From NCBI GenBank assembly GCA_002786855.1, contig PCUU01000041.1:1-64000 (forward strand): 64,000 nucleotides of DNA, written 5' to 3'. Below, piece by piece: positions 1 through 64,000 of this stretch (within the stretch, counting starts at the first letter, position 1; each line of letters begins with the position of its first letter). The position numbers and the translations under genes are program-made. This DNA is from Cytophagales bacterium CG12_big_fil_rev_8_21_14_0_65_40_12. GTDB lineage: Bacteria > Bacteroidota > Bacteroidia > Cytophagales > Cyclobacteriaceae. A model generated the notes under the pieces. The model saw only the letters and a list, made by a program, of their open reading frames with translations, was not told the origin of the DNA and did no database searches.

Positions 1-653
1 AAAAGGCCCAGAAGAACTTAAAACGTGTTTTGGGGTCAGAAACGCTAGCTGAAGTGAGCACTTGGATGGATGAAGTTAAAGCGGATAGGAATTTCGACTA
101 TGCCAGCACATGGCACTATTGCACCATTCCCGAAGGAATGACTTACGAAACTGCACCAACGCAAGAAGGCGGAGATGTAATCTGGGCCATCGAGAAAATT
201 GTGAAAGAATTAAAGGCTGGCGGTTTAACGGCAGAACAAGAAGCCATCAATTTGAAATTCTTGGCACATTTGGTGGGCGATATTCACCAACCACTCCACG
301 TTGGAACGGGTGAAGACAAAGGTGGAAATGACGTAAAAGTCGAATGGTTTGGAAGCAAAACAAATTTGCATAGTGTTTGGGACAGCCGAATGATCGATTC
401 CAAGCAATACAGCTATACTGAATTTGCTGATTTGGTCAATCACCCCACAAAAGAACAAGTGAAATCGTGGCAAGCTGCAAGTGTTCGTGATTGGGCCATG
501 GAATCGATGACCTATAGAGACCAAGTGTATGATACGCCCGAGAACGGTCGTTTGGGCTATGAATACGCCTACAATTACTTCGATATAGTTGAGTTGAGAA
601 TAGCCCAGGCGGGTGTTAGATTGGCCGGTTTAGTCAATGAAATCTATAAATAG
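1..653 (+). CDS. S1/P1-type nuclease, 5' end cut by the window edge
   Basis: This is the C-terminal part of a zinc-dependent S1/P1 nuclease, an exported enzyme that cuts single-stranded DNA and RNA and removes 3' phosphates. The frame is open from the first complete codon at base 3, and the TTG at base 30 is internal. Family landmarks are present: a WMDEVK segment, HYCTIP, the central LAHLVGDIHQPLHVG block with its His and Asp zinc ligands followed by GGN, and NLHSVWDS with another His/Asp pair. The signal peptide and the N-terminal Trp ligand lie outside the window. It ends 87 bp before the next gene on the same strand. The family call is secure; the substrate is not known. Confidence 0.9.
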   Translation, partial: KAQKNLKRVLGSETLAEVSTWMDEVKADRNFDYASTWHYCTIPEGMTYETAPTQEGGDVIWAIEKIVKELKAGGLTAEQEAINLKFLAHLVGDIHQPLHVGTGEDKGGNDVKVEWFGSKTNLHSVWDSRMIDSKQYSYTEFADLVNHPTKEQVKSWQAASVRDWAMESMTYRDQVYDTPENGRLGYEYAYNYFDIVELRIAQAGVRLAGLVNEIYK

Positions 654-740
654 CTGCATATTCGGAAGTTGTTGAAGGCATTTAGCAATCGTGGAATAAG
701 CAGATTATTCTTTCTACATTAGATTGATAATCTCCTGTCG

Positions 741-1853
741 ATGAAACCGCTATTCTTCTTCTTACTTGTCTCTACATTTAATGCTGCAGCCCAATCAATT
801 GAATTCACCAATGGCAATGGGCGATTTATCCTAAGCACTGCTGAAGAACGTACTGCTTCTATTGGCATTGGCGATATTGATGGAGATGGAGATTTAGATG
901 TGATAGAAGCAAATGGTCGTCATTGGCCTGGACAAAATCGAGTATTCTTCAATAATGGATCTGGCATTTTTACGCTTTCACAACCATTAGACATTACTAG
1001 CGAAACGAGCTATGCCACAGAGTTGGCTGACCTTGATGGTGATGGAGATTTAGACGTGGCGGTCGGCAATGACAATGCTCCAAACATGCTCTATTTCAAC
1101 GATGGAAAAGGAAATTTCACACGTGGCAAATCCTTTGGAAAGCTTTATTCCCCTACAAGGAACATTACCCTAGGCGATCTTGATCAAGATGGCGATATAG
1201 ATATTTTGATCACCAACCGTGGTGATCAAAACGAAATTTGCTTGAATGACGGCAAAGGCAATTTTGACTCATCGATTGGCTTTGGAACAAGTGAAGACTC
1301 AACAATCGATGTTGAAATTGCTGATATTGATGGAGATGGGGATAATGATTTGATTCTGGCCAATCGGGATAAACAGCAAAACAGTATTTATCTCAATAAT
1401 GGTCAGCTTGATTTCTCTAAGAAGATCAACTTTGGTACAGGAAAAGATGAAACCCGATCTGTTGCTGTCGCAGATGTTGATTCAGACGGCCATTTGGATA
1501 TCATTACCGCCAATATTGGAGAACCAAATGTTATTTATTTTGGTAACGAAAAACTTGAATTCTCTCGCTCGATCACTTTTGATTCTAGTAAAGACCTATC
1601 CTACTCCATCGCCATCGCTGATTTCGACTTAGATGTTGACACAGACATTACAATAGCAAATGTTCAAGGCTTCAATACAGTCTTTATCAATGATAATAGA
1701 GGTAAAACCTGGACAAAAATCTTTATCAGCGGCAGAGATTTAAATAGTTATGATATCGTTACAGCGGACCTTAATGGCGATGGACGTCCTGATATCATCG
1801 AAGCCAATTCGGATGGAATCAACCCCTATCATTTCAATAGAAAGAAGAAGTAG
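741..1853 (+). CDS. Exported FG-GAP/VCBS repeat protein, seven-bladed beta-propeller
   Basis: A 370-residue protein with a signal peptide (cleavage near residue 17, after AAA). It carries seven calcium-binding loops of the DxDxDGxxD type, such as DIDGDGDLD, DLDGDGDLD, DIDGDGDND, DVDSDGHLD and DLNGDGRPD, spaced about 45-50 residues apart. This spacing fits one complete seven-bladed propeller and nothing else. The sixth loop, DFDLDVDTD, lacks the Gly and may bind calcium poorly. Such proteins are secreted or cell-surface scaffolds; binding partners cannot be read from the sequence. No C-terminal sorting domain is visible. The ATG at 741 is followed directly by the signal peptide, so the start is well supported. 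Confidence 0.85.
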   Translation: MKPLFFFLLVSTFNAAAQSIEFTNGNGRFILSTAEERTASIGIGDIDGDGDLDVIEANGRHWPGQNRVFFNNGSGIFTLSQPLDITSETSYATELADLDGDGDLDVAVGNDNAPNMLYFNDGKGNFTRGKSFGKLYSPTRNITLGDLDQDGDIDILITNRGDQNEICLNDGKGNFDSSIGFGTSEDSTIDVEIADIDGDGDNDLILANRDKQQNSIYLNNGQLDFSKKINFGTGKDETRSVAVADVDSDGHLDIITANIGEPNVIYFGNEKLEFSRSITFDSSKDLSYSIAIADFDLDVDTDITIANVQGFNTVFINDNRGKTWTKIFISGRDLNSYDIVTADLNGDGRPDIIEANSDGINPYHFNRKKK

Positions 1854-2009
1854 GCCATTTTCATAAGGAACTGAGCTATATCATCTTGAGATTTATTGAT
1901 TTTGATCTTCTGAAAAAGTCTATTAATGACAACATGAAGAGGTCATTATCCCAAGAGTTCAAATGGCAAATGCTGATAACGAACGAATTTAAATTGACCT
2001 AAAATAGAC

Positions 2010-2036
2010 AAGGCGATTTCCGTATGAAACCGCCTT
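2010..2036 (-). terminator. Hairpin downstream of the small exported protein gene
   Basis: AAGGCG/CGCCTT arms with further TTTC/GAAA pairing across one mismatch enclose a 5-base loop. On the minus strand the hairpin is followed by a moderately T-rich run. It lies 30 bases past the stop codon of the gene at 2066-2410, so it probably ends that transcript. Confidence 0.5.
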
Positions 2037-2065
2037 AATCAACCTTAAACTAAACTAAACTTCTA

Positions 2066-2410
2066 CTACCTACTGTTCAACCGATAGTAACAAGTATTAT
2101 CTACAACCGATAAGAAATCGGCTTGTCTGTATATCTTTAGTGCCTCTTCACTTAATTCACCCATTTTGCCTTGCAGTACTAAGCTTCCGTTCTCGTCAAA
2201 TACCTTAACGATATTGATGGGCTCTTCTTCGATCTCGATGCTTTCAAAATAAGCATCAATGTAAGCCTGAACCTCTTCAAGGTAGGCTTGATCTTCAATT
2301 TCTACAGGACTAAGTTTCGCTAGGGATTTTGCTTTGACCGAGGTAAGAATTGAGCCCACTAAAAGAAGGGCTATCAAAGCGATAATTTTGTTTTGACCAA
2401 TACTTTTCAT
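2066..2410 (-). CDS. Small exported protein of unknown function
   Basis: This 114-residue protein has an N-terminal signal peptide or membrane anchor (about residues 8-27, ending VKAKS). An acidic helical part follows (YLEEVQAYIDAYFESIEIEEE), then a short beta-rich stretch with a VFDENGSLVLQG motif. The C-terminal half contains one Cys. The VxDxxGxLVLQGK pattern resembles small Bacteroidetes exported proteins, but I do not recognise a named family. It stands alone: a hairpin follows it and the repeat-bearing spacer 2411-2996 precedes it. Confidence 0.6.
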   Translation of the reverse strand: MKSIGQNKIIALIALLLVGSILTSVKAKSLAKLSPVEIEDQAYLEEVQAYIDAYFESIEIEEEPINIVKVFDENGSLVLQGKMGELSEEALKIYRQADFLSVVDNTCYYRLNSR

Positions 2411-2631
2411 GTTGTTGTTTTGATATTTTGAGTAACCACCCGACCAAAGGCGGCTATTTAACCTTTATTGTTTTTGACCTTCCTGCTTTTAACCAATGTT
2501 GTGCCATATTTTTCAACATTCTATTTATCAAATAGTTAAGCACGTTATTTTGAAATGATCAACGCTAGAGCGTACGTTTTCGTGCACAAAAGTGAACACA
2601 ATCGAAACGCTGAGCGTTCTTGTGACTCTGA

Positions 2632-2955
2632 AAAATCCCTTTGCGCTACTCCGTGTGCTTTGCGGTAAAATTAAATGCGCAGCGCGTTTCTCACCTCAAA
2701 GGGCGCGAAGACCATAAAGTGGGTTGATGTCAAGTATCAACCTGTTCTTGTGTAGCTGAAAAAGACCTCTGCGAGGTGACTTCAATAACGATATTCTTCC
2801 TTAAACTCCTTTGCACTACTCTGTGTGCTTTGCGGTAAAATTAAATGCGCAGCGTGTTTCTCACCGCAAAGGGCGCGAAGACCATAAATTGGGTTGAGGT
2901 CAAGTATCAACCTGTTCTTGTGTAGCTGAAAAAGACCTCTGCGAGGTGACTTAAA
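2632..2955. repeat. Tandem repeat array A, about 1.9 units of 170 bp
   Basis: Two tandem units with a 170-bp period: TTGCGCTACT at 2641 recurs as TTGCACTACT at 2811, and the motif GAAAAAGACCTCTGCGAGG recurs from about 2757 and 2927. Each unit contains the 13-base dyad ACCTCTGCGAGGT and a longer inverted repeat built on TTTGCGG and CCGCAAA. The array is a diverged relative of array B at 8211-9030, in the same orientation, and the two flank the sigma/FecR/receptor genes and the lipoprotein gene. The rest of the gene-free stretch 2411-2996 shows no open frame or recognised RNA. Confidence 0.85.
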
Positions 2956-2996
2956 TAAAGAGTATTGGAGTGACTTGATACTTCAAAAATGACTGA

Positions 2997-5486
2997 TTAA
3001 AATCTAAAATTGGCGTAAATGGTGGGTGTGAATGGAATGCCGACAGTGTTCAAAATACCTCCATCTGGTACATTGATGGATTGATTGAGCCTGACATTTT
3101 CGTTATTGAAGATGTTCAAAAGAGAAACGCCCGTTTCTACCCCAAAGGCTTTTAAATCGAATTGATATTGCGCAACAAAGTCAGTTCTTAAATAAGTGTT
3201 GTTCAAGTTACGATTGCGGTCGATAGTGCGGTTATCAAAGCCCGAGCCATAGACATTGGTGACAGACAATTTAAATGGGCTAAAATTGAAAACAGCTGCT
3301 GCCTTCAATTCATGCCGTTGGTTTTGAGGCGCTGGACGATAATTAGATGTTCTTCCCCGCTCGGTGAATCGCTCTTCTACTTTGGCCAATGAATACGAAA
3401 CCCAAAACTGGTGTCTATTGACCTGCTTTTTCGCAAAAATATCAAGGCCTTGTGCTTTCGCTTCGCCCTCGATAAATTGAGATTCTCCTCTCCTGTTCAA
3501 TGCATATCGACTGAAACCGCTGGACAATTTATAATAGGCCTGAGCACTGAATTCGAAGCTTTTTCCTTGATAGCCCAGTCCTAAAACATTGTGGGTAGAT
3601 GATAAAACAGGAACGTTTACCCCATCTGCTACTTGCCATATATCCGATCGGTTGTCAATTTCATCTATGATCGCATTTCTAGAAATAAATTGATTGTAAA
3701 TCCCCCAGCTAAAGTTCACGTTCCATCGCTTTGAGAGGTCAAACCTTCCGTTCAATCTAGGTTGAAAATAGGTTTTACTTCCATTGAGAGGAATATCTGC
3801 TTTAAGTCCAGCTTCTATCGCAAAATGTGGTGAAAAAACAATGCGGTCTGTCGCATAAAGAGAAATGCGGCTTAAGGCTTCGCTCGAATTATCTCTCAAT
3901 CTGCCGCGATCACTTGATTGAAAGTTCGTTTTGTTATTGATTAACTCACCGCTAATCTGGAGCTGATTGCCACGAGTAGCGGCAAAGCTATGGGTTAATT
4001 TGGTTCTGTATTCACTGATAGGATTTGTCCAAATTTCGCTTCTTAGGTTCCTTACCTCGCCTGTATTATTAAAGTCTAAAAAGTAATTGGTAGTCAACTC
4101 TGGTCGATATTCGCTTTGAGAAAAGATCAAAGATGATAATCCACCTTGGTTCCAATTCTTGACATATTTCAAAGAAACCCCGTTTTGTACCGAATTGACA
4201 TTAACATCTTGAAGTATGTCATTTTGCCTACCAACATTTTGCTGGCCTTGGTAATCATCTTTACTAAATATAGTACTGATTTCGAGCCTATCAGCATTTT
4301 TAAAAAGCGTATTGAACTTTAGATGAAGATCGCTGTAGTTGTATTTTGGAACAATAAGGGTGGTATCTTCTTCAAAACCAGCGGAGAGGCTAAACGATTC
4401 GAAAAGGGTTTTCCTACCTGCAATTTGCAATGTGGAAGTCTTTTTGAACATTGGCACATTCAAATAAGCGCTGCCCAATTGGTTGGTGAGGCTGGCCCTT
4501 GCGTCTACTTGATTGGGATTGCCGGCCTTCCCATCGATCAGTACCACACCGCCAATTCTATCTCCATAAGCCGCACTATATCCCCCTTTATATACCTCTA
4601 CATTCTTCACCATATAAGGATTTACCCTGCCCATGTCATCATTAATCCCCCAACTATTGAAAAGGCTGATTCCATCGTAAGTCACGTGGTTTTGGCCAGC
4701 ATATGAACCCCAAATCACAAAATCGGCAATGGACTCACCGGCAGCCATAATTCCTGGATAAAGCCGAAGATTATTGAAAATCAGGTTATTGCTAAGGCCT
4801 GGTATTAGGCTATTATTGATATCATTGAATTGCATATAGCCAGCTTTTGCGCCTACATTCGTTACCGAAAACTCATCCCTTCTGCCCACTACCTCTATGG
4901 TTGAAAGCTCTACCGATTTAGGTGTCAACGTCACAATAAGGTTATTGCCTGGAGATAGCTCAGCTTCAACGATTTCAAAACCCAAACTTCTGAATTCTAC
5001 ATTTTCTTTTGTAGCGGTTGATCTAAAGGAAAAACGCCCATTTTCATCGGAAATAAGGCTTTGATCTGTCAGTTTCAAGGAGGTAAAAGGCAGAGGTTCC
5101 TCTGTGGATCGTTCTACAATGACACCTTGGTACAAATAGAGCACTGGGCTAGGTGCTTTGTTTCTGGCCTTGTCTTCATCCAAGATTTTTGCTACCTCCT
5201 TGGTTCGAAAAGTATAGACCTTCCCTATTTTAACCATGGTGAGCTTACAGGCTTCTGCCAAAGCGGTCAGCGCCAAATCCATACTGTCGAATTCCTTGTT
5301 CATAGAAATAAGGCAGCTATTCGCCAAACTGGCATTCACCGAAATTTGAATCCCATATTGATCATTAAGATCGAGCAGAATTTCATTCAGTGGTTCGCCT
5401 TTGTAGTTGATTGTGATCGATTGCGCTCTTGTTTGCACTGAAAAGCACAAAAGGAAAAGCAGGCCGAAGTAAATTCTGGTTTTCAA
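2997..5486 (-). CDS. TonB-dependent outer-membrane receptor with signalling (STN) domain
   Basis: An 829-residue outer-membrane transporter of the FecA signalling type. A signal peptide (residues 1-22) leads into an STN/secretin-TonB N-terminal domain (about 24-95). A carboxypeptidase-regulatory-like domain follows (about 118-190), then the plug (about 215-320) and a 22-strand barrel ending in NFRF, with the terminal Phe read by the BAM machinery. It is the last gene of an operon with an ECF sigma factor and a FecR anti-sigma factor, 7 bp after fecR. The STN domain is what touches FecR in known systems, so ligand binding here probably activates the sigma factor. No SusD-like partner is next to it, so a small ligand such as a siderophore or peptide is as likely as a glycan. 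Confidence 0.9.
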   Translation of the reverse strand: MKTRIYFGLLFLLCFSVQTRAQSITINYKGEPLNEILLDLNDQYGIQISVNASLANSCLISMNKEFDSMDLALTALAEACKLTMVKIGKVYTFRTKEVAKILDEDKARNKAPSPVLYLYQGVIVERSTEEPLPFTSLKLTDQSLISDENGRFSFRSTATKENVEFRSLGFEIVEAELSPGNNLIVTLTPKSVELSTIEVVGRRDEFSVTNVGAKAGYMQFNDINNSLIPGLSNNLIFNNLRLYPGIMAAGESIADFVIWGSYAGQNHVTYDGISLFNSWGINDDMGRVNPYMVKNVEVYKGGYSAAYGDRIGGVVLIDGKAGNPNQVDARASLTNQLGSAYLNVPMFKKTSTLQIAGRKTLFESFSLSAGFEEDTTLIVPKYNYSDLHLKFNTLFKNADRLEISTIFSKDDYQGQQNVGRQNDILQDVNVNSVQNGVSLKYVKNWNQGGLSSLIFSQSEYRPELTTNYFLDFNNTGEVRNLRSEIWTNPISEYRTKLTHSFAATRGNQLQISGELINNKTNFQSSDRGRLRDNSSEALSRISLYATDRIVFSPHFAIEAGLKADIPLNGSKTYFQPRLNGRFDLSKRWNVNFSWGIYNQFISRNAIIDEIDNRSDIWQVADGVNVPVLSSTHNVLGLGYQGKSFEFSAQAYYKLSSGFSRYALNRRGESQFIEGEAKAQGLDIFAKKQVNRHQFWVSYSLAKVEERFTERGRTSNYRPAPQNQRHELKAAAVFNFSPFKLSVTNVYGSGFDNRTIDRNRNLNNTYLRTDFVAQYQFDLKAFGVETGVSLLNIFNNENVRLNQSINVPDGGILNTVGIPFTPTIYANFRF

Positions 5487-5493
5487 GACGTCT

Positions 5494-6375
5494 TTACTTC
5501 TTTTTGATAAGGTATGAACCGTCCGTTTTTCTCTCGAAAGTCAAATCAAAACCTAAGCAAATGATTTGCAGCGCATCTTCCAAACGCTCTGGACGCTCAA
5601 AAATACCTGTATAGTTCTCTGTGGCGATCGATTGGTCTTCCATCTGAATTTTGACGTCATATTGACGTTCCAAATCAGAAAACACTTTGGCAAAAGGCGT
5701 GGTGTTGTACATGAACTGGCCGCGTCTCCATGCTAAAATCGTGCTTGACTGCACTACTTCGGTAGACTTGACAACTTTATCAGCTTTGATTTCGGCAAAT
5801 TCGCCAGGTAAAAGAATGACCTTAGCCAATTGACTATCGCTCACTTGCACCTTGCCCGATTCGCAAAACACTTCGTAGGCATTGCCACGTGCGTAAATAT
5901 TGAATTTTGTTCCTAAAACTTGGGTTGAACCCAATTTAGAAATTACGGTAAAGCGCTCTCCCTTTTCAACTTCAAAAAAAGCTTCGCCTTCTAAACCAAC
6001 CTCACGATTAAATCTCCACCAATATGGATTGTAATGTATGCCAGATACTGCATTTAAATGAACAATTGATCCGTCAGGCAAGGTGTGGCTGCTTAATTCG
6101 CCTGCGCCAACTTCTACGGTTTTGGTATATAATCTGGCAAAAAGGCCAAATGTTAAAAATAGAATGATCGAAGCTGCAATGCTGTAAGAAATCCAGCTGA
6201 TCGACTTTACCTTTTTAGGAGCTATGATGGCTTCTGCTACGGTTGGAGCTTCGCCCATCATTCCTTCCAACTCAGACCAAACATCGGCTTTGGACTTTTT
6301 ATAAGAAAGTTCAAGCTTAGAAAAGAGTTGCTCTTCTGCTGAATTTGAATCCTTATTTATGTTTTTATCTGCCAT
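5494..6375 (-). CDS. FecR-family anti-sigma factor
   Basis: A 293-residue inner-membrane signal transducer. The cytoplasmic N-terminus (1-59) would bind the sigma factor, and one membrane helix spans about residues 60-82. The periplasmic FecR domain (about 88-185) contains LPDGSIVHLNAVSGI and GEAFFEVEKGE, and a C-terminal DUF4974-like domain (about 225-293) follows. Its start overlaps the sigma-factor gene by 11 bp, which suggests translational coupling. It relays receptor occupancy to the sigma factor. Confidence 0.92.
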   Translation of the reverse strand: MADKNINKDSNSAEEQLFSKLELSYKKSKADVWSELEGMMGEAPTVAEAIIAPKKVKSISWISYSIAASIILFLTFGLFARLYTKTVEVGAGELSSHTLPDGSIVHLNAVSGIHYNPYWWRFNREVGLEGEAFFEVEKGERFTVISKLGSTQVLGTKFNIYARGNAYEVFCESGKVQVSDSQLAKVILLPGEFAEIKADKVVKSTEVVQSSTILAWRRGQFMYNTTPFAKVFSDLERQYDVKIQMEDQSIATENYTGIFERPERLEDALQIICLGFDLTFERKTDGSYLIKKK

Positions 6376-6928
6376 GACCCAATATGTTTCGTAATTCCTG
6401 AATCGCTAGGTTCATCCGTTTTTCTACTGCTTTTACCGAGACTTCAAGCCTTTCGGAGATTTCTTGATAGGTTAAACTTTCCATTCTACTCATCAAAAAA
6501 ACCACCCTTCTTTTCTCTGGCATTATGGCCAGTGCCTTCTCGTAATTGTCTTTCAACTCTTGATAATTGAGTTGCTCTTCTGTATCGTTGCTTTCAACCT
6601 TAAAGTTAAAATTCAATCTGTATTTGCCCTCTGACTGTGTTTTTCGATAATGCGAAATCCATAAGTCTTTGGCTATTTTGTAAAGCAATGCTTTGGTTTT
6701 GTTGCCTTCAAATTCCAATTGCTTTTCCCAAACCTTCACAAAAGTTTCTTGCACAATGTCGGTGGCCAAATCGGTATCACAGCAGCGGTAGCTGATGTAG
6801 TTTCTTAGCTCATCAAACCAGAGGTCAAAACATCCTTTAAATTGTTCCCTTGTCAAAATGAGACGATTTATGTTGGTAAGTTGAATAAGCATGACATCCG
6901 GCCCAGACATCATGCTTATAATATTCAT
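6365..6928 (-). CDS. ECF RNA polymerase sigma factor (FecI-like)
   Basis: A 187-residue group IV sigma factor. Region 2 includes DLATDIVQETFVKVWEKQ, and region 4 carries a helix-turn-helix around SLTYQEISERLEVSVKAVEKR. Several in-frame Met codons occur in the first 13 residues and no ribosome-binding sequence decides between them. Met13 would also give a complete region 2, so the real start may be up to 36 bases downstream. It is the first gene of the sigma/FecR/receptor operon and is expected to drive transcription of the operon or of remote targets. Confidence 0.9.
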   Translation of the reverse strand: MNIISMMSGPDVMLIQLTNINRLILTREQFKGCFDLWFDELRNYISYRCCDTDLATDIVQETFVKVWEKQLEFEGNKTKALLYKIAKDLWISHYRKTQSEGKYRLNFNFKVESNDTEEQLNYQELKDNYEKALAIMPEKRRVVFLMSRMESLTYQEISERLEVSVKAVEKRMNLAIQELRNILGHGR

Positions 6929-6990
6929 CTAAGAAAACAAAATCTGGCCTTAGATTCAATTGATTCCGAACTTATCGGCCATTACCTTTT

Positions 6991-7104
6991 AACCTGAACT
7001 CTCCAAAAGTTCTTATTCCTATTTCAAGTAGGCCTTTTACCTCTGAAAGCCTAAGAACATCCACTTTTGGAGAAGTTTTCAACTCTTTAAGTCGAACTCA
7101 GGTT
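6991..7104 (-). terminator. Nested long inverted-repeat structure after the lipoprotein gene
   Basis: Several inverted pairs nest inside one another: AACCTGA (6991) with TCAGGTT (7098), TCTCCAAAAG (7000) with CTTTTGGAGA (7064), then TTCTTA with TAAGAA, and an inner AGGC..GCCT stem. The structure starts at the stop codon of the lipoprotein gene and ends upstream of the sigma-factor gene on the same strand. It probably separates the two transcripts. It has no strong T run, so it could instead be a processed or regulatory RNA structure. Confidence 0.5.
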
Positions 7105-7974
7105 TTAGCATCCCTCTTTGGCTGCTTTCAATTCTTCTTCGCTGTTGATTGTTACTGAAGTTCCATCTTCATAAGTAATCTCGATTGGAAAAACTACAGT
7201 CGGCTTATCCTCAGCATCTGGATTTTCTTCGTACCAAGCTCGGATTTGTCTTCTGTCTTCCCTAGAGTTCAAAATGATCTCTGAAGCATCTGGCATAATC
7301 ACGGTGATTGGATACACCAATTCGAAACACTTGCCTCTTGATCTGTCTTCTTGGCAAAGACCGCGGGCATCTTGCAATTCTTCCATGTTATTGATGGTCA
7401 TGATTTCTCCACCAAAGCTGATATCCAATGGAAATACAAAGTCAGGGCGTTCTCTATTATCAGGGTTTGCTTGGTACCAATCTCTAACTTGTGAGAAAGC
7501 ACCTAAACTGTCGAGTATAAATACAGTTCCATCAGGCACGGTCAATGAAATTGGGAAAACAAAGTCAAAGCAATCTCTTTGTTGTGGACCTCTTCTTTTG
7601 TGTCCTCTTCCGTCTCTTCTTTGTCTTCGGGTGCTATCACCTGCATTTAACTCACGACCAGTAATGTCAAAAAATGCCGATTCAGATTCCCCTACTCTTG
7701 AGCCTCTTTCTCTGATCAAGGTTACCTGAAAACCCAAAGAGGCAGCGACTTGGGCATTGGCCACAAAGCTTTCTGCGAAATCATTGGTGACCACATTCAC
7801 AGCACTACCGGGCAGCTCGTTGGCATCAATATTTGCTTTGCTTGCCGCTTGGATGGCTGCGATCAATTCAGTGTCGGTAAGAGTTGGGTTGGTGCCTTCT
7901 TCTTTGCAAGAGTACAATAAAGTAAATGCCATAAGGATGGCCATAAATGCGCTTACTAGTTTTAACTTTTTCAT
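7105..7974 (-). CDS. Lipoprotein with two Cys-bracketed tandem domains
   Basis: I chose the Met at 7974, because it directly precedes a lipoprotein signal (MKKLKLVSAF.., lipobox LYSC, Cys23); a frame that extends 45 bp further upstream would spoil it. The mature 289-residue protein has a helical segment (30-85), an Arg-rich linker (115-133) and two homologous domains, Cys135-Cys207 and Cys216-Cys289. Each domain begins and ends with Cys and holds two half-repeats of the F/V-V-F/Y-P-I/L type (near 138, 179, 219 and 260), a [RK]xWYxxNPD helix and a TINxxEEL turn. The paired Cys residues suggest one disulfide per domain. Function is unknown. It lies upstream of the sigma-factor operon on the same strand but is separated from it by a large inverted-repeat structure. 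Confidence 0.75.
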   Translation of the reverse strand: MKKLKLVSAFMAILMAFTLLYSCKEEGTNPTLTDTELIAAIQAASKANIDANELPGSAVNVVTNDFAESFVANAQVAASLGFQVTLIRERGSRVGESESAFFDITGRELNAGDSTRRQRRDGRGHKRRGPQQRDCFDFVFPISLTVPDGTVFILDSLGAFSQVRDWYQANPDNRERPDFVFPLDISFGGEIMTINNMEELQDARGLCQEDRSRGKCFELVYPITVIMPDASEIILNSREDRRQIRAWYEENPDAEDKPTVVFPIEITYEDGTSVTINSEEELKAAKEGC

Positions 7975-8210
7975 TTTTTTATCTTTTAGAGATGAATCAT
8001 TTACCCCTACACCGCACAACTCGAGCAGTACCCTACTTTTTATTTTAAAGTTTTTTAAGGAAAGAAAAAAATGGCCTTGGGAGGCCTTGAGAGTGGTTTG
8101 TTAAGTTTGAAAATTTTCATGAGAAATGGTTTATCAAAACACAGATTCCTCATTTTAAGTCATTTCGAAGAAATCTTTTCACGTTCTGCAATAAATATGA
8201 CTTGTGTTTA

Positions 8211-9030
8211 CTGAAAAAGACCTCTGCGAGGTGACTTAAATGGAGAATGTTATTCTAATAACTCCTTTGCGTTACTCTGAGTCCTTTGCGGTAAAACTAA
8301 ATGCGGTGAATCCTTTTTAACCGCAAAGGACGCGAAGGCCATAAAGTGGGTCGGAATCAATAATCAACCTGTTCTTATGCTACTGAAAAAGACCTCTGCG
8401 GGATGACTTAAATAACGATATTCCTCCTTAAACACCTTTGCGTTGCTCTGTGTGCTTTGCGGTAAAACTCAATGTGGTGACTCCTTTTTAACCGCAAAGG
8501 ACGCGAAGGCCACAAAGTGGGTCGGAATCAATAATCAACCTGTTCTTATGCTACTGAAAAAGACCTCTGCGAGGTGACTTAAATGGAGAATGCTATTCTA
8601 ATAACTCCTTTGCATTACTCTGAGTCCTTTGCGGTAAAGCTCAATGCGGTGACCGCTTTTTAACCGCAAAGGACGCGAAGGCCACAAAGTGGGTCGGAAT
8701 CAATAATCAACCTGTTCTTATGCTACTGAAAAAGACTTCTGCGAGGTGACTTAAATAACGATATTCTTGCTTAAACCCTTTGCGTTGCTCTGTGTGCTTT
8801 GCGGTAAAGCTCAATGCGGTGACTCCTTTTTAACCGCAAAGGACGCGAAGGCCACAAAGTGGGCCAGAATCAATAATCAACCTGTTCTTATGCTACTGAA
8901 AAAGACCTCTGCGAGGTGACTTAAATGGAGAATGTTATTCTAATAACTCCTTTGCGTTACTCTGAGTCCATTGCGGTAAAGCTCAATGCGGTGGTGACTC
9001 CTTTTTAACCGCAAAGGACGCGAAGACTGC
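8211..9030. repeat. Tandem repeat array B, five 171-bp units with alternating A/B types
   Basis: The conserved motif CTGAAAAAGACCTCTGCGAG starts at 8211 and recurs, with small changes, at 8383, 8554, 8726 and 8896, giving spacings of 170-172 bp. Units 1, 3 and 5 share a TGGAGAATGTTATT-type insert and GAGTCC, while units 2 and 4 share TAACGATATTC and TGTGTGC. The array is therefore a dimeric higher-order repeat of about 342 bp. Each unit contains the dyad ACCTCTGCGAGGT and a stem of TTTGCGGTAAAA with TTTTTAACCGCAAA. The array fills most of the gene-free stretch 7975-9044; 7975-8210 shows only AT-rich sequence upstream of the lipoprotein gene. Confidence 0.9.
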
Positions 9031-9044
9031 AATGGTGTAAGAAC

Positions 9045-10292
9045 CTAAGCAGGTTGGTTTGTTAATTCAAAGATGGTGATCTCTGGGAGAATACCGATAC
9101 GACCAGGGAAACCCAAAAATCCAAAGCCTCGATTGACATAGAGGTGATGGTTACCCTCGGTATATAAGTCCGCCCATTGTGGGTACATCCACTTGGAGGG
9201 ACTCCAGCGGAAATCGCCAATTTCGATACCTAATTGCATGCCGTGGGTATGGCCAGCAAACATTAAATCAATATCCTTATAATTGGGCCTTACCTGATGA
9301 TCCCAGTGACTTGGATCGTGCGAAAGTAAGATTTTAACATCTCCTTCGGAATTGAGGTGTGCTTTATTTAAGTCACCATACTTGGCAAAACGTCCAGCAC
9401 CCCAGTTTTCTACGCCTATCAGAGAAATCTGATCGGTTCCAATTCTAAGTGCCTTATTTTCATTCATCATTAGCTGCCAGCCCAATCGATCATGCACTTT
9501 GATCATGTCTTGAAGATTTTGTTGCTTGGCCTGTACCGAAGCCCACTGCATATAATCGCCATAATCGTGATTGCCCAAGGTAGAGTAAACTCCTAAATCA
9601 GCTTTTAATTTCGAGAAGATATCCATGTAATCTTTTACTTCTTTGGTTTGGTTGTTCACCAAATCCCCAGTAAAGAAAATCACATCTGGTTTCTCTTTCA
9701 TTAAGAGATCGATACCTCCTTCTACGGCTTTCTTATCGAAAAAACTACCACTATGAATGTCGGACAATTGCGCCATTTTGATGCCATTGAATGCACTTGG
9801 CAAATTGGGGAGGTATAATTTTCTTCTTCGTATTCTGTAGTCATAGGCGCCAGAGACAATGCCAAAACTCATGGTAACAATCGGTAAAGTTGCGGTGACT
9901 ACTGCCGTTCGAGCTAAAAATTCTGACCTTGAAATTTTTCTACCACTTTCAACACGCCTGGCATGGCGCTTTTTTCTTCCTTCAAAAAACAGTTGCAACA
10001 CTCTTCTAATATCATCGATGAAAACGAAGACCAGACCGAGCAGTTTAGCCGTGTAGGACATGAAAATTATCGACAATACAAAGCTGAATGTGACTGTTCC
10101 TGCTTGTGAAAAGCGTGCATAAAACACTAAGGCGATCATGGCTATGGCCTGCAAGAGATAAATTCGCTTGAGCCATTTGGCCCGATTTGCCTTAATGTTG
10201 TTCAAAAGGGTTTTGGCAGCCTGATAGGCATAAAACTCTATCCAAACCAAAAGCAAAACGAGAAGAAGAAAAGTGAGCAGGCCTATTTTCAT
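9045..10292 (-). CDS. Membrane-anchored calcineurin-like metallophosphoesterase
   Basis: A 415-residue protein with a hydrophobic N-terminal half (helices near 3-24, 40-60 and 65-95) and a further helix after SRSEFLARTAVV. The phosphoesterase domain begins near residue 160 with the full dimetal signature: QLSDIHSG, FTGDLVNN, LGNHDYGD, LLSHDP and FAGHTHGMQLG. The layout matches the YkuE/YaeI-like group of membrane-tethered phosphoesterases, some of which act on phospholipids such as UDP-diacylglucosamine; the substrate here is not determined. It is downstream of the efflux operon but separated from it by an intrinsic terminator. Its 3' end abuts repeat array B. Confidence 0.88.
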   Translation of the reverse strand: MKIGLLTFLLLVLLLVWIEFYAYQAAKTLLNNIKANRAKWLKRIYLLQAIAMIALVFYARFSQAGTVTFSFVLSIIFMSYTAKLLGLVFVFIDDIRRVLQLFFEGRKKRHARRVESGRKISRSEFLARTAVVTATLPIVTMSFGIVSGAYDYRIRRRKLYLPNLPSAFNGIKMAQLSDIHSGSFFDKKAVEGGIDLLMKEKPDVIFFTGDLVNNQTKEVKDYMDIFSKLKADLGVYSTLGNHDYGDYMQWASVQAKQQNLQDMIKVHDRLGWQLMMNENKALRIGTDQISLIGVENWGAGRFAKYGDLNKAHLNSEGDVKILLSHDPSHWDHQVRPNYKDIDLMFAGHTHGMQLGIEIGDFRWSPSKWMYPQWADLYTEGNHHLYVNRGFGFLGFPGRIGILPEITIFELTNQPA

Positions 10293-10328
10293 TGCATATG
10301 CTTAACCGAAAATTGTTCTAACTGGTTC

Positions 10329-10362
10329 AAAAAAAAGAGCTCTCGGGAACCACCCCGAGAGC
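10329..10362 (-). terminator. Intrinsic terminator of the RND efflux operon
   Basis: A perfect 9-bp stem, GCTCTCGGG with CCCGAGAGC, has a 6-base loop. On the minus strand it is followed by a run of eight T. It sits about 75 bases after the stop codon of the RND pump gene and upstream of the phosphoesterase gene, so it separates the two units. This is the cleanest terminator in the window. Confidence 0.92.
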
Positions 10363-10437
10363 CACCAAATCAACCTTAACTATGAATGATGTCCGAGACG
10401 GACACCTTAATCACCACATAGCATCTTTCTGCAAACA

Positions 10438-13400
10438 TTAGGCCAAAGCTTCTTGGTTTCCGCTTCTGCCTTGCAATTCATTTCTTTCTACTTTAGCTTC
10501 TCTTCTACCTGCAATTCGGTACAAGAACTTATCTGCTAGCAGATACATGGTAGGAACGATGATTAGGGTAAAAAAGGTTGCAAAAGTTAACCCAAAAATT
10601 ATCGTCCATGACATTGGCCCCCAAAAGATCACATTGTCCCCTCCTACGTAGAAATCTGCGTCATATTTTGTGAAGTAGCCAATGAAGTCAATGTTCAGTC
10701 CTACTGCCAACGGTACTAAGCCTAAAATAGTAGTTACCGCGGTAAGGATTACAGGCCGAAGCCTAGTTTTACCCGCGATAATAATGGAATCTAATACCTC
10801 CTCCATTGGCAACCTGCCATCATCACCTAAGCCAAGTTCTCGTCTTTTTCTTTTTCTAGTCAAGTCGATAAAGTCAATCAAAACGATGGCATTGTTTACA
10901 ACTATACCTGCTAGGGCTATAATCCCCACCATAGTCATGATCACCACGAATTCCATGTTAAAGATCACCAAACCCAAGAATACACCGATGGTACTCAAAA
11001 GCACTGACACCATGATGACGAAAGGAGCAGTAATGTTATTGAATTGAGATACAATGATCAAGAAAATCATAAACACAGCAATCAAAAGTGCCTTGGCCAA
11101 AAAAGCCATATTTTCTGCTTGCTCTTCTTGCTCTCCAGTAAACGAATAGCCATAGCCAGCAGGCATTTCATAATCTGCCATTAAATCCTTTAACTGCTCG
11201 GTGATTTCTGTAGCATTATAGTCTGCCAAAACGTTTGAACTTAAAGTTACCAAACGGTCTAGATCTTTTCTTTTGATAGAACCGTAAGTGGAACCATAAT
11301 GGACATTGGCCACTGATGAGATCGGTACTTGCACCAACTTTCCGGAATTTTGGTTCCTGAATGTGATGTTCTTGTTCATTAGCGCATCGACATCGTAGCG
11401 GTAATCTTGGTTCAGACGCACATTAATTTCGTAATCGTCTTCCCCTTCCTTGTACTTCGACACTTCTTTACCAAAAAGTGCCGTTCTGATCTCATTGGCA
11501 ATTGCATAGGTAGAAAGCCCGAATCTTCTGGCATTGTCCCTATCGATATCAACGATCAATTCCGGTTTACCCAATTCCAAAGAACTTTTCAGTTTTTCAA
11601 TTCCTTTGATACCCGAATCCGCAATTTTCTGCTGGATGTCATCCGCAATATTGATCAAGGTTTCAAGGTCTTCGCCATTGATTTCCATGTTGATCGGCTT
11701 GCCAGTTGGAGGGCCAGCAGCATCCTTGTCCACGGTAAGCGTAACTCCGGGCTGCAATTTCACCTCAGCACGGATATCGTTCATTACGTCTTTGGTGTTC
11801 AAATCTCCGCGTAGCTTGCTCTCCACAAAGTTGACGGTGATCCTGGCCTTATGCGGCTCCTCAGATTGACCAACAGCACTTGGATCATTTGGATCTGCTG
11901 CTCCCTGACTCACATTGGTAGAGACAGATTCAACAATGCGCTCATATGGCTTCACAATTTCAATCACTTGCCTTTCGATGTCCTTGGCCAATGTATTGGT
12001 TACTTCAATATCGGTTCCAACAGGAAATTCCACGAAGACATTTACATACTTAGGCTCGTTTTCTGGAAAGAAAAGTACTTTAGGTTGAAATGCTCCAAAA
12101 ACCATCAATGAAATGACAAGCATGGCAAATGCACCACCGAGGTATTTCCAAGGATGCTTCACTGCACTTTTCAAAATCTTCTCATATCGACCCTCAATAG
12201 AAGGCAAAAAAGTAGCTTGGAACCTTCTTGACCATGGCCCTAGGATATAAATATTGAGTAAAGTAGTGATCCCGATCAGCATCAATAAGTTGCCCAACAT
12301 TGGAATGCCAGCCACGAAAGAAACGATCAAACCTAAAATGATGGCCAAACTAGATCGGAAAATCACCTTTTTATGGTCATACTCGCGCTTTCCATCTAAT
12401 CGCATGTAAGAAGCGATGAATACTGGATTAATTATCAAAGCCACAAAAAGCGATGAGCCTAAGGTAATGATCAACGTCAAAGGCAAATAGAGCATAAATT
12501 CACCAATGATACCCGGCCAAAAAGCCAATGGAATAAAGGCGGCAAGTGTGGTGGCGGTGGAAGAAATAATTGGGAAAGCGACCTCTCCTACTCCACGTCT
12601 GGTGGCAGCCATTGGGCTCATTCCTTCTTCCATCAAACGATATACGTTTTCTACAACCACAATTCCGTTGTCTACCAACATACCAAGCGCCATGATCAGA
12701 CCAAAGAGTGTCATGGTATTGATGGTAATACCAGCCAAGCCTAAAATCATGAGTGCCATGAACATGGACAATGGAATGGCCATTCCCACGAACAATGAAT
12801 TCCTTGTACCTAAGAAGAACAATAATACAGTTACTACCAGGATAACACCAAAGATGATGTTATTCCCCAAACTGCTGACTTGCTCGCGTGTATCTTTGGA
12901 TTGATCGTTGGTAATGGTAACCTTAGTGGTTTCTGGAACTCTTCCATTCGCTTGGCTCAATTGAATCAAGGCCATGATTTTGTCTGTAGCGATCAATAGG
13001 TTTTCACCGCTTCTTTTCATGACATCAATTTTGACCACTGGGTTTAAGTCCAAGCGAGCGTAGTTCTGTTTGTCCTTATAACCAAATTCAACAGTAGCTA
13101 CATCTTTAAGATAGACGATATTTCCATCTTCGCTGCTGATGATGATCTCTTCCATCTGGGCTGGATCTTCAAATTCACCAATTACGCGGACGTTTCTTCT
13201 AATGCCGTCTGCAATAACATTACCACCAGAAAGGGTTAGGTTTTCAGCTGTAATGGCATTTTCAATGTCTGTAAAGGTTACTTTTCTAGCCTCTAGTTTG
13301 AAGGGATCAACTTTGATCTCTACTTCCTTCTCATCAACTCCAACGATATTCGCTTTAGAGATTTCAGGGAATTTTTCGATTTCATCTTCTAAGTATTCCG

Positions 13401-13914
13401 CAATATCATTGAGCTCATCCAGCGACTTTGTAGGGTCGGTCAGGTTGACGTTTAGAATTGGGAAATTTTCAGAAAAACTAAATTTGATTACGTTGGGATC
13501 TGATTTTAAATCTGAAGGTAATTCGGATTTAGCCCTGTCTACAGCATCTTTTACATCGATGACTGCTTCGTCTACATCCACTCCTACTTGAAATTCCACT
13601 ACTATAGAAGAGAAATCTTGCACAGAAGTGGATTGAATATTATCCACGCCTTCAATTGTATTGATTTCCTTTTCAATTTCTCGGGTAATTAAGCTTTCGA
13701 TATCCTCAGGTGAGTTTCCGGGATGGGCCGTACTTACATAAACTGTAGGTTGCTCCACCTCAGGGAAGTTCTCCTTCGGTAGTGTGATGTAAGAGTAAAT
13801 ACCTGCGACTACAATAAGGAAGGTAATTACAAATACAGTTGTCTTATTCCGCAGTGAAAAAGAGGTCAGTCCAAACTCCTTATCCACTTCATTATTTTGA
13901 TAGTTTTCAGCCAT
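10438..13914 (-). CDS. RND-family efflux pump, inner-membrane subunit
   Basis: A 1158-residue proton-driven exporter of the AcrB/MexB superfamily. It has the usual two-fold layout: TM1 near residues 26-46, a large periplasmic loop, a helix bundle (about 350-560), a second loop, and a second bundle from about 885. The TM4 motif reads GMLVDNGIVVVENV: the first proton-relay Asp is kept and the second is Asn, as in many non-AcrB RND pumps. The motif near the end, IVVNNAIVLIDFID, is the matching C-half signature. It is the last gene of the tetR/tolC/fusion-protein/pump operon, 26 bp after the fusion-protein gene. Export of toxic organic compounds is likely; the substrate is not known. Confidence 0.95.
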   Translation of the reverse strand: MAENYQNNEVDKEFGLTSFSLRNKTTVFVITFLIVVAGIYSYITLPKENFPEVEQPTVYVSTAHPGNSPEDIESLITREIEKEINTIEGVDNIQSTSVQDFSSIVVEFQVGVDVDEAVIDVKDAVDRAKSELPSDLKSDPNVIKFSFSENFPILNVNLTDPTKSLDELNDIAEYLEDEIEKFPEISKANIVGVDEKEVEIKVDPFKLEARKVTFTDIENAITAENLTLSGGNVIADGIRRNVRVIGEFEDPAQMEEIIISSEDGNIVYLKDVATVEFGYKDKQNYARLDLNPVVKIDVMKRSGENLLIATDKIMALIQLSQANGRVPETTKVTITNDQSKDTREQVSSLGNNIIFGVILVVTVLLFFLGTRNSLFVGMAIPLSMFMALMILGLAGITINTMTLFGLIMALGMLVDNGIVVVENVYRLMEEGMSPMAATRRGVGEVAFPIISSTATTLAAFIPLAFWPGIIGEFMLYLPLTLIITLGSSLFVALIINPVFIASYMRLDGKREYDHKKVIFRSSLAIILGLIVSFVAGIPMLGNLLMLIGITTLLNIYILGPWSRRFQATFLPSIEGRYEKILKSAVKHPWKYLGGAFAMLVISLMVFGAFQPKVLFFPENEPKYVNVFVEFPVGTDIEVTNTLAKDIERQVIEIVKPYERIVESVSTNVSQGAADPNDPSAVGQSEEPHKARITVNFVESKLRGDLNTKDVMNDIRAEVKLQPGVTLTVDKDAAGPPTGKPINMEINGEDLETLINIADDIQQKIADSGIKGIEKLKSSLELGKPELIVDIDRDNARRFGLSTYAIANEIRTALFGKEVSKYKEGEDDYEINVRLNQDYRYDVDALMNKNITFRNQNSGKLVQVPISSVANVHYGSTYGSIKRKDLDRLVTLSSNVLADYNATEITEQLKDLMADYEMPAGYGYSFTGEQEEQAENMAFLAKALLIAVFMIFLIIVSQFNNITAPFVIMVSVLLSTIGVFLGLVIFNMEFVVIMTMVGIIALAGIVVNNAIVLIDFIDLTRKRKRRELGLGDDGRLPMEEVLDSIIIAGKTRLRPVILTAVTTILGLVPLAVGLNIDFIGYFTKYDADFYVGGDNVIFWGPMSWTIIFGLTFATFFTLIIVPTMYLLADKFLYRIAGRREAKVERNELQGRSGNQEALA

Positions 13915-13940
13915 AATGCTTATTTTCTAGTGGTTAAGGA

Positions 13941-15077
13941 TTAATTCTGGATTTTTACTCTAGTACCGTCAGCAATAGACCTATTGCCTTTGTCTACGAT
14001 CGATACACCTGCCTGTAATCCGGATAGTACCTGCGTTTGATTGTCGAAAGAAGGCCCTAATTTGACATGCACTTTTTGGGCTTTATTGTCTGCGCCAATA
14101 GTGTACACATAGTTGCCTTGTAAGTCTTCTTGAATAATCCTAGAAGGAATTACTACGGCCTCTGGTGCCTTATAATCTGTGATTTCGACTACCGTAACCA
14201 AATTCACTTTCATGATATCATCGGCTGCTGGAAGTTTCACTTCAATCGAAAATGTTCTGCTGGCTTCGTTAATTACATTGCCTACACTGATCACCTTGGA
14301 CTCAAAGGATTTATCTAAAGAAGGCACCTTTACATGAACCACATCGCCTTCAGACACTTTTCCGAGATAGGCTTCTGATACTTCTGCAGAAACATATTTA
14401 TCAGAATTGCTCACCAAGAAGGCAATCGGAGTACCTATTTGCACTACTTGGCCAGCCTTTACAGGCACGCTTTCTATGCTTCCAGCAAAAGGAGCCACAA
14501 TCTTAGTTTTGCTCAACTGCGTGTTCAAGCTTACCAATTGTTTTTCTAAGGCTTCTTTATTGTTTTTAGCAGTAAGATAATCTACTTCAGTACCAATGTT
14601 CTGTTTCCAAAGTCTTTCTCGCTTTTCGAATATTGTAGTGGCATATACCAGGGCTGTTTTTACTTCGTCAATGGAATTTTCAATTTGTTCAGCGTCCACA
14701 GTGGCCAAAACCTGTCCTTTTTTAACATTCTGCCCTTCCACAACATTCACTGAGGTCAATTGGCCCATGCTTTCGGAACTCACGTTTACGTTGGTCCTTG
14801 ACATTACCGCTCCGCGGACTTCAATTCTGTGTTCAAAATTCTCGTTGGCTACTTTTACGGTTGTGACTAATGTGGCGGCAGCTTCTGTATTAAAATAAGT
14901 TGGATCTTCTTTGCCAATTTCCTCTTCCAAAAGAGCAATTTGATCTCTGATTTCCTTCAATTCTTGTCTGGCAGCGGTTAGGCTTGCTTTTTTATCCTCT
15001 AATGTTTCGGCTTTAGGGCCGCATGCCGTAATGGCGATTAAGGCAATAAAAATGGTGGCGATTGATTTAGCTTTCAT
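13941..15077 (-). CDS. RND efflux membrane fusion lipoprotein (HlyD/AcrA family)
   Basis: The periplasmic adaptor that joins the RND pump to the TolC-like channel. I set the start at 15077 because that Met opens a lipoprotein signal (MKAKSIATIFIALIAITAC), whereas longer starts would overlap the tolC gene and bury the signal. An N-terminal coiled coil follows (KKASLTAARQELKEIRDQI), then a lipoyl-like half near VEGQNVKKGQVLATVD, a hairpin coiled coil, the second lipoyl half (IVAPFAGSIESVPVKAGQ), a beta-barrel and a membrane-proximal domain. It is 378 residues long, normal for the family. The gap to the tolC gene is 22 bp. Confidence 0.93.
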   Translation of the reverse strand: MKAKSIATIFIALIAITACGPKAETLEDKKASLTAARQELKEIRDQIALLEEEIGKEDPTYFNTEAAATLVTTVKVANENFEHRIEVRGAVMSRTNVNVSSESMGQLTSVNVVEGQNVKKGQVLATVDAEQIENSIDEVKTALVYATTIFEKRERLWKQNIGTEVDYLTAKNNKEALEKQLVSLNTQLSKTKIVAPFAGSIESVPVKAGQVVQIGTPIAFLVSNSDKYVSAEVSEAYLGKVSEGDVVHVKVPSLDKSFESKVISVGNVINEASRTFSIEVKLPAADDIMKVNLVTVVEITDYKAPEAVVIPSRIIQEDLQGNYVYTIGADNKAQKVHVKLGPSFDNQTQVLSGLQAGVSIVDKGNRSIADGTRVKIQN

Positions 15078-15099
15078 CTGTTGTGTATGTTTGAGTTTC

Positions 15100-16455
15100 T
15101 TAGTTGTCATTGTTCTTGAGTTTTCCGAGTGATTTATCAAGGTCGACTTTTGCGATTATCGCATTGTACAAAGCCGTTAAATAGTTGATTTCTGCTTCCT
15201 TATAGTCCTTTTCGGCATTGATTACCTCGATGTTGGAACCAACACCCGCTTTGTATTTTTCGCGTGTGATTCCACTTACCTCTTGGGCTAACTCCATGTT
15301 TGCTTTTTGAACTTCGAGTTGTTCCAAGCTGACATCAAGATTGTTTTTTGAAGTAATCAGTTCGTTTTGAAGACTATTGGTCAACAGATTATATTGATTA
15401 TTGAGGGTTTCTAACTCAATTCTGTTCCTCTGAATGGTGTACTTTTTTCGCAAACCGTCAAAAACTGGGATGCTCACATTCAAGCCAATGGCCGAATTCG
15501 AAAACCAATTGGTGCCCGTAAAAAAGTTACTAAACTCATTCGAACCTGTGTTTCTACCCCAACCCGCATTGAAGGATACCTTTGGAATGTACTGTGAGGT
15601 AGTATTCTTGATTTGCAATTCTGCCAAGTTCTTTAGGTAGTCTAGCTGTTGCACTTCCACTCTACTTCTTAAGCTGAAATTTTCAATTTCATTGCTGTCA
15701 TAGCCGAAATTCAAAGCTTCAAGCCTGTCGGTCAAAAGGATTTCATCCTGAACCGGCATTCCCATGCTTAATTTTAAGAGGTCTTTGCTGGTTTTAACCG
15801 CCTGAACTACTCCACTTTTTTCAGCTTTCAGGTTGTTCATTTGTACTTGCAGCCTGCTGACGTCAATTTTCTCGGCAAAGCCATTTTCATAAAGCTTTCG
15901 GGTTTCAAACAAGGTAGAATCCAAAGTAGCGATGTTCGATTCGATCAAATCGATTCTAGTTTGATTCACCAAAACCAAATAGTAGGCCTTGGTCACATTC
16001 TCGATAACATCTATTTCTGCCTTGAATTTATCTATGATCACTTTGTCGCGAAGTACTTTGGCCGCCTTCAAGCCGATAAAAAATGAACCATCCCAAAGCA
16101 TTTGCTCTGCATTGATGCTCAAATTACCAACATGTTGTGCTCCAAAAGCAACGAGCGTTACCCCTTCTGCATTTGGATCGCCCGTGATGAACGAAGTAGG
16201 AATTGGGCTTTTCGCGATGAACAAGTTGTTCGTGTAGTTAAAACCTGCCGTGATTTGAGGCAAACCATCTGCTCTTGTTTCGTAAACCTGTGCATCGGCA
16301 TCCGTTTTCAGCAATTCGGCATTCAAAACATTCTCGTTGTGCAGCAAGGCGTATTCCAAGGCCTTGTCTAAAGAAAGTTCGGTTTGTGCCGAAACCGTGA
16401 CCGTGAGCAACAATAGCGCAAGCACTAAAGGGTATCTGTTAATTTTGCTCTTCAT
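15100..16455 (-). CDS. TolC-family outer-membrane efflux channel
   Basis: A 451-residue outer-membrane factor with a signal peptide (cleaved near residue 23, VSAQT) and the two repeated alpha-helical/beta-strand halves of TolC. The first half runs from LSLDKALEYALLHNENVLNAE to the GMPVQDE region, and the second ends with KYKAGVGSNIEVINAEKDYKEAEINYL. It forms the exit duct for the RND pump encoded in the same operon. Its start overlaps the tetR gene by 17 bp, which suggests coupled translation. Confidence 0.94.
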   Translation of the reverse strand: MKSKINRYPLVLALLLLTVTVSAQTELSLDKALEYALLHNENVLNAELLKTDADAQVYETRADGLPQITAGFNYTNNLFIAKSPIPTSFITGDPNAEGVTLVAFGAQHVGNLSINAEQMLWDGSFFIGLKAAKVLRDKVIIDKFKAEIDVIENVTKAYYLVLVNQTRIDLIESNIATLDSTLFETRKLYENGFAEKIDVSRLQVQMNNLKAEKSGVVQAVKTSKDLLKLSMGMPVQDEILLTDRLEALNFGYDSNEIENFSLRSRVEVQQLDYLKNLAELQIKNTTSQYIPKVSFNAGWGRNTGSNEFSNFFTGTNWFSNSAIGLNVSIPVFDGLRKKYTIQRNRIELETLNNQYNLLTNSLQNELITSKNNLDVSLEQLEVQKANMELAQEVSGITREKYKAGVGSNIEVINAEKDYKEAEINYLTALYNAIIAKVDLDKSLGKLKNNDN

Positions 16456-17068
16456 TTTGTTGATTGTTTGTTGTTAAGTATTGATTAAAAAGTTGATGAC
16501 CTTCAATTGTAAAAAGACCGTGTATAAAATGATCGAATAATTGCATTTGAACCTCCTCAAGGGAATAAGTGCCCCGGGGTAATAAATTTCCAATGATAAA
16601 AGTTTGGACTTGCTCAATCCTCATGATTGCCATAAGTTCGGCATTGATCTCTTTGCGGAAAAAACCTTCCTTCTGGCCTCTGGTAATCACGCCCATGATG
16701 GACTCCTTCATCACATTGCCCTTGAACTCTTCATACATTTTCCAAGCCTTGGGATAGAATTTTTGGAGTTCGTGCATCAGGTTCATTTTCATTTCTTTCA
16801 TGCTTTCTCTTAAGCATGACGAAAGAAGGATCAATTCGTGGACAGCATTATCGCCAGCCTCGGTCAAGCCCATGAATCTTTGCTCCTCAATTTTGAGGTG
16901 TATGCCCGCTACAGTATTCACCAATTCGCTTTTATCTTTAAAAAATTGATAAATCGTTTTCTTGGAAATGCTCAATTGGCCAGCTATATCATCCATGGTC
17001 ACTGTTCTGATGCCGTACTGCATATATAGCTCGCCTGCCTTCTCTATTATCTTATCCCTTACTTCCAT
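16439..17068 (-). CDS. TetR-family transcriptional regulator of the efflux operon
   Basis: A 209-residue repressor. The N-terminal helix-turn-helix lies at about residues 6-52 (RTVTMDDIAGQLSISKKTIYQFFKDKSEL), and the rest is the ligand-binding helical domain. It is the first gene of the efflux operon, so it most likely represses its own transcript. A perfect 8-bp inverted repeat overlaps the promoter found just upstream, and only eight bases separate the -7 box from the ATG. The inducing ligand is unknown. Confidence 0.93.
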   Translation of the reverse strand: MEVRDKIIEKAGELYMQYGIRTVTMDDIAGQLSISKKTIYQFFKDKSELVNTVAGIHLKIEEQRFMGLTEAGDNAVHELILLSSCLRESMKEMKMNLMHELQKFYPKAWKMYEEFKGNVMKESIMGVITRGQKEGFFRKEINAELMAIMRIEQVQTFIIGNLLPRGTYSLEEVQMQLFDHFIHGLFTIEGHQLFNQYLTTNNQQNEEQN

Positions 17069-17076
17069 TTCGCTTG

Positions 17077-17113
17077 CAAAACTATGGAAACTTAAATCTT
17101 TTCCAAAGTTTCC
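17077..17113 (-). promoter_or_regulatory. Consensus Bacteroidetes promoter with TetR operator-like dyad
   Basis: Read on the minus strand, TTTG (17107-17104), a 19-base spacer and TAGTTTTG (17084-17077) match the TTTG-N19-TAnnTTTG consensus for the primary sigma factor of this phylum. The inverted repeat GGAAACTT (17086-17093)/AAGTTTCC (17106-17113) overlaps the -33 element and the spacer, where a repressor would block polymerase. The promoter serves the tetR-led efflux operon. Confidence 0.8.
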
Positions 17114-17125
17114 GATCGGCTAATT

Positions 17126-17154
17126 GACGTTGACAATCAGATAATTGTTACGTC
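17126..17154. promoter_or_regulatory. 29-bp quasi-palindrome between tetR and the hydrolase gene
   Basis: GACGT and ACAAT on the left are mirrored by ATTGT and ACGTC on the right, with a small offset and a central CAGATA. It lies 100 bases before the hydrolase gene and 13 bases beyond the operator-like dyad of the tetR promoter. It could be a regulator-binding site for the + strand transcript. No regulator can be assigned. Confidence 0.35.
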
Positions 17155-17255
17155 TACCTTTAAATTTTTCTGAAAAAATTTTTCGCAATCGAATGCATGA
17201 CCCAAATAATATTTTGCCATTCCAACTTGTAGAACCATATTGAATCTTCGTTTTC

Positions 17256-18098
17256 ATGATTCGCAATTCAGCATATCGTATGTCGGACAAAAGACATCAG
17301 AATATTACAATTTTAAATCGTAGCCTAAAGTATTCGATTTGGCCCGGTGGGAAGCAAAAAATTTTATGCTTTCACGGCTTTGGTCAAGATCGATACAGCT
17401 ATGAAAAAATTTGTGAAGCAATGAAAGAGACGCATACCGTTTACAGCTTTGATTTGCCCTACCACGGTGAAACTCGTTTTCCAAAAGTAGAAAAGACACT
17501 GCTGCCAGCAGATTGGTTGGAATTTATGACCTCCTTTTTTGAAAAAGAGCAGATCGAAGATTTTGAAGCCATGGGCTACTCCATGGGCGGGAAATATGCC
17601 ATGATTACGGCTCAACTTTTTCCTGAGCAAATCAAAAAACTGCATTTGATTGCCCCAGATGGTATTACAACTCATTTCTCCTACAAATTCACTACCTATC
17701 CTTTTCTTTTCAGAAAACTGTTCAAAACGCAAATCGAAAATCCGTGGGTTTTTAAAGCACTGGTAAAAACTTTGCGCAGCTTAAAAATCATGAACAATTA
17801 CACTTTAAGATTTGCCGAAAGCCAAATGGATACTGAATTTAAACGCTCACAGGTTTATTACTCTTGGGTGAACTTGAGGCACTTTTTACCCAAACTGAAA
17901 ACACTGGCCACGCAGCTGAATGAGCACCAAACCCCTACTTACTTCTATATAGGCAAACACGATAAAGTAATCGATTCAAAAACTGTAGCACCTCTGCATC
18001 AACTCTTGCCGAAAAGTAAAATGCTTATTTTAGATAGCGGGCACAGTCAATTGGTGAACTCGGTAGCCAATCACTTAGCATCGCAAAACAGAAATTAA
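17256..18098 (+). CDS. Alpha/beta-hydrolase
   Basis: A 280-residue cytoplasmic hydrolase of the alpha/beta fold. The oxyanion-hole HGFGQD segment is near residue 40, the nucleophile elbow GYSMGG holds Ser109, the acid is probably in GKHDKVID, and the catalytic His is in DSGHSQL near the C-terminus. A second in-frame Met at residue 9 is an alternative start. It probably forms a two-gene unit with the RidA-like lipoprotein gene 14 bp downstream. Substrate unknown; it resembles carboxylesterase or C-C hydrolase relatives. Confidence 0.85.
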   Translation: MIRNSAYRMSDKRHQNITILNRSLKYSIWPGGKQKILCFHGFGQDRYSYEKICEAMKETHTVYSFDLPYHGETRFPKVEKTLLPADWLEFMTSFFEKEQIEDFEAMGYSMGGKYAMITAQLFPEQIKKLHLIAPDGITTHFSYKFTTYPFLFRKLFKTQIENPWVFKALVKTLRSLKIMNNYTLRFAESQMDTEFKRSQVYYSWVNLRHFLPKLKTLATQLNEHQTPTYFYIGKHDKVIDSKTVAPLHQLLPKSKMLILDSGHSQLVNSVANHLASQNRN

Positions 18099-18112
18099 CT
18101 CAATGATTTGAT

Positions 18113-18580
18113 ATGAAAAACCACCCCTTATTACTCTTAGCCATGCTTTTTACTGGTTGCAGCATCTCCACAGAGACCAAAGTGGTAAAAAAATCACTCG
18201 AGCATTATAAATCAGAAGTGATGAAGCCGCTTGGCTTGCCTTTTTCGGATGCAGTAATTGTGGACGATATCATTTACCTCTCTGGCCAAGTGGGCAACCT
18301 GCCGGGTACTTTAGAATTAGCACCAGGAGGTTTGCAAGCAGAAGCCAAACAAGCCATAGAAAACATGAAAGCCATTTTAGAAGCCAATGGTTCTTCGCTC
18401 AAAGATGTCATCAAAGTCACAGTAATGATGGCGGATATTGGTGAATGGGGGAATTTCAACAAAGAATACATTAAATTCTTTACGGAGGAAAACAAGCCTG
18501 CAAGAAGTGCTTTTGGCACCAGTGGCTTGGCGCTTGGCGCACGATTAGAAATTGAGTGCATTGCCTTGAAAACCAAATAA
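18113..18580 (+). CDS. RidA-family protein made as a lipoprotein
   Basis: A 155-residue RidA/YjgF/UK114 protein. RidA enzymes are normally cytosolic and hydrolyse reactive imines from PLP enzymes; this one starts with a lipoprotein signal (lipobox FTGC, Cys16), so it should act outside the inner membrane. The fold signature is complete, including LSGQVG near residue 57, and PARSAF places an Arg (131) at the position of the catalytic Arg of RidA, with the following EIE. Imine deaminase activity is therefore possible. It lies 14 bp after the hydrolase gene. Confidence 0.85.
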   Translation: MKNHPLLLLAMLFTGCSISTETKVVKKSLEHYKSEVMKPLGLPFSDAVIVDDIIYLSGQVGNLPGTLELAPGGLQAEAKQAIENMKAILEANGSSLKDVIKVTVMMADIGEWGNFNKEYIKFFTEENKPARSAFGTSGLALGARLEIECIALKTK

Positions 18581-18650
18581 TCCTGAAATCATGGCAGGCG
18601 GCAAATAACTTATCGAAAATCACTTCGTTAGGTTCTATATTTTTCAGCGC

Positions 18651-19664
18651 ATGAATCTACCCTACCGCCTAGTCTTTGCTTGCCTTATGCTGTTTGGTCA
18701 GGCCGCTGCTTTTGGCCAACGCAAAAACGCCACTGATCAAAAGATTTATGAATACCTAGACAAGTATTCGCCCGAAAGCTCCGAAATGCTTCGGCTGCTC
18801 TATAGCTTGCCTTCGAGTTATGAATTGAATGGAGTCACCCTCCAACTTTCTGGAGAACAAGCACCCTCTTCTTGGGTTTCCGATCACTCTGAAAAGGGCA
18901 TAATGGAAGCCCTTAATACCGTTGTGCATGAATCTATGCATGGATTGACTTCTCGCCTACCTTACGCCCTGCTGAAAGCAGAAGGAGAAATTGGTTATAA
19001 TTTTGATGACAGCTACTCTGCATTTTATGTCAACAAAGATTCATCTTATCTGGTAAAGCATAGCCCCGTTTTCAACAGCAATAAAATCACCAATGAGATT
19101 CCAAAAACGCTCAGGACTTTTAGGTTCAAGCCCTATATTGCTCCTAGAAGTAATACCCTCGGCAGTCAAGCGAATGGGATTTACGGCTTAATGGACGAGT
19201 GGAATGCCTATTATTTCGGCACAAAGGCCGCCTTTGACCTATTTGAATATTACAAGTCTAAATCTGGCGAAAATTATGAAGTCTATCTCAATCACGTAAG
19301 CAATCTGGCAGGTACTTATTATGCTTATTACGAATTCAAATACTTCATTCTTAAATACCTAGAGTTTGCCCAGTTGAACGAAAAGGCAGTCTATGAAGGT
19401 ATACTGTCAAATATTGAATTCAGAAAGGCTTTTACCTCAATTGACCAGCGTTTTGCCGCTTTACTTGATCAATTCGAAGAGCGATTAGAAGAGATTGCAA
19501 AGTTGCCAGCCTCCAATGAAAGGGACAGCGTATATCAAGAAAACGGTTATTATTTCATCAACGAAACTGGTGTTGGGCTTTTTACAAATGAGGTTGAAAT
19601 GCTAAAAGCAGAATTGGATAAACCGAACTTAAAGGAGTTGGCGATAGCACTCAGGTTGGAATAG
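18651..19664 (+). CDS. Exported protein with an HEXXH zinc-protease motif
   Basis: A 337-residue protein with a signal peptide (about 1-22, ending AAAFG). Residues 93-97 read HESMH inside NTVVHESMHGL, which fits the HEXXH zinc-binding helix of metallopeptidases. The later MDEWNAYY segment could supply a third ligand. The rest is mostly helical and rich in Tyr and Glu. I do not recognise a named family, so a peptidase role rests on the motif. It is preceded by 70 bp and is probably expressed separately from the RidA-like gene. Confidence 0.65.
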   Translation: MNLPYRLVFACLMLFGQAAAFGQRKNATDQKIYEYLDKYSPESSEMLRLLYSLPSSYELNGVTLQLSGEQAPSSWVSDHSEKGIMEALNTVVHESMHGLTSRLPYALLKAEGEIGYNFDDSYSAFYVNKDSSYLVKHSPVFNSNKITNEIPKTLRTFRFKPYIAPRSNTLGSQANGIYGLMDEWNAYYFGTKAAFDLFEYYKSKSGENYEVYLNHVSNLAGTYYAYYEFKYFILKYLEFAQLNEKAVYEGILSNIEFRKAFTSIDQRFAALLDQFEERLEEIAKLPASNERDSVYQENGYYFINETGVGLFTNEVEMLKAELDKPNLKELAIALRLE

Positions 19665-19718
19665 CTTGAATAGGAAAAAACATCCCCTTAATACCCAGTT
19701 AATACTGCATTCCTATAT

Positions 19719-19736
19719 TGGTTGAAAATTCAACCA
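19719..19736. promoter_or_regulatory. Perfect dyad just upstream of the PHP phosphoesterase start codon
   Basis: TGGTTGAA and TTCAACCA are separated by two bases and end one base before the ATG. The loop is too short for a stable RNA hairpin of this length, so a protein-binding dyad is more likely. It would cover the translation start or the early transcribed region. Confidence 0.4.
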
Positions 19737-19737
19737 T

Positions 19738-20856
19738 ATGAAAAACCTGATCCTCACTTTACTTCTTCTCGCTACCATACCAAGCCTCGGTCAAGACCAC
19801 AACCATACTTTTGGAAGAAAAATATCCTTTCCGAATGTACCCGGCTACATCACAGTGAAATGCGACTTTCATATCCATACGGTTTTCTCAGATGGCAGTG
19901 TTTGGCCAGATATTCGAGTAATGGAAGCCGAGAAGGACGGTTTGGACGTGATTTCATTGACCGAACACTTGGAATATCAACCTCACAAAGAGGACATACC
20001 GCATCCCAATAGAAACAGGTCTTATGACTTGGCAACGAAATTGGCAGCCAATAAAAACTTAATGGTGGTAAGAGGCTCAGAAATCACCAGAAAAATGCCT
20101 CCAGGACATAATAATGCTATTTTTATTCAAGATGCCAACAAGCTATTGCTTGATGATGCTTATGAGGTTTTCAAAGAAGCAAATCAGCAAGGTGCGTTCA
20201 CATTTTGGAACCACCCCGCATGGCTAAGCCAAAGACCAGATGGCATTGTGCGCAGCGAAGGCCTGCAAAATCGTTTGATTGACGAAAAACTCTTGCATGG
20301 AATCGAAGTGGTAAACGGACAAATGTATTCTGATGAAGCACTTCAACTTGCTTTGGATAAAAACCTTACCATCATGGGCACTTCCGATGTGCACGGCCTT
20401 ATTGATTTTGACTATGCCCCTGAACACGGAGGACACAGGCCTATCACTTTGGTATTGGCCAAGGAAAAAACAGAAGCATCCATTAAAGAAGCCCTTTTTG
20501 CTGGCCGCACGGTGGTTTGGTACAAAAACATGCTGGTAGGCAAAGAAGAAAACGTTGCCCCGCTAATTTTGGCTTCTTTGTCTTTTGTGGATGCTAATTA
20601 TCGACCAGAACAGCAAGTATTGAATGTGACCATTAAAAATTCGAGCGATACAGAATACATGCTCAAAAACAAATCAGGCTATACCTTCCATGGAGATGCC
20701 GATGTGATTACCATTCCTCGTCAGTCGCAACTTAAAATTCAGGTAAAGACCCTAAAACAACTGAACCAAGTAGATTTAAAGTTTGAGGTATTGAACGCTG
20801 TCATTGCTCCAGAAAAGCATCCTGATGTTTTATTCAGTATTACGCCTTCTCGATAG
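19738..20856 (+). CDS. Exported PHP-domain phosphoesterase (Sb-PDE-like)
   Basis: A 372-residue protein with a signal peptide (cleaved after about residue 19) and a PHP metal-dependent phosphoesterase domain. Metal ligands are visible in order: His45 and His47 (DFHIHTVFSDGS), Glu76/His77 (LTEH), Glu115 (RGSEIT), His159 (FWNHPAW), and Asp217/His219 (GTSDVHG). A C-terminal beta domain follows from about residue 285. The set resembles the exported Sb-PDE group, which hydrolyses phosphodiesters; the natural substrate is unknown. Its last 17 bases overlap the convergent MFS gene. Confidence 0.85.
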   Translation: MKNLILTLLLLATIPSLGQDHNHTFGRKISFPNVPGYITVKCDFHIHTVFSDGSVWPDIRVMEAEKDGLDVISLTEHLEYQPHKEDIPHPNRNRSYDLATKLAANKNLMVVRGSEITRKMPPGHNNAIFIQDANKLLLDDAYEVFKEANQQGAFTFWNHPAWLSQRPDGIVRSEGLQNRLIDEKLLHGIEVVNGQMYSDEALQLALDKNLTIMGTSDVHGLIDFDYAPEHGGHRPITLVLAKEKTEASIKEALFAGRTVVWYKNMLVGKEENVAPLILASLSFVDANYRPEQQVLNVTIKNSSDTEYMLKNKSGYTFHGDADVITIPRQSQLKIQVKTLKQLNQVDLKFEVLNAVIAPEKHPDVLFSITPSR

Positions 20857-22003
20857 TCGACTTTTTCCAGACTGTGGCTGATAGTAGCAAGGCTAAAAAG
20901 GTTAGAAAAGCAAGGAATAGGAATCCATTCTTCAAGCCCCAACTATCGGCCACAAAACCAATAATTACTGGTCCCATCAATAGTCCGATATAGCCTGATG
21001 AGGCCACAGAAGCAATACCAACAGAAGCCTTCACCCCAGGTTGTTTGGCTGCACTACTGAAGAGAATGGGGACTATCACTGAAAAACCTAAACCAGCTAC
21101 ACTCAGGCCTGCTATGGCGAAGCCATAATTATTTACTTGAAGCATCACCAAGCCTAAAATGCTCAATATACAGCCCAAAAACACCAATTGCTTGTTGCCA
21201 TACTTTTGGATCAGATTATCCCCTAGAAACCTTCCCAGCGACATCAAACCCGCAAAACCAGCAAAGCCCAGTCCAGAAAGTGCTGCAGGGGCACCCAAAT
21301 TGTCCTTTAAGTAAATAGTACTCCAATCCGTAATGGCACCTTCGCTCAACATGATACAAAAACCTATCAAAGCCAGTCCCAAAATGGATTTAGGTGGAAA
21401 TCTAAAAACATGTGCCTCGGCATGTTCCTGATCAGAATTCAGTAAATTTTTGGCTACCGAAATCACCATAAGGGCAAGAACAACCGACCATAAACCAATA
21501 TGAATAAGCGGACTAGCGCCAAGTCCAATAAAGATCGAAGCCGTGGCAGCACCAATCATCCCTCCAATACTAAAAAACCCGTGGCAGGTAGACATGATGA
21601 CTCTTTTCTTCTGATTTTCCACCTCGGCTGCTACGGCATTCATTGCTACATCTGTTAGCCCCATGCTAAGCCCTACGATGAAAAGCCCGATCATTAGCTC
21701 TATATAAGTTCTTGCTGCAATAGGCAACACTATGGCGACCAAAAAACTAAGAATTCCGATGATTGTAGATTTCCTCTCTCCAAGTTTTTGAATGATTTTA
21801 CTGTAAAAAGGCAAAAGAATCGTAGCGCCCAATGGCATAAAGAAAAGCGCCAAACCCAATTGGCCTTCATCTAAGTTCAATCGTTCTTTAATTTCTGGCA
21901 GCCTGGTCACCCAAGCCCCAAAGATTACCGCCAGTGCCATAAAGACCATTCCTACTGCACGACTCTCGCGATTAGAAATGAATGAATGCAATGATTTATA
22001 CAT
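20840..22003 (-). CDS. MFS transporter
   Basis: About 387 residues with 12 predicted membrane helices, typical of the major facilitator superfamily. I start at the Met at 22003; a TTG 18 bp upstream is less likely. The early loop GAWVTRLPEIKERLNLDEGQLG and GLSMGLTDVAMNAVAAEVE are typical of the YbjJ/FucP-like branch. The substrate cannot be inferred. The gene converges on the PHP phosphoesterase gene and overlaps its end by 17 bp. Confidence 0.88.
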   Translation of the reverse strand: MYKSLHSFISNRESRAVGMVFMALAVIFGAWVTRLPEIKERLNLDEGQLGLALFFMPLGATILLPFYSKIIQKLGERKSTIIGILSFLVAIVLPIAARTYIELMIGLFIVGLSMGLTDVAMNAVAAEVENQKKRVIMSTCHGFFSIGGMIGAATASIFIGLGASPLIHIGLWSVVLALMVISVAKNLLNSDQEHAEAHVFRFPPKSILGLALIGFCIMLSEGAITDWSTIYLKDNLGAPAALSGLGFAGFAGLMSLGRFLGDNLIQKYGNKQLVFLGCILSILGLVMLQVNNYGFAIAGLSVAGLGFSVIVPILFSSAAKQPGVKASVGIASVASSGYIGLLMGPVIIGFVADSWGLKNGFLFLAFLTFLALLLSATVWKKSTIEKA

Positions 22004-22139
22004 GCGTTTAATTTTATGCAAATGAAGGGAATCTCCAGATAATACCTAAATAGGAAATTATCCAATGTTGATGCTCAATTGACCCTTGCCAGCTAAAATC
22101 AACTAGTCTTATAAATCCGCCATGCGCAATCAATTAAAA

Positions 22140-22180
22140 TGATTATTTTGGAAGGATAGTATCACCTTCCAAAATAATCA
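22140..22180. promoter_or_regulatory. Perfect 16-bp inverted repeat directly before the M20 hydrolase gene
   Basis: The arm TGATTATTTTGGAAGG (22140-22155) is repeated as its exact reverse complement at 22165-22180, around the 9-base loop ATAGTATCA. The right arm ends three bases before the ATG at 22184. As RNA it would bury the region just upstream of the start codon; as DNA it is a strong operator candidate. Part of the left arm (TATTTTGG) also resembles a -7 box. Confidence 0.75.
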
Positions 22181-22183
22181 ACC

Positions 22184-23779
22184 ATGATAAAAACCACATT
22201 CAAAATGCTATGCCTGATGTTTTTTATGGCTAGCCTTCCTGCAGTAGCTCAGAAAAAATTCAGTCCAAAACAAATTGAAAAGCTGAAAACCGAAGTAGCA
22301 CAGCTTGTTGAAGACAATAAAAAACAAACCCAAGTAATGATCGATAAGATCTTCAGCTTTGCTGAATTGGGCTTTCAAGAATACGAATCATCCAAATACC
22401 TTACGGGTATTCTCAGACAAAACGGTTTCGAAATTACGGAAGGCGTTTCGGGGATCCCAACCGCCTGGTTTGCAAGGTGGAGCCAAGGAGATGGCCCAAC
22501 CATTGCCTTGGGCAGTGATATAGACAATATCCCTAAAGCATCGCAATACCCAGGTGTGGCTTATCACAAACCAATGGTTGAGGGGGCACCCGGCCACGGA
22601 GAAGGCCATAATGCTGGAATTCCACTGAACATTACTTCTGCATTGGCAGTAAAGCAAATCATGGAACGAGAGGGAATTCAAGGCACGCTTGTGCTTTGGC
22701 CCGGAATAGCCGAAGAATTGGTCGCGGCCAAAGCATGGTACACCCGAGATGGCCTTTTTGATGATATCGACATCTCTATCTTTACCCACGTTGCCAATAA
22801 CTTAGGAGTTTCTTGGGGGCAGGCCTCTGGAACAGGCCTTATTTCGGTAGAATATACTTTTGATGGTGAAGCAGCCCATTCTGCTGGTTCGCCTTGGAGA
22901 GGAAGAAGTGCCTCTGATGCGGTAGAGCTAATGAACGTAGGTTGGAACTACAAAAGAGAGCATTTGACTACGCTAAAGCGTTCTCATTCTGTAATTACAG
23001 ATGGTGGCGACCAGCCTAATGTGGTACCGTCTAAAGCTTCGATTTGGTATTATTTCCGCGATATCACCTATGAAGGCATCATGGACATGTATGCAGATGC
23101 GAACAATATCGCGGCTGGTGCAGCCTTAATGACCGACACTAAAATGACTTCAAAAATATTGGGCACCGCATGGCCTCGCCATTTCAACAAAGTGATTGCA
23201 GAAACCATGTTTGAAAACATAAAGCAGGTAGGCTTGCCAGAATGGAGTGAAGCCGATCAAGCATTGGCCAAAGCGGTTCAAGCTGAAGTAGGTTCTAAAC
23301 CCAATGGTTTAAGTATGGAATTAGCAAGCTTAGGCCTGCCAGTTACTCAGCCCGTAAGTGGTGGGTCCGATGATATCGGTGATGTTTCTTGGAAAGTACC
23401 GACTGTTACTTTGCGTTTCCCTTCCAATATTCCTGGTTTACAAGGCCACCATTGGAGCAATGCCATTGCTATGGCGACCCCAATTGCCCATAAAGGCGCT
23501 ACGGCTGGTGCAAAAGCAGAAGCCATGACCATCTTAGATTTTCTTTTGAAACCCGAACTGGTTACCCAAGCTTGGGACTATTTCAACATTGTGCAAAGCA
23601 AAGAAACCAAGTACAAGCCAATGATCACGGCCGATGATGCCCCTCCTATTTACCTAAACAAAAAGATCATGGACCAATTTCGTCCTCAGTTAGAGAAATT
23701 CTATTACGATGAAACCAAGTATGCCACTTACTTGGAGCAATTGGGCGTGACTTATCCAACAGTGAAGAAGGGGAATTGA
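22184..23779 (+). CDS. Exported M20-family amidohydrolase (AbgB-like)
   Basis: A 531-residue zinc hydrolase with a signal peptide (1-22, ending AVAQ). The catalytic M20 domain shows the ALGSDIDNIP, GHGEGHNAG and IAEELVAAK metal motifs, a dimerisation domain around YTFDGEAAHSAG, and a late GGSDDIGDVSW segment. This pattern fits the p-aminobenzoyl-glutamate/indole-acetyl-amino-acid hydrolase branch, so it probably splits an amide between an acyl group and an amino acid. It is flanked by a 16-bp inverted repeat and an intrinsic terminator and is therefore a single-gene unit. Confidence 0.88.
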   Translation: MIKTTFKMLCLMFFMASLPAVAQKKFSPKQIEKLKTEVAQLVEDNKKQTQVMIDKIFSFAELGFQEYESSKYLTGILRQNGFEITEGVSGIPTAWFARWSQGDGPTIALGSDIDNIPKASQYPGVAYHKPMVEGAPGHGEGHNAGIPLNITSALAVKQIMEREGIQGTLVLWPGIAEELVAAKAWYTRDGLFDDIDISIFTHVANNLGVSWGQASGTGLISVEYTFDGEAAHSAGSPWRGRSASDAVELMNVGWNYKREHLTTLKRSHSVITDGGDQPNVVPSKASIWYYFRDITYEGIMDMYADANNIAAGAALMTDTKMTSKILGTAWPRHFNKVIAETMFENIKQVGLPEWSEADQALAKAVQAEVGSKPNGLSMELASLGLPVTQPVSGGSDDIGDVSWKVPTVTLRFPSNIPGLQGHHWSNAIAMATPIAHKGATAGAKAEAMTILDFLLKPELVTQAWDYFNIVQSKETKYKPMITADDAPPIYLNKKIMDQFRPQLEKFYYDETKYATYLEQLGVTYPTVKKGN

Positions 23780-23819
23780 AGTGTATAATCAACTACGCTT
23801 TACCAAATGAAGTTAAGGG

Positions 23820-23854
23820 CGCCCTGAAGTATTTTACAATTCAGGGCGTTTTTT
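23820..23854 (+). terminator. Intrinsic terminator of the M20 hydrolase gene
   Basis: CGCCCTGAA pairs exactly with TTCAGGGCG around an 11-base loop, and six T follow. It begins 40 bases after the stop codon. Confidence 0.92.
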
Positions 23855-23858
23855 CTTC

Positions 23859-24464
23859 TTAATCCTGCCTCACATACCACTCCGCCCAAAGCAAATTAGG
23901 CACCCAACAGAGCCAAGCAATAATTACATAGGCTGAGATAAACTCCATCCCAAAGCCATTTTGAAATAATGGAAGCCAAATGCGCAGAGTGACGGCAGCA
24001 AAAGTGAGTGCATAGCTCCTGATCATCCACCTTTTATGTGCATCAATCTGTAATTTTCTGATTGAAAGGTAAGCCATACACGATGTATAGAGCCATGCAA
24101 TTGCCAATCCAATAAAACCAAGTTTGGCGACCCAACCACCCTCGGCATAATAGCCAATATACAATCCTGCAACTCCACTCAATAAAATGGACATTAAATA
24201 GACCTTACCCAGCATGCGATGAAAATTGAGATTTTTGTTCCTGAAGTTCTTAATGAATTGTGGCCATCCAATCATAAGCGCTAAACCACCCAAATAGATA
24301 TGAACTTTGAACATGGTAGACCATAATAGACTCTCCTTTATAGTCTCTGACTTCTGAGAAAGTAAACCATAGGTAGCAAGTGTGTCAGACAACAAATAAC
24401 CAAAGGGATACAAGCCAACACCAATGGCGAAAAACACAAACAGAAACCAGCCAACCTTCTTCAT
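23859..24464 (-). CDS. DUF2306-type integral membrane protein
   Basis: A 201-residue protein with about six hydrophobic helices. KVHIYLGGLALMIGWPQF and NLNFHRMLGKVYLMSIL place His residues at helix starts, the pattern of DUF2306 membrane proteins. DAHKRWMIRSYALTFAAVTLR is also characteristic. The conserved His residues suggest haem or metal binding, but no function is established. It follows the TIM-barrel isomerase gene by 3 bp and is probably co-transcribed with it. Confidence 0.75.
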   Translation of the reverse strand: MKKVGWFLFVFFAIGVGLYPFGYLLSDTLATYGLLSQKSETIKESLLWSTMFKVHIYLGGLALMIGWPQFIKNFRNKNLNFHRMLGKVYLMSILLSGVAGLYIGYYAEGGWVAKLGFIGLAIAWLYTSCMAYLSIRKLQIDAHKRWMIRSYALTFAAVTLRIWLPLFQNGFGMEFISAYVIIAWLCWVPNLLWAEWYVRQD

Positions 24465-24467
24465 AAG

Positions 24468-25382
24468 CTAGAAGCTGTCGCTTGCCTTATAAGCTGCTAT
24501 GACAGCCTTTTCTCCCTCAACGCCCCCGATCGAATTACCATGTTCCATGCCTACAACTCCAGTAAATCCTTTTGAGTGAATGTGGCCAAATACGTTTTTG
24601 TAGTTGATTTCCCCCGTTGTAGGCTCCTTTCGACCTGGGTTATCCCCTACTTGAAAATAAGCAATCTCGTCCCAACTCAAATCGATGTTCGGGATCAAGT
24701 TTCCTTCTTGAATTTGTTGGTGATAAATATCGAAAAGGATTTTACACGATGGGCTATCCACTGCTTTACAAATCTCATAGGCCTGAGACGATTTAGTCAG
24801 AAAAAGGCCAGGATGATCTCTGAAATTCAAAGGCTCTAAAACCATCACGATGCCATGCGGCTCCAAAATATCCGCTGCTTGTTTCAGCGATTCCACCACA
24901 TTGGCCGTTTGGTAGCCCATGTCCTTTCGTAAATCTACATGGCCAGGCACCACGGTCATCCATTTGGCATTTACCCTTTTCGCCACTTCAACTGAAGACC
25001 GAATTTCTTTTAAAAACTGATCTCGCCAGTCTTTTTTTCCACTCGCTAAATTCGGCTCTGTCCAAAAAATACTATGCGCCACAAATACGCCCATGGTCAT
25101 ATTGTGCTTTTGCATTCTCGCAGCAAACTGATTTTGGAAATCTACTGAGCGATTCCGCATTTCATTGTCTTCGATCGCACGAAAGCCAGCCTCATGCATA
25201 AAGTCCAGTTCATTCATTTCGCCATTGGGCGCTGAGTTTTTGAACATCCCGAAATGAGGAGCATAATTGAGCTTAAAGTTGGCACCTTGAATTTTAGATT
25301 GGCCTACAAGGTCAAAAGGACTGGCCATCAGCGTGGCAGAAGCCCCTAAGAGCCCTGTTTTGAAAAAATTCCTGCGTTTCAT
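24468..25382 (-). CDS. Exported TIM-barrel sugar isomerase/epimerase-like protein
   Basis: A 304-residue AP-endonuclease-family-2 fold protein related to hydroxypyruvate isomerase. The N-terminus MKRRNFFKTGLLGASATLMA is a Tat-type export signal with the twin Arg. Metal ligands are seen as Glu in VLEPLN, Asp/His in LFDIYHQQ, and Glu in GMEHGN. PGRKEPTTGEINYKNVF matches the hydroxypyruvate-isomerase signature. It is probably a periplasmic sugar or keto-acid isomerase. Confidence 0.85.
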   Translation of the reverse strand: MKRRNFFKTGLLGASATLMASPFDLVGQSKIQGANFKLNYAPHFGMFKNSAPNGEMNELDFMHEAGFRAIEDNEMRNRSVDFQNQFAARMQKHNMTMGVFVAHSIFWTEPNLASGKKDWRDQFLKEIRSSVEVAKRVNAKWMTVVPGHVDLRKDMGYQTANVVESLKQAADILEPHGIVMVLEPLNFRDHPGLFLTKSSQAYEICKAVDSPSCKILFDIYHQQIQEGNLIPNIDLSWDEIAYFQVGDNPGRKEPTTGEINYKNVFGHIHSKGFTGVVGMEHGNSIGGVEGEKAVIAAYKASDSF

Positions 25383-25556
25383 AGCTGTAATTTAACAGAA
25401 AAAGTTTCAGGGTTAAATCCGTGTATAAAATTCAATCGTTCAGTGCTTGTCAAGTGCTTTATGTTGTGGAATAAGCCATTCAGAATAGCACCTGAAAATT
25501 TGGCCCGCCTTGCAATTCATTATTTACATATTAATTCCCAAAGCCGAATCTTTTAC

Positions 25557-25564
25557 TAATTTTG
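25557..25564 (+). promoter_or_regulatory. -7 promoter box of purL
   Basis: TAATTTTG matches TAnnTTTG and lies 33 bases before the purL ATG. No clear TTTG is found at the right distance upstream, so only the -7 element is supported. Confidence 0.5.
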
Positions 25565-25597
25565 CGCTTACAAAATTCCACCCAAAACCTCGTTCTA

Positions 25598-28500
25598 ATG
25601 ATTCAGTTTTTCGATGCAGGAAACGACAAAATCTACGCTTTAGGCCTTAAATCACCGCTTCAAAATCAAGATATTCCAAAACTCGTTTGGCTTTTTGGCG
25701 ATGCTACTTTGATTGAAAGTGAAAGCCTCAAAGGACATTTTGTTGGCCCAAGAAAAGAGATGATCACCCCTTGGAGTACCAATGCAGTCGAAATCACTCA
25801 AAATATGGGGATTGAAGGTGTTGAGCGCATAGAAGAATTCGATAGAGTCGATCCAAACAGCATCGCTTTTGACCCTATGCTTCAGGCACTTTATGAAGGT
25901 TTGGAACAAAGCATTTATACCATTGATATCAAGCCTCAACCTGTTTTATACATTGAGGATATTGCTTCTTACAATAAGCAAGAAGGCTTAGCCCTGAATG
26001 AGGAAGAGATTGATTACCTCAATGGAGTAAGCGAACAATTGGGAAGGAAATTGACGGATGGTGAAGTGTTTGGCTTCTCGCAAGTCAACTCCGAACATTG
26101 CAGGCATAAAATCTTCAATGGAGTGTTTATCATCGATGGAAAGGAAATGCCTACTTCCTTGTTTAAATTGATTAGAAAAACTTCTGAGCAAAACCCAAAC
26201 CGCTTAGTTTCTGCCTATAAAGACAATGTTGCTTTTGTAGAAGGCCCTCGTGCCGAGCAATTTGCTCCAGCAACACAAGACAAAGCAGACTGGTTTGAAA
26301 CCAAAGATTTTGATTCGGTCATTTCATTGAAAGCCGAAACACACAACTTCCCAACCACGGTAGAGCCTTTCAACGGGGCAGCAACTGGCGCTGGTGGAGA
26401 AATCAGAGATAGAATGGCGGGTGGAAAAGGCTCAATGCCTTTGGCAGGAACGGCAGTTTACATGACCTCTTACTCTAGATTAGAAAAAGACAGAACTTGG
26501 GAGGCCAATATGCCAGAGCGCAAATGGCTGTACCAAACCCCAATGGACATTTTGATCAAAGCTTCCAATGGAGCTTCAGATTTTGGTAATAAATTCGGTC
26601 AGCCGCTGATTGCGGGTTCGGTGCTGACTTTTGAGCATGCGGAATCTGATAAAAAATACGGCTTCGATAAAGTGATCATGCTCGCTGGCGGTGTGGGCTA
26701 TGGCAAAAAGAAAGATGCCCTAAAAGCCTCTCCAGCCGTTGGCGACCAAATCGTGGTGATGGGGGGTGATAACTACCGCATCGGAATGGGCGGAAGTGCC
26801 GTCTCATCTGTGGATACAGGTGTATTTTCTTCTGGTATTGAATTGAACGCCATCCAACGTTCAAATCCAGAAATGCAGAAGCGTGTGTACAATGCAGTAC
26901 GCGCAATGGCTGAAATGGATGAAAACCCAATTGTATCCATTCACGATCATGGCGCTGGAGGGCATTTAAATTGTCTTTCGGAATTGATTGAAGAAACCGG
27001 AGGAACGATTGATGTAAAGAAACTTCCGGTTGGCGATCCTACCCTATCAGACAAAGAAATCATTGGTAACGAATCCCAAGAACGCATGGGCTTGGTAATG
27101 CAAAAGAAAGACATCGCTTTAATGGAAAGAGTTGCCAAAAGAGAAAGGGCACCTTTTTACGTTGTCGGTGAAACCACTGGCGACCACCACTTCAAGTTCG
27201 AAAACAAAACCACAGGTGAGAATCCAATTGATTGGAACCTCTCTCATATGTTTGGCTCCTCTCCTAAAACCATTTTAGAAGACAAAACCATTGCTAATAC
27301 CTTTGCTGATCTGTCTTATGACACCACCAAAATTGAAGAATACCTAAAAGCGGTACTTCAATTAGAAGCAGTAGCTTGTAAAGATTGGCTTACCAACAAA
27401 GTAGACCGTTGTGTGACGGGCCGTGTTGCAAAACAGCAAACAGCAGGGCCAATTCAACTTCCATTGAATAATGTAGGTGTAATGGCGCTTGATTATCGTG
27501 GCGTAAAAGGTATTGCTACTTCTATTGGGCATGCTCCAGTTTCTGCGCTTGTAGATCCGGTTGCAGGCTCTCAATTATCTATTGCTGAAGCCTTGACCAA
27601 CCTAATTTGGGCTCCGATCGAAGGTGGACTTAAAGGAGTTTCTCTAAGTGCCAACTGGATGTGGCCCGCAAAAAATGCTGGAGAAAATGCAAGATTATAC
27701 GAAGCTGTTGAAGGCGTAAGTCAATTCGCTTGCGAATTAGGGATCAATATCCCTACTGGTAAAGATTCCATGTCAATGACTCAGAAATACGAGAACGATG
27801 TAGTCTACTCTCCAGGAACTGTCATTATTTCTGCCGTGGGTGAAGTTACTGACTTGAAGAAAGTGGTAGAGCCAGTTTTACAGCCTATCGTCAACTCAAC
27901 TTTATTGTATATCGACTTCTCTGAAGATGACTTCAAATTAGGAGGAAGCTCTTTCGCCCAAGTGTTGGGCAAAGTCGGTATAAGCGCTCCCAAAATTAAG
28001 AGCAGCGCACAATTTGCTGCTACTTTCGATTTGATTCAAAATTTGATTGAAGAGGGTCAAATTTTGGCTGGTCATGATATCTCGGCTGGAGGTATGGTGA
28101 CTGCTTTGCTTGAAATGTGTTTTGCACAAAATACCTTTGGCTTGGAAGTGGATTTATCTGCAATTGCGGCTCATGACGATGCGCAAATTTTGTTCTCTGA
28201 AAAGCCAGGCATCATCATTCAAGTACCAAATGAAAATAACGTAAGCATCAAAGAAAGGCTGAAGGCGATTGGAGCTTCTTACTACGAAATAGCAGTACCA
28301 AGCCTTACTGAAAAAGTCAATATCAAAACTGCTAGAAATGAGTATAGCCTAGATTACGCTGAATTAAGAGATGTTTGGTACAAGACTTCTTTCTTGTTAG
28401 ACAAAAAACAAAGCGGTTCGGCCATGGCCAATGAGCGCTTCCAGAATTATAAAAAGCAACCTTTAAAATTTACCTTCCCAGCTAATTTCGAAGGACAGTA

Positions 28501-29293
28501 CGCGGCTTTAGGCTTAAATCCTGACCGTAAAGAAAAATCGGGCATCAAGGCGGCCATTATTCGCGAAAAAGGCGTGAATGGCGACAGAGAAATGGCCTAT
28601 GCCATGTACTTAGCTGGTTTCGATGTTAAGGACGTACACATGACGGACTTGATTTCTGGAGCGGAAGATTTAAGCGATGTCAATTTCATTGCCTTTGTAG
28701 GTGGCTTCTCTAATTCCGATGTTTTAGGTTCAGCAAAAGGTTGGGCAGGCGCTTTCTTGTACAACGAAAAAGCCAAAGCAGCTTTGGACAACTTTTACAA
28801 GCGAAAAGACACAATTTCATTGGGCATTTGCAATGGCTGTCAATTGATGGGTGAATTGGAATTGCTTTATCCAAAACACGATAAGCACCCGAAATTGCAC
28901 CATAACATTGCAGGCAAATTCGAATCAGGTTTTGTGAATGTGACTATTCCAGAGAATGACTCTGTCATGTTGGGTTCTTTGGCCGGTACTCGTCTTGGCA
29001 TTTGGGTGGCACATGGTGAAGGCCGTTTCTCGTTACCAGAAAAGGAATCTGAGTACCATGTGATTGCCAAGTATTCATACGAGGCCTATCCAGCTTCGCC
29101 TAACGGTTCTGACTACCACGTAGCTGGTTTGGCGAGTAAAGACGGCAGACACTTGGCCATTATGCCTCACTTTGAGCGCTCTATCTTCCCTTGGAACTGG
29201 GCGCACTATCCAATCGAACAACGCAAAGACATTATTAGCCCCTGGATTCAGGCTTTTGTGAATGCAAAGAATTGGGTGGCCAAAAGGGTGTAA
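25598..29293 (+). CDS. purL: Phosphoribosylformylglycinamidine synthase, single-chain type
   Basis: This enzyme performs the fourth step of purine synthesis, turning FGAR and glutamine into FGAM with ATP. At 1231 residues it is the long form that fuses the synthetase and glutaminase parts. The ATG at 25598 begins MIQFFDAGN; a TTG 36 bp upstream lies within the promoter box and is rejected. Landmarks: [15 protein letters not shown] in the linker, [25 protein letters not shown] at the ATP site, a second PurM-like half, and a C-terminal class I glutaminase with [12 protein letters not shown] (Cys nucleophile) and [10 protein letters not shown] (His/Glu). It is a single gene. Confidence 0.97.
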   Translation: [1231 protein letters not shown]

Positions 29294-29390
29294 AATTGAA
29301 ATAAAAGTGTTGAAGTTTGCTTAGGTAACTGGATTAGACAAGTTAACCTTAAAGTCTATGGCATTCTTTCAAAATCCTTGGAGTTGTGTA

Positions 29391-29556
29391 TCCCCCTGCC
29401 CCATTTAAGAAAGGGGGAGCGGTTTTAATGGCAGAAGCAAAAGTTTAGATCAGCTGCGGTTCAAAGTACATTGTAAAAAAGTATGGTAACTAGAGAGAAG
29501 ATTTAGAAGTAAAGACACCGGTAACAGCCTCCCCCCTGGACAAGTGGGCAGGGGGA
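29391..29556. repeat. C/G-run inverted repeat remnant in the spacer after purL
   Basis: TCCCCCTGCCC (29391) is matched by GGGCAGGGGGA (29546) at 144 bp distance, and each end also has a local stem (CCCC..GGGG and CCCCCTG..CAGGGGG). This looks like a decayed interspersed repeat. The remainder of the gene-free stretch 29294-29643 contains nothing else I can support. Confidence 0.5.
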
Positions 29557-29643
29557 TTGAATCAATTTTTTACCCCTAAATCCCTCTTTCACACGCTGAT
29601 TCCTAAATCAAATCCGCTATCTTAAGTATAGAATTGACCAACT

Positions 29644-30903
29644 ATGAATAAGCGTGATTTTTTAAAGAAGGCCTCTTTGATGGGCATTACCGCCTCGCCT
29701 TTTATTAGCCAAATAGAAAAACTGGTAAGCTCGGTAGAGCACCTCTCCCCGCTTCAACTGGCTTCGGATGAGGATTTTTGGGCAGTAATTAGAGCGGATT
29801 ATAAACTCAAGCCTGATTATATCAACCTAGAAAATGGTTATTACTGCTTTCTACCCCAACCAACGCTCAATCATTTAATTGATCACATCAATGAAGTCAA
29901 TTATCAGGGTTCCTATTATATGCGCACCGTGCAATGGGAGAACAAAAAAAAGGTAGCCGAAAAATTAGCTTCAATCGTCAATTGCAGCACTGATGAACTG
30001 GTGATTACCCGCAACACCACGGAATCACTCGATACCATCATTGGTGGTTTCCCTTGGCAGGCAGGCGATGAAGCCATTATGGCCCGCCAAGATTATGGTG
30101 CCATGATTAATATGTTCAGACAGGTCGAAAGAAGGCAAGGCATAAAACGGGTGGTTATTGATGTGCCCATGCATCCTCAATCAGATGAAGAAGTAGTTGC
30201 AGCATACGAGGCGGCCATTACCAAAAACACTAAGCTGTTGATGGTTTGTCATTTGGTTAATATTACGGGGCATATTCTACCGATTCGTAAAATCTGCGAT
30301 ATGGCCCATGCCAAAGGTGTGGAAGTGATGGTGGATGGTGCTCATGCTTTTGCCCAAATTGAGGTGGACATGAAAGCCCTAGATTGCGATTATTATGGCA
30401 CTAGTCTACACAAATGGATGTCGGTACCGTTGGGTGCAGGATTTTTGTATGTTAAGAAATCCAAAATAGCCCAGATTTGGCCCCTGTTCGCAGAGGAAGA
30501 TCTTAAGCCCGATGACATTAGAAGATTGAACCATACCGGAACGCACCCAGTCTATACTGATTTGGCCATTGCCAATGCCATAGACTACCATAATACCATC
30601 GGTTTGGAAAGGAAAAGTGCACGTTTGCGCTTCTTACAGAATTACTGGACAGATCAAGTGCGCGATTTAGACCATATTGTGCTGAACACTCCAAAAGACA
30701 GACAGCGGTCATGTGCCATCGCCAATGTAGGCATCAAAGGCATGAAACCAGCAGAGTTGAGCAAAACCCTGCTCGAAAAATATAAGATCTGGACGGTGGC
30801 CATTGATGGCGCGGGTGTGCATGGCTGTAGAATTACACCCAATGTGTACACCACCTTACAAGAATTAGATGTTTTTGTCGCTGCGCTGAAAGACATGGCC
30901 TAA
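29644..30903 (+). CDS. Exported class V PLP-dependent aminotransferase-like protein
   Basis: A 419-residue protein of the isopenicillin-N epimerase/cysteine desulfurase fold. An N-terminal Tat-like leader (NKRDFLKKASLMGITA) suggests export. The cofactor pocket is visible: VDGAHAFAQ (Asp231, His234) and SLHKWMSVPLGAG, where Lys257 would bind PLP. RNTTESLDTIIGG is the phosphate-binding segment. An exact reaction cannot be assigned; relatives include epimerases and lyases. It precedes the BCCT carrier gene by a short gap and may be co-transcribed with it. Confidence 0.87.
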   Translation: MNKRDFLKKASLMGITASPFISQIEKLVSSVEHLSPLQLASDEDFWAVIRADYKLKPDYINLENGYYCFLPQPTLNHLIDHINEVNYQGSYYMRTVQWENKKKVAEKLASIVNCSTDELVITRNTTESLDTIIGGFPWQAGDEAIMARQDYGAMINMFRQVERRQGIKRVVIDVPMHPQSDEEVVAAYEAAITKNTKLLMVCHLVNITGHILPIRKICDMAHAKGVEVMVDGAHAFAQIEVDMKALDCDYYGTSLHKWMSVPLGAGFLYVKKSKIAQIWPLFAEEDLKPDDIRRLNHTGTHPVYTDLAIANAIDYHNTIGLERKSARLRFLQNYWTDQVRDLDHIVLNTPKDRQRSCAIANVGIKGMKPAELSKTLLEKYKIWTVAIDGAGVHGCRITPNVYTTLQELDVFVAALKDMA

Positions 30904-31016
30904 TCCTGCTATCTTCGACAAACACCTGTACAATCAAGAAGAAAGGCAATCATATTTCTAGGCTGTTTAGCAGTTTCAGGCATCAGGTATTTTGGCCTCC
31001 CTTTATACTGCTGCTC

Positions 31017-32483
31017 GTGGCATTGATCTACAGTTTGGTAGATGTCGAAAGCTTCTTGAAAGCGACTACCAGCATCAATGATTTTTTCCTAGATCAATTC
31101 GGTTGGCTCTTTAGCTTAGGTACTTTGTTGATGCTGCTCAGCTGCGTTGTCATCCTCTTCCACCCCATTTCGAAAAGAAGAATTGGTGGAGAAAATGCCA
31201 AACCCTTTTTAAGCAAGTGGCGATGGTTTTCAATTGTTATTTGCACCACCATTGCCACAGGCATCATCTTTTGGGGTACTGCCGAGCCCATTTACCATTT
31301 GAATGCCCCACCAAGTTTCAGTGGCACAGAAGCAGGTACAGCTGCTGCGGGTGAGTACGCTTTGTCAGTGATGTTTCTCCATTGGACTTTCACTCCCTAT
31401 GCCATTTACAGCATTCCAGCCATAATGTTTGCTTTGGCCTTCTATAATGAGAAAAGGTCTTTCAGTTTAAAATCAACCCTCTATCCTTTTATCCCTGCGG
31501 GAAAACTCAAATGGCTCGGGATAGGCATAGACAGCATTTGTCTTTATGCCTTGGTAGCTGGAATGGCTGCATCCTTGGGTGCGGGCATTCTCACCCTTTC
31601 AGGAGGTATCAAAAACATCTTTGGTCTGGAGTCTAACTTCATTCTGCTACTTATTACCATCACCATTGTCGGGGCATTTGTACTTTCTGCCATTTCGGGA
31701 TTAATGAAGGGCATCAGGATTCTATCCGACATTAACATTCGCATCTTTATCCTACTCGCCCTCTTTATTTTCGTCTTCGGGCCTACGGGAAGCGTCCTGA
31801 TTCAAGCCTTTAATTCTCTTCTACTTTATTTAAAACATTTACCTGAATTCAGTTTGGTATCGGTACTCTACCCCGAAAATCCTTGGCCAAAAAGCTGGAC
31901 TTCCTTCAACTGGGCCAATTGGTTGGCTTGGGCACCAATTACTGCCTTGTTCTTAGGTAGGTTGAGTTATGGCTATACGGTAAAACAATTTATGATCGTC
32001 AACTGGATTTTGCCGAGCCTATTTGGAATGATCTGGATGTCTATTTTCAGTGGAACGGTCATCGATATGCAATTGAACCAAGGCATTGACTTGAATAGCC
32101 TATTGAAAAATCTAGGGCCAGAATCCATTGTTTATCGCATGTTCGAAACCTTGCCTTGGAAAGGCATTATTGCTGTGGTTTTCTTGTTTACGGCTTTTCT
32201 CTCCTACGTCACCGCAGCAGACTCAAATACCGAAGCCATGGGCGGAATTAGCTCCACGGGCATTTCACCTGAAACACCATCGCCTCCTAAGTTCATTAAA
32301 GTGATTTGGGGACTTACCATTGGTGCAGTGTCTTTTATCATGATCAGTTTGGCTGGCGTTGATGGCGTTAAGATGCTTTCTAACTTGGGAGGATTGCCAG
32401 CACTCGTCTTGATTATCGCCATTAATATTGGCTTGATTAAGGTACTTTTCTTCAAGAAAAAACCAAAAGCAGATCAAGCCTAA
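31017..32483 (+). CDS. BCCT-family osmolyte transporter, start codon uncertain
   Basis: A secondary carrier of the betaine/carnitine/choline family with about 12 membrane helices. Typical segments are FHWTFTPYAIYSIPAIMFALAFY-like in TM4, GAGILTLSGGIKNIFG, WLAWAPITALFLGRLSYGYTVKQF and the late SYVTAADSNTEAMGG. The GTG at 31017 gives 488 residues but starts inside TM1. The same frame is open upstream and encodes RLFSSFRHQVFWPPFILLL, which looks like the real N-terminus, yet it contains no ATG, GTG or TTG close by. An unusual start codon or a start inside the preceding gene is possible. Likely substrate: glycine betaine or choline. Confidence 0.85.
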   Translation: MALIYSLVDVESFLKATTSINDFFLDQFGWLFSLGTLLMLLSCVVILFHPISKRRIGGENAKPFLSKWRWFSIVICTTIATGIIFWGTAEPIYHLNAPPSFSGTEAGTAAAGEYALSVMFLHWTFTPYAIYSIPAIMFALAFYNEKRSFSLKSTLYPFIPAGKLKWLGIGIDSICLYALVAGMAASLGAGILTLSGGIKNIFGLESNFILLLITITIVGAFVLSAISGLMKGIRILSDINIRIFILLALFIFVFGPTGSVLIQAFNSLLLYLKHLPEFSLVSVLYPENPWPKSWTSFNWANWLAWAPITALFLGRLSYGYTVKQFMIVNWILPSLFGMIWMSIFSGTVIDMQLNQGIDLNSLLKNLGPESIVYRMFETLPWKGIIAVVFLFTAFLSYVTAADSNTEAMGGISSTGISPETPSPPKFIKVIWGLTIGAVSFIMISLAGVDGVKMLSNLGGLPALVLIIAINIGLIKVLFFKKKPKADQA

Positions 32484-32535
32484 AGCTGATTAAACCTTTG
32501 ATTTACTCAACAGTCAAAGAGCCCAAATTGTACCC

Positions 32536-32934
32536 ATGAAAAAGAGATTTTTAATCATAATGATGATGCTTGCAGTAGTAGCTACTGCTTATGCTCAAGG
32601 TGGTGGTCAAAGAGGCGGCCAACGTCCAGACCCTAAAGTTCAAGCAAAAACTCAAGCAGATACTTGGCAAGAGAAATTCGGCCTATCAGACGAACAACAT
32701 ACTAAGGTCTACGAACTTCTGATTTCATCTTCAGAAAAAAGACAAGAGAAAATGCAAGCCATGAGAAGTGGAGGTCAGCCTGATAGAACTGCCATGCAAA
32801 AGATGATGTCTGACTTTCAAGAAGAGCAAGACAAAGAATTAAAAAAGATTTTTAGTGCAGACCAGTGGACTGCTTACGAAACTTGGAAGAAAGAAAATCC
32901 CCCAAGACAAGGAAGAGGCGGAGGACAAAAATAA
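32536..32934 (+). CDS. Small exported Gln/Gly-rich helical protein
   Basis: A 132-residue protein with a signal peptide (1-20, AYAQG), Gly/Gln/Arg-rich segments at both ends of the mature chain (GGGQRGGQRPD; RQGRGGGQK) and a helical core (TWQEKFGLSDEQHTKVYELL). The core resembles Spy/CpxP or DUF4890-like periplasmic helical proteins of Bacteroidetes. Its role is unknown; a chaperone-like role is only a guess. It lies 52 bp after the BCCT gene. Confidence 0.65.
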   Translation: MKKRFLIIMMMLAVVATAYAQGGGQRGGQRPDPKVQAKTQADTWQEKFGLSDEQHTKVYELLISSSEKRQEKMQAMRSGGQPDRTAMQKMMSDFQEEQDKELKKIFSADQWTAYETWKKENPPRQGRGGGQK

Positions 32935-32955
32935 GGTTGTTGGTTGTTTAAAGAG

Positions 32956-33081
32956 GCTGTCTCAAAAATCCGTTTCCGTGTCACCCTGAACTTGTTTCAG
33001 GGTCTTTAATTGAACGATTATCAATCTGAGAGATTCTGAATCGAGTTCAGAATGACTAGTATTTCGGGTTTTTGAGGCAGC
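32956..33081. repeat. Interspersed element with two hairpins inside an outer inverted repeat
   Basis: The outer arms GCTGTCTCAAAAA (32956-32968) and TTTTTGAGGCAGC (33069-33081) pair with one mismatch. Inside are two 8-bp hairpins: ACCCTGAA/TTCAGGGT at 32983-33003 and ATTCTGAA/TTCAGAAT at 33033-33053. The second hairpin and its TGAC tail recur at 47920-47944. The outer arm plus the T run after it may also end transcription of the small protein gene at 32536-32934. Confidence 0.7.
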
Positions 33082-33091
33082 TTTTTTATGC

Positions 33092-35545
33092 CTATTCGTA
33101 CCTTAAAGCATCAATTGGGTTTCTTCTGGCCACCTGAAGTGATTGAACCACAATCGTAGAAAAGGCAATCAACAAAATTAGCACTGCCGGCATTACGAAA
33201 ATATACCAATCCAAATCAATTTGATAAGCATAGGTTTGAAGCCAGTTTGTTGCACACCAATAAGTGATAGGTAAAGCAATAAAAATGGACAATACAATCA
33301 GCTTCATAAAGCTGGTCGAAAGCATTTTAATAATGCTAGAAACATTGGCGCCTAATACTTTCCGAATTCCAATCTCTTTGATGCGTTGCTGCACCTCATA
33401 AAGCACTAAACCAAATAAGCCTAAGATGGAAACGAAAACAGTGATTGAAGTAAAAAGACCGAACACCGTTCCAAACTGCTGATCAGCCTTGTATTGTTCG
33501 TTAAACTTTTCGTCTAGGAAATAATAATCAAAATCACTGCTCGGATATACCTCTCCATAAATGGCTTCAACTTTGTTTAAAATAGCTTTATAGGACTGAT
33601 CGCTCTTCGCCATATTTACTTTTATAGAAGCGTAGTTGGCAGCAGTTGAATTGGCATCGAATATGAAAATGGTTGGGTCGACATTCGTTTTTAAAGAATG
33701 ATGATTGTAATCGTTGAAAATGCCCAAAATTTCAAATGATTCTTTAAACCCTCCTGCCACTTTTTTACCAATGGCTTCTTCGTTAGTCTGAAATCCCATA
33801 AGTTTCCTGGCTGTTTCGTTCAAGAGCATGGACCTACCAATTCCATCTGGGTTCTGTTTTGGCTTGTCCAAAGCCTCATCAAAAGCTCTTCCAGCCAAGA
33901 TTTTAAATCCAAAAGTCGGGATGAAATCAGCGTCAACGCTATAGAAATAATTGTTATTCCCTTTAAACTCCTCTTTACCCACTGCATAGAAGCCAGTCGT
34001 TGAATTCATGTCTGTGGTACCCTGTCCAAAAATTGTCTCTGAAAACGACATGGAGGCCACTTCTGGCAATCTCAATATTTCATTTTTAAAAGACATTCTT
34101 TTTAATTGCTGCTCGTCATCTGATAAGGCTACCAAGGGTGACCTTACTACAATTGTTTGATCAATGTCGATCCCTAATTCTTGATTTCGCATTTGTGTTA
34201 CCTGAGTGTAAATCACAGTGGTTCCGGCCAGTAAAATCATGGTGATAATAAATTGAAATACGACAAGTGATTTTCTAAAGAAAAGACCCTTTTTCGAATT
34301 CTTTAATTTGCCTGTAAGCACCGCCAAAGGCCTGTAGTTCGACAGCACCAAGGCAGGATAAATACCAGATGCCAAAGTACCTACGATTAAAAGCGCGGTC
34401 ACCAAAATCACAAGAGTTAGATCTGTTAATAGATTGATGGAAAGGTCGGTTTCAGTAAATTGATTGAAGAAAGGAAGCACGGCTTGAACTAAGGTGAGTG
34501 TCAGTATCAGCGAAAAGAGATTTAGCAAGAACGATTCAGTTAAAAACTGGATCAGCAGCGCTGTTTTGCTTGATCCTAGCACTTTCCTTACCCCTACTTC
34601 TTTACCACGTTCTAAGGCTTTGGCAGTAGCCAGATTGATGTAATTTACCCATGCGATAATAAGTACAAACATAGCCACGAGCAATAAGATATTCACCGAG
34701 GCTTGACTTCCATTAACATCTGCTTCGAAACTGCGATTAGACTTCAGGTGAATATCGGTTAAGGGTTGAATTACCAATTGCTCTTCTGAATCCTGAGCTA
34801 CTTTGCCGTGGTAATTTTCATTGAAGCGCTCAGCGAAAGCAGCATCTAAAACAGATCCTTTCGAAAGTAAATACATGAACTCATTGTTCCTGCCCCAATC
34901 GCCATACTTCCAATCGAAATATTTGACACCTGACTCATATGAAATCAGAATATCAAATTTCAAATGGGCATTCTCAGGCACATCTTTAATCACCCCACTT
35001 ACTTTCATTAGGGCCTCTCTGCTTCCCAGTACTACAGTGATCATTTCGCCTACAGGGTCTTCATCGCCAAAGTACTTCGTTGCTGCGCTTTCTGTAAGTA
35101 CAACTAAATCAGATTCAGTTAAGGCAGTGGCCGGATCACCGCTCGCCATTTGCCAATCAAACACTTTGAGCCAACCTGGATTAGCGAAATAGACGCTATT
35201 CTCATTATATGCCTTCTCACCATTTTTGAAAAGAACCCGACCGATATTTCTCGCCATTGCGAAGCTTTCGATTTCAGGAAATTCATTCACTGCCATGGGT
35301 CCAACAGCAGGATAACACTGTGCATCGGAGGCTTGAAAAGCATCGCCCGAATAAAGATCAACCGTCACCCTGTAAATATCCTTTGCTCGCGAATGAAAAC
35401 TATCATAGCTCATTTCGCAACGGGCATAAGTAAGAATAAGCATGCAGACAGTCATGCCTACGGTAAGGCCAAATACATTAATCAGAGCAAATGATTTTCG
35501 CTTTTTGATATTTCGAAAGGCAACTAATAGATGGTTCTTGATCAT
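33092..35545 (-). CDS. FtsX-like ABC transporter permease
   Basis: An 817-residue permease with two MacB-periplasmic-core/FtsX halves. TM1 follows FRNIKKRKSFALINVFGLTVGM; three helices lie near 285-400 (VNYINLATAKALERGKEVGVRKVLG before the second), and the second half repeats the pattern with EVQQRIKEIGIRKVLGANV near the C-terminus. Such MacB-type permeases act with an ATPase in mechanical export or lipoprotein handling. No ATPase gene is adjacent, so it must use one encoded elsewhere. Bacteroidetes genomes carry many stand-alone copies. Confidence 0.92.
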   Translation of the reverse strand: MIKNHLLVAFRNIKKRKSFALINVFGLTVGMTVCMLILTYARCEMSYDSFHSRAKDIYRVTVDLYSGDAFQASDAQCYPAVGPMAVNEFPEIESFAMARNIGRVLFKNGEKAYNENSVYFANPGWLKVFDWQMASGDPATALTESDLVVLTESAATKYFGDEDPVGEMITVVLGSREALMKVSGVIKDVPENAHLKFDILISYESGVKYFDWKYGDWGRNNEFMYLLSKGSVLDAAFAERFNENYHGKVAQDSEEQLVIQPLTDIHLKSNRSFEADVNGSQASVNILLLVAMFVLIIAWVNYINLATAKALERGKEVGVRKVLGSSKTALLIQFLTESFLLNLFSLILTLTLVQAVLPFFNQFTETDLSINLLTDLTLVILVTALLIVGTLASGIYPALVLSNYRPLAVLTGKLKNSKKGLFFRKSLVVFQFIITMILLAGTTVIYTQVTQMRNQELGIDIDQTIVVRSPLVALSDDEQQLKRMSFKNEILRLPEVASMSFSETIFGQGTTDMNSTTGFYAVGKEEFKGNNNYFYSVDADFIPTFGFKILAGRAFDEALDKPKQNPDGIGRSMLLNETARKLMGFQTNEEAIGKKVAGGFKESFEILGIFNDYNHHSLKTNVDPTIFIFDANSTAANYASIKVNMAKSDQSYKAILNKVEAIYGEVYPSSDFDYYFLDEKFNEQYKADQQFGTVFGLFTSITVFVSILGLFGLVLYEVQQRIKEIGIRKVLGANVSSIIKMLSTSFMKLIVLSIFIALPITYWCATNWLQTYAYQIDLDWYIFVMPAVLILLIAFSTIVVQSLQVARRNPIDALRYE

Positions 35546-35663
35546 GATCAGGGAATTTTTTCACAAGCACTTGTTCAATTGGAATGCCATAGAATTAAAA
35601 AACTGATTATTAATTACTTAAGATAATGAAAACATTGGAAAGCGTCTTATGATGGTACGGTGT

Positions 35664-35680
35664 TGTTTCAAATTGAAACA
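35664..35680 (-). terminator. Short dyad next to the esterase stop codon
   Basis: TGTTTCAA and TTGAAACA face each other around one base, immediately past the stop codon of the minus-strand esterase gene. No T run follows, so a termination role is weak. Confidence 0.25.
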
Positions 35681-36562
35681 CTACTCCAACTCCGATTTAA
35701 CTGCATTTCCAAAAGCCCAGTCTAAAAAATCAGGAAAAACAGCCGACCAAGTCTCAAAATTGTGCTCACCGTCCTTCACTTCGACATAAGTAATACATTG
35801 TTCGGTATAGCCTTTTACTTGAAGTGTTTTAATGAGATCGAGCGTATCGTCAATCGCATCGATTACGCCATTATGATTTCGGTCTGAAGTCTCATCTTTC
35901 GTTCCAGCTTGAAGCCAAAACTTCATCCCCGCATTGTACTTCCCTTGATTTACTACTTGGTGAATAATGCGATCTGCATCTGGGTATTGTTCATTTACAG
36001 GTGTACTCCTCCACCAAAACGAACCTGAAAAAACGCCCACTTTTAGAAAGGCCTGAGGGTTTCTCCATGTGATATCAATAGCACTCAATCCTCCCAACGA
36101 GAAACCTGCATATACTGAAAGTTCTGGTTCAATAAAGCAATTGTAATGCTCTCTTAAATAAGGCAATAACTTATAAATAATAAAGTCAGAATAGGTCTTG
36201 GCCTTCCATCCCCGATTTTTATAATCCGAAAAGCCAGCCGTACCGTATTCGTTCATCCGATCGCCTGCGTAAACACCCACAACGATTGGTAAAGTCTTTT
36301 TCTCCAAAATTCGTGCAGTAAGAATATCTACCAACTTCAATTGTTCCCAGTCTTGCCCATCATTGAGCAATAAGCTTGGCGTATTGGATTTTTCAGAAGG
36401 GTTGTAGTGCAGTGGCAAAAAAACGTCCACCCTCACCTTATGCTTTAGTCGCTTGGAGCGTACCAGCAGCTGATGCACCTGCAAATACTCATTGAGCACC
36501 AGCACCTTTTTCTTCTTTACAAAAGGCTTAATGATTATATCCGAAAACTCGCGAAACGACAT
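35681..36562 (-). CDS. Putative esterase of the esterase-D/enterochelin-esterase fold
   Basis: A 293-residue alpha/beta-hydrolase of the putative-esterase family. The nucleophile elbow is GFSLGG (Ser155), the acid lies in the GTKDETSDRNHNGVID region and the His in DGEHNFETW. It lacks a signal peptide and starts with a Lys-rich patch (KKKKV). The family includes S-formylglutathione, siderophore and peptide-ester hydrolases. It is one of three related esterases between 35.6 and 47.7 kb; the other two lead the ligase operons, so a shared pathway is possible. A -7 promoter box ends only five bases before its ATG. Confidence 0.82.
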   Translation of the reverse strand: MSFREFSDIIIKPFVKKKKVLVLNEYLQVHQLLVRSKRLKHKVRVDVFLPLHYNPSEKSNTPSLLLNDGQDWEQLKLVDILTARILEKKTLPIVVGVYAGDRMNEYGTAGFSDYKNRGWKAKTYSDFIIYKLLPYLREHYNCFIEPELSVYAGFSLGGLSAIDITWRNPQAFLKVGVFSGSFWWRSTPVNEQYPDADRIIHQVVNQGKYNAGMKFWLQAGTKDETSDRNHNGVIDAIDDTLDLIKTLQVKGYTEQCITYVEVKDGEHNFETWSAVFPDFLDWAFGNAVKSELE

Positions 36563-36567
36563 TGGGG

Positions 36568-36575
36568 CAAAAGTA
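36568..36575 (-). promoter_or_regulatory. -7 promoter box implying a leaderless esterase mRNA
   Basis: On the minus strand TACTTTTG matches TAnnTTTG and is followed by CCCCA and then the esterase ATG. A TTTG lies upstream with a spacing of 16 bases, shorter than the usual 19. If used, the transcript would start at or within a few bases of the start codon. Confidence 0.5.
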
Positions 36576-36835
36576 GATTTTTCCTTTGGGTCAAAAAAGC
36601 GGATTGATAAAGATATAAAGCAGTTTAAGCAGCACTTATATCGAGAATGGGCGCCCTTTCATTTCATGAATATGAAAATATTATTGGCAGATGGTTGTAT
36701 TTGCCATAAAGTAGATAATTTTAGTAGGAAATTAGCTAGACTGATTCCGCATCCTCAATCAAAAAGATGCAACAATTGGTATCAATTTTCAGTAATGAAA
36801 AAGAATTTTCCTTTGGCCTTAAAAAGAAAACATAG

Positions 36836-37507
36836 ATGAAATACTCACTTACCATCATTGCCCTTCTCCTCATCATCGCTTCTGCTTACGCCCAAAAAGA
36901 AATCAAATTTTTTACGAATGAGCAGCCTATTGATGTCAATAGGTACAAGGACATAGAAGGCAGTCCATTCCTCTTCAAAACATGGAAGAAGGCCACTTTG
37001 TATGATGTTTATGGGGCAACTTATAATGACGTGTTCTTTAACTACAACGGACTGACCCAAGATATCGAGCTTTTCAAAAACGATAAAGAGTTTATAATAC
37101 TTAACTCTTTGTTCTACGAGCGAATAGTGGCTGAGGACGAAGACGCCCCCAATGGTCAATTGGTAATGAAAAAAGGCCTTGATCCGGAATTGGGTGAAAG
37201 CTTTGTTCAAGTAATTCATGAAGGAGAAAAACTTACTGTGATTAAGCAGTTCAATGTGCGCAAAAGCAAAGTAACCATTAACGATGTGGGCAAAATTCGG
37301 AACTTCGAGAACTTCACGAGATCTACTAATTATAACGTAATCAGTAAGCTGGCTATGGTTGATATGAGCACAAAGAAGAAGCAATTGTTGAGACTCTTAG
37401 GAAGCGAAAATGAACTTGACCAATACATTAAAACTGAGAGACTAGACTTAGATAAGGATATTGACTTGGGCAAGCTCTTCGCTTTTTACGAAACCCTCGA
37501 AAACTAA
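36836..37507 (+). CDS. Exported protein of unknown function
   Basis: A 223-residue protein with a clear signal peptide (1-19, ASAYAQ). The mature part is mixed alpha/beta with FFTNEQPIDVNRYKDIEGSPFLF near the front and a charged C-terminal helical end (ENELDQYIKTERLDLDKDI). It has no Cys and no recognised motif. Bacteroidetes often encode such proteins, but I cannot name the family. It precedes the ligase operon by 224 bp, so it is probably a separate unit. Confidence 0.6.
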   Translation: MKYSLTIIALLLIIASAYAQKEIKFFTNEQPIDVNRYKDIEGSPFLFKTWKKATLYDVYGATYNDVFFNYNGLTQDIELFKNDKEFIILNSLFYERIVAEDEDAPNGQLVMKKGLDPELGESFVQVIHEGEKLTVIKQFNVRKSKVTINDVGKIRNFENFTRSTNYNVISKLAMVDMSTKKKQLLRLLGSENELDQYIKTERLDLDKDIDLGKLFAFYETLEN

Positions 37508-37638
37508 AGTTAAAATCGACTAAGCACAGGAAAAAAATTTAGTGCATTTAAACGGTTTAAAGCTAATTTCGAACGTTTGCATAACATTATAATTCCCTCA
37601 CATTCAGAACATTATTTCTTATCGATTATTTTAATGCA

Positions 37639-37646
37639 TATTTTTG
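37639..37646 (+). promoter_or_regulatory. -7 promoter box of the ligase operon
   Basis: TATTTTTG matches TAnnTTTG. A TTTC lies 20 bases upstream as a weak -33 element. The box is 85 bases before the first gene of the + strand ligase operon. Confidence 0.45.
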
Positions 37647-37731
37647 CGCATTCAACAAGAGATAGCTCCACGGATCCTCATCAATCGCTGGAGTTACCCT
37701 AAAGTTGAACTCCAATTTCACAACCAAACGC

Positions 37732-38436
37732 ATGAAAGAAGAATATTTCAAGTGGTACTCTCCTACTTTGAGCAAGGACATCGAGATGCTGGTATATGGC
37801 CATGCTGGGTATCCTGTAATTATTTTTCCTACTACAATGGGAAGATACTATGAAAGCAAGGACTTCAAACTTATAGATTCTGCTGCTTGGTTCCTTGATC
37901 AAGGCTTAATTCAATTGTATTGCGTTGACAGTATCGATTCGCTGAGCTGGTACAATAAAGGAATTCATCCAGCCGACCGTGTTAAAAATCATATCTGGTT
38001 TGATCAGTTCATTATGAACGAAATCGTTGACCCGATCAGAAGACAAAAAAGCATTCCTAAAGTGGCTGTAGCTGGTGCAAGCTTCGGAGGCTTCCATGCC
38101 GCTAACTTTGCTTTTAGGCATCCAGAAAGCGTGAGTCATTTATTCAGTATGAGCGGGGCCTTCAGCACAAAATCCTTCTTGGAAGGATATTATGATGATA
38201 ATGTCTACTTCACCAACCCAATGGACTATTTACCAGGGAACAACCATCCTGATTTATGGCAAATGAAAATCGTTTTAGGCGTTGGAGAATGGGACATTTG
38301 TTTGGATGCTAACCATCAATTATCTAATATTCTAAAGAGTAAAAACATTGATCATTGGTTCGACCTTAGAAAATGGGCTGAGCATGATTGGCCACTTTGG
38401 AGAGATATGTTTCCTCACTATTTATCATTGATTTAA
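37732..38436 (+). CDS. Esterase, first gene of the + strand ligase operon
   Basis: A 234-residue alpha/beta-hydrolase. I start at the ATG at 37732; a TTG 27 bp upstream is unlikely. The likely triad is Ser117 in GASFGG, Asp188 in GVGEWDIC and His218 in WAEHDWPLW. It is short and lacks an export signal, so it should act in the cytoplasm. It is followed by an ATP-grasp ligase (58-bp gap), a GCS2 ligase, a glutaminase-like protein and a second ATP-grasp-like protein. This context suggests it splits or transfers an ester, thioester or peptide bond in the compound the ligases make. Confidence 0.8.
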   Translation: MKEEYFKWYSPTLSKDIEMLVYGHAGYPVIIFPTTMGRYYESKDFKLIDSAAWFLDQGLIQLYCVDSIDSLSWYNKGIHPADRVKNHIWFDQFIMNEIVDPIRRQKSIPKVAVAGASFGGFHAANFAFRHPESVSHLFSMSGAFSTKSFLEGYYDDNVYFTNPMDYLPGNNHPDLWQMKIVLGVGEWDICLDANHQLSNILKSKNIDHWFDLRKWAEHDWPLWRDMFPHYLSLI

Positions 38437-38494
38437 ATCAAGTAACATAATCACATGGATGTCAATCACATGTGAAAAAACCAACAACCTACAC

Positions 38495-39508
38495 ATGAAA
38501 AAAATCGGCATTCTTTTCGGACAAGAAAACACCTTCCCTCATGCATTCATTGAGCGAATCAACGAGAAAAAAATCAAAGGCATCGAAGCCGAGATCGTAA
38601 CAGTCGATATGGTGCAGCAGGCTGCCCCTACTGACTATGCGGTGATTATCGATCGTATTTCACAAGATGTTCCTTTCTACAGAGCTTACTTAAAAAATGC
38701 GGCTATTGGCGGTACTGCTGTAATCAACAACCCATTTTGGTGGAGTGCCGATGAAAAATTCTTCAACAACGCTTTGGCAGAACAAATTGGTGTTCCCGTT
38801 CCGAAAACGGTGATCCTTCCTTCACACAAAAGACCTGATGATACTTCAGAAACTTCTTTCAGAAATATGGCTTATCCATTAAGCTGGGGTAAAATTTTCG
38901 ATTATATCGGTTTTCCTGCTTATATGAAACCACACGCTGGTGGTGGCTGGAAAAGCGTTTACCAAGTCTCTGATGCCAATGACCTTTTCGCAAAACATGC
39001 TGAAACTGATCAATTGGTGATGATGCTTCAAGAAGAAATCAAATTCACTGAGTATTTCAGATGTTATGCGCTTGGCGGTACGAACATACACATCATGCAA
39101 TACGAACCAAGAAATCCTCATCATTTAAGGTATGTAAGAGATGCCGCACCTGTGGCTGCAAGCCTTTTGAAAACGATCAAGGACTATTGCATTAAACTAA
39201 ATCAAGCTTTAGGTTACGACTTTAACACAGTTGAATTTGCGGTGAGAGATGGTATTCCTTACGCCATTGATTTCTGTAACCCAGCACCAGATGCTGATAT
39301 CAATTCAGTGGGTCAAGATAACTTTGATTGGATCGTTGAAAATGCAGCTAATTTGGCGATTAGCAGAGCTAAAGCTCAAAAACCTGGACAAATGAACCTG
39401 ACTTGGGGAACCTTCATCAGCAACCAGTTTGCGGCAAAAGCTCCAGTGGCCAAAGCTGCGACAACCACAAAAACCGCAGCTGCGAAAAAAGCCCCAAAAA
39501 AGGCTTAA
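38495..39508 (+). CDS. ATP-grasp ligase with a Lys/Ala-rich C-terminal tail
   Basis: A 337-residue ATP-grasp amidoligase of the RimK-like type, expected to activate a carboxylate as acyl phosphate and join it to an amine. The ATP-binding Lys145 lies in FPAYMKPHAGGGW, the hinge in MMLQEEIKF, and the metal ligands in NTVEFAV (Glu247) and IDFCNPAPD (Asp259, Asn262). The start is the ATG at 38495, which gives MKKIGILFGQ. The last 26 residues (312-337) are a low-complexity Ala/Lys/Thr/Pro tail like a histone-H1 end, odd for an enzyme; it may bind nucleic acid or an acidic partner. It lies in a five-gene operon with other ligases. Confidence 0.85.
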   Translation: MKKIGILFGQENTFPHAFIERINEKKIKGIEAEIVTVDMVQQAAPTDYAVIIDRISQDVPFYRAYLKNAAIGGTAVINNPFWWSADEKFFNNALAEQIGVPVPKTVILPSHKRPDDTSETSFRNMAYPLSWGKIFDYIGFPAYMKPHAGGGWKSVYQVSDANDLFAKHAETDQLVMMLQEEIKFTEYFRCYALGGTNIHIMQYEPRNPHHLRYVRDAAPVAASLLKTIKDYCIKLNQALGYDFNTVEFAVRDGIPYAIDFCNPAPDADINSVGQDNFDWIVENAANLAISRAKAQKPGQMNLTWGTFISNQFAAKAPVAKAATTTKTAAAKKAPKKA

Positions 39509-39534
39509 TTATCTCGCAAAAGTAATTGTAAGCC

Positions 39535-39561
39535 GAAGAACCTATTTATATTAGGTTCTTC
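39535..39561 (+). other. Perfect 10-bp hairpin between two operon genes
   Basis: GAAGAACCTA and TAGGTTCTTC pair around a 7-base loop, between the ATP-grasp and GCS2 genes. There is no T run, so it could lower downstream expression, protect the upstream mRNA or mark a processing site. Confidence 0.6.
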
Positions 39562-39588
39562 TAACATCACAAATCAACCTAACCATTT

Positions 39589-40683
39589 ATGCAATTTACT
39601 TTAGGCATTGAAGAGGAATACCAAGTCATCGACCCAACCAGTCGAGGATTGATTTCACATGACCAAAAAATCATTCGCGAGGCTGAAAAAGTGATGGCCA
39701 ACCAAGCCACACCAGAAATGCATGAAGCAATGGTGGAAGTGGGTACTAAAATCTGCCGTGATATCAATGATGCGCGTGAACAGGTTACCTATTTGCGAAA
39801 AAGCATTTCTGACATTTCAACAAGTTTAGGTTATCGCATTGGCGCAGCAGGTTGTCATCCTTTTTCTCATTGGGCAGATCAACCCATCACTCCTAAAGAG
39901 CGATATCGTATTCTAATTGATGAATTACAGGATATAGCCAGATCAAACCTGATTTTTGGCTTGCACGTGCATGTAGGCATTGAAGATAAGTCTATGGCTC
40001 TGCACATTGCAAACTCCATTCGCTACTTCTTGCCTCACGTTTATGCTCTTTCCACCAACTCCCCTTTTTGGGAAGGAAGGAATACTGGCTTTAAATCTTT
40101 CAGACCCAAAGTATTCGATAAATTCCCTCGGACTGGCATTCCGGATTACTTCGAAAGCATTTCAGAATACAACGACTATATCAATCTATTGATCAAAACA
40201 GGTTGTATTGACGAGGCCACAAAAATCTGGTGGGACGTTCGTTTGCATCCTGTCTATTCCACAATTGAGGTTCGGATTTGTGATATTCCGTTGACAGTTG
40301 ATGAAACTATCGCTATAGCTGCATTGATTCAAGCCATTGTTGCTAAGTTAGTTAAGCTAAGACAAAGCAACATGAACTTCATCAGCTATAAGCGATCGCT
40401 CATTGCCGAAAACAAATGGAGAGCAGGTCGTCATGGCATTGATGGGAAGCTGATTGATTTTGGTCAAGAAAAGCAAGTACCGGTGAAGGAACTCATTCCT
40501 GAATTGATTGATTTCGTTGATGATGTTTTAGACGAATTAGGATCAAGACATGAGATGGAAGGCATTTTCAAAATTCTTGAGAATGGTACAGGAGCGGATC
40601 GTCAGTTGAAAGTTTTTAAAGATACGGGCAGTATTACTGACGTTGTAGATTTTATAATTAAAGAAACAGTACACGGCTTATAG
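39589..40683 (+). CDS. GCS2-family carboxylate-amine ligase (YbdK-like)
   Basis: A 364-residue member of the glutamate-cysteine-ligase 2 family. It has the opening motif FTLGIEEEYQVID with metal-binding Glu residues, the central HVHVGI block, and a later EVRICDIP segment. YbdK-type enzymes make a gamma-glutamyl amide, classically with cysteine, at low efficiency; the partner amine here is unknown. It is the third gene of the + strand operon, with two ATP-grasp proteins and a glutaminase-like protein. The combination suggests stepwise assembly of a gamma-glutamyl peptide. Confidence 0.92.
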   Translation: MQFTLGIEEEYQVIDPTSRGLISHDQKIIREAEKVMANQATPEMHEAMVEVGTKICRDINDAREQVTYLRKSISDISTSLGYRIGAAGCHPFSHWADQPITPKERYRILIDELQDIARSNLIFGLHVHVGIEDKSMALHIANSIRYFLPHVYALSTNSPFWEGRNTGFKSFRPKVFDKFPRTGIPDYFESISEYNDYINLLIKTGCIDEATKIWWDVRLHPVYSTIEVRICDIPLTVDETIAIAALIQAIVAKLVKLRQSNMNFISYKRSLIAENKWRAGRHGIDGKLIDFGQEKQVPVKELIPELIDFVDDVLDELGSRHEMEGIFKILENGTGADRQLKVFKDTGSITDVVDFIIKETVHGL

Positions 40684-40713
40684 TCGGTATTTTGGTTGGG
40701 AAGAGGGAAAGCG

Positions 40714-41538
40714 ATGAAGCAGAATAAACTAAGGTTAGCGATTCTAGACATGAACAATGGCACTCCAAATCAGGGGATGCGCTGTTTAAGAGAAATTGCT
40801 GATAGATATAAAGATCAATTAGATTGGGACGAATTTGACGTAAGGCAAAAAAATGAATTGCCTGACTTGAGTTACGACCTCTATATTTCGAGCGGTGGCC
40901 CTGGAAGTCCACTTGATGGCGATACATGGAAAAAGAATTTTTTTAATCTTATTGATGCTGCTTGGATCCACAATCAGCAAGAAGACAGCTCAAAAAAGCA
41001 CTTTTTCTTCATTTGCCATTCCTTTCAGTTGGCATGCGAACACTTCAATTTAGGTACGATTACCAAGCGTAAAAGCACTTCATTCGGAGTCTATCCTATT
41101 CATAAAAATAAAGCAGGTAGAAAAGAGCCTTTGTTTGATGGCTTGAGTGACCCCTACTATGCAGTTGACTCTAGAGATTGGCAATTAATTCAGCCTAAGC
41201 TCAAGGTTTTTGCAGAACACGGTGCCAAGGTATTGAGCTTAGAAAAGATCAGAACGCATGTGGAGTATGAACGCGCAATTATGGCTGTACGCTTTTCACC
41301 TGAATTTATTGGCACTCAATTTCATCCAGAAGCTGATGCACAAGGCATGAAAACGCATTTCGAAAAAACCGAGAACAGAGAAAAGGTAATCAAGAACTTC
41401 GGAATTGAACGCTATGATGACATGATGTTGATGCTTGAAGATCCCAATAAAATTGAATTGACCCATAGCATTATCTTACCAAACTTCATAGAGTCTTCGA
41501 TCCAAAAGCTTCAAGAACAAGAATTAGCCGTTTTGTAA
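40714..41538 (+). CDS. Class I glutamine-amidotransferase-like protein
   Basis: A 274-residue protein with the complete Cys/His/Glu glutaminase triad: Cys101 in FICHSFQ, and His204/Glu206 in TQFHPE. SGGPGSP near residue 60 is the oxyanion-side loop. The elbow has Cys-His-Ser where most members have Cys-x-Gly, so it is atypical. A synthetase domain is missing, so it either passes ammonia to a partner or acts as a gamma-glutamyl hydrolase like PuuD. I chose the Met at 40714. The next gene begins two bases after its stop codon, so the two are tightly coupled. Confidence 0.82.
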   Translation: MKQNKLRLAILDMNNGTPNQGMRCLREIADRYKDQLDWDEFDVRQKNELPDLSYDLYISSGGPGSPLDGDTWKKNFFNLIDAAWIHNQQEDSSKKHFFFICHSFQLACEHFNLGTITKRKSTSFGVYPIHKNKAGRKEPLFDGLSDPYYAVDSRDWQLIQPKLKVFAEHGAKVLSLEKIRTHVEYERAIMAVRFSPEFIGTQFHPEADAQGMKTHFEKTENREKVIKNFGIERYDDMMLMLEDPNKIELTHSIILPNFIESSIQKLQEQELAVL

Positions 41539-41539
41539 T

Positions 41540-42736
41540 ATGATCAAGTCTTACCGCTCCATTTTCAATCAAGAATTTACGCCAGCAAAGTATCAGGCTT
41601 TTTTAAATGGTGTTGGAGCGGAATACGACCATATGCCGAAGTTCAGGGTTGCTGAAACGCCTGTTTTTATTCCAAAGCTGCTTCAAGAAAGGTTATTAGA
41701 AGCCTGTGAAGAAATCAATCAGGTGCTTATGCTGCCTGAATTTAAGGAAATGACTAAGGATGCCATTAAAGCGCCAATGGTCAATGTGCCAAATGAAGAT
41801 GAGCATTCTAAATTCATTCAGCTCGACTTTGGGGTTTGCTTAGATGAACATGGCGACCCAATCCCAATGTTGATTGAGCTGCAAGGATTTCCTTCGCTCT
41901 ACTTTTTTCAAGACTTACTTTCCAGAAAATACAAAGAACACTTCAACATCCCTGAAGGCTTTAGCAGCCATGTGAGTGGAGTCAGCCGAGAGCAATACTT
42001 GGCCATGCTCAAAAAAGAGATTGTTGGTGATGCTGATCCAAAAAATGTGGTACTTCTCGAAGTTGAGCCTGAAAAACAGACGACTTATATTGACTTGTTA
42101 GCTACTTCAAGAGTTCTTGGTATCAAAACCTTGTGCATTTCTGCACTAAAGAAGGAAGGAAAGTCCCTTTATTACATTGACGAAGCTGGCGTGAAAGTCA
42201 AAGTAGAACGCATCTATAATCGAATCATCTTTGATGAATTAGACCAAAGAACCGACCTGAAAAGAGAATTCTATTTTGAAGATGAAGTGGATGTACATTG
42301 GGTGGGACATCCCAATTGGTTCTTTAGAATCAGTAAGTACACCATGCCATTTTTAAAGAGCAAATACGTTCCTGAAACTCGTTTCTTGAGTGATGTTAGT
42401 GAATATCCTACCGATTTAGAGAATTACGTTTTGAAGCCGCTTTATTCATTTGCAGGCAGTGGCGTTAAAATCAATATCACTAAAGCCGACTTGGATGAAA
42501 TTAGCGACAAAGAGAATTTCATCCTTCAAAAAAAGGTCGCTTATGCCCCTATTGTTGAAACCATGGACGTTCCCGCGAAATGCGAAATCCGCATGATGAC
42601 CGTTTGGAATGACCAGGAGCAAAAAGCACAGGTAGTCAATAACCTGGTGCGCTTAAGCAAGGGCGAAATGATTGGCGTCCGCTATAACAAAGACAAAGAA
42701 TGGGTCGGTGGTAGCGTAGGCTTTTTTGAACCTTAA
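41540..42736 (+). CDS. Probable circularly permuted ATP-grasp ligase (GspS-like)
   Basis: A 398-residue protein without a signal peptide. The C-terminal half carries an ATP-grasp Lys (299, YVLKPL), a Gly-rich loop (304-309) and the hinge ENFILQKK; EIRMM (349-353) follows. The N-terminal half has QLDFGVCLDEHGDPIPMLIE with Asp96 and Glu113, the order seen in glutathionylspermidine-synthase-like, circularly permuted ATP-grasp enzymes, where a D..E-x-N motif binds metal before the Lys. Here the usual Asn is Gln115. KVERIYNRII (about 221-230) resembles another GspS segment. It would add an amine to a carboxylate, possibly on the product of the upstream GCS2 ligase. I infer this from motif order; it has not been shown. 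Confidence 0.72.
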   Translation: MIKSYRSIFNQEFTPAKYQAFLNGVGAEYDHMPKFRVAETPVFIPKLLQERLLEACEEINQVLMLPEFKEMTKDAIKAPMVNVPNEDEHSKFIQLDFGVCLDEHGDPIPMLIELQGFPSLYFFQDLLSRKYKEHFNIPEGFSSHVSGVSREQYLAMLKKEIVGDADPKNVVLLEVEPEKQTTYIDLLATSRVLGIKTLCISALKKEGKSLYYIDEAGVKVKVERIYNRIIFDELDQRTDLKREFYFEDEVDVHWVGHPNWFFRISKYTMPFLKSKYVPETRFLSDVSEYPTDLENYVLKPLYSFAGSGVKINITKADLDEISDKENFILQKKVAYAPIVETMDVPAKCEIRMMTVWNDQEQKAQVVNNLVRLSKGEMIGVRYNKDKEWVGGSVGFFEP

Positions 42737-42771
42737 TTGGTTTCAGCCGAATCTTTCAATAAACCGCATGG

Positions 42772-43307
42772 ACAGTTCGCCCCGATGGGGCATTTGATTT
42801 TCAGATTCTCTTTTTTCTATTAACAGGTCACTCCTACGGAGTTCTCTTTAATCCTATTTCAATACTACTATTAAAAGGCCGTCCCGAATGGGACTAATGT
42901 ATCATAAATAGAGCTGCACCAATCTTGATCATTCACTTAGTCATTCTAACAGTTCGCCCTGCTGGGGCTTATTTGTGAATCTTTTATCCTTTCTATTAAA
43001 AGGCCCTTCCTATGGTACTGAAATGTCCTATAGTTCAGGCATCCTAATCTGACATTTAGTTTTTACTTTAGCCCCAAGGGGTGTTCTGTTAATAGCAAAA
43101 TTCATAATCTAAATTCAATTCACTAGCCCCAGAGGGGCGTACTATTAATAGCACAATTCAAGATTAAGTTAATGAGCCCCAGAGGGGCAATCTGTTAATA
43201 GAGAATATTCTCGATTTAGGGAAAAGGAAAGAGCCCCAGAGGGGCGATCCTATTAATAGAATGGTCATCATATATATCGTTGAGCCCCATCGGGGCGGCC
43301 TGTCAAT
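42772..43307. repeat. REP palindrome array, left of the transposase
   Basis: About ten units of a GC-rich palindrome (GCCCCAGAGGGGC and variants) with a conserved tail CTGTTAATAG or its complement. Units near 42772, 42816, 42868, 42947 and 42991 carry the tail before the palindrome; units near 43071, 43126, 43176, 43233 and 43283 carry it after. The change of orientation makes BIME-like pairs. The last tail overlaps the transposase stop codon. The array fills the gene-free stretch 42737-43306. Confidence 0.85.
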
Positions 43308-43765
43308 CAAAGCCAATCAAACAGATATTTCTCTTCATATTCCACATTGAACCGGTTTAAAAATTCAATGTATTCATCTTTGAAGCTTGTCTTTAAATGG
43401 TGTTGCTCTTGGTTGTTGATGTATTTCACAACCACATCAATTTGCGATTGGGCATAAGAGAAGGCACCATAACCTGATTGCCATTCAAACTTGCCCCTAA
43501 CCCATTTTTTATCATTGATGAATTTTGAAGCACCCGCCTTAATATCACGAATGAAATCAGAAATCATGACATCAGGTTTGAAACTGACCAACATATGGGT
43601 ATGGTCTGGCATGCAATAAATGGCAAACAGTTTTTGATTTCGTTGAGCAACAATTCCTGAAATATATTTCTGAAGCTCTTCTCTATTTTCTTTCGTAACA
43701 AGGCTTTGCCTGCCTTTTACAGCAAAGACAAATTGAATGTAGATTTGGGTATAGGTATTAGCCAT
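43307..43765 (-). CDS. REP-associated tyrosine transposase (IS200-like, RAYT)
   Basis: A 152-residue HUH nuclease of the Y1 transposase group. The metal-binding HTH pair lies in MPDHTHMLVSF, and the active Tyr lies in VVKYINNQEQHH; FEWQSGYGAFSYAQSQ is typical of the Bacteroidetes branch. There are no IS ends or second orf; instead REP palindromes with a shared tail lie on both sides. This fits a domesticated RAYT, which can cut and mobilise REP sequences in trans. The gene is intact and may still be active. Confidence 0.9.
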   Translation of the reverse strand: MANTYTQIYIQFVFAVKGRQSLVTKENREELQKYISGIVAQRNQKLFAIYCMPDHTHMLVSFKPDVMISDFIRDIKAGASKFINDKKWVRGKFEWQSGYGAFSYAQSQIDVVVKYINNQEQHHLKTSFKDEYIEFLNRFNVEYEEKYLFDWL

Positions 43766-44072
43766 ATTACAGGTCGCCCCGATGGGGCTTTTTTGTTAAA
43801 TTTCTTTCTCCTATTAACAGGCCGTCCCGGTGGGACTATTCAATTCTATCTAAATAAAACTGTAATCTTAATCATTCATGCAGGTGCAAAACAGATCACT
43901 CGGCTTTGGCTTTTATGTGCTAAATTTATCTCTTCTTATTAGAAGATAACTCCTAAAGAGTTTTTGCCCGTTATTTTGCAATATATTACCAAACAAAATA
44001 GCAACAATATTCAAATCATACAACATGAAGACTGTCGCTTGACCTAGCTCCAGCGAGGCAATTCTGTTAATT
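43766..44072. repeat. REP palindromes, right of the transposase
   Basis: Further units of the same family: a good one at about 43766-43789 (ACAGGTCGCCCCGATGGGGC) directly before the transposase start, another near 43811-43837, a decayed one near 43932-43960, and one in opposite orientation near 44044-44072 that runs into the MITE-like element. The rest of the gene-free stretch 43766-44276 holds only that element and AT-rich sequence. Confidence 0.75.
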
Positions 44073-44243
44073 AAACCCGATTTATGCAATAGAAATCGTG
44101 ATGATGGCGTAAATCACAAAGAATCAGGAAGTTTGGCTTAAATAGCATAGCAGCGCTATGGTGAGAAGACAAACGAAGCAGAGCGACTGATTCAAAGTGA
44201 GTTGCGTCAGTAATAGAAAGTCTATTACATAATTCGGGTTAAA
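44071..44243. mobile_element. 173-bp MITE-like element with terminal inverted repeats
   Basis: The left end TTAAACCCGATTTATGCAAT continues to AGA, and the right end is its imperfect inverse (reverse complement TTTAACCCGAATTATGTAAT, also followed by AGA); 19 of 23 end bases agree. The interior is non-coding and has a CATAGC/GCTATG dyad. No transposase gene of this type is in the window, and no clear target-site duplication is seen. The short length and the paired ends suggest a non-autonomous element mobilised in trans. Confidence 0.65.
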
Positions 44244-44276
44244 GACAAACTAGTGCTACTTACCTTGTTGGCCTTC

Positions 44277-45479
44277 CTAATTCACCGATTTATTGGGGGC
44301 TGGGGCGCTAGCGTGAAATTCATTGGCAATTCGCTGCGTGTATTTATCCAGCAAATCTAAAATCGTCAGCTGCGAATCGGAGCTTACAATCACTCCAACA
44401 TGCCAAGCCTTGTTCATCTTCCAAACAATCTCCGTATCATTAAAACTGGACATATCTGGGTGTTCAAAACGGCTTAATGATACCACAATTCCTGCGTATT
44501 TCTTCTTGACTTCGGGCAATTGATATTCGTAGCCTTTCAAAACGGCATCCTCAATTTTAGCCCATTCCGCCCACAAATTAATACCTGAGGCTGCCTCTAC
44601 CATTTCGGCAAGGTTGGCTCCTCCTACCCTTGAAGAAGTCTCTAAAAAGAAGTATTCTCCTGTGGCGTGAGATTTTATAAACTCAGAATGTGAAGCACTA
44701 TGCTTCAGGCCAAAAGCCTTCATCACCTGCTTATTCAGTTTTGTGAGCCCTTTGTCATCAGCAGAATTCAATTCCATGGTCACTGATCTGAAAATCCCAC
44801 CGCCATGCGCCACTTCGAAAGGCGTATCAAGGTATTTACTCACTCTGGTGAAAATCACCTTATCATTGTAATTCAATGAATCTACATGATAAACATCGCC
44901 AGGGGCGAATTTCTCAACGAGGTAATTATGGCGATTATCTCCTAAATCATGGGCCACTTGCCAAAGCTCATCTTTAGAATGAATCTTTTTAATCCCAGTT
45001 GCTGAAGCTTCAGACCTTGGTTTGATCAGCCATGGCGCAGGAACCGTATCCGCAAACAGATTGATGGCATCATCATTGAAAAGGGCCGTGAACTCAGGAA
45101 TAGGAATCCCCGCATCTTTAGACTTGATGCGCATCGCAAGTTTATCCCTAAAATAGCGGGAAGTAGTCTCTCCCATGCCGGGCATACGGAAATGCTCTCT
45201 GAGCGTAGCTACTTTTTCAACATCAAAATCATCAAGGGCTACAAATCGATCAAAATGAATTGACCTGAATTTGAAAGCTAAACCAGCAAGCACTTGCTTA
45301 TCGTCCCATTCATCGATATAGAAAACTTCATCGATAGACTCAAAAGGCCAAGCTTCATGTTCTAACTTCTTTCTGGTTAGAAGGAAAACCCTATTTCCTT
45401 GGGCTTTGCATGATTTCAGAAAATCTTGCCCTTTAAAATAGGTTGAAACACAAAGGAAGTTTAAAGCTTGGTTTGACAT
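44277..45479 (-). CDS. ATP-grasp ligase, third member of the cluster
   Basis: A 400-residue canonical ATP-grasp ligase with carbamoyl-phosphate-synthetase/PurK-like order: a Rossmann-like N-terminus, ATP Lys153 in WLIKPRSEASATGI, the hinge LVEKFAPGD, and metal ligands Glu266 (SEF) and Glu280 in FLETSSRVGGAN. The start at 45479 (MSNQALNFL) fits the family. It is the last gene of an esterase/M17-peptidase/ligase operon that converges on the + strand ligase operon. It probably forms an amide or peptide bond on a small molecule. Confidence 0.88.
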   Translation of the reverse strand: MSNQALNFLCVSTYFKGQDFLKSCKAQGNRVFLLTRKKLEHEAWPFESIDEVFYIDEWDDKQVLAGLAFKFRSIHFDRFVALDDFDVEKVATLREHFRMPGMGETTSRYFRDKLAMRIKSKDAGIPIPEFTALFNDDAINLFADTVPAPWLIKPRSEASATGIKKIHSKDELWQVAHDLGDNRHNYLVEKFAPGDVYHVDSLNYNDKVIFTRVSKYLDTPFEVAHGGGIFRSVTMELNSADDKGLTKLNKQVMKAFGLKHSASHSEFIKSHATGEYFFLETSSRVGGANLAEMVEAASGINLWAEWAKIEDAVLKGYEYQLPEVKKKYAGIVVSLSRFEHPDMSSFNDTEIVWKMNKAWHVGVIVSSDSQLTILDLLDKYTQRIANEFHASAPAPNKSVN

Positions 45480-45500
45480 AATTTGGTCTTTTAGGTTGAC

Positions 45501-46946
45501 TTATTTTTCTATTAAGGTCATCATTACTTGATGAAGCAATCTCACGCCATACCCTGACGCACTTTTCATTTTTGAATAGGCACTATCTCCAAAAGCAACA
45601 CCAGCGATATCCAAATGCATCCAATGCTCATGGTCTTCGATGAAAGCTTCTAGGAATTTAGCTGCGGTGATGGCACCTGCCAATGGTTTCCCACTGTAAT
45701 TTCTTAAATCGGCTACATCAGAATGCAGATCGTCTTTGAATTCATCATAAAGCGGAAGTCTCCAAACGCGTTCTAAGGTGTCTTCACCTACTCTAGAGAC
45801 TGCCGCACTCATTGTGTCATCATGCGTGAACATCGCGCCTGCCGAATAACCTAAAGTCATCACGCTGCTACCAGTCAGTGTGGCCAAGTCGATCATGTAC
45901 TCAGGTTTGTAATTGCGCACCATATAGCTCAGCGCATCGGCCAAAACCAATCTACCTTCGGCATCAGTGTCAATTACTTCGATGCTTTTGCCTGAATAAG
46001 AACCAATGACATCACCCGGTTTCACGCTGTTGGCGTCTACGGCATTTTCTGCGGAGGCCACTATGCCTACCAAATGAATTGGCAATTGAAGTCGCGCGGC
46101 TAATTCAATGGCTCCGAAAACAGCTGCGGCTCCCCCCATATCACTTTTCATGTAATGCATGTTCTGTGAAGGTTTTATAGAAAGCCCGCCTGTATCGAAG
46201 GTTATGCCCTTACCTACCAAACCCAATTTCGGGGTTTTACTATTCTGGCCTTCTGGCTTATATTCAAGCTTAATGAGCACAGGAGGATGTGTACTTCCTT
46301 GACCAACAGCCATTAAAGCCTCAAGTCCTTCTTCCACTAATTCCTCGTATTCTAAGACATCACAAGAATAACCATGGATTTCCGCAGAACTTTGAGCCCA
46401 TTCTGCCAAAAAAGTCGGGGTTTTAATATTTCCCGGGGCATCGACCAAGGCCATAATACCCATCATCGCTTGAGCTGTTTCAAAGCCTAGATTAATGAGT
46501 TCACTTTGATCCGTTTTGGTCAGAATACTCACTTCAAAAGCTTCGGTATGAAGTAAATCCAGTTCCTTATCATCGGTTTTATAAACGCCAATCCTGTAAT
46601 CAGCTAAGGCAATGCCCAAGGCTGCTGCTGTGATATAATTATTGTCAAGGTGTCGGCAATCGATTTGAATATTGGTTTTCCAAGCACTTTTCCTTTTGAA
46701 GGCCAACCATCTGAATGCATCATGTGCTTTTCCTTGGTCTTTATCTTCTCCAAGGCCCACTAAATAGACTTTTCTATCACTTGAAACGTGATACAATGAC
46801 ATGATTTGCTTGAAACTTCCTTCAAAATCAGGTTTGCCTTTAACGCCTGTATTCTCGCTTATCAATTCGAAATTGACTTGATTTTTGAGAAATGGAAGGA
46901 TGACAATTTCAGATTCTTGTGTACTTGTGATTGATTTGAATATCAT
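45501..46946 (-). CDS. M17 leucyl aminopeptidase
   Basis: A 481-residue cytosolic aminopeptidase with a complete two-metal site. Lys246 and Asp251 lie in GKGITFDTGG, Asp269 in MKSDMGG, and Asp328, Glu330 and Arg332 in DTDAEGRL. These residues align with bovine LAP with a constant offset of four. M17 enzymes split N-terminal residues from small peptides, and some cleave cysteinyl-glycine. Its place between an esterase and an ATP-grasp ligase (gaps of 6 and 21 bp) suggests it degrades or trims the product of the ligase operons. General peptide recycling is the alternative. Confidence 0.95.
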   Translation of the reverse strand: MIFKSITSTQESEIVILPFLKNQVNFELISENTGVKGKPDFEGSFKQIMSLYHVSSDRKVYLVGLGEDKDQGKAHDAFRWLAFKRKSAWKTNIQIDCRHLDNNYITAAALGIALADYRIGVYKTDDKELDLLHTEAFEVSILTKTDQSELINLGFETAQAMMGIMALVDAPGNIKTPTFLAEWAQSSAEIHGYSCDVLEYEELVEEGLEALMAVGQGSTHPPVLIKLEYKPEGQNSKTPKLGLVGKGITFDTGGLSIKPSQNMHYMKSDMGGAAAVFGAIELAARLQLPIHLVGIVASAENAVDANSVKPGDVIGSYSGKSIEVIDTDAEGRLVLADALSYMVRNYKPEYMIDLATLTGSSVMTLGYSAGAMFTHDDTMSAAVSRVGEDTLERVWRLPLYDEFKDDLHSDVADLRNYSGKPLAGAITAAKFLEAFIEDHEHWMHLDIAGVAFGDSAYSKMKSASGYGVRLLHQVMMTLIEK

Positions 46947-46952
46947 AATTTT

Positions 46953-47720
46953 TCAATTGTTAAAATATAGCCATTTTATGGCCTTCGGAAACTCAATTCC
47001 CCAATAAAATTCTCCGTGATTTCCTTCTTCATTGATAGATGAGATAAATCGACCGTTTTCTGAACTCTGAAATATTGGCTCAATTATTTTAGAAAGCCTG
47101 TGAATGTTGGGCAAATGGAACCTACTCTCTTTAGCACCGGCATAAAGGTAAAGTGCGTTTTCGTGCTCAACTTGATACTTTGCGGCATCATGATAAATCA
47201 TCGGTGACACCCATAAACTAGGCGAAAAGATCATCATTTTAGCAAACACATCTGGTCTAGTTACTCCAGCATATAAACTGATCAAACCTCCCATTGAACT
47301 GCCTCCAATGCCCCTATTTTTCGGGTCAGGGCTTACACGAAGCTTGCCTTCTACATAAGGAATCAATGAATCGACCAAAAAGTCAACATAAGCCTTCCCT
47401 TTTCCAGTGCCTAATCTAGGGTTGTAATACGGTGAGTACTCAACAATCCGCTCATCATCTCCATGATCAATAGCGATGATGATTATTTCGTGAAAACCGT
47501 CATTTGCCAGTTGTGCTAAACTCTGATCAATCGCCCAATTGCCATAGGGTGCATCTGGGTTAAAAAGGTTCTGTCCATCTTGAAGATAGAGTACAGGATA
47601 TAGTTTCTCTGACCGGTGATAGTCGTATGGAAGCAAGGCAGAAACTCTTCGTTTCACCTGTAAATGAGGGATTTCAAAGGCCTCCTCAAGTATTTCAATA
47701 ATCGGTTTGAATGTCTCCAC
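46953..47720 (-). CDS. Esterase, first gene of the minus-strand ligase operon
   Basis: A 255-residue alpha/beta-hydrolase of the putative-esterase (enterochelin esterase/IroE) group. The nucleophile is Ser142 in GGSSMGG; LYLQDGQNLFNP is the typical front motif, and the His is probably in EEGNHGEFYW. There is no export signal. It heads the operon esterase/M17 peptidase/ATP-grasp, mirroring the esterase at the head of the + strand operon. A -7 promoter box lies 13 bases upstream of its ATG. Confidence 0.85.
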   Translation of the reverse strand: METFKPIIEILEEAFEIPHLQVKRRVSALLPYDYHRSEKLYPVLYLQDGQNLFNPDAPYGNWAIDQSLAQLANDGFHEIIIIAIDHGDDERIVEYSPYYNPRLGTGKGKAYVDFLVDSLIPYVEGKLRVSPDPKNRGIGGSSMGGLISLYAGVTRPDVFAKMMIFSPSLWVSPMIYHDAAKYQVEHENALYLYAGAKESRFHLPNIHRLSKIIEPIFQSSENGRFISSINEEGNHGEFYWGIEFPKAIKWLYFNN

Positions 47721-47733
47721 TTGCTGTTAAGCT

Positions 47734-47741
47734 CAAAATTA
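47734..47741 (-). promoter_or_regulatory. -7 promoter box of the esterase/M17/ligase operon
   Basis: On the minus strand TAATTTTG matches TAnnTTTG exactly, 13 bases before the esterase ATG. No TTTG lies at 19 bases; only the -7 element is supported. Confidence 0.5.
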
Positions 47742-47810
47742 GAGAAAAGCAAAACAAGGTGAGTGAAACTGGTAAGGTATTTATTTAAGGATTTATCAGG
47801 GAAATAGAAT

Positions 47811-47843
47811 TAACGAGATTACTTTGAGTAATCTCGTTAATGG
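47811..47843 (-). terminator. Perfect 15-bp hairpin between two minus-strand operons
   Basis: ATTAACGAGATTACT pairs exactly with AGTAATCTCGTTAAT around a 3-base loop. It lies between the receptor/DUF4249 operon and the esterase operon, both minus strand, and would end the former. On the minus strand TCTATTTCCC follows, a weak T run. Confidence 0.65.
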
Positions 47844-47919
47844 ATTTATAACTCGCTTATTCTTTTCTTTAGATTGAATCCTTTGTGGTTCATTGATATG
47901 CGCTGCAAACAACAGTCAG

Positions 47920-47940
47920 ATCCTGAGTCAAGCTCAGGAT
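47920..47940. repeat. Second copy of the interspersed hairpin element
   Basis: ATCCTGAG and CTCAGGAT pair around TCAAG, and TGAC overlaps and follows. The hairpin at 33033-33053 has the same 8-bp stem geometry, a TCGAG loop and a TGAC end, so both belong to one dispersed repeat family. Confidence 0.6.
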
Positions 47941-47970
47941 GACCTCGGAAAAGATCCTTTGTCCTTTTCC

Positions 47971-48816
47971 CTATCTTGGATCGACAATCACGATGCTTTC
48001 CTTCACCATTGAACCCACATGGAAATAGCCCAAAGCTCCGTTGGTGATATTGCTTCTAGGATTGGCTGGTGGCGGGGTGAACAAACCACCATCATTATTC
48101 AACAAAGTCGACAAGTCATTGTAGAAAATAAAGCCGCTGCGAGGCATGCTGTACATTTCCACCTTCACCTCATCGCCTTCGGCAAAGTAGCCTGCGGTCG
48201 GTAAATCATCAATTCTACCACTCAACAGTTTATCATCAGAATAGTAAATGTCGGTATCATTGTCCTTCAGCAATTCTCCATTCCTGTAGAATTTGAATAA
48301 ATAGTAATCCGTTCGATCTTGAGGTTCTTCAGCATAAAATAGCACTTCAAAATAACGGCCTTCATCCTCAGGGTCATCGAATTCGTCTTGGTTGAAAAAT
48401 ACCGTTAAAGAGTCAATTGCAGTCACTGGTTGTAAAGTCTCAGTGGCTTTATATTCCACACCCTCCGCAAAGACAGTCATAGTGTAAGTTCTACCTACCA
48501 CACCTAAATAAGGCGTTTCTGGTAAATACACCCCTTTCAATGCAGGGTCAGCATTTGGGTTGTGAATGTAGTTGAATTCATTGCCGAGATTATCTGTGAC
48601 TTTAACTGCTGCATTGCTAATAAATTCAGGTGCTCCAGAAGAATAGAAGTCTCTCGATTTGGTGAGTTTAATGTAATTATAATCGTCAGTATCAGTAATT
48701 ATGGCTTCTATCACCACTTTTGAAGGGGAACTGAGCGTATCTAGGTTGATGGTTTCCTCACAGGCAAAGACCAGAGCAACCATCATCAATATTATATATT
48801 TAGAAATATTTTTCAT
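47971..48816 (-). CDS. DUF4249 lipoprotein, partner of the upstream TonB receptor
   Basis: About 281 residues with a lipoprotein signal (MKNISKYIILMMVALVFAC). I start at the ATG at 48816; a TTG two codons upstream is less likely. The body is the beta-sandwich DUF4249 domain: SSPSKVVIEAIITD near the front, then RGYFEV-like strands and a GYFHVGSM end motif. In Bacteroidetes this family regularly sits directly after a TonB receptor and is thought to be its surface lipoprotein partner. It follows the receptor gene by 12 bp. Confidence 0.88.
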   Translation of the reverse strand: MKNISKYIILMMVALVFACEETINLDTLSSPSKVVIEAIITDTDDYNYIKLTKSRDFYSSGAPEFISNAAVKVTDNLGNEFNYIHNPNADPALKGVYLPETPYLGVVGRTYTMTVFAEGVEYKATETLQPVTAIDSLTVFFNQDEFDDPEDEGRYFEVLFYAEEPQDRTDYYLFKFYRNGELLKDNDTDIYYSDDKLLSGRIDDLPTAGYFAEGDEVKVEMYSMPRSGFIFYNDLSTLLNNDGGLFTPPPANPRSNITNGALGYFHVGSMVKESIVIVDPR

Positions 48817-48828
48817 CGTCAATTGATA

Positions 48829-51180
48829 TTAGAATTTGATATTATAGGTAACTGATGGCAGCAATGGGAAAAGGTAAATCATCCGCGCTTCCTTTTCGGT
48901 TCCATCGCCAATGATGTCCCCATCGTCATTTTGCTTTACTCGCGTATAAAGGCTGAATGGATTCTTTCTGCTGTAAGCATTGTACAAGGAGAATACCCAC
49001 GAGGTCTCGTACTTCTTGCCTAAATTCCTTCTTGGAATAAGCGTTGCGCTTAAGTCCAATCGATGAAAATCGGGCAATCTATAGCCATTGCGCTCTGTAA
49101 TTACATCGGCCACATAACCATCTCCATATTGGTATGAACCCGAAGGGATAGTGGTTGGTCGTCCGGTACCATAAGTAAAGCTTCCTCCAAATGACCATTT
49201 TTCGTTGTAATCATAGGTACCGAGTATGCTCAAACTGTGTCTTCTGTCATGATTTGCATCAAATGTTCTGCTAAGATTCACTCCTTGAATGGTGCGCTCA
49301 GCTTTGGACAATGTATAGCCGATAAATCCAGTAAGCGCTCCCTCCTTTTTCTGTAAAAAGAATTCTAAACCATAACCTACTGCTTCGCCTTGGCGATATT
49401 CGGTTGGTAAATCATCGTTGAAGAAAATCTGCGCATTATCAGCAAAGTCAGTTACGTTATCCATGGTTTTATAATAGGCTTCTACTGAAAACTCATAGGT
49501 ATTATTTTTGAAGTTTTTGAAATAACCTAATGCCACTTGGTCAGCCGTTTGAGGTTTTAAATAATAACCACTTGGTGCCCATGTATTGAAAGGCAAAGGA
49601 ACCGTTCCCGAAGAAATCAAGTGCGTGTTCTGCACCATTCGGTTATAACTTGCTTTAATTGAAGTACTTGGATTCATCAAATAGCGCATTGAAAGCCTTG
49701 GCTCAAAATTTACATAGGTTTTAATCGGTTCGAAACTTTTGAAAGAGAGCGTATCTGTCCTTGTTGGGTTCGAACTATCATTGGCATCTTCATAAACATA
49801 AACATCTCCCTGCCCTATGCTTTGAAAAATAGATAATCGAGCGCCATAATCTAAGGTCAACTTGTCTGATACTTTGTGTTGCGCACCAAGATACAAGGCC
49901 TGATCCAAGGCGTATTCATGTTGTAATTCAGTACGATTAAAAATGGATCCCTCCACTGGGTCGATGATGCCCGGAGCAAATCTTCTGTAGGTGATGTGAT
50001 AACCAAAATCCAATTCGAATTCGGGACTCGCGAAGTAATTCAAATCATTTTTGATGCTATATTCCTGTAAACCTGAATCCCAAGTAAAGCCTTGAGCGGC
50101 ATCATCCAATGACAAACCATAATCGAAGTTTGAAGCGATTAGCGAAGTATTTGAGAAAAGCTTGTCGCTAAAAAGGTGATTCCAACGAAATGTACCTGTC
50201 CTATTTCCCCAGTCAAAACCAAAATCATCTCCAAAGCTGAAGCTATCGCGGCCAGCATAAAGAGAAAGAAAGAATCTATCTTTATTATTCGCTCTCCAAT
50301 TGAGTTTAGCATTTACATCATAGAAATAAACAGAATTGTCGTTGTTGGCAGCTTTCAGAAACAAATCAACATAAGATCTTCTCGCAGAAAAAAGAAATGA
50401 GCTTTCATCCTTTTTAATCGGCCCTTCAAGGGAAAGATTACTCGCCAATAGGCCAATGCCTGCTTCGCCTTCGAATTCCTTATTATTTCCATCTCTCGTC
50501 CGAACGTCTAAAATAGATGACAGCCTACCGCCAAATCTAGCTGGAATCCCTCCTTTATAGAGTTCAGAATCCTTGATAATATCAGCATTAAATACAGAGA
50601 AAAGACCGAATAAATGGGAAGGATCATAAACTGGTGCTTCATCAATCAATATCAAATTTTGATCGGCACTTCCTCCACGCACAAAAAATGCGGATGTACC
50701 TTCGCCTGCTGAAATTACACCTGGCAATAATTGAATGGTTTTAATGATGTCTGGCTCACCAAACAAAGCAGGTAGCTTTTTAACTTGTTTGATATCAAGC
50801 TCATTACGGCTCATTTGAATCCCGACTACGTTGGCTTCTGGCGCTTTACCAGTGACTACGACTTCTTCTAACTGCAATGCCTCTTCGGGCAAAGCGATAT
50901 TCAAAGCCAAGTCTTTATCTAAAGTGACTGTCTTTTCGATAGAGAGATAACCGATAAAGCTGTATTTAATGGTGTAAGTACCGGGAGCCAATGTGAGCGA
51001 ATAGAAACCGTAGCTATTAGACACTACTCCGTTTCCCAATTCTGTCACTAAAACCGTGACGCCAATGAGTTCTTCGCCATTGGATGCATCTCTAACATAC
51101 CCGTTCAAGGTGACCTTTTCTTGAGCGAATACTTGAATGGAACATAATGCGACCAATGCCGCAAGTAAAAATTTACGCAT
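48829..51180 (-). CDS. TonB-dependent outer-membrane receptor
   Basis: A 783-residue receptor: signal peptide (1-19, VFAQE), carboxypeptidase-like beta domain (about 22-105), plug with LPALFGEPDIIKTIQLLPGV and the FFVRGGSADQNLILIDEAPVY block, and a barrel ending NIKF with terminal Phe. Unlike the receptor at 2997-5486 it has no STN domain, so it does not signal through FecR. It forms a pair with the DUF4249 lipoprotein. The substrate is unknown. It is not the SusC type, as no SusD is present. Confidence 0.93.
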   Translation of the reverse strand: MRKFLLAALVALCSIQVFAQEKVTLNGYVRDASNGEELIGVTVLVTELGNGVVSNSYGFYSLTLAPGTYTIKYSFIGYLSIEKTVTLDKDLALNIALPEEALQLEEVVVTGKAPEANVVGIQMSRNELDIKQVKKLPALFGEPDIIKTIQLLPGVISAGEGTSAFFVRGGSADQNLILIDEAPVYDPSHLFGLFSVFNADIIKDSELYKGGIPARFGGRLSSILDVRTRDGNNKEFEGEAGIGLLASNLSLEGPIKKDESSFLFSARRSYVDLFLKAANNDNSVYFYDVNAKLNWRANNKDRFFLSLYAGRDSFSFGDDFGFDWGNRTGTFRWNHLFSDKLFSNTSLIASNFDYGLSLDDAAQGFTWDSGLQEYSIKNDLNYFASPEFELDFGYHITYRRFAPGIIDPVEGSIFNRTELQHEYALDQALYLGAQHKVSDKLTLDYGARLSIFQSIGQGDVYVYEDANDSSNPTRTDTLSFKSFEPIKTYVNFEPRLSMRYLMNPSTSIKASYNRMVQNTHLISSGTVPLPFNTWAPSGYYLKPQTADQVALGYFKNFKNNTYEFSVEAYYKTMDNVTDFADNAQIFFNDDLPTEYRQGEAVGYGLEFFLQKKEGALTGFIGYTLSKAERTIQGVNLSRTFDANHDRRHSLSILGTYDYNEKWSFGGSFTYGTGRPTTIPSGSYQYGDGYVADVITERNGYRLPDFHRLDLSATLIPRRNLGKKYETSWVFSLYNAYSRKNPFSLYTRVKQNDDGDIIGDGTEKEARMIYLFPLLPSVTYNIKF

Positions 51181-51351
51181 AATAAATTGAGGTTTTGACT
51201 TTTGTTGTTGTTGAAAAATTGACCTTAAAATTGAATATTCATGTATTCATATGTGTGACGGATAACCAAGCCAACACACGTATGGCAATTAAAAAATTTA
51301 ATAGTAAGTCGTAAAAGGTGCGGAAAGGTTGCAGGTAAATCAGACTAATAA

Positions 51352-51396
51352 CAAAAAAGCGGAAAAGATAATTTTAGCTTAATCATCCCTTCCGCT
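51352..51396 (-). terminator. Terminator on the minus strand behind a possible 39-codon gene
   Basis: On the minus strand AGCGGAA (51396-51390) pairs with TTCCGCT (51364-51358) and six T follow. No longer gene lies upstream on this strand before marR, so it must belong to the short frame at 51379-51498, to an sRNA, or act as attenuator in the leader of the receptor gene. Confidence 0.6.
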
Positions 51397-51498
51397 GCTC
51401 AGCAGAATAAGTCGAGGACTTATGTTGTGCACAAGCCAATAAAACCCCACAATAAAAATAATCGCAACAAAATTTTGAGATTTCAATTGATTATTCAT
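51379..51498 (-). CDS. Possible 39-residue single-span membrane peptide
   Basis: A short frame from ATG at 51498 to TAA: a polar start (MNNQLKSQN), one hydrophobic helix (FVAIIFIVGFYWLV) and a short polar tail ending SSGRDD. A terminator-type hairpin overlaps its end on the same strand, which supports a real transcript. Its start codon faces marR with 31 bases between, and the dyad ATCAATAATTGAT lies in that gap. There is no known family. It may be a small membrane peptide controlled by MarR, or an accidental frame within the leader of the receptor gene. Confidence 0.4.
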   Translation of the reverse strand: MNNQLKSQNFVAIIFIVGFYWLVHNISPRLILLSSGRDD

Positions 51499-51509
51499 AA
51501 TATAGCAGT

Positions 51510-51522
51510 ATCAATAATTGAT
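51510..51522. promoter_or_regulatory. Putative MarR operator upstream of marR
   Basis: ATCAATAATTGAT is a perfect 13-base dyad between marR and the divergent short frame. The half-site ATTGAT/ATCAAT recurs in the dyads at the next gene's start, so the two places probably bind the same protein. Confidence 0.55.
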
Positions 51523-51529
51523 TTATCAA

Positions 51530-51955
51530 ATGAATATCGAAAGTATCATCCTTTTCCAAATTGACAAGACCAGTAAAGTCTCTAAGTTATATTCACAAAG
51601 AGAATTTGACAGATTGGGTATGGGCATCACTGTTGAACAGTGGATATTATTGAAGATTATTGAAGAAAATGATGGACTTACTCAAAAGGAATTGGCTGAA
51701 AAGTCACTAAGAGACCCTGCTTCTATTACACGTACTTTGGACTTATTGAATAAAAAAGGTTTTGTGGAAAGAAGACCAGTTGAAGATAACAGGCGACAAT
51801 ACAGTATTTGCCTTAAAAAAGAAGGGACGTTTCTTATTGAGAAATATATGCCCGTTATCAGTAGTCACCGGGCAAAAAGCATTGAAGGAATTACAGAACA
51901 AGAGTTAGAAGTGTTGACACTCCTTTTAGGAAAAATTCAAAAGAATATGGTGTAA
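51530..51955 (+). CDS. MarR-family transcriptional regulator
   Basis: About 141 residues. The winged-helix core is clear: GLTQKELAEKSLRDPASITRTLDLLNKKGFVERRPVEDNRRQY. I start at the ATG at 51530; a TTG 12 bp upstream is rejected. There are no Cys residues, so it is unlikely to sense oxidants by thiols and more likely binds a small phenolic or similar ligand. It leads a group with a RidA-like lipoprotein and a DOMON protein and is probably their repressor, given the dyads at 51510 and 51972. Confidence 0.9.
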   Translation: MNIESIILFQIDKTSKVSKLYSQREFDRLGMGITVEQWILLKIIEENDGLTQKELAEKSLRDPASITRTLDLLNKKGFVERRPVEDNRRQYSICLKKEGTFLIEKYMPVISSHRAKSIEGITEQELEVLTLLLGKIQKNMV

Positions 51956-51971
51956 ATTTTTTAACCATAAA

Positions 51972-51997
51972 ATTGATATATCAATGATTGATATCAA
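51972..51997 (+). promoter_or_regulatory. Two dyads over the start codon of the RidA-like gene
   Basis: ATTGATATATCAAT (51972-51985) is a perfect 14-base dyad that includes part of the ATG at 51984, and TTGATATCAA (51988-51997) follows at once. They share ATTGAT half-sites with the dyad before marR. Binding here would stop the downstream genes directly. Confidence 0.6.
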
Positions 51998-52454
51998 CAT
52001 CAACAAATTACTCCTCCTTATGCTGACTTCAACCTTAGCTTCATGTGGCATGAAAATATCTACAATTAACAACCCTAATGTATATGCAACTCACGATTTT
52101 GGGTTTTCACAAGCAGTAATTTTCAATAATGTAATATACGGTTCGGGACAAGTTGGGTGGGACAAAGATTACACACTTCCAGCAAACTCAGATTTTAAAC
52201 AACAGTTTGAGCAAACTTTAATAAATATAGAACGCCTGTTAGAAAGTCAAAAGTGCAGTTGGCAAGACGTGTTGCATCTTAGATTTTATGTTGTAGGCCT
52301 GAATGCTGTAAAAAGAGAAAACATAGGTACTTTTTTAAAACAAACCTTCAGCAATGGTTATGCACCTGCTACTACACTAATTGGTATATCAGCTTTAGCC
52401 AGAGAAAACCTTCTAATTGAAATTGAATTCACCGCTAAAATTAAAAAACAATGA
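51984..52454 (+). CDS. RidA-family lipoprotein lacking the catalytic Arg
   Basis: A 156-residue RidA/YjgF-fold protein with a lipoprotein signal (lipobox LASC, Cys21). GSGQVGW and IEIEF keep the fold signature, but at the position of the catalytic Arg the sequence is APATTL, so Thr130 replaces Arg. It should therefore not deaminate imines like RidA and may bind a ligand or do other chemistry. It lies 28 bp after marR and overlaps the DOMON gene by 4 bp (ATGA). Confidence 0.82.
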   Translation: MIDININKLLLLMLTSTLASCGMKISTINNPNVYATHDFGFSQAVIFNNVIYGSGQVGWDKDYTLPANSDFKQQFEQTLINIERLLESQKCSWQDVLHLRFYVVGLNAVKRENIGTFLKQTFSNGYAPATTLIGISALARENLLIEIEFTAKIKKQ

Positions 52455-52948
52455 AAATAATAATCATTTGCATGGCATTATTGACCATCACTCAAAATCA
52501 GCCACAAGATACCATGAAAGAAGTACATAAAAACAACATGATAGTAAGGTGGAAAATGGAAAAAGAATCCATCTATTTTGAAATGGAAGCACCCACAAAT
52601 GGTTGGGTCGCCATTGGATTCAACGAAACAACTTCTTTAGCGGGCACATACTTACTTATGGGGCGTATTCGGAACGGAAAGGCAGAAGTTGTGGAACATT
52701 ACACCGAAAGGCCAGGCAATTACAAACCTATCGCTGATTTAGGAATACCTAACCAGGTAATTTCTATCTCAGGGGATGAAAAGGGGAATCTGACCAAATT
52801 GAAATTCTCGATACCAATAAGCAAATCCAGTAAATACCATAAGCAGCTTTCAAAAGAAACTAAATGGACTTTGCTGTTAGCTTACAGTGTAGATGATGAT
52901 TTTCAGCATCATTCCATTATGAGAACCTCAATGGAAATAATACTTTAA
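52451..52948 (+). CDS. DOMON-domain protein
   Basis: A 165-residue protein with a short hydrophobic N-terminus and a DOMON beta-sandwich: IVRWKMEKESIYFEMEAPTNGWVAIGF, then LMGRIRNGKAEVVEHYTERPG. DOMON domains bind haem or sugars and often serve extracytoplasmic redox reactions. The Met in LLMGR and the HH pair near the C-terminus could ligate haem. It is coupled to the RidA-like gene by an ATGA overlap, so both proteins probably work together outside the inner membrane under MarR control. Confidence 0.75.
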   Translation: MKIIIICMALLTITQNQPQDTMKEVHKNNMIVRWKMEKESIYFEMEAPTNGWVAIGFNETTSLAGTYLLMGRIRNGKAEVVEHYTERPGNYKPIADLGIPNQVISISGDEKGNLTKLKFSIPISKSSKYHKQLSKETKWTLLLAYSVDDDFQHHSIMRTSMEIIL

Positions 52949-53041
52949 GTCATGAATATCAATCAGATCAGATCTCCTTAAAACACCAATTCATAACCAC
53001 AGATTCAATAATATTTATTTTAAAACTTTGAATACAAAAAA

Positions 53042-53467
53042 ATGAACAAAACAATTTTAATTGGCATTTTTGCCCTTTTCATGACAGCTGGTTGCAAGGC
53101 GCAATCTTCTGACGAAAAAGCTATAAAAGAAACCATAATAGGCTTTTCAAAAGCAGGAGATAAAAATGATGCCGATAAATTAGCAACTTATTTGGACGAT
53201 AATTATCGCATTGTAATGAACCGACTATTTGGTAGTAGTGAAGTTTCTGTAATGACCAAGGATATTTATCTTGAGAAAATCAGAACCAAAGAATATGGTG
53301 GAGATAATAGAAAAGTCGAAATAGAATCTATCGTGCTCAATGGTTCGACAGCAAGTGCAAAGGTGTCATTTGTAGGTTCTAAAATGACGTTTGTTTCAAT
53401 CTTTAACCTTATTAAAGACGGAAATAATGAATGGAAACTTGTAAGTGATGTGCCCGTAATGAAATAG
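53042..53467 (+). CDS. NTF2/SnoaL-like lipoprotein
   Basis: A 141-residue lipoprotein (lipobox MTAGC, Cys18) with the small cone-shaped NTF2-like fold: an early helix DEKAIKETIIGFSKAGDKNDADKLATYL, then strands such as RIVMNRLFG, and a final WKLVSDVP strand. The family includes lumazine-binding-like and DUF4440-type proteins. It could be an enzyme or a ligand binder; no active-site set is clear. It is 93 bp after the DOMON gene. Confidence 0.75.
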   Translation: MNKTILIGIFALFMTAGCKAQSSDEKAIKETIIGFSKAGDKNDADKLATYLDDNYRIVMNRLFGSSEVSVMTKDIYLEKIRTKEYGGDNRKVEIESIVLNGSTASAKVSFVGSKMTFVSIFNLIKDGNNEWKLVSDVPVMK

Positions 53468-53490
53468 CCTGTACACAATACGGTACAAAA

Positions 53491-53528
53491 GCAATAGCGG
53501 TTTAGGTGCTAACCTGAACCGCTATTGC
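53491..53528. terminator. Bidirectional terminator between the NTF2-like gene and gltD
   Basis: GCAATAGCGGTT pairs exactly with AACCGCTATTGC, and an inner AGGT/ACCT stem continues it around the 4-base loop GCTA. It lies between convergent genes and can end both; on the minus strand TTTTGT follows. Confidence 0.8.
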
Positions 53529-53564
53529 GATTAAATAAATATCTTGTTTTCCGAAAAAGTAGTG

Positions 53565-55010
53565 CTATAAATCCGCTACTACTGTTATACTAACCGCTTC
53601 TGCCATCAATTGATCATGCACTACCTTAGCGGCTTTTCTACCTTCTGCAATGGCCCAAACCACTAAAGATTGACCTCTGCGACTATCGCCTGCTGCATAA
53701 AACTTCGGATGGCTGGTTTTAAAGTTGGTAGTTTGAAGATTTCCTCGACTGTCTAAAGCCAGTTTCATTTCTTCTACTAGACCAGAAGGATCAGTATGGC
53801 TAAAGCCGATGGCAAGGAGCGCCAAATCACAGGGAAGAATCTTTGAACTTCCTTCTCTTTCTTTGAATTTAAATTGGCCCTTATCAATCCATTCAATTTC
53901 AACCATTTCTATGGCTTTCAATTGACCCGCTTCACCAATGAATCTTTTGGTCAACATGGACCATTCACGGTCGACACCTTCTTCATGGGAAGATGAGGTA
54001 TTCAACACCATTGGCCATTCTGGCCAAGGATTTTCAGTAGAACGCGCTGTAGCTGGCTTGTCCAAAAGTTCAATTTGCAAGACGGAAGCCGCTTTTTGGC
54101 GATTCGAAGTACCTACACAATCGGCACCCGTATCACCTCCTCCAATTACCACCACATGTTTTCCTTCAGCATTGAATCTGGGCTGTATTACATCTATTTC
54201 TTTTCCGTTCTTCTGATTTTGATGACTCAAGAAAGGCATAGCAAACTCCACTCCTTTCAAATCTCTTCCCTCAATTTGCATATCTCTAGGAATGGTGGAA
54301 CCCGTACAAAGTACTACCGAATCGTATTCAGCTGCTAAAGTTCCACCCGTGATATCGGTACCTACGTGAATGCCTGTTTTAAAAACAACTCCAGAGGCCT
54401 TCATCAAGTCTACCCTTCTCTCAACCACCGATTTAGCCAATTTAAAATCAGGGATTCCGTAGCGTAAAAGTCCGCCTAGCTGCGCATCACGCTCATAAAC
54501 CACTACTTCATGTCCTTTTTTAATAAGTTCATCGGCTACCGCCAAACCAGCTGGCCCAGAACCTATTACTGCCACTTTTTTATTGGTTTTAGGTACCACA
54601 GGATGTGGCTTTTCCCAGCCTTCATCAAAAGCAGTTTCAATAATTTCTCTTTCGATATGCTCGATATTGACCGCTTGATTATTCAAACCGAGTACACAAG
54701 ATGCTTCGCAAGGTGCGGGACAGATTCTGCCTGTGAATTCTGGGAAGTTGTTGGTGCTTTTTAATATATCAAAAGCCCCTTTCCAATCACCTTGATAAAC
54801 TGCATCATTGAAATCTGGAATTTTATTTCCCAGTGGACAACCTTGATGACAAAAAGGAATGCCACAATCCATACACCTGGCTGCCTGATCTTTGTATTCC
54901 TCCTTTGGCCAAGGCAAAACAAATTCTTCAAAATGCTCAACTCTTTCGGTTGGAGCAGCATATTGTTTTTTAGCCCTAGTATGCTTTAAAAATCCTTTAA
55001 CGTCTCCCAT
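53565..55010 (-). CDS. gltD: Glutamate synthase, small subunit
   Basis: A 481-residue NADPH-dependent subunit that feeds electrons to the large subunit. The N-terminal iron-sulfur region has CMDCGIPFCHQGCPLGNKIPD and RICPAPCEASCVLG; the FAD site is VIGSGPAGLAVADEL, and the NADPH site is VVIGGGDTGADCVGTS. The C-terminus ends with the FAD-binding DSRRGQSLVVWAIAEGRKAA. Its ATG shares one base with the gltB stop codon, so translation is coupled. The pair makes two glutamates from glutamine and 2-oxoglutarate. Confidence 0.97.
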   Translation of the reverse strand: MGDVKGFLKHTRAKKQYAAPTERVEHFEEFVLPWPKEEYKDQAARCMDCGIPFCHQGCPLGNKIPDFNDAVYQGDWKGAFDILKSTNNFPEFTGRICPAPCEASCVLGLNNQAVNIEHIEREIIETAFDEGWEKPHPVVPKTNKKVAVIGSGPAGLAVADELIKKGHEVVVYERDAQLGGLLRYGIPDFKLAKSVVERRVDLMKASGVVFKTGIHVGTDITGGTLAAEYDSVVLCTGSTIPRDMQIEGRDLKGVEFAMPFLSHQNQKNGKEIDVIQPRFNAEGKHVVVIGGGDTGADCVGTSNRQKAASVLQIELLDKPATARSTENPWPEWPMVLNTSSSHEEGVDREWSMLTKRFIGEAGQLKAIEMVEIEWIDKGQFKFKEREGSSKILPCDLALLAIGFSHTDPSGLVEEMKLALDSRGNLQTTNFKTSHPKFYAAGDSRRGQSLVVWAIAEGRKAAKVVHDQLMAEAVSITVVADL

Positions 55011-58000
55011 TATGCGTTTACTTTTGCCGTTTTTCGGCCCTCTATCACTTTCTTATACTCAGTAGGAATCACTTTCACAAAGCTCAATTTCAGATCCTCC
55101 CAATTACTCAATATCTCTATGGCTTTGATACTGGAAGTATTGCTGACATGCTCTTCTAACATCAATGAGAGGTAATTGTAGTCTTCTTCCTCGCACTCAT
55201 CAAATTCTACCAATTCCATATTGCAGTTATTAAGCAGTTCATAATTTTCGGCATAAACGTAAGCAATACCGCCACTCATACCTGCAGCGAAATTCTTACC
55301 CACATTACCAAGAATCACGACCTTTCCGCCAGTCATGTACTCGCAGCCATGATCACCTAGGCCTTCGACTACCACTTGTGCACCTGAATTTCGCACTGCA
55401 AAACGTTCTCCAGCCCGGCCGTTGACGAAGAGCTTGCCTGAGGTAGCTCCATATAAAGCTACGTTCCCAATTAAAACACTTTCATTGGCTTTGGTCTCAC
55501 TGGTGAAATTCGGATAAATGGCAATTTTACCTCCTGAAAGCCCCTTGCCCACGTAATCGTTAGCTTCTCCTTGAAGATTGAAAGAAATGCCTTTGGCAAG
55601 AAAAGCCCCGAAACTTTGACCAGCGACACCTTTGAAATCAATTTTTATAGAATCTTCTGAAAGTCCACCTGGCCCATACTTGTTAACCAATTGACCAGAA
55701 AGCATCGCTCCTGTTGATCGATTTTGCGTGCTGATTGGAAGTGTGAATTCTACTTTAGAAGCCTTTTGAAAAGCTTCATTAGACATTTCTATAAGAGTTC
55801 TGTCTAGAACATCGTCTAATTTATGATCTTGTTTTTCGGTTCTACATTGAAGTTTTCCGTTGCCAATAAATTCATTGTACAACAAAGGCGTCAAATCAAT
55901 GCTGCCCGCTCTTTCGTTGGCTTTGGACCTATTGAATTTCAACAGATCAGTTCTTCCTACCAATTGATTAATGGTTGGCACTCCCAATTCTGCCATAATC
56001 TCTCTTAATTCCATGGCCATAAACTGGAAGAAGTTGACAATGTCTTCGACCCTGCCAGTGAACATTTTTCTGAGCTCTGGGTTTTGAGTCGCCACACCAA
56101 CAGGACAAGTGTTCAAATGACACTTTCTCATCATGACACAGCCTTCAACTACCAAAACTGCTGTAGCTACACCCCATTCTTCAGCACCTAGCATGGTGGC
56201 AATAGCAAGATCTCTTGCCGTTCTTATTTGCCCGTCAGTCTGTAATCTGACACGATTTCTGAGGTTGTTTTTAAGCAAGGTTTGATGTGCTTCCGCCAAA
56301 CCGATTTCCCAAGGAATTCCAGCATGATGAATTGAGCTCAATGGTGAGGCCCCAGTTCCACCATCGTGACCGGAAATTAAAATGGCATCGGCATTGGCTT
56401 TGGCCACTCCTGCAGCGATGGTGCCAACCCCAGCTTCGGCCACCAATTTGACATTGATATCAGCGGCTGCATTCGTATTTTTTAAATCGTAAATCAATTG
56501 TGCCAAATCCTCAATAGAATAGATATCGTGATGAGGCGGTGGAGAAATAAGCGTTACACCAGGAGTCGAATGTCTGATTCGAGCGATATTTTCATCTACT
56601 TTTTGCCCAGGAAGTTGACCTCCTTCACCGGGTTTTGCTCCTTGAGCAATTTTGATTTGAATTTCATCGGCATTCATTAAATAGTGCGCTGTGACTCCAA
56701 ATCGGCCAGAAGCTACTTGCTTAATGGCTGAACGGGCAAGGAAGCCATCTTTATCTACTTTAAATCTCTCTGCATCTTCGCCACCTTCACCACTGTTCGA
56801 TTTTCCGCCAATCTTGTTCATTGCCTTCGCGATCGTAGTGTGGGCTTCTTCGGAGATAGAACCAAATGACATGGCCCCTGTGCTGAATCGTTTTAGAATG
56901 GATTCGATTGGTTCTACTTGATCAATCGGAATGGCTTGCCCTGGCTGAAAATCAAATAGACTTCTGAGGGTCACGTTGCTTTCCGCTTGATCGTTAATCT
57001 CTTCAGTGTACTTTTTGAAAAGTTCGAAGTCATTGAGCCTAGTTGATTTTTGTAAAAGATGGATTGTTTTCGGATTGAACAAATGCTTCTCTCCTTCAAC
57101 CCTCCATTGGTAAAGGCCACCGTCAGGCAAAGTTTTATTCTCGTTTGGTGCTAAAGCCAAATTATGATTGGCCAAGATTTCCTTTTCTAATTGTTCAAAG
57201 CCTTTTCCTGAAATTCTATTCGAAGTTCCGTTAAAACAAAGTGCTGTGACTTCATGGTCTAGACCTAGAATTTCGAAGATTTGGGCACTCTCGTAACTCT
57301 GTAGGGTTGAAATTCCCATCTTAGAAAGGATCTTTCTTAAGCCATAGCCAATGGCATGAATGTAACCATCAATCAATTCATTCTGACTTTCTAAAGTTTC
57401 GGCTTCTGGATTGGCTTGAATGATGGAGTTAAAAGCTAAATAAGGGCAAATTGCTACTGCGCCATAACCAATGAGCGTTGCGAAATGATGTGTTTCAAGT
57501 GCGTCACCTGCTTCTATTATTATGCTCACTTTGGCCCTTAAGCCTTTTGATAATAAGTGATGGTGAACAGCACCCGTGATCAACAGTGATGGAATGGAAA
57601 TAAAATCGTCATAAGTGACCTTGTTGGAAAGAATAAGAAGGTTCACTCCTTTATTCACTAAGTCTTCGGCTTCGTTACAGATTCTGATGATAGCAGATTT
57701 CAAATTTTCGAAATCCGACATGTACAGCGTGCGAATCATTTCAGCCTTAAAGCCATAAGATTTAATCGACTTTAGTTGGCTTAGTTCTGATGGCCTTAAT
57801 ACAGGTTGGCTGAGATATATTTTTCTGGCATGTCCCTCCTTATCCGCCAATAAGTTCTGTTGGCTACCTAAATAAACACCCAACGACATCACCGATTTTT
57901 CTCTAATAGGGTCAATGGCGGGATTACTTACTTGTGCAAAAACTTGCTTGAAATAATTCGAGATGTGTGCATTTCTTTTGGCAAAAACAGCCAATGGTGT

Positions 58001-59488
58001 GTCATTCCCCATAGAACCCACTGGTTCTGCTCCTTTATGCGCCAAAGGATTGAGGATGAATTTCAAGTCTTCTTTGGAATAGCCGAAAGTCAATTGAGAT
58101 TTTAAGATATCCGCCTCATCTACAGTAGTCCATCGATCTACTCCCTTCTCGAAGAAATCGGAATCCTTGATCAAATGTCTGTCAAGCCATTCTTGGTAAG
58201 GTTTGATTTTAGCCAGTCTTGGTTTGATTTCAGAATCACGGACAATGCGTCTTTCTTCCAAATCCACGAGTAACATTTTGCCTGGCTCTAACTTATTTCT
58301 GTAAATCACTTCATCCGGATCCAAAGGCAATACGCCAGTTTCCGAAGCAAAAACAATGTGATTATCCTTGGTAACACTATATCGTGTTGGTCTTAGACCG
58401 TTTCTGTCAATACAAGCACCTAATTTCTTTCCATCTGTAAAACAAATTGCTGCAGGGCCATCCCATGGCTCCATTAAGGTGGAGTGGAATTGATAAAACG
58501 ATTTTATTTCTTCACTTAAATCACTTTCTACCCAAGCTGGAGGAATTAACATGGCCATTACTTGCTCCACACTTCGACCACCACGGATCAATAATTCCAC
58601 AACGAAATCCAGATTAGCAGAATCTGAAAATGCCATGTTACAGATGGGTGAAAGGGCTTCAATCTCTCTTTTCGAGAATCCAGCAATGTCTAAGAGCGAT
58701 TCTCTAGAACGCATTTTGTTCACATTGCCTTTAATGGTATTGATTTCACCATTATGAGCAACAAATCGGAACGGCTGGGCCAATCTCCATTCGGGGAAAG
58801 TATTGGTGGAGTAGCGAGAATGGACGATAGCAAATGCCGTTTTAAAGTTAGTTTCTCTCAAATCAAGATAATATTCGGCTAGCTGAGAAGTCCTTAATTC
58901 TCCTTTATAGATAATCGTTCTTGTCGAAAACGATACAAAATAGAACTCTTTGCTAATAGCAGCTTCGGTAATCTTGCGCTCCACCGTTTTTCTAACAATG
59001 AACAGCTTACGCTCCACCTCATCTCTGCTCAGCGAATTGGCCTTTACAAACAACTGAATAATATCTGGCTCATTCTCCAAGGCAATTTTCCCTAGACAAT
59101 CAGCATTCACAGGCACTTTTCTAACCCAGATCGTTTCGAAACCAAAGGTGTCCAACATTTTATTTAGTATAACCAAACAAGCTTGGGCCAACTTTTCTTC
59201 CTTAGGGAGAAAAATCATCCCAATACCATAGTTACTGCGCTCGTAAAGTTGAATACCCTGTTTGCTTGCTTCAGCTTTAAAAAACTCAAAAGGAATTTGA
59301 ACTGTGATCCCTGCGCCATCGCCAGTTTCACCGTCCGCAGCAACTCCCCCGCGATGTTCCATATTTTCAAGCATCAACAAGCCTTTCTTTAAAGTCTCGT
59401 GGCTACTCTCATTATCTATGTTCGCGATGAAGCCTATTCCGCAGGCATCTTTTTCATATTCGCTTGAATACAATCCTTTATTCGTCAT
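55010..59488 (-). CDS. gltB: Glutamate synthase, large subunit
   Basis: About 1492 residues. I prefer the ATG at 59488 (MTNKGLYSS) to a GTG 39 bp upstream: it gives a normal 15-residue propeptide before the catalytic Cys16 in KDACGIGFI, which becomes the N-terminal nucleophile of the class II glutaminase. A central domain, the FMN/synthase barrel (GEGGEDAERF, AGVGTIAAGVAKANAD, SGHDGGTGASP), the 3Fe-4S Cys set (CVMMRKCHLNTCPVGV) and the C-terminal GXGXG beta-helix follow in the usual order. Operon gltB-gltD. Confidence 0.97.
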   Translation of the reverse strand: MTNKGLYSSEYEKDACGIGFIANIDNESSHETLKKGLLMLENMEHRGGVAADGETGDGAGITVQIPFEFFKAEASKQGIQLYERSNYGIGMIFLPKEEKLAQACLVILNKMLDTFGFETIWVRKVPVNADCLGKIALENEPDIIQLFVKANSLSRDEVERKLFIVRKTVERKITEAAISKEFYFVSFSTRTIIYKGELRTSQLAEYYLDLRETNFKTAFAIVHSRYSTNTFPEWRLAQPFRFVAHNGEINTIKGNVNKMRSRESLLDIAGFSKREIEALSPICNMAFSDSANLDFVVELLIRGGRSVEQVMAMLIPPAWVESDLSEEIKSFYQFHSTLMEPWDGPAAICFTDGKKLGACIDRNGLRPTRYSVTKDNHIVFASETGVLPLDPDEVIYRNKLEPGKMLLVDLEERRIVRDSEIKPRLAKIKPYQEWLDRHLIKDSDFFEKGVDRWTTVDEADILKSQLTFGYSKEDLKFILNPLAHKGAEPVGSMGNDTPLAVFAKRNAHISNYFKQVFAQVSNPAIDPIREKSVMSLGVYLGSQQNLLADKEGHARKIYLSQPVLRPSELSQLKSIKSYGFKAEMIRTLYMSDFENLKSAIIRICNEAEDLVNKGVNLLILSNKVTYDDFISIPSLLITGAVHHHLLSKGLRAKVSIIIEAGDALETHHFATLIGYGAVAICPYLAFNSIIQANPEAETLESQNELIDGYIHAIGYGLRKILSKMGISTLQSYESAQIFEILGLDHEVTALCFNGTSNRISGKGFEQLEKEILANHNLALAPNENKTLPDGGLYQWRVEGEKHLFNPKTIHLLQKSTRLNDFELFKKYTEEINDQAESNVTLRSLFDFQPGQAIPIDQVEPIESILKRFSTGAMSFGSISEEAHTTIAKAMNKIGGKSNSGEGGEDAERFKVDKDGFLARSAIKQVASGRFGVTAHYLMNADEIQIKIAQGAKPGEGGQLPGQKVDENIARIRHSTPGVTLISPPPHHDIYSIEDLAQLIYDLKNTNAAADINVKLVAEAGVGTIAAGVAKANADAILISGHDGGTGASPLSSIHHAGIPWEIGLAEAHQTLLKNNLRNRVRLQTDGQIRTARDLAIATMLGAEEWGVATAVLVVEGCVMMRKCHLNTCPVGVATQNPELRKMFTGRVEDIVNFFQFMAMELREIMAELGVPTINQLVGRTDLLKFNRSKANERAGSIDLTPLLYNEFIGNGKLQCRTEKQDHKLDDVLDRTLIEMSNEAFQKASKVEFTLPISTQNRSTGAMLSGQLVNKYGPGGLSEDSIKIDFKGVAGQSFGAFLAKGISFNLQGEANDYVGKGLSGGKIAIYPNFTSETKANESVLIGNVALYGATSGKLFVNGRAGERFAVRNSGAQVVVEGLGDHGCEYMTGGKVVILGNVGKNFAAGMSGGIAYVYAENYELLNNCNMELVEFDECEEEDYNYLSLMLEEHVSNTSSIKAIEILSNWEDLKLSFVKVIPTEYKKVIEGRKTAKVNA

Positions 59489-59690
59489 TCCGTATATCGT
59501 TTGCAGTAATTTGGCGCTAGATTTCACGTGCCACCCGTAAAAAGTAGCATCTTAGGCCTCGATTTATAATGAATGTAAAAATCTGAGTCAAGATGCCAAT
59601 TCAAGAAAGTCTCGCTCATATGACATTCAAACGAGGTCAAAAAGCCTCTATTTAATTAATAATCAATTAGTTACACCATTATTTTATAGG

Positions 59691-61232
59691 ATGTCCAAAA
59701 ACTCAGGAGAGCGTTTGCTATTCGACCTTATTCACTCGCTTACTAAATCAGAAAAGCGAAGTTTTAAGCTTTATGTCAATAAATCTGGCGATGTGGGCGG
59801 TGCCAAGTACATGAAGATTTTTGATATCATGGAAAAGCTCAATGATTATGATGAAGCGTTGATTCTAGCCAAATTACCGGGCATGACCAAGCCGCAATTC
59901 TCTAATCAAAAAGCCCATTTATATGGTTTAGTTCTGGCGAGTTTAAGGGTCAATAGCCTGAAGCAAGACATTGACATCCATTTAAGGGAACAGTTAGATT
60001 ATATTCGAGTGCTTTATAAAAAAGGCCTTTATGATCAAAGTTTGCGACTTTTGACCAGGGCCAAAAACATTACTGGCGACTACAGAAAAGACCTTTTTCA
60101 AATTGCCATTCTTGACTACGAGAAGCAAATCAGGTCGCAACAGGTATTTGATCTAGAAGAAGAATACATAGATCAACTCGATCGTGAGTATCGCCTATCG
60201 ATGAAGCGCTTTGATAATGTGCAGCAGTTTTTCACATTGGCCATTAAAATGAAAGCCCGATTTATTGAGCGAGGAATGGCCAAAAGTGATACTGAAATCA
60301 ATAACCTTAAAGCATTATTCTATACACAACTGCCAGACTACGAGGAATCTAAACTTGCTTTTAACGAGAAGTTCTATCTGTACCGTGCCTTTTACTGGTT
60401 CTCCTACCTCACTTACGATTTCCCGTCTTGCATCATTTATGCTGAAAAATGGGTGAAGATTTTTGAGGAAACTGGTCTCGATCAGAAAAGAAGGGCTGGC
60501 TACCTAAAAGGAATGAACCGATTGTTGCAATCTACTTTTAGAGTCAATGCAAAAACGCAGTTCTGCAAATACTATGAGCACTTCTTGAATTTCGAGAAAT
60601 CGCAATTCAGCAGTATGGCGAGTAATACTCAAATGCTTTTACTCAAATACAAAGCCATCCAAACCTTCAATATGGTTTTCCTTACTGCTGAATTTGAGCA
60701 GCATCAGCCAATGATTGAAGCCATGCTCAAGGAGATTGAAGCCAACGAAGAAGTGTTTGACAAGCACAATCGCACTGTGATTTACTACAAGGCAGGCGTC
60801 TATTTCTTTGCACTAGAAGACTACGAAAAATCGAATTTCTACTTCAATAAACTTATTCAAGATGGCGATAAAATCAGAAGTGATTTGAAGGGTTTTGCGC
60901 GCATCATTAGCCTTATTATGGACTATGAAATGGCCAATGAGGGTAATTTAGACCGAAAACTGAAATCTGCTTATGGCTATTTAAGCCAACAGCAAAACCT
61001 TGGGGAATTCCAGACCGCAATTTTAGATTTCCTTCAAGACCTTGGTAAATTCTATCCTCAAGAAATCAAGAAAGGCTTTAAAAGCTTGAAGGCTCAATTA
61101 GAAGAACTAGAAAAAGACCGTTTTGCGAAAAAGACATTGCTTTACTTCGATATCATCAGTTGGTTAGATGCAAAAATCGCAGACAAAAGCTTTGCAGAAA
61201 TTGTAAGAGAGAAAGTGGCGGGTTATAGTTGA
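59691..61232 (+). CDS. Helical-repeat protein of unknown function
   Basis: A 513-residue soluble protein without signal peptide. It is almost wholly helical, with TPR-like pairs such as YKKGLYDQSLRLLTRAKNITGDY and KAGVYFFALEDYEKSNFYFNKLIQDGDKI. The front LLFDLIHSLTKSEKRSFKLYVN is a characteristic opening of a family found in Bacteroidetes; no activity is known. A scaffold role is likely. It is divergent from gltB and ends in a heptanucleotide repeat. Confidence 0.7.
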   Translation: MSKNSGERLLFDLIHSLTKSEKRSFKLYVNKSGDVGGAKYMKIFDIMEKLNDYDEALILAKLPGMTKPQFSNQKAHLYGLVLASLRVNSLKQDIDIHLREQLDYIRVLYKKGLYDQSLRLLTRAKNITGDYRKDLFQIAILDYEKQIRSQQVFDLEEEYIDQLDREYRLSMKRFDNVQQFFTLAIKMKARFIERGMAKSDTEINNLKALFYTQLPDYEESKLAFNEKFYLYRAFYWFSYLTYDFPSCIIYAEKWVKIFEETGLDQKRRAGYLKGMNRLLQSTFRVNAKTQFCKYYEHFLNFEKSQFSSMASNTQMLLLKYKAIQTFNMVFLTAEFEQHQPMIEAMLKEIEANEEVFDKHNRTVIYYKAGVYFFALEDYEKSNFYFNKLIQDGDKIRSDLKGFARIISLIMDYEMANEGNLDRKLKSAYGYLSQQQNLGEFQTAILDFLQDLGKFYPQEIKKGFKSLKAQLEELEKDRFAKKTLLYFDIISWLDAKIADKSFAEIVREKVAGYS

Positions 61233-61301
61233 GACGGAAGACCGAAGACCGAAGTCGGAAGACCGAAGTCGGAAGAACGAAGATCGAAGAACGAAGAACG
61301 A
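61232..61301. repeat. Ten heptanucleotide repeats right behind a stop codon
   Basis: Ten consecutive 7-base units of the form AG-N-N-CG-A (AGACCGA, AGTCGGA, AGAACGA, AGATCGA) begin at the last base of the TGA stop codon. They lie between convergent genes, where slippage would not change a protein. Confidence 0.85.
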
Positions 61302-61410
61302 ATTAAAGGTCGGTACTGAAGGTCAGAGCATTCCCCGCTTGCTTTGATCAAACTGTTTATTAAACACTTCAACGCATAAAACCCCAACACTTCAGCACCT
61401 CAACACTTAA

Positions 61411-63069
61411 TCACTTCGCAAACATTGGTGGATGCTTTTCATCAAAGTCGGTAGCTTGCTGAAATGCCTTGGCCAAGGCCAGGATCGATCCTTCATCATA
61501 TAAATTTCCAATCAAAGTAAAGCTGGTCGGACGATTTCGCTTATCAAACCCATTGGGTACACTGATCACGGGATGACCAGTTAAATTTGTGATCAAAAGC
61601 TGGTTTCCTCTAAAGGTTTGAGCAATAATGACATCATATTGACTGAACAAAGCATTCACTTCTTCAATCATTTCTCTTCTCACCCGGTTGGACTGCAAAT
61701 ATTCTACGGCAGGAATAAAACGTGCTTGACGCAATGAATTGGCCCTTGAACCTCTTGTTTGTTCCACCATACTATCCACATTGCCCGAACGCACGAGGTC
61801 ATCGAAGAAAGCCCCTGATTCAGCCCGAAGAATGATATCGAATACTTCATAAGGGTAATCCTTTGGCAATTCAATGGCAGTTGGCTCAATGCCCATGGTT
61901 TTGAATACTTCCAAAGAAGCCCTTAAATTATCGCCTATAGCCGAAGAATCTGCATCAATGTCCTTTTTCAGGTAGGCCACTTTCAATTGATTTGGAGCTT
62001 TGCTTGAATGATTGAAAGGAACGTTATTGGTCGTTGGATCTTTCGGGTCTTTACCATAAATGGCATCGAAAACAATTTCGCAATCTTCGGCCGACCTGCA
62101 CAGTGGCCCCACTTTGTCCATTGACCAGCTTAGGCTCATAACGCCATATCGACTCACGCGACCATAAGTCGGTCTAAGCCCTGTCACCCCATTTCTAGTT
62201 GCGGGTGAAGTAATTGATCCTAAAGTTTCTGTACCTAGAGCAAAAGCGACCAAGCCTGCCGAAGTAGCCGAACCCGAACCTGCCGAAGAGCCACTTGCTC
62301 CCTGGCTTAAATCCCATGGGTTTTTAGTCTTACCGCCAAACCAAACATCTCCCCTGGCCAATGAGCCTGACACCAATTTTGCCACAAGCACCGCTCCCTG
62401 ATCTTCCAACATTTTCACTACAGTTGAGGTATAGTTGATCATTTGACTTTGATAAGGCGCAGCACCCCAAGTAGTTGGATAACCTTCTACGGCCATTAAA
62501 TCCTTTACGCCATAAGGTATACCATGAAGAATGCCCCGGTAATTCCCAGCTGCGATTTCATCGTCTGCCCTTTGTGCCTGCTTTAAAGCCAAATCTTCGG
62601 TCAATGTAATTACGCTCTGAAGTTGCCCATCAAAACGTTTGATTCTTGAAATATAAAGTTGGGTCAACTTTAAAGAGGTAATCTTTTTGTTCTTGATCAA
62701 TGAAGCCAATTGCGGAATCGTATAAAATGCAACTTCTTCTAAATCAGCAGGTAATTCAACATTATTGTCAACAACATAAACAAGATCGCTTTCTTGTTTG
62801 GGAAATTCGAAACCCACAGGATGTGGATCAAAAACCATAGAAGGGAAAGTCTCACTTGATATTTGGTATTTTCTCAAACTATCATATCCTTCTTTATTTC
62901 TACCTAAGTACTGATACATGGTATCAACAGCTGCCTTTTCAAAATAAAGCCCCATAAGCTTCTGGCTACTTCTGATATCTCTTTTAGTAAAACCGTATTC
63001 ATTGGTTTTACAACCATAAAAGACCGAAAGACAAAATACCATTAAGGACAATTTGAATGTATTTTTCAT
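61411..63069 (-). CDS. Exported amidase-signature enzyme
   Basis: A 552-residue amidase with a lipoprotein-like or Sec signal (MVFCLSVFYGCKT). The Ser-cisSer-Lys triad is visible: Lys in PYGVKDLMAVEGY, the cis-Ser in QGASGSSAGSGSATSAGLV, and the nucleophile Ser in TETLGSITSPA. The C-terminal half includes the typical VISVPNGFDKRNRPTSFTLIG. It would hydrolyse an amide in the periplasm; relatives act on peptide amides or fatty amides. It follows the TspO-like gene by 24 bp. Confidence 0.92.
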   Translation of the reverse strand: MKNTFKLSLMVFCLSVFYGCKTNEYGFTKRDIRSSQKLMGLYFEKAAVDTMYQYLGRNKEGYDSLRKYQISSETFPSMVFDPHPVGFEFPKQESDLVYVVDNNVELPADLEEVAFYTIPQLASLIKNKKITSLKLTQLYISRIKRFDGQLQSVITLTEDLALKQAQRADDEIAAGNYRGILHGIPYGVKDLMAVEGYPTTWGAAPYQSQMINYTSTVVKMLEDQGAVLVAKLVSGSLARGDVWFGGKTKNPWDLSQGASGSSAGSGSATSAGLVAFALGTETLGSITSPATRNGVTGLRPTYGRVSRYGVMSLSWSMDKVGPLCRSAEDCEIVFDAIYGKDPKDPTTNNVPFNHSSKAPNQLKVAYLKKDIDADSSAIGDNLRASLEVFKTMGIEPTAIELPKDYPYEVFDIILRAESGAFFDDLVRSGNVDSMVEQTRGSRANSLRQARFIPAVEYLQSNRVRREMIEEVNALFSQYDVIIAQTFRGNQLLITNLTGHPVISVPNGFDKRNRPTSFTLIGNLYDEGSILALAKAFQQATDFDEKHPPMFAK

Positions 63070-63093
63070 GCTTATAGTTAGCTAAAATAAATA

Positions 63094-63849
63094 TTACCTC
63101 ACCATCTTTTTAGACCATCGCCTTGCGATACTCAATACAATCAAGGTCATACCGAGCAGGGAGATCAACGCAATTAGATTATACCCATCGGGTGATTGAA
63201 TTTTTTGTGCTTTATGAATACCAAACAAGGCCCAAATCACTACCATTCCAAAAGCATAATTTCTCAATTTATGACTGAACCACATGGCCAACAAAGTAGC
63301 AATGGCAATCATGGCAATAGTAAATGGTATTTGAAAATTCACCCCTACTTCAAGGGTGTGCAACCAAGCTGAAACATTGGCAATGGTGGCCACTGAAATC
63401 CAACCTAGGTACACCGAAAAATTAATGTACTCGAAGTAATTCCCCTTGGAGGTCATTCTCTTTTTTCTGCTTTCAATGACTCCATAAACCAAACTTGAAA
63501 GCATTAAAAGCATCACTACAACTGATATTGACAATAATTTATAATGCCATGTACAAAGCCAAGCTACATTGAGCAGACACACCAATATGAATACAAGAAT
63601 ATGCTTTGAATTGATTGTTTCAGGAGATTTAACCAGCTTATACAGCTGAAGCCCACAGAAGACAGTATTGAGTAAGTAGATAATGCCCCAAATGGAAAAG
63701 GTAAAGCCAGCTGGAGTAAACAGCGTTGTATAGAGTGCCGAAAGTTCGCCAGTGCCCACATCGTTCAATTGACCACTACCTGCCAAGTAATTCACAAACA
63801 AGGTGAAAGCAAAGGCCACAATCGTGAGTATCACCAAAACTATTTTCAT
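63094..63849 (-). CDS. TspO/MBR-like membrane protein
   Basis: A 251-residue protein with seven predicted helices. The front segment FTPAGFTFSIWGIIYLLNTVF and the later Trp-rich helices (WLCTWHYKLLSISVVV; GWISVATIANVSAWLHTL) match the tryptophan-rich TspO family, which binds porphyrins or similar ligands. It is longer than the usual 160-residue TspO, as often seen in Bacteroidetes. It forms a unit with the amidase gene and starts six bases after the upstream partial gene. Confidence 0.78.
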   Translation of the reverse strand: MKIVLVILTIVAFAFTLFVNYLAGSGQLNDVGTGELSALYTTLFTPAGFTFSIWGIIYLLNTVFCGLQLYKLVKSPETINSKHILVFILVCLLNVAWLCTWHYKLLSISVVVMLLMLSSLVYGVIESRKKRMTSKGNYFEYINFSVYLGWISVATIANVSAWLHTLEVGVNFQIPFTIAMIAIATLLAMWFSHKLRNYAFGMVVIWALFGIHKAQKIQSPDGYNLIALISLLGMTLIVLSIARRWSKKMVR

Positions 63850-63855
63850 AATGCT

Positions 63856-64000
63856 TTACAAGTTTAACCAATAGGTCATTTTAAATACGATTGCCCTCAC
63901 TTTGGACTGCCCGATATTGATGAAACCGCCCTCATCGGTGGCCAAATAATTATCAGTATACACCAAAAAGAAGTCCGAAACCGGGGCAAATCTCCATTGT
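63856..64000 (-). CDS. 3' end of a DUF5916-type outer-membrane protein gene, cut by the window edge
   Basis: Only the last 47 codons are present. They read QWRFAPVSDFFLVYTDNY, then GGFINIGQSKVRAIVFKMTYW and end WLNL. A W-R-F/Y-x-P-x-S-D-x-F-x-V-Y segment followed by a final strand with KxTYW is typical of the C-terminal barrel of DUF5916 proteins. The stop codon is six bases before the TspO-like gene on the same strand, so both are probably co-transcribed. Confidence 0.65.
   Translation of the reverse strand, partial: QWRFAPVSDFFLVYTDNYLATDEGGFINIGQSKVRAIVFKMTYWLNL

Follow-up and report, generated by a model that had tools for sequence, protein, structure and literature searches.

Gene organization of the locus

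The window analysed here is a stretch of DNA of 64,000 nucleotides. Its segment 37732-47720 holds two convergent operons, estA-agrA-gcs2-gat-agrB on the plus strand and estB-m17-agrC on the minus strand, and estU lies divergently upstream. The features are:

estU, 35681-36562, minus strand: PF00756 esterase, divergent, upstream of operon 1
estA, 37732-38436, plus strand: alpha/beta hydrolase, first gene of operon 1
agrA, 38495-39508 (open reading frame from 38459), plus strand: RimK/LysX-like ATP-grasp ligase
gcs2, 39589-40683, plus strand: YbdK-type carboxylate-amine ligase (GCS2; PF04107)
gat, 40714-41538 (open reading frame from 40696, start perhaps at 40714), plus strand: class I glutamine-amidotransferase-like hydrolase (PF00117)
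agrB, 41540-42736, plus strand: ATP-grasp ligase of the GSS/GspS/YgiC type by fold alone
REP-like palindrome array around a Y1 transposase, 42768-43914, no strand: mobile element in the gap between the operons, outside the pathway
IS200-like Y1 transposase (PF01797), 43307-43765, minus strand: inserted between the convergent operons
agrC, 44277-45479, minus strand: L-amino-acid-ligase-like ATP-grasp protein, last gene of operon 2
m17, 45501-46946, minus strand: peptidase of the leucyl aminopeptidase (M17) family (PF00883)
estB, 46953-47720, minus strand: PF00756 esterase, first gene of operon 2

The initial annotation had listed nine genes and an esterase at the head of each operon; all nine were found where it had placed them, and estA and estB are indeed the first genes of operons 1 and 2. 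The gap between the operons (42737-44276) is occupied by the transposase gene within its palindrome array. The start of agrA is more likely at 38495, because 14 of the 16 aligned orthologues begin at residue 13.

Distribution and linkage in Bacteroidota

The sample surveyed consisted of 296 genomes of the phylum Bacteroidota, in which agrA was found in 106 genomes, gcs2 in 93, agrB in 92, gat in 70 and agrC in 66; second agrC copies in three genomes (G030, G219 and G290) and 10 of the 103 gcs2 matches, weaker than 1e-100, were dropped before counting. agrA is also present in 89 of the 92 agrB genomes (32.9 expected), in 69 of the 70 gat genomes and in all 66 agrC genomes, and gcs2 accompanies agrB in 87 of 92. 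The p-values of the co-occurrence and exchange statistics carry no correction for relatedness. The plus-strand operon of five genes is complete and in order in 59 of the best 80 named loci and in 24 of the 89 agrB loci examined, which cover the 92 agrB genomes except three (the window's own, G234 and G251). Gene order is maintained between distant relatives, and the gene set is also present in named strains of Pedobacter, Mucilaginibacter, Dyadobacter, Algoriphagus and Polaribacter. In a genus of 17 genomes (g13), 14 lack all five genes, two carry all five and one carries gcs2-gat-agrB; of the two genomes of another genus (g6), one carries four of the genes (agrA, gcs2, gat, agrB) and the other none.

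The eight genes form two separable modules, of five and three genes, whose members are replaceable. The modules are convergent in the window and in four relatives, form one collinear run in one genus and lie far apart elsewhere (module-linkage map of 60 loci, less L142, L159, L163, L168 and L182). The three-gene module is optional, agrC being present in 66 of the 106 agrA genomes, and estB, m17 and agrC stay together in other genomes. agrA lies away from agrB in 58 genomes, 40 of which were examined, and agrC lies away from agrA in 55, of which 20 were examined. The neighbours of agrB are unrelated in many distant genomes, and those of agrB genes standing outside the set share, as judged by eye, no function.

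Co-occurrence and gene order rule out chance clustering, and the separation of the modules rules out a single fixed set of eight genes. The genes constitute one genetically linked system in the sampled Bacteroidota, with agrA as its hub. Of the linked set proposed in the initial annotation, the conservation and linkage across the sampled Bacteroidota thus stand, while the fixed set of eight gives way to two modules. A lack of conservation, or each gene standing alone elsewhere, which had been named as refuting such a set, is not what the survey shows, since the set is conserved and linked.

The ligases agrB and agrC

None of the three ATP-grasp proteins, agrA, agrB and agrC, passes a Pfam or NCBIfam cut-off. 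For agrB there was no Pfam or NCBIfam match at E 0.001, and nowhere in the window's genome was there a match to the Pfam GSP_synth family (glutathionylspermidine synthase, PF03738). The structure model of agrB (pLDDT 92.6) gave its best Z scores, with nearly the whole chain aligned, for YgiC (26.3), YjfC (26.0), human GSS (24.7) and GspSA (24.6). In this comparison 26 entries of the YgiC/YjfC/GspS/GSS group have Z scores from 26.3 to 19.7, followed by a putative gamma-glutamylcysteine synthetase (12.7) and ligases of the RimK/LysX type (8.3 or less). The model places agrB in the YgiC/YjfC/GspS/GSS ATP-grasp fold group over its full length, a link that a sequence search gave for YgiC only at E 0.034.

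A paper of Pederick from 2023, cited in PMC12568646, states in its title that YgiC and YjfC 'possess peptide-spermidine ligase activity'. These Escherichia coli enzymes resemble agrB in fold over nearly the whole chain and, it seems, in the conserved Asp and Glu at the presumed metal site. They differ in that identity is 13-14%, that agrB has neither a GSP_synth match nor the Arg of the R-x-D motif, and that agrB, unlike them, sits with agrA, gcs2 and gat. Asp96, Glu113 and Gln115 of agrB are invariant in all 26 aligned sequences and, as matched by motif spacing only, are placed like D141, E163 and N165 of Cp1B; the Arg that precedes the catalytic Asp of Cp1B by two positions (R139) has no counterpart, position 94 of agrB being Q, A, T, I or V. 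PMC12568646 gives R139, D141, E163 and N165 as the catalytic R-x-D and E-x-N residues of Cp1B and terms YgiC and YjfC peptidylpolyamine synthetases.

Seventeen agrA genomes lack agrB. Leaving aside six of them (G096, G104, G123, G160, G254 and G287), the agrA loci of all 11 examined contain the gene for a protein homologous, at 55-100% identity, to one CP_ATPgrasp_2 protein; no such homologue was found in the remaining 218 of the 229 loci searched. In the agrB-lacking loci examined, a circularly permuted ATP-grasp protein completes the system in the place of agrB.

The ATP-grasp match of agrC lies under the Pfam cut-offs. Its profile matched the L-amino acid ligases 4wd3 (1.4e-23), 3vot (3.2e-13) and BacD (1.5e-7), with BL00235 also matched, and by this clear profile similarity agrC is related to characterised L-amino acid ligases. 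It differs from BL00235 and BacD in its linkage to m17 and estB and in its restriction to agrA genomes (66 of 66).

A predicted peptide-amide pathway

The linked gene set points to a widespread small peptide-like compound. The reading that we favour, and hold tentatively, is a conserved pathway in the cytosol that makes a short peptide-amide metabolite non-ribosomally. Where present, gcs2 would make the first amide, perhaps a gamma-glutamyl one, and agrA would add a further residue to the peptide. By analogy with the peptide-spermidine ligases YgiC and YjfC, agrB may activate the peptide carboxylate as an acyl phosphate and join it to an amine. The cognate amide hydrolase would be gat or, in some gat-less genomes, an M29 peptidase or amidohydrolase encoded beside agrB, and agrB and this hydrolase would work together like the synthetase and amidase of glutathionylspermidine. 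In an optional branch agrC would add an amino acid and m17 would trim it; estA, estU and estB may remove ester or thioester adducts. A polyamine as the amine is a guess, because no carboxyspermidine decarboxylase was found over the cut-off in the window's genome; the TIGR01047 match there is under its cut-off, and polyamine supply as a clue leads nowhere.

The synthetase halves of glutathionylspermidine synthetase/amidase and of trypanothione synthetase resemble agrB in fold (Z 24.6 and 22.6). An enzyme that makes an amide would likewise be paired with one that breaks it, if gat, the M29 peptidase or the amidohydrolase is the amidase; here, however, the two are separate genes and the candidate amidase is a class I glutamine amidotransferase, an M29 peptidase or an amidohydrolase. 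Iyer et al. are said to have described in 2009 predicted amidoligase neighbourhoods in which, as here, several peptide ligases stand with peptidases in conserved arrangements. A more far-reaching proposal, which we put forward with greater doubt, is that a conjugate of a peptide with an amine, so far unrecognised and similar in function to glutathionylspermidine, is made by about one third of the sampled Bacteroidota. In this view agrB would represent a new ligase family of the GSS fold, the cognate amide hydrolase would come in three kinds (glutamine amidotransferase, M29 peptidase and amidohydrolase), and a circularly permuted ATP-grasp protein would replace the ligase in some lineages.

The literature searched gave no characterised product of the gene set, in agreement with the initial annotation, and the set is not described in the passages of PMC2922099 and PMC8939145 examined. 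What is seen is a linked, nearly all-or-none pathway in about one third of the sampled Bacteroidota (agrA in 106 of 296). It offers a few genes that can be deleted with the expectation of losing one definite metabolite, so that the question of the product becomes testable.

gat and the possibility of an amidotransferase

Alternatively, gat and agrB may together be a glutamine-dependent amidotransferase, in which ammonia freed from glutamine by gat would be used by agrB to convert the carboxylate of a peptide to a primary amide, a compatible-solute-like compound comparable to N-acetylglutaminylglutamine amide. The two genes are adjacent, with 1 base between them in the window, and are still paired in loci without agrA and gcs2 (L097, L111, L114 and L119); Cys107, His210 and Glu212 of gat (numbered from 40696) are invariant in 19 of 19 sequences, so that the Cys-His-Glu triad is intact. 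Mutual dependence of gat and agrB was, however, not observed: 37 of the 92 agrB genomes lack gat in a search at E 1e-20, which weakens gat as an obligatory ammonia donor to agrB, and 15 of the 70 gat genomes lack agrB. An M29 peptidase, which could not supply ammonia from glutamine, is encoded between gcs2 and agrB in four gat-less families, and by its predicted fold agrB belongs with ligases that use amines or amino acids. The NAGGN osmolyte cluster includes an asparagine-synthetase-like enzyme and an acetyltransferase-ATP-grasp fusion; Pfam domains of these kinds were not found at E 0.001 in the ten proteins scanned. We regard the amidotransferase as unlikely.

An exchange of hydrolases, which speaks for the peptide-amide pathway, is seen beside agrB: an M29 peptidase or amidohydrolase gene lies within 2.5 kb of it on the same strand in 15 of 36 loci of gat-less genomes, as against one of 53 gat-bearing loci. 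The 11 amidohydrolase cases come from just two families, and 21 of the 36 gat-less loci have neither enzyme beside agrB.

agrA and the possibility of protein modification

The modelled fold of agrA is that of RimK, LysX and ArgX, with RimK giving the top Z score (22.0), and a weak RimK/LysX match in NCBIfam lies under the cut-offs. Members of the RimK/LysX/ArgX family have a ribosomal protein or a carrier protein as substrate. It is therefore conceivable that the genes encode a protein-modifying or peptide-tagging system in which amino acids attached to a protein by agrA are taken off again by the peptidases and hydrolases, and a weak match of agrA to the R2K ATP-grasp clade (E 0.0078, under its cut-off) points the same way. 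The modelled fold does not single out a protein substrate, since D-Ala ligases and many other ATP-grasp enzymes score no more than 3 Z units below RimK; D-Ala ligases rank first by Foldseek. The gene maps contain no recurring gene for a small carrier or tag; they show open reading frames of about 90 amino acids or more, so that a short tag would escape them. Compared with the peptide-amide pathway that we favour, such a system seems distinctly improbable. The C-terminal tail of agrA is Lys-rich and variable.

gcs2 and the thiol question

The initial annotation had likened the genes to glutathione or glutathionylspermidine synthesis, and glutathione synthesis by a GCS2-type GshA and a eukaryotic-type GSS does combine a GCS2 enzyme with a GSS-like fold, brought here into one operon. 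Were the genes to form a second pathway to a low-molecular-weight thiol, akin to that of glutathione, the PF00756 enzymes would be thioesterases and m17 a Cys-X peptidase; S-formylglutathione hydrolases do fall in PF00756. The comparison with glutathione and glutathionylspermidine synthesis is supported by the fold of agrB (Z 24-26) and narrowed by two results: gcs2 passes no model named glutamate-cysteine ligase, exceeding instead the thresholds of NF010039 (carboxylate-amine ligase) and of TIGR02050 (YbdK family), which also speaks against the thiol pathway, and the genome has no PF03738 match. The best match of the genome to the prokaryotic GshB model TIGR01380 has 83.6 bits, below the cut-off of 299. 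Further differences from glutathione synthesis are that the YbdK-like gcs2 is not universal and that an extra RimK-like ligase is the hub. gcs2 orthologues (E <1e-100) are missing in 16 of the 106 agrA genomes (15 at E 1e-60), and agrA and agrB are kept in genomes without gcs2; the four genomes of one family (f8) that keep agrA, gat, agrB and agrC all lack it. A gamma-glutamyl product, one of the candidates named in the initial annotation, is thus not the common core.

The bacillithiol synthesis gene bshC is over the cut-off in 285 of the 296 genomes, including the window's own. Five genomes have no bshC match and two of them (G109 and G237) hold agr genes, so that no pattern of exclusion is seen. 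Since gcs2 is missing from some genomes and nearly all have bacillithiol genes, a thiol replacing bacillithiol is unlikely, and we consider the thiol pathway as a whole slightly less probable even than protein modification.

The least probable reading is a salvage route, in which peptide amides or conjugates would be taken up, broken down and rebuilt: the many hydrolases, and a gene for a sodium:solute symporter that immediately precedes agrB in L049 and is read in one frame with it in L051, fit it, but no transporter is among the Pfam matches of the ten window proteins and three ATP-consuming ligases favour synthesis.

Esterases, m17 and neighbouring genes

estU is on the strand opposite agrA in 48 of the 80 named agrA loci and lies divergently upstream in 12 of the 89 agrB loci. 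In estA (numbered from 37735), Ser116 and His217 are each conserved in 11 and Asp187 in all of the 12 aligned sequences. K246, D251, K258, D269, D328, E330 and R332 of m17 are invariant in 6 of 6 sequences. The genes cphA and cphB adjoin the eight-gene run, a link to cyanophycin that is a side note only, because both come from one genus.

Gene Content and Conservation of the Cluster

Gene calls and profile scans confirmed the gene list of the initial annotation, which had described two convergent operons of ligases, esterases and a peptidase, and every listed gene was found at its place. The agr and est names were coined in the present analysis.

Genes of the cluster and its upstream flank
35681-36562, minus strand: estU, PF00756 esterase, divergent, upstream of estA
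36836-37507, between estU and estA: small predicted secreted protein (signal judged by eye)
37732-38436, plus strand: estA, alpha/beta hydrolase
38495-39508, plus strand: agrA, ATP-grasp ligase
39589-40683, plus strand: gcs2, YbdK-type carboxylate-amine ligase
40714-41538, plus strand: gat, class I glutamine-amidotransferase-like hydrolase
41540-42736, plus strand: agrB, ATP-grasp ligase
47720-46953, minus strand: estB, PF00756 esterase, transcribed toward the plus-strand genes
46946-45501, minus strand: m17, M17 peptidase, transcribed toward the plus-strand genes
45479-44277, minus strand: agrC, ATP-grasp ligase, transcribed toward the plus-strand genes

The conserved co-occurrence that the initial annotation had proposed as a check was borne out for the five genes searched, agrA, agrB, agrC, gat and gcs2, in a sample of 296 genomes of the phylum. 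AgrA was found in 106 of them, gcs2 (counted at E <1e-100) in 93, agrB in 92, gat in 70 and agrC in 66. AgrA occurs together with agrB in 89 genomes (32.9 expected) and with gcs2 in 90 (33.3 expected), agrB and gcs2 are found together in 87 (28.9 expected), and agrA is present in 69 of the 70 gat genomes (25.1 expected) and in all 66 agrC genomes (23.6 expected); at the same E <1e-100, gcs2 is absent from 16 of the 106 agrA genomes. For all ten gene pairs the hypergeometric p is <1e-20, uncorrected for relatedness. Relatedness alone does not explain the co-occurrence, because the set varies within genera: in genus g13 all five genes are missing from 14 of 17 genomes, two have all five and one further genome has gcs2-gat-agrB without agrA and agrC, and of the two genomes of genus g6 one carries agrA, gcs2, gat and agrB, the second having none of them. 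The small secreted protein has no Pfam match, and no homologue of it was found among the 89 agrB loci fetched from the 92 agrB genomes.

Gene Order and Proposed Exchange of Partners

The complete run estA-agrA-gcs2-gat-agrB is present in 24 of the 89 agrB loci, with order and single strand kept in all 24, and in 48 of the 89 genomes carrying both agrA and agrB the two are no more than 12 kb apart. The named loci, the best 80 of at least 584 confirmed in a genome collection (titles name Bacteroidota), contain estA and gcs2 in 72 cases each, gat in 68, agrB in 66 and estU in 48, and the five plus-strand genes in order in 59, but these 80 are biased to the full set because they were picked as closest to agrA. 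The minus-strand genes estB, m17 and agrC face agrB, as in the window, in L093, L188, L190 and L201. In four f6/g11 genomes (L058, L059, L061, L063) all eight genes form a single same-strand run, estB-m17-agrC-estA-agrA-gcs2-gat-agrB, also seen in L062, where the locus is cut at its start. The plus-strand and minus-strand genes behave as two modules, and parts of the set also occur separately: of 20 agrC loci fetched from sites away from agrA, 18 of them mapped, 7 have estB-m17-agrC intact and one more keeps the m17-agrC pair; agrA-gcs2, with divergent estU adjoining, is intact but parted from gat-agrB in L126, L128-L131, L134 and L135, as is gat-agrB, parted from agrA-gcs2, in L097, L111, L114 and L119.

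Several neighborhoods have further features. Locus L101 (genome G154, genus g13) keeps gcs2-gat-agrB without estA and agrA, next to the same upstream gene family as in the relatives L104 and L110. Downstream of the eight-gene run of L058, L059, L061 and L063, all of one genus, genes for cyanophycin synthetase, cyanophycinase and an isoaspartyl-peptidase-like protein occupy positions ~10.2-16 kb of each locus; isoaspartyl-peptidase-like genes are also found near the cluster in L038, L148, L154 and L156. A sodium:solute symporter gene immediately precedes agrB in L049 and, by eye, adjoins it in L047 and forms with it a single open frame of 867 aa in L051.

Loci were fetched from 11 of the 17 agrA genomes that lack agrB, and every one has a gene for a circularly permuted ATP-grasp in the neighborhood. 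The one scanned is CP_ATPgrasp_2, and the remaining ones share 55-91% identity with it; the homologue directly follows agrA in 8 of 9 mapped loci, and none was found in the rest of the 229 loci searched (E 1e-15). Of 36 loci of genomes lacking gat, 15 have an M29 peptidase or Amidohydro_3 gene no more than 2.5 kb from agrB and in the same orientation, versus 1 of 53 loci with gat (Fisher p 1.7e-6, uncorrected), the M29 cases coming from four families (f19, f30, f38, f46) and the Amidohydro_3 cases from 11 genomes of f24 and f27. We read this as an exchange of the cognate amide hydrolase, although the presence of neither gene in 21 of the 36 gat-less loci counts against it.

Enzymes and Possible Product

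Neither Pfam nor NCBIfam gives a match for agrB, and its profile match to YgiC is weak (E 0.034). Its AlphaFold2 model, built from 26 sequences, has a mean pLDDT of 92.6 and a pTM of 0.92, and the 23 Foldseek matches below 1e-3 comprise glutathione synthetases and nematode relatives, GspS, putative GspS, YgiC, YjfC, trypanothione synthetase and Cp1B. A structural aligner gave Z 26.3 for YgiC (rmsd 3.4, 343 aligned), 26.0 for YjfC, 24.7 for human GSS, 24.6 for GspSA and 22.6 for Cp1B. AgrB Asp96, Glu113 and Gln115 are kept in 26/26 sequences. PMC12568646, citing Pederick et al. 2023, terms YgiC and YjfC recently characterised bacterial peptidylpolyamine synthetases, and it shows R139, D141, E163 and N165 of Cp1B to be important. 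AgrB has no Arg in the 26 sequences at position 94, which by motif spacing would correspond to R139.

In profile comparison agrC matches L-amino acid ligases. The agrA fold is RimK/LysX/ArgX-like (Z 22.0 to 20.8, against up to 19.8 for other ATP-grasp enzymes and 19.5 for D-Ala ligases), and the nearest solved structure to gcs2 is YbdK (3.2e-50). The Cys, His and Glu of gat are kept in 19/19, and the expected metal and catalytic residues of m17 in 6/6. EstA Ser116 is kept in 11/12, being lost in L048 (12312-13028), where GYEFGA replaces GxSFGG and the catalytic serine is gone. AgrA C-terminal tails are long and Lys/Ala/Pro-rich in the window (38459-39508), L093, L094 and L124; their length varies, and some orthologues have no tail.

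In the cluster, carboxylate-activating ligases are accompanied by amide hydrolases, peptidases and esterases. Inspection by eye found no evident signal peptide on its members. The simplest reading of this arrangement is a putative small cytosolic peptide-amide that would be both formed and broken down in the cell; one of the ligases has a fold whose characterised members attach an amino acid or a polyamine to peptides. A replacement thiol is an unlikely product, since bacillithiol synthesis is nearly universal in the sample (bshC above cut-off in 285 of 296 genomes). A multi-ligase peptide pathway is of a known kind; the gene combination, the agrB family and the partner exchange look new, and an older survey of amidoligase neighborhoods, Iyer et al. 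2009, may already include parts of the present cluster. The portions of the literature searched yielded no description or product of the gene set or its parts, and term searches within PMC4431377, PMC2922099 and PMC8939145 did not find the set.

Insertion between the Two Operons

The gap separating the operons contains an IS200-like Y1 transposase gene (43307-43765) inside an array of REP-like palindromes. A 13-base palindrome occurs in 7 copies at ≤2 mismatches in the window (0.5 expected), all inside 42779-43788, and its exact core is found three times in the genome assembly, every copy within 42768-43914 of the window. Over this interval, which looks like a REP/RAYT-type element, REP-like arrays flank the transposase in opposite orientations, with a spacing of 50-57 bases in one array. 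The insertion is probably secondary, because in the convergent relatives L093, L188, L190 and L201 the matched segments of agrB and agrC are separated by 23 to 103 bases.
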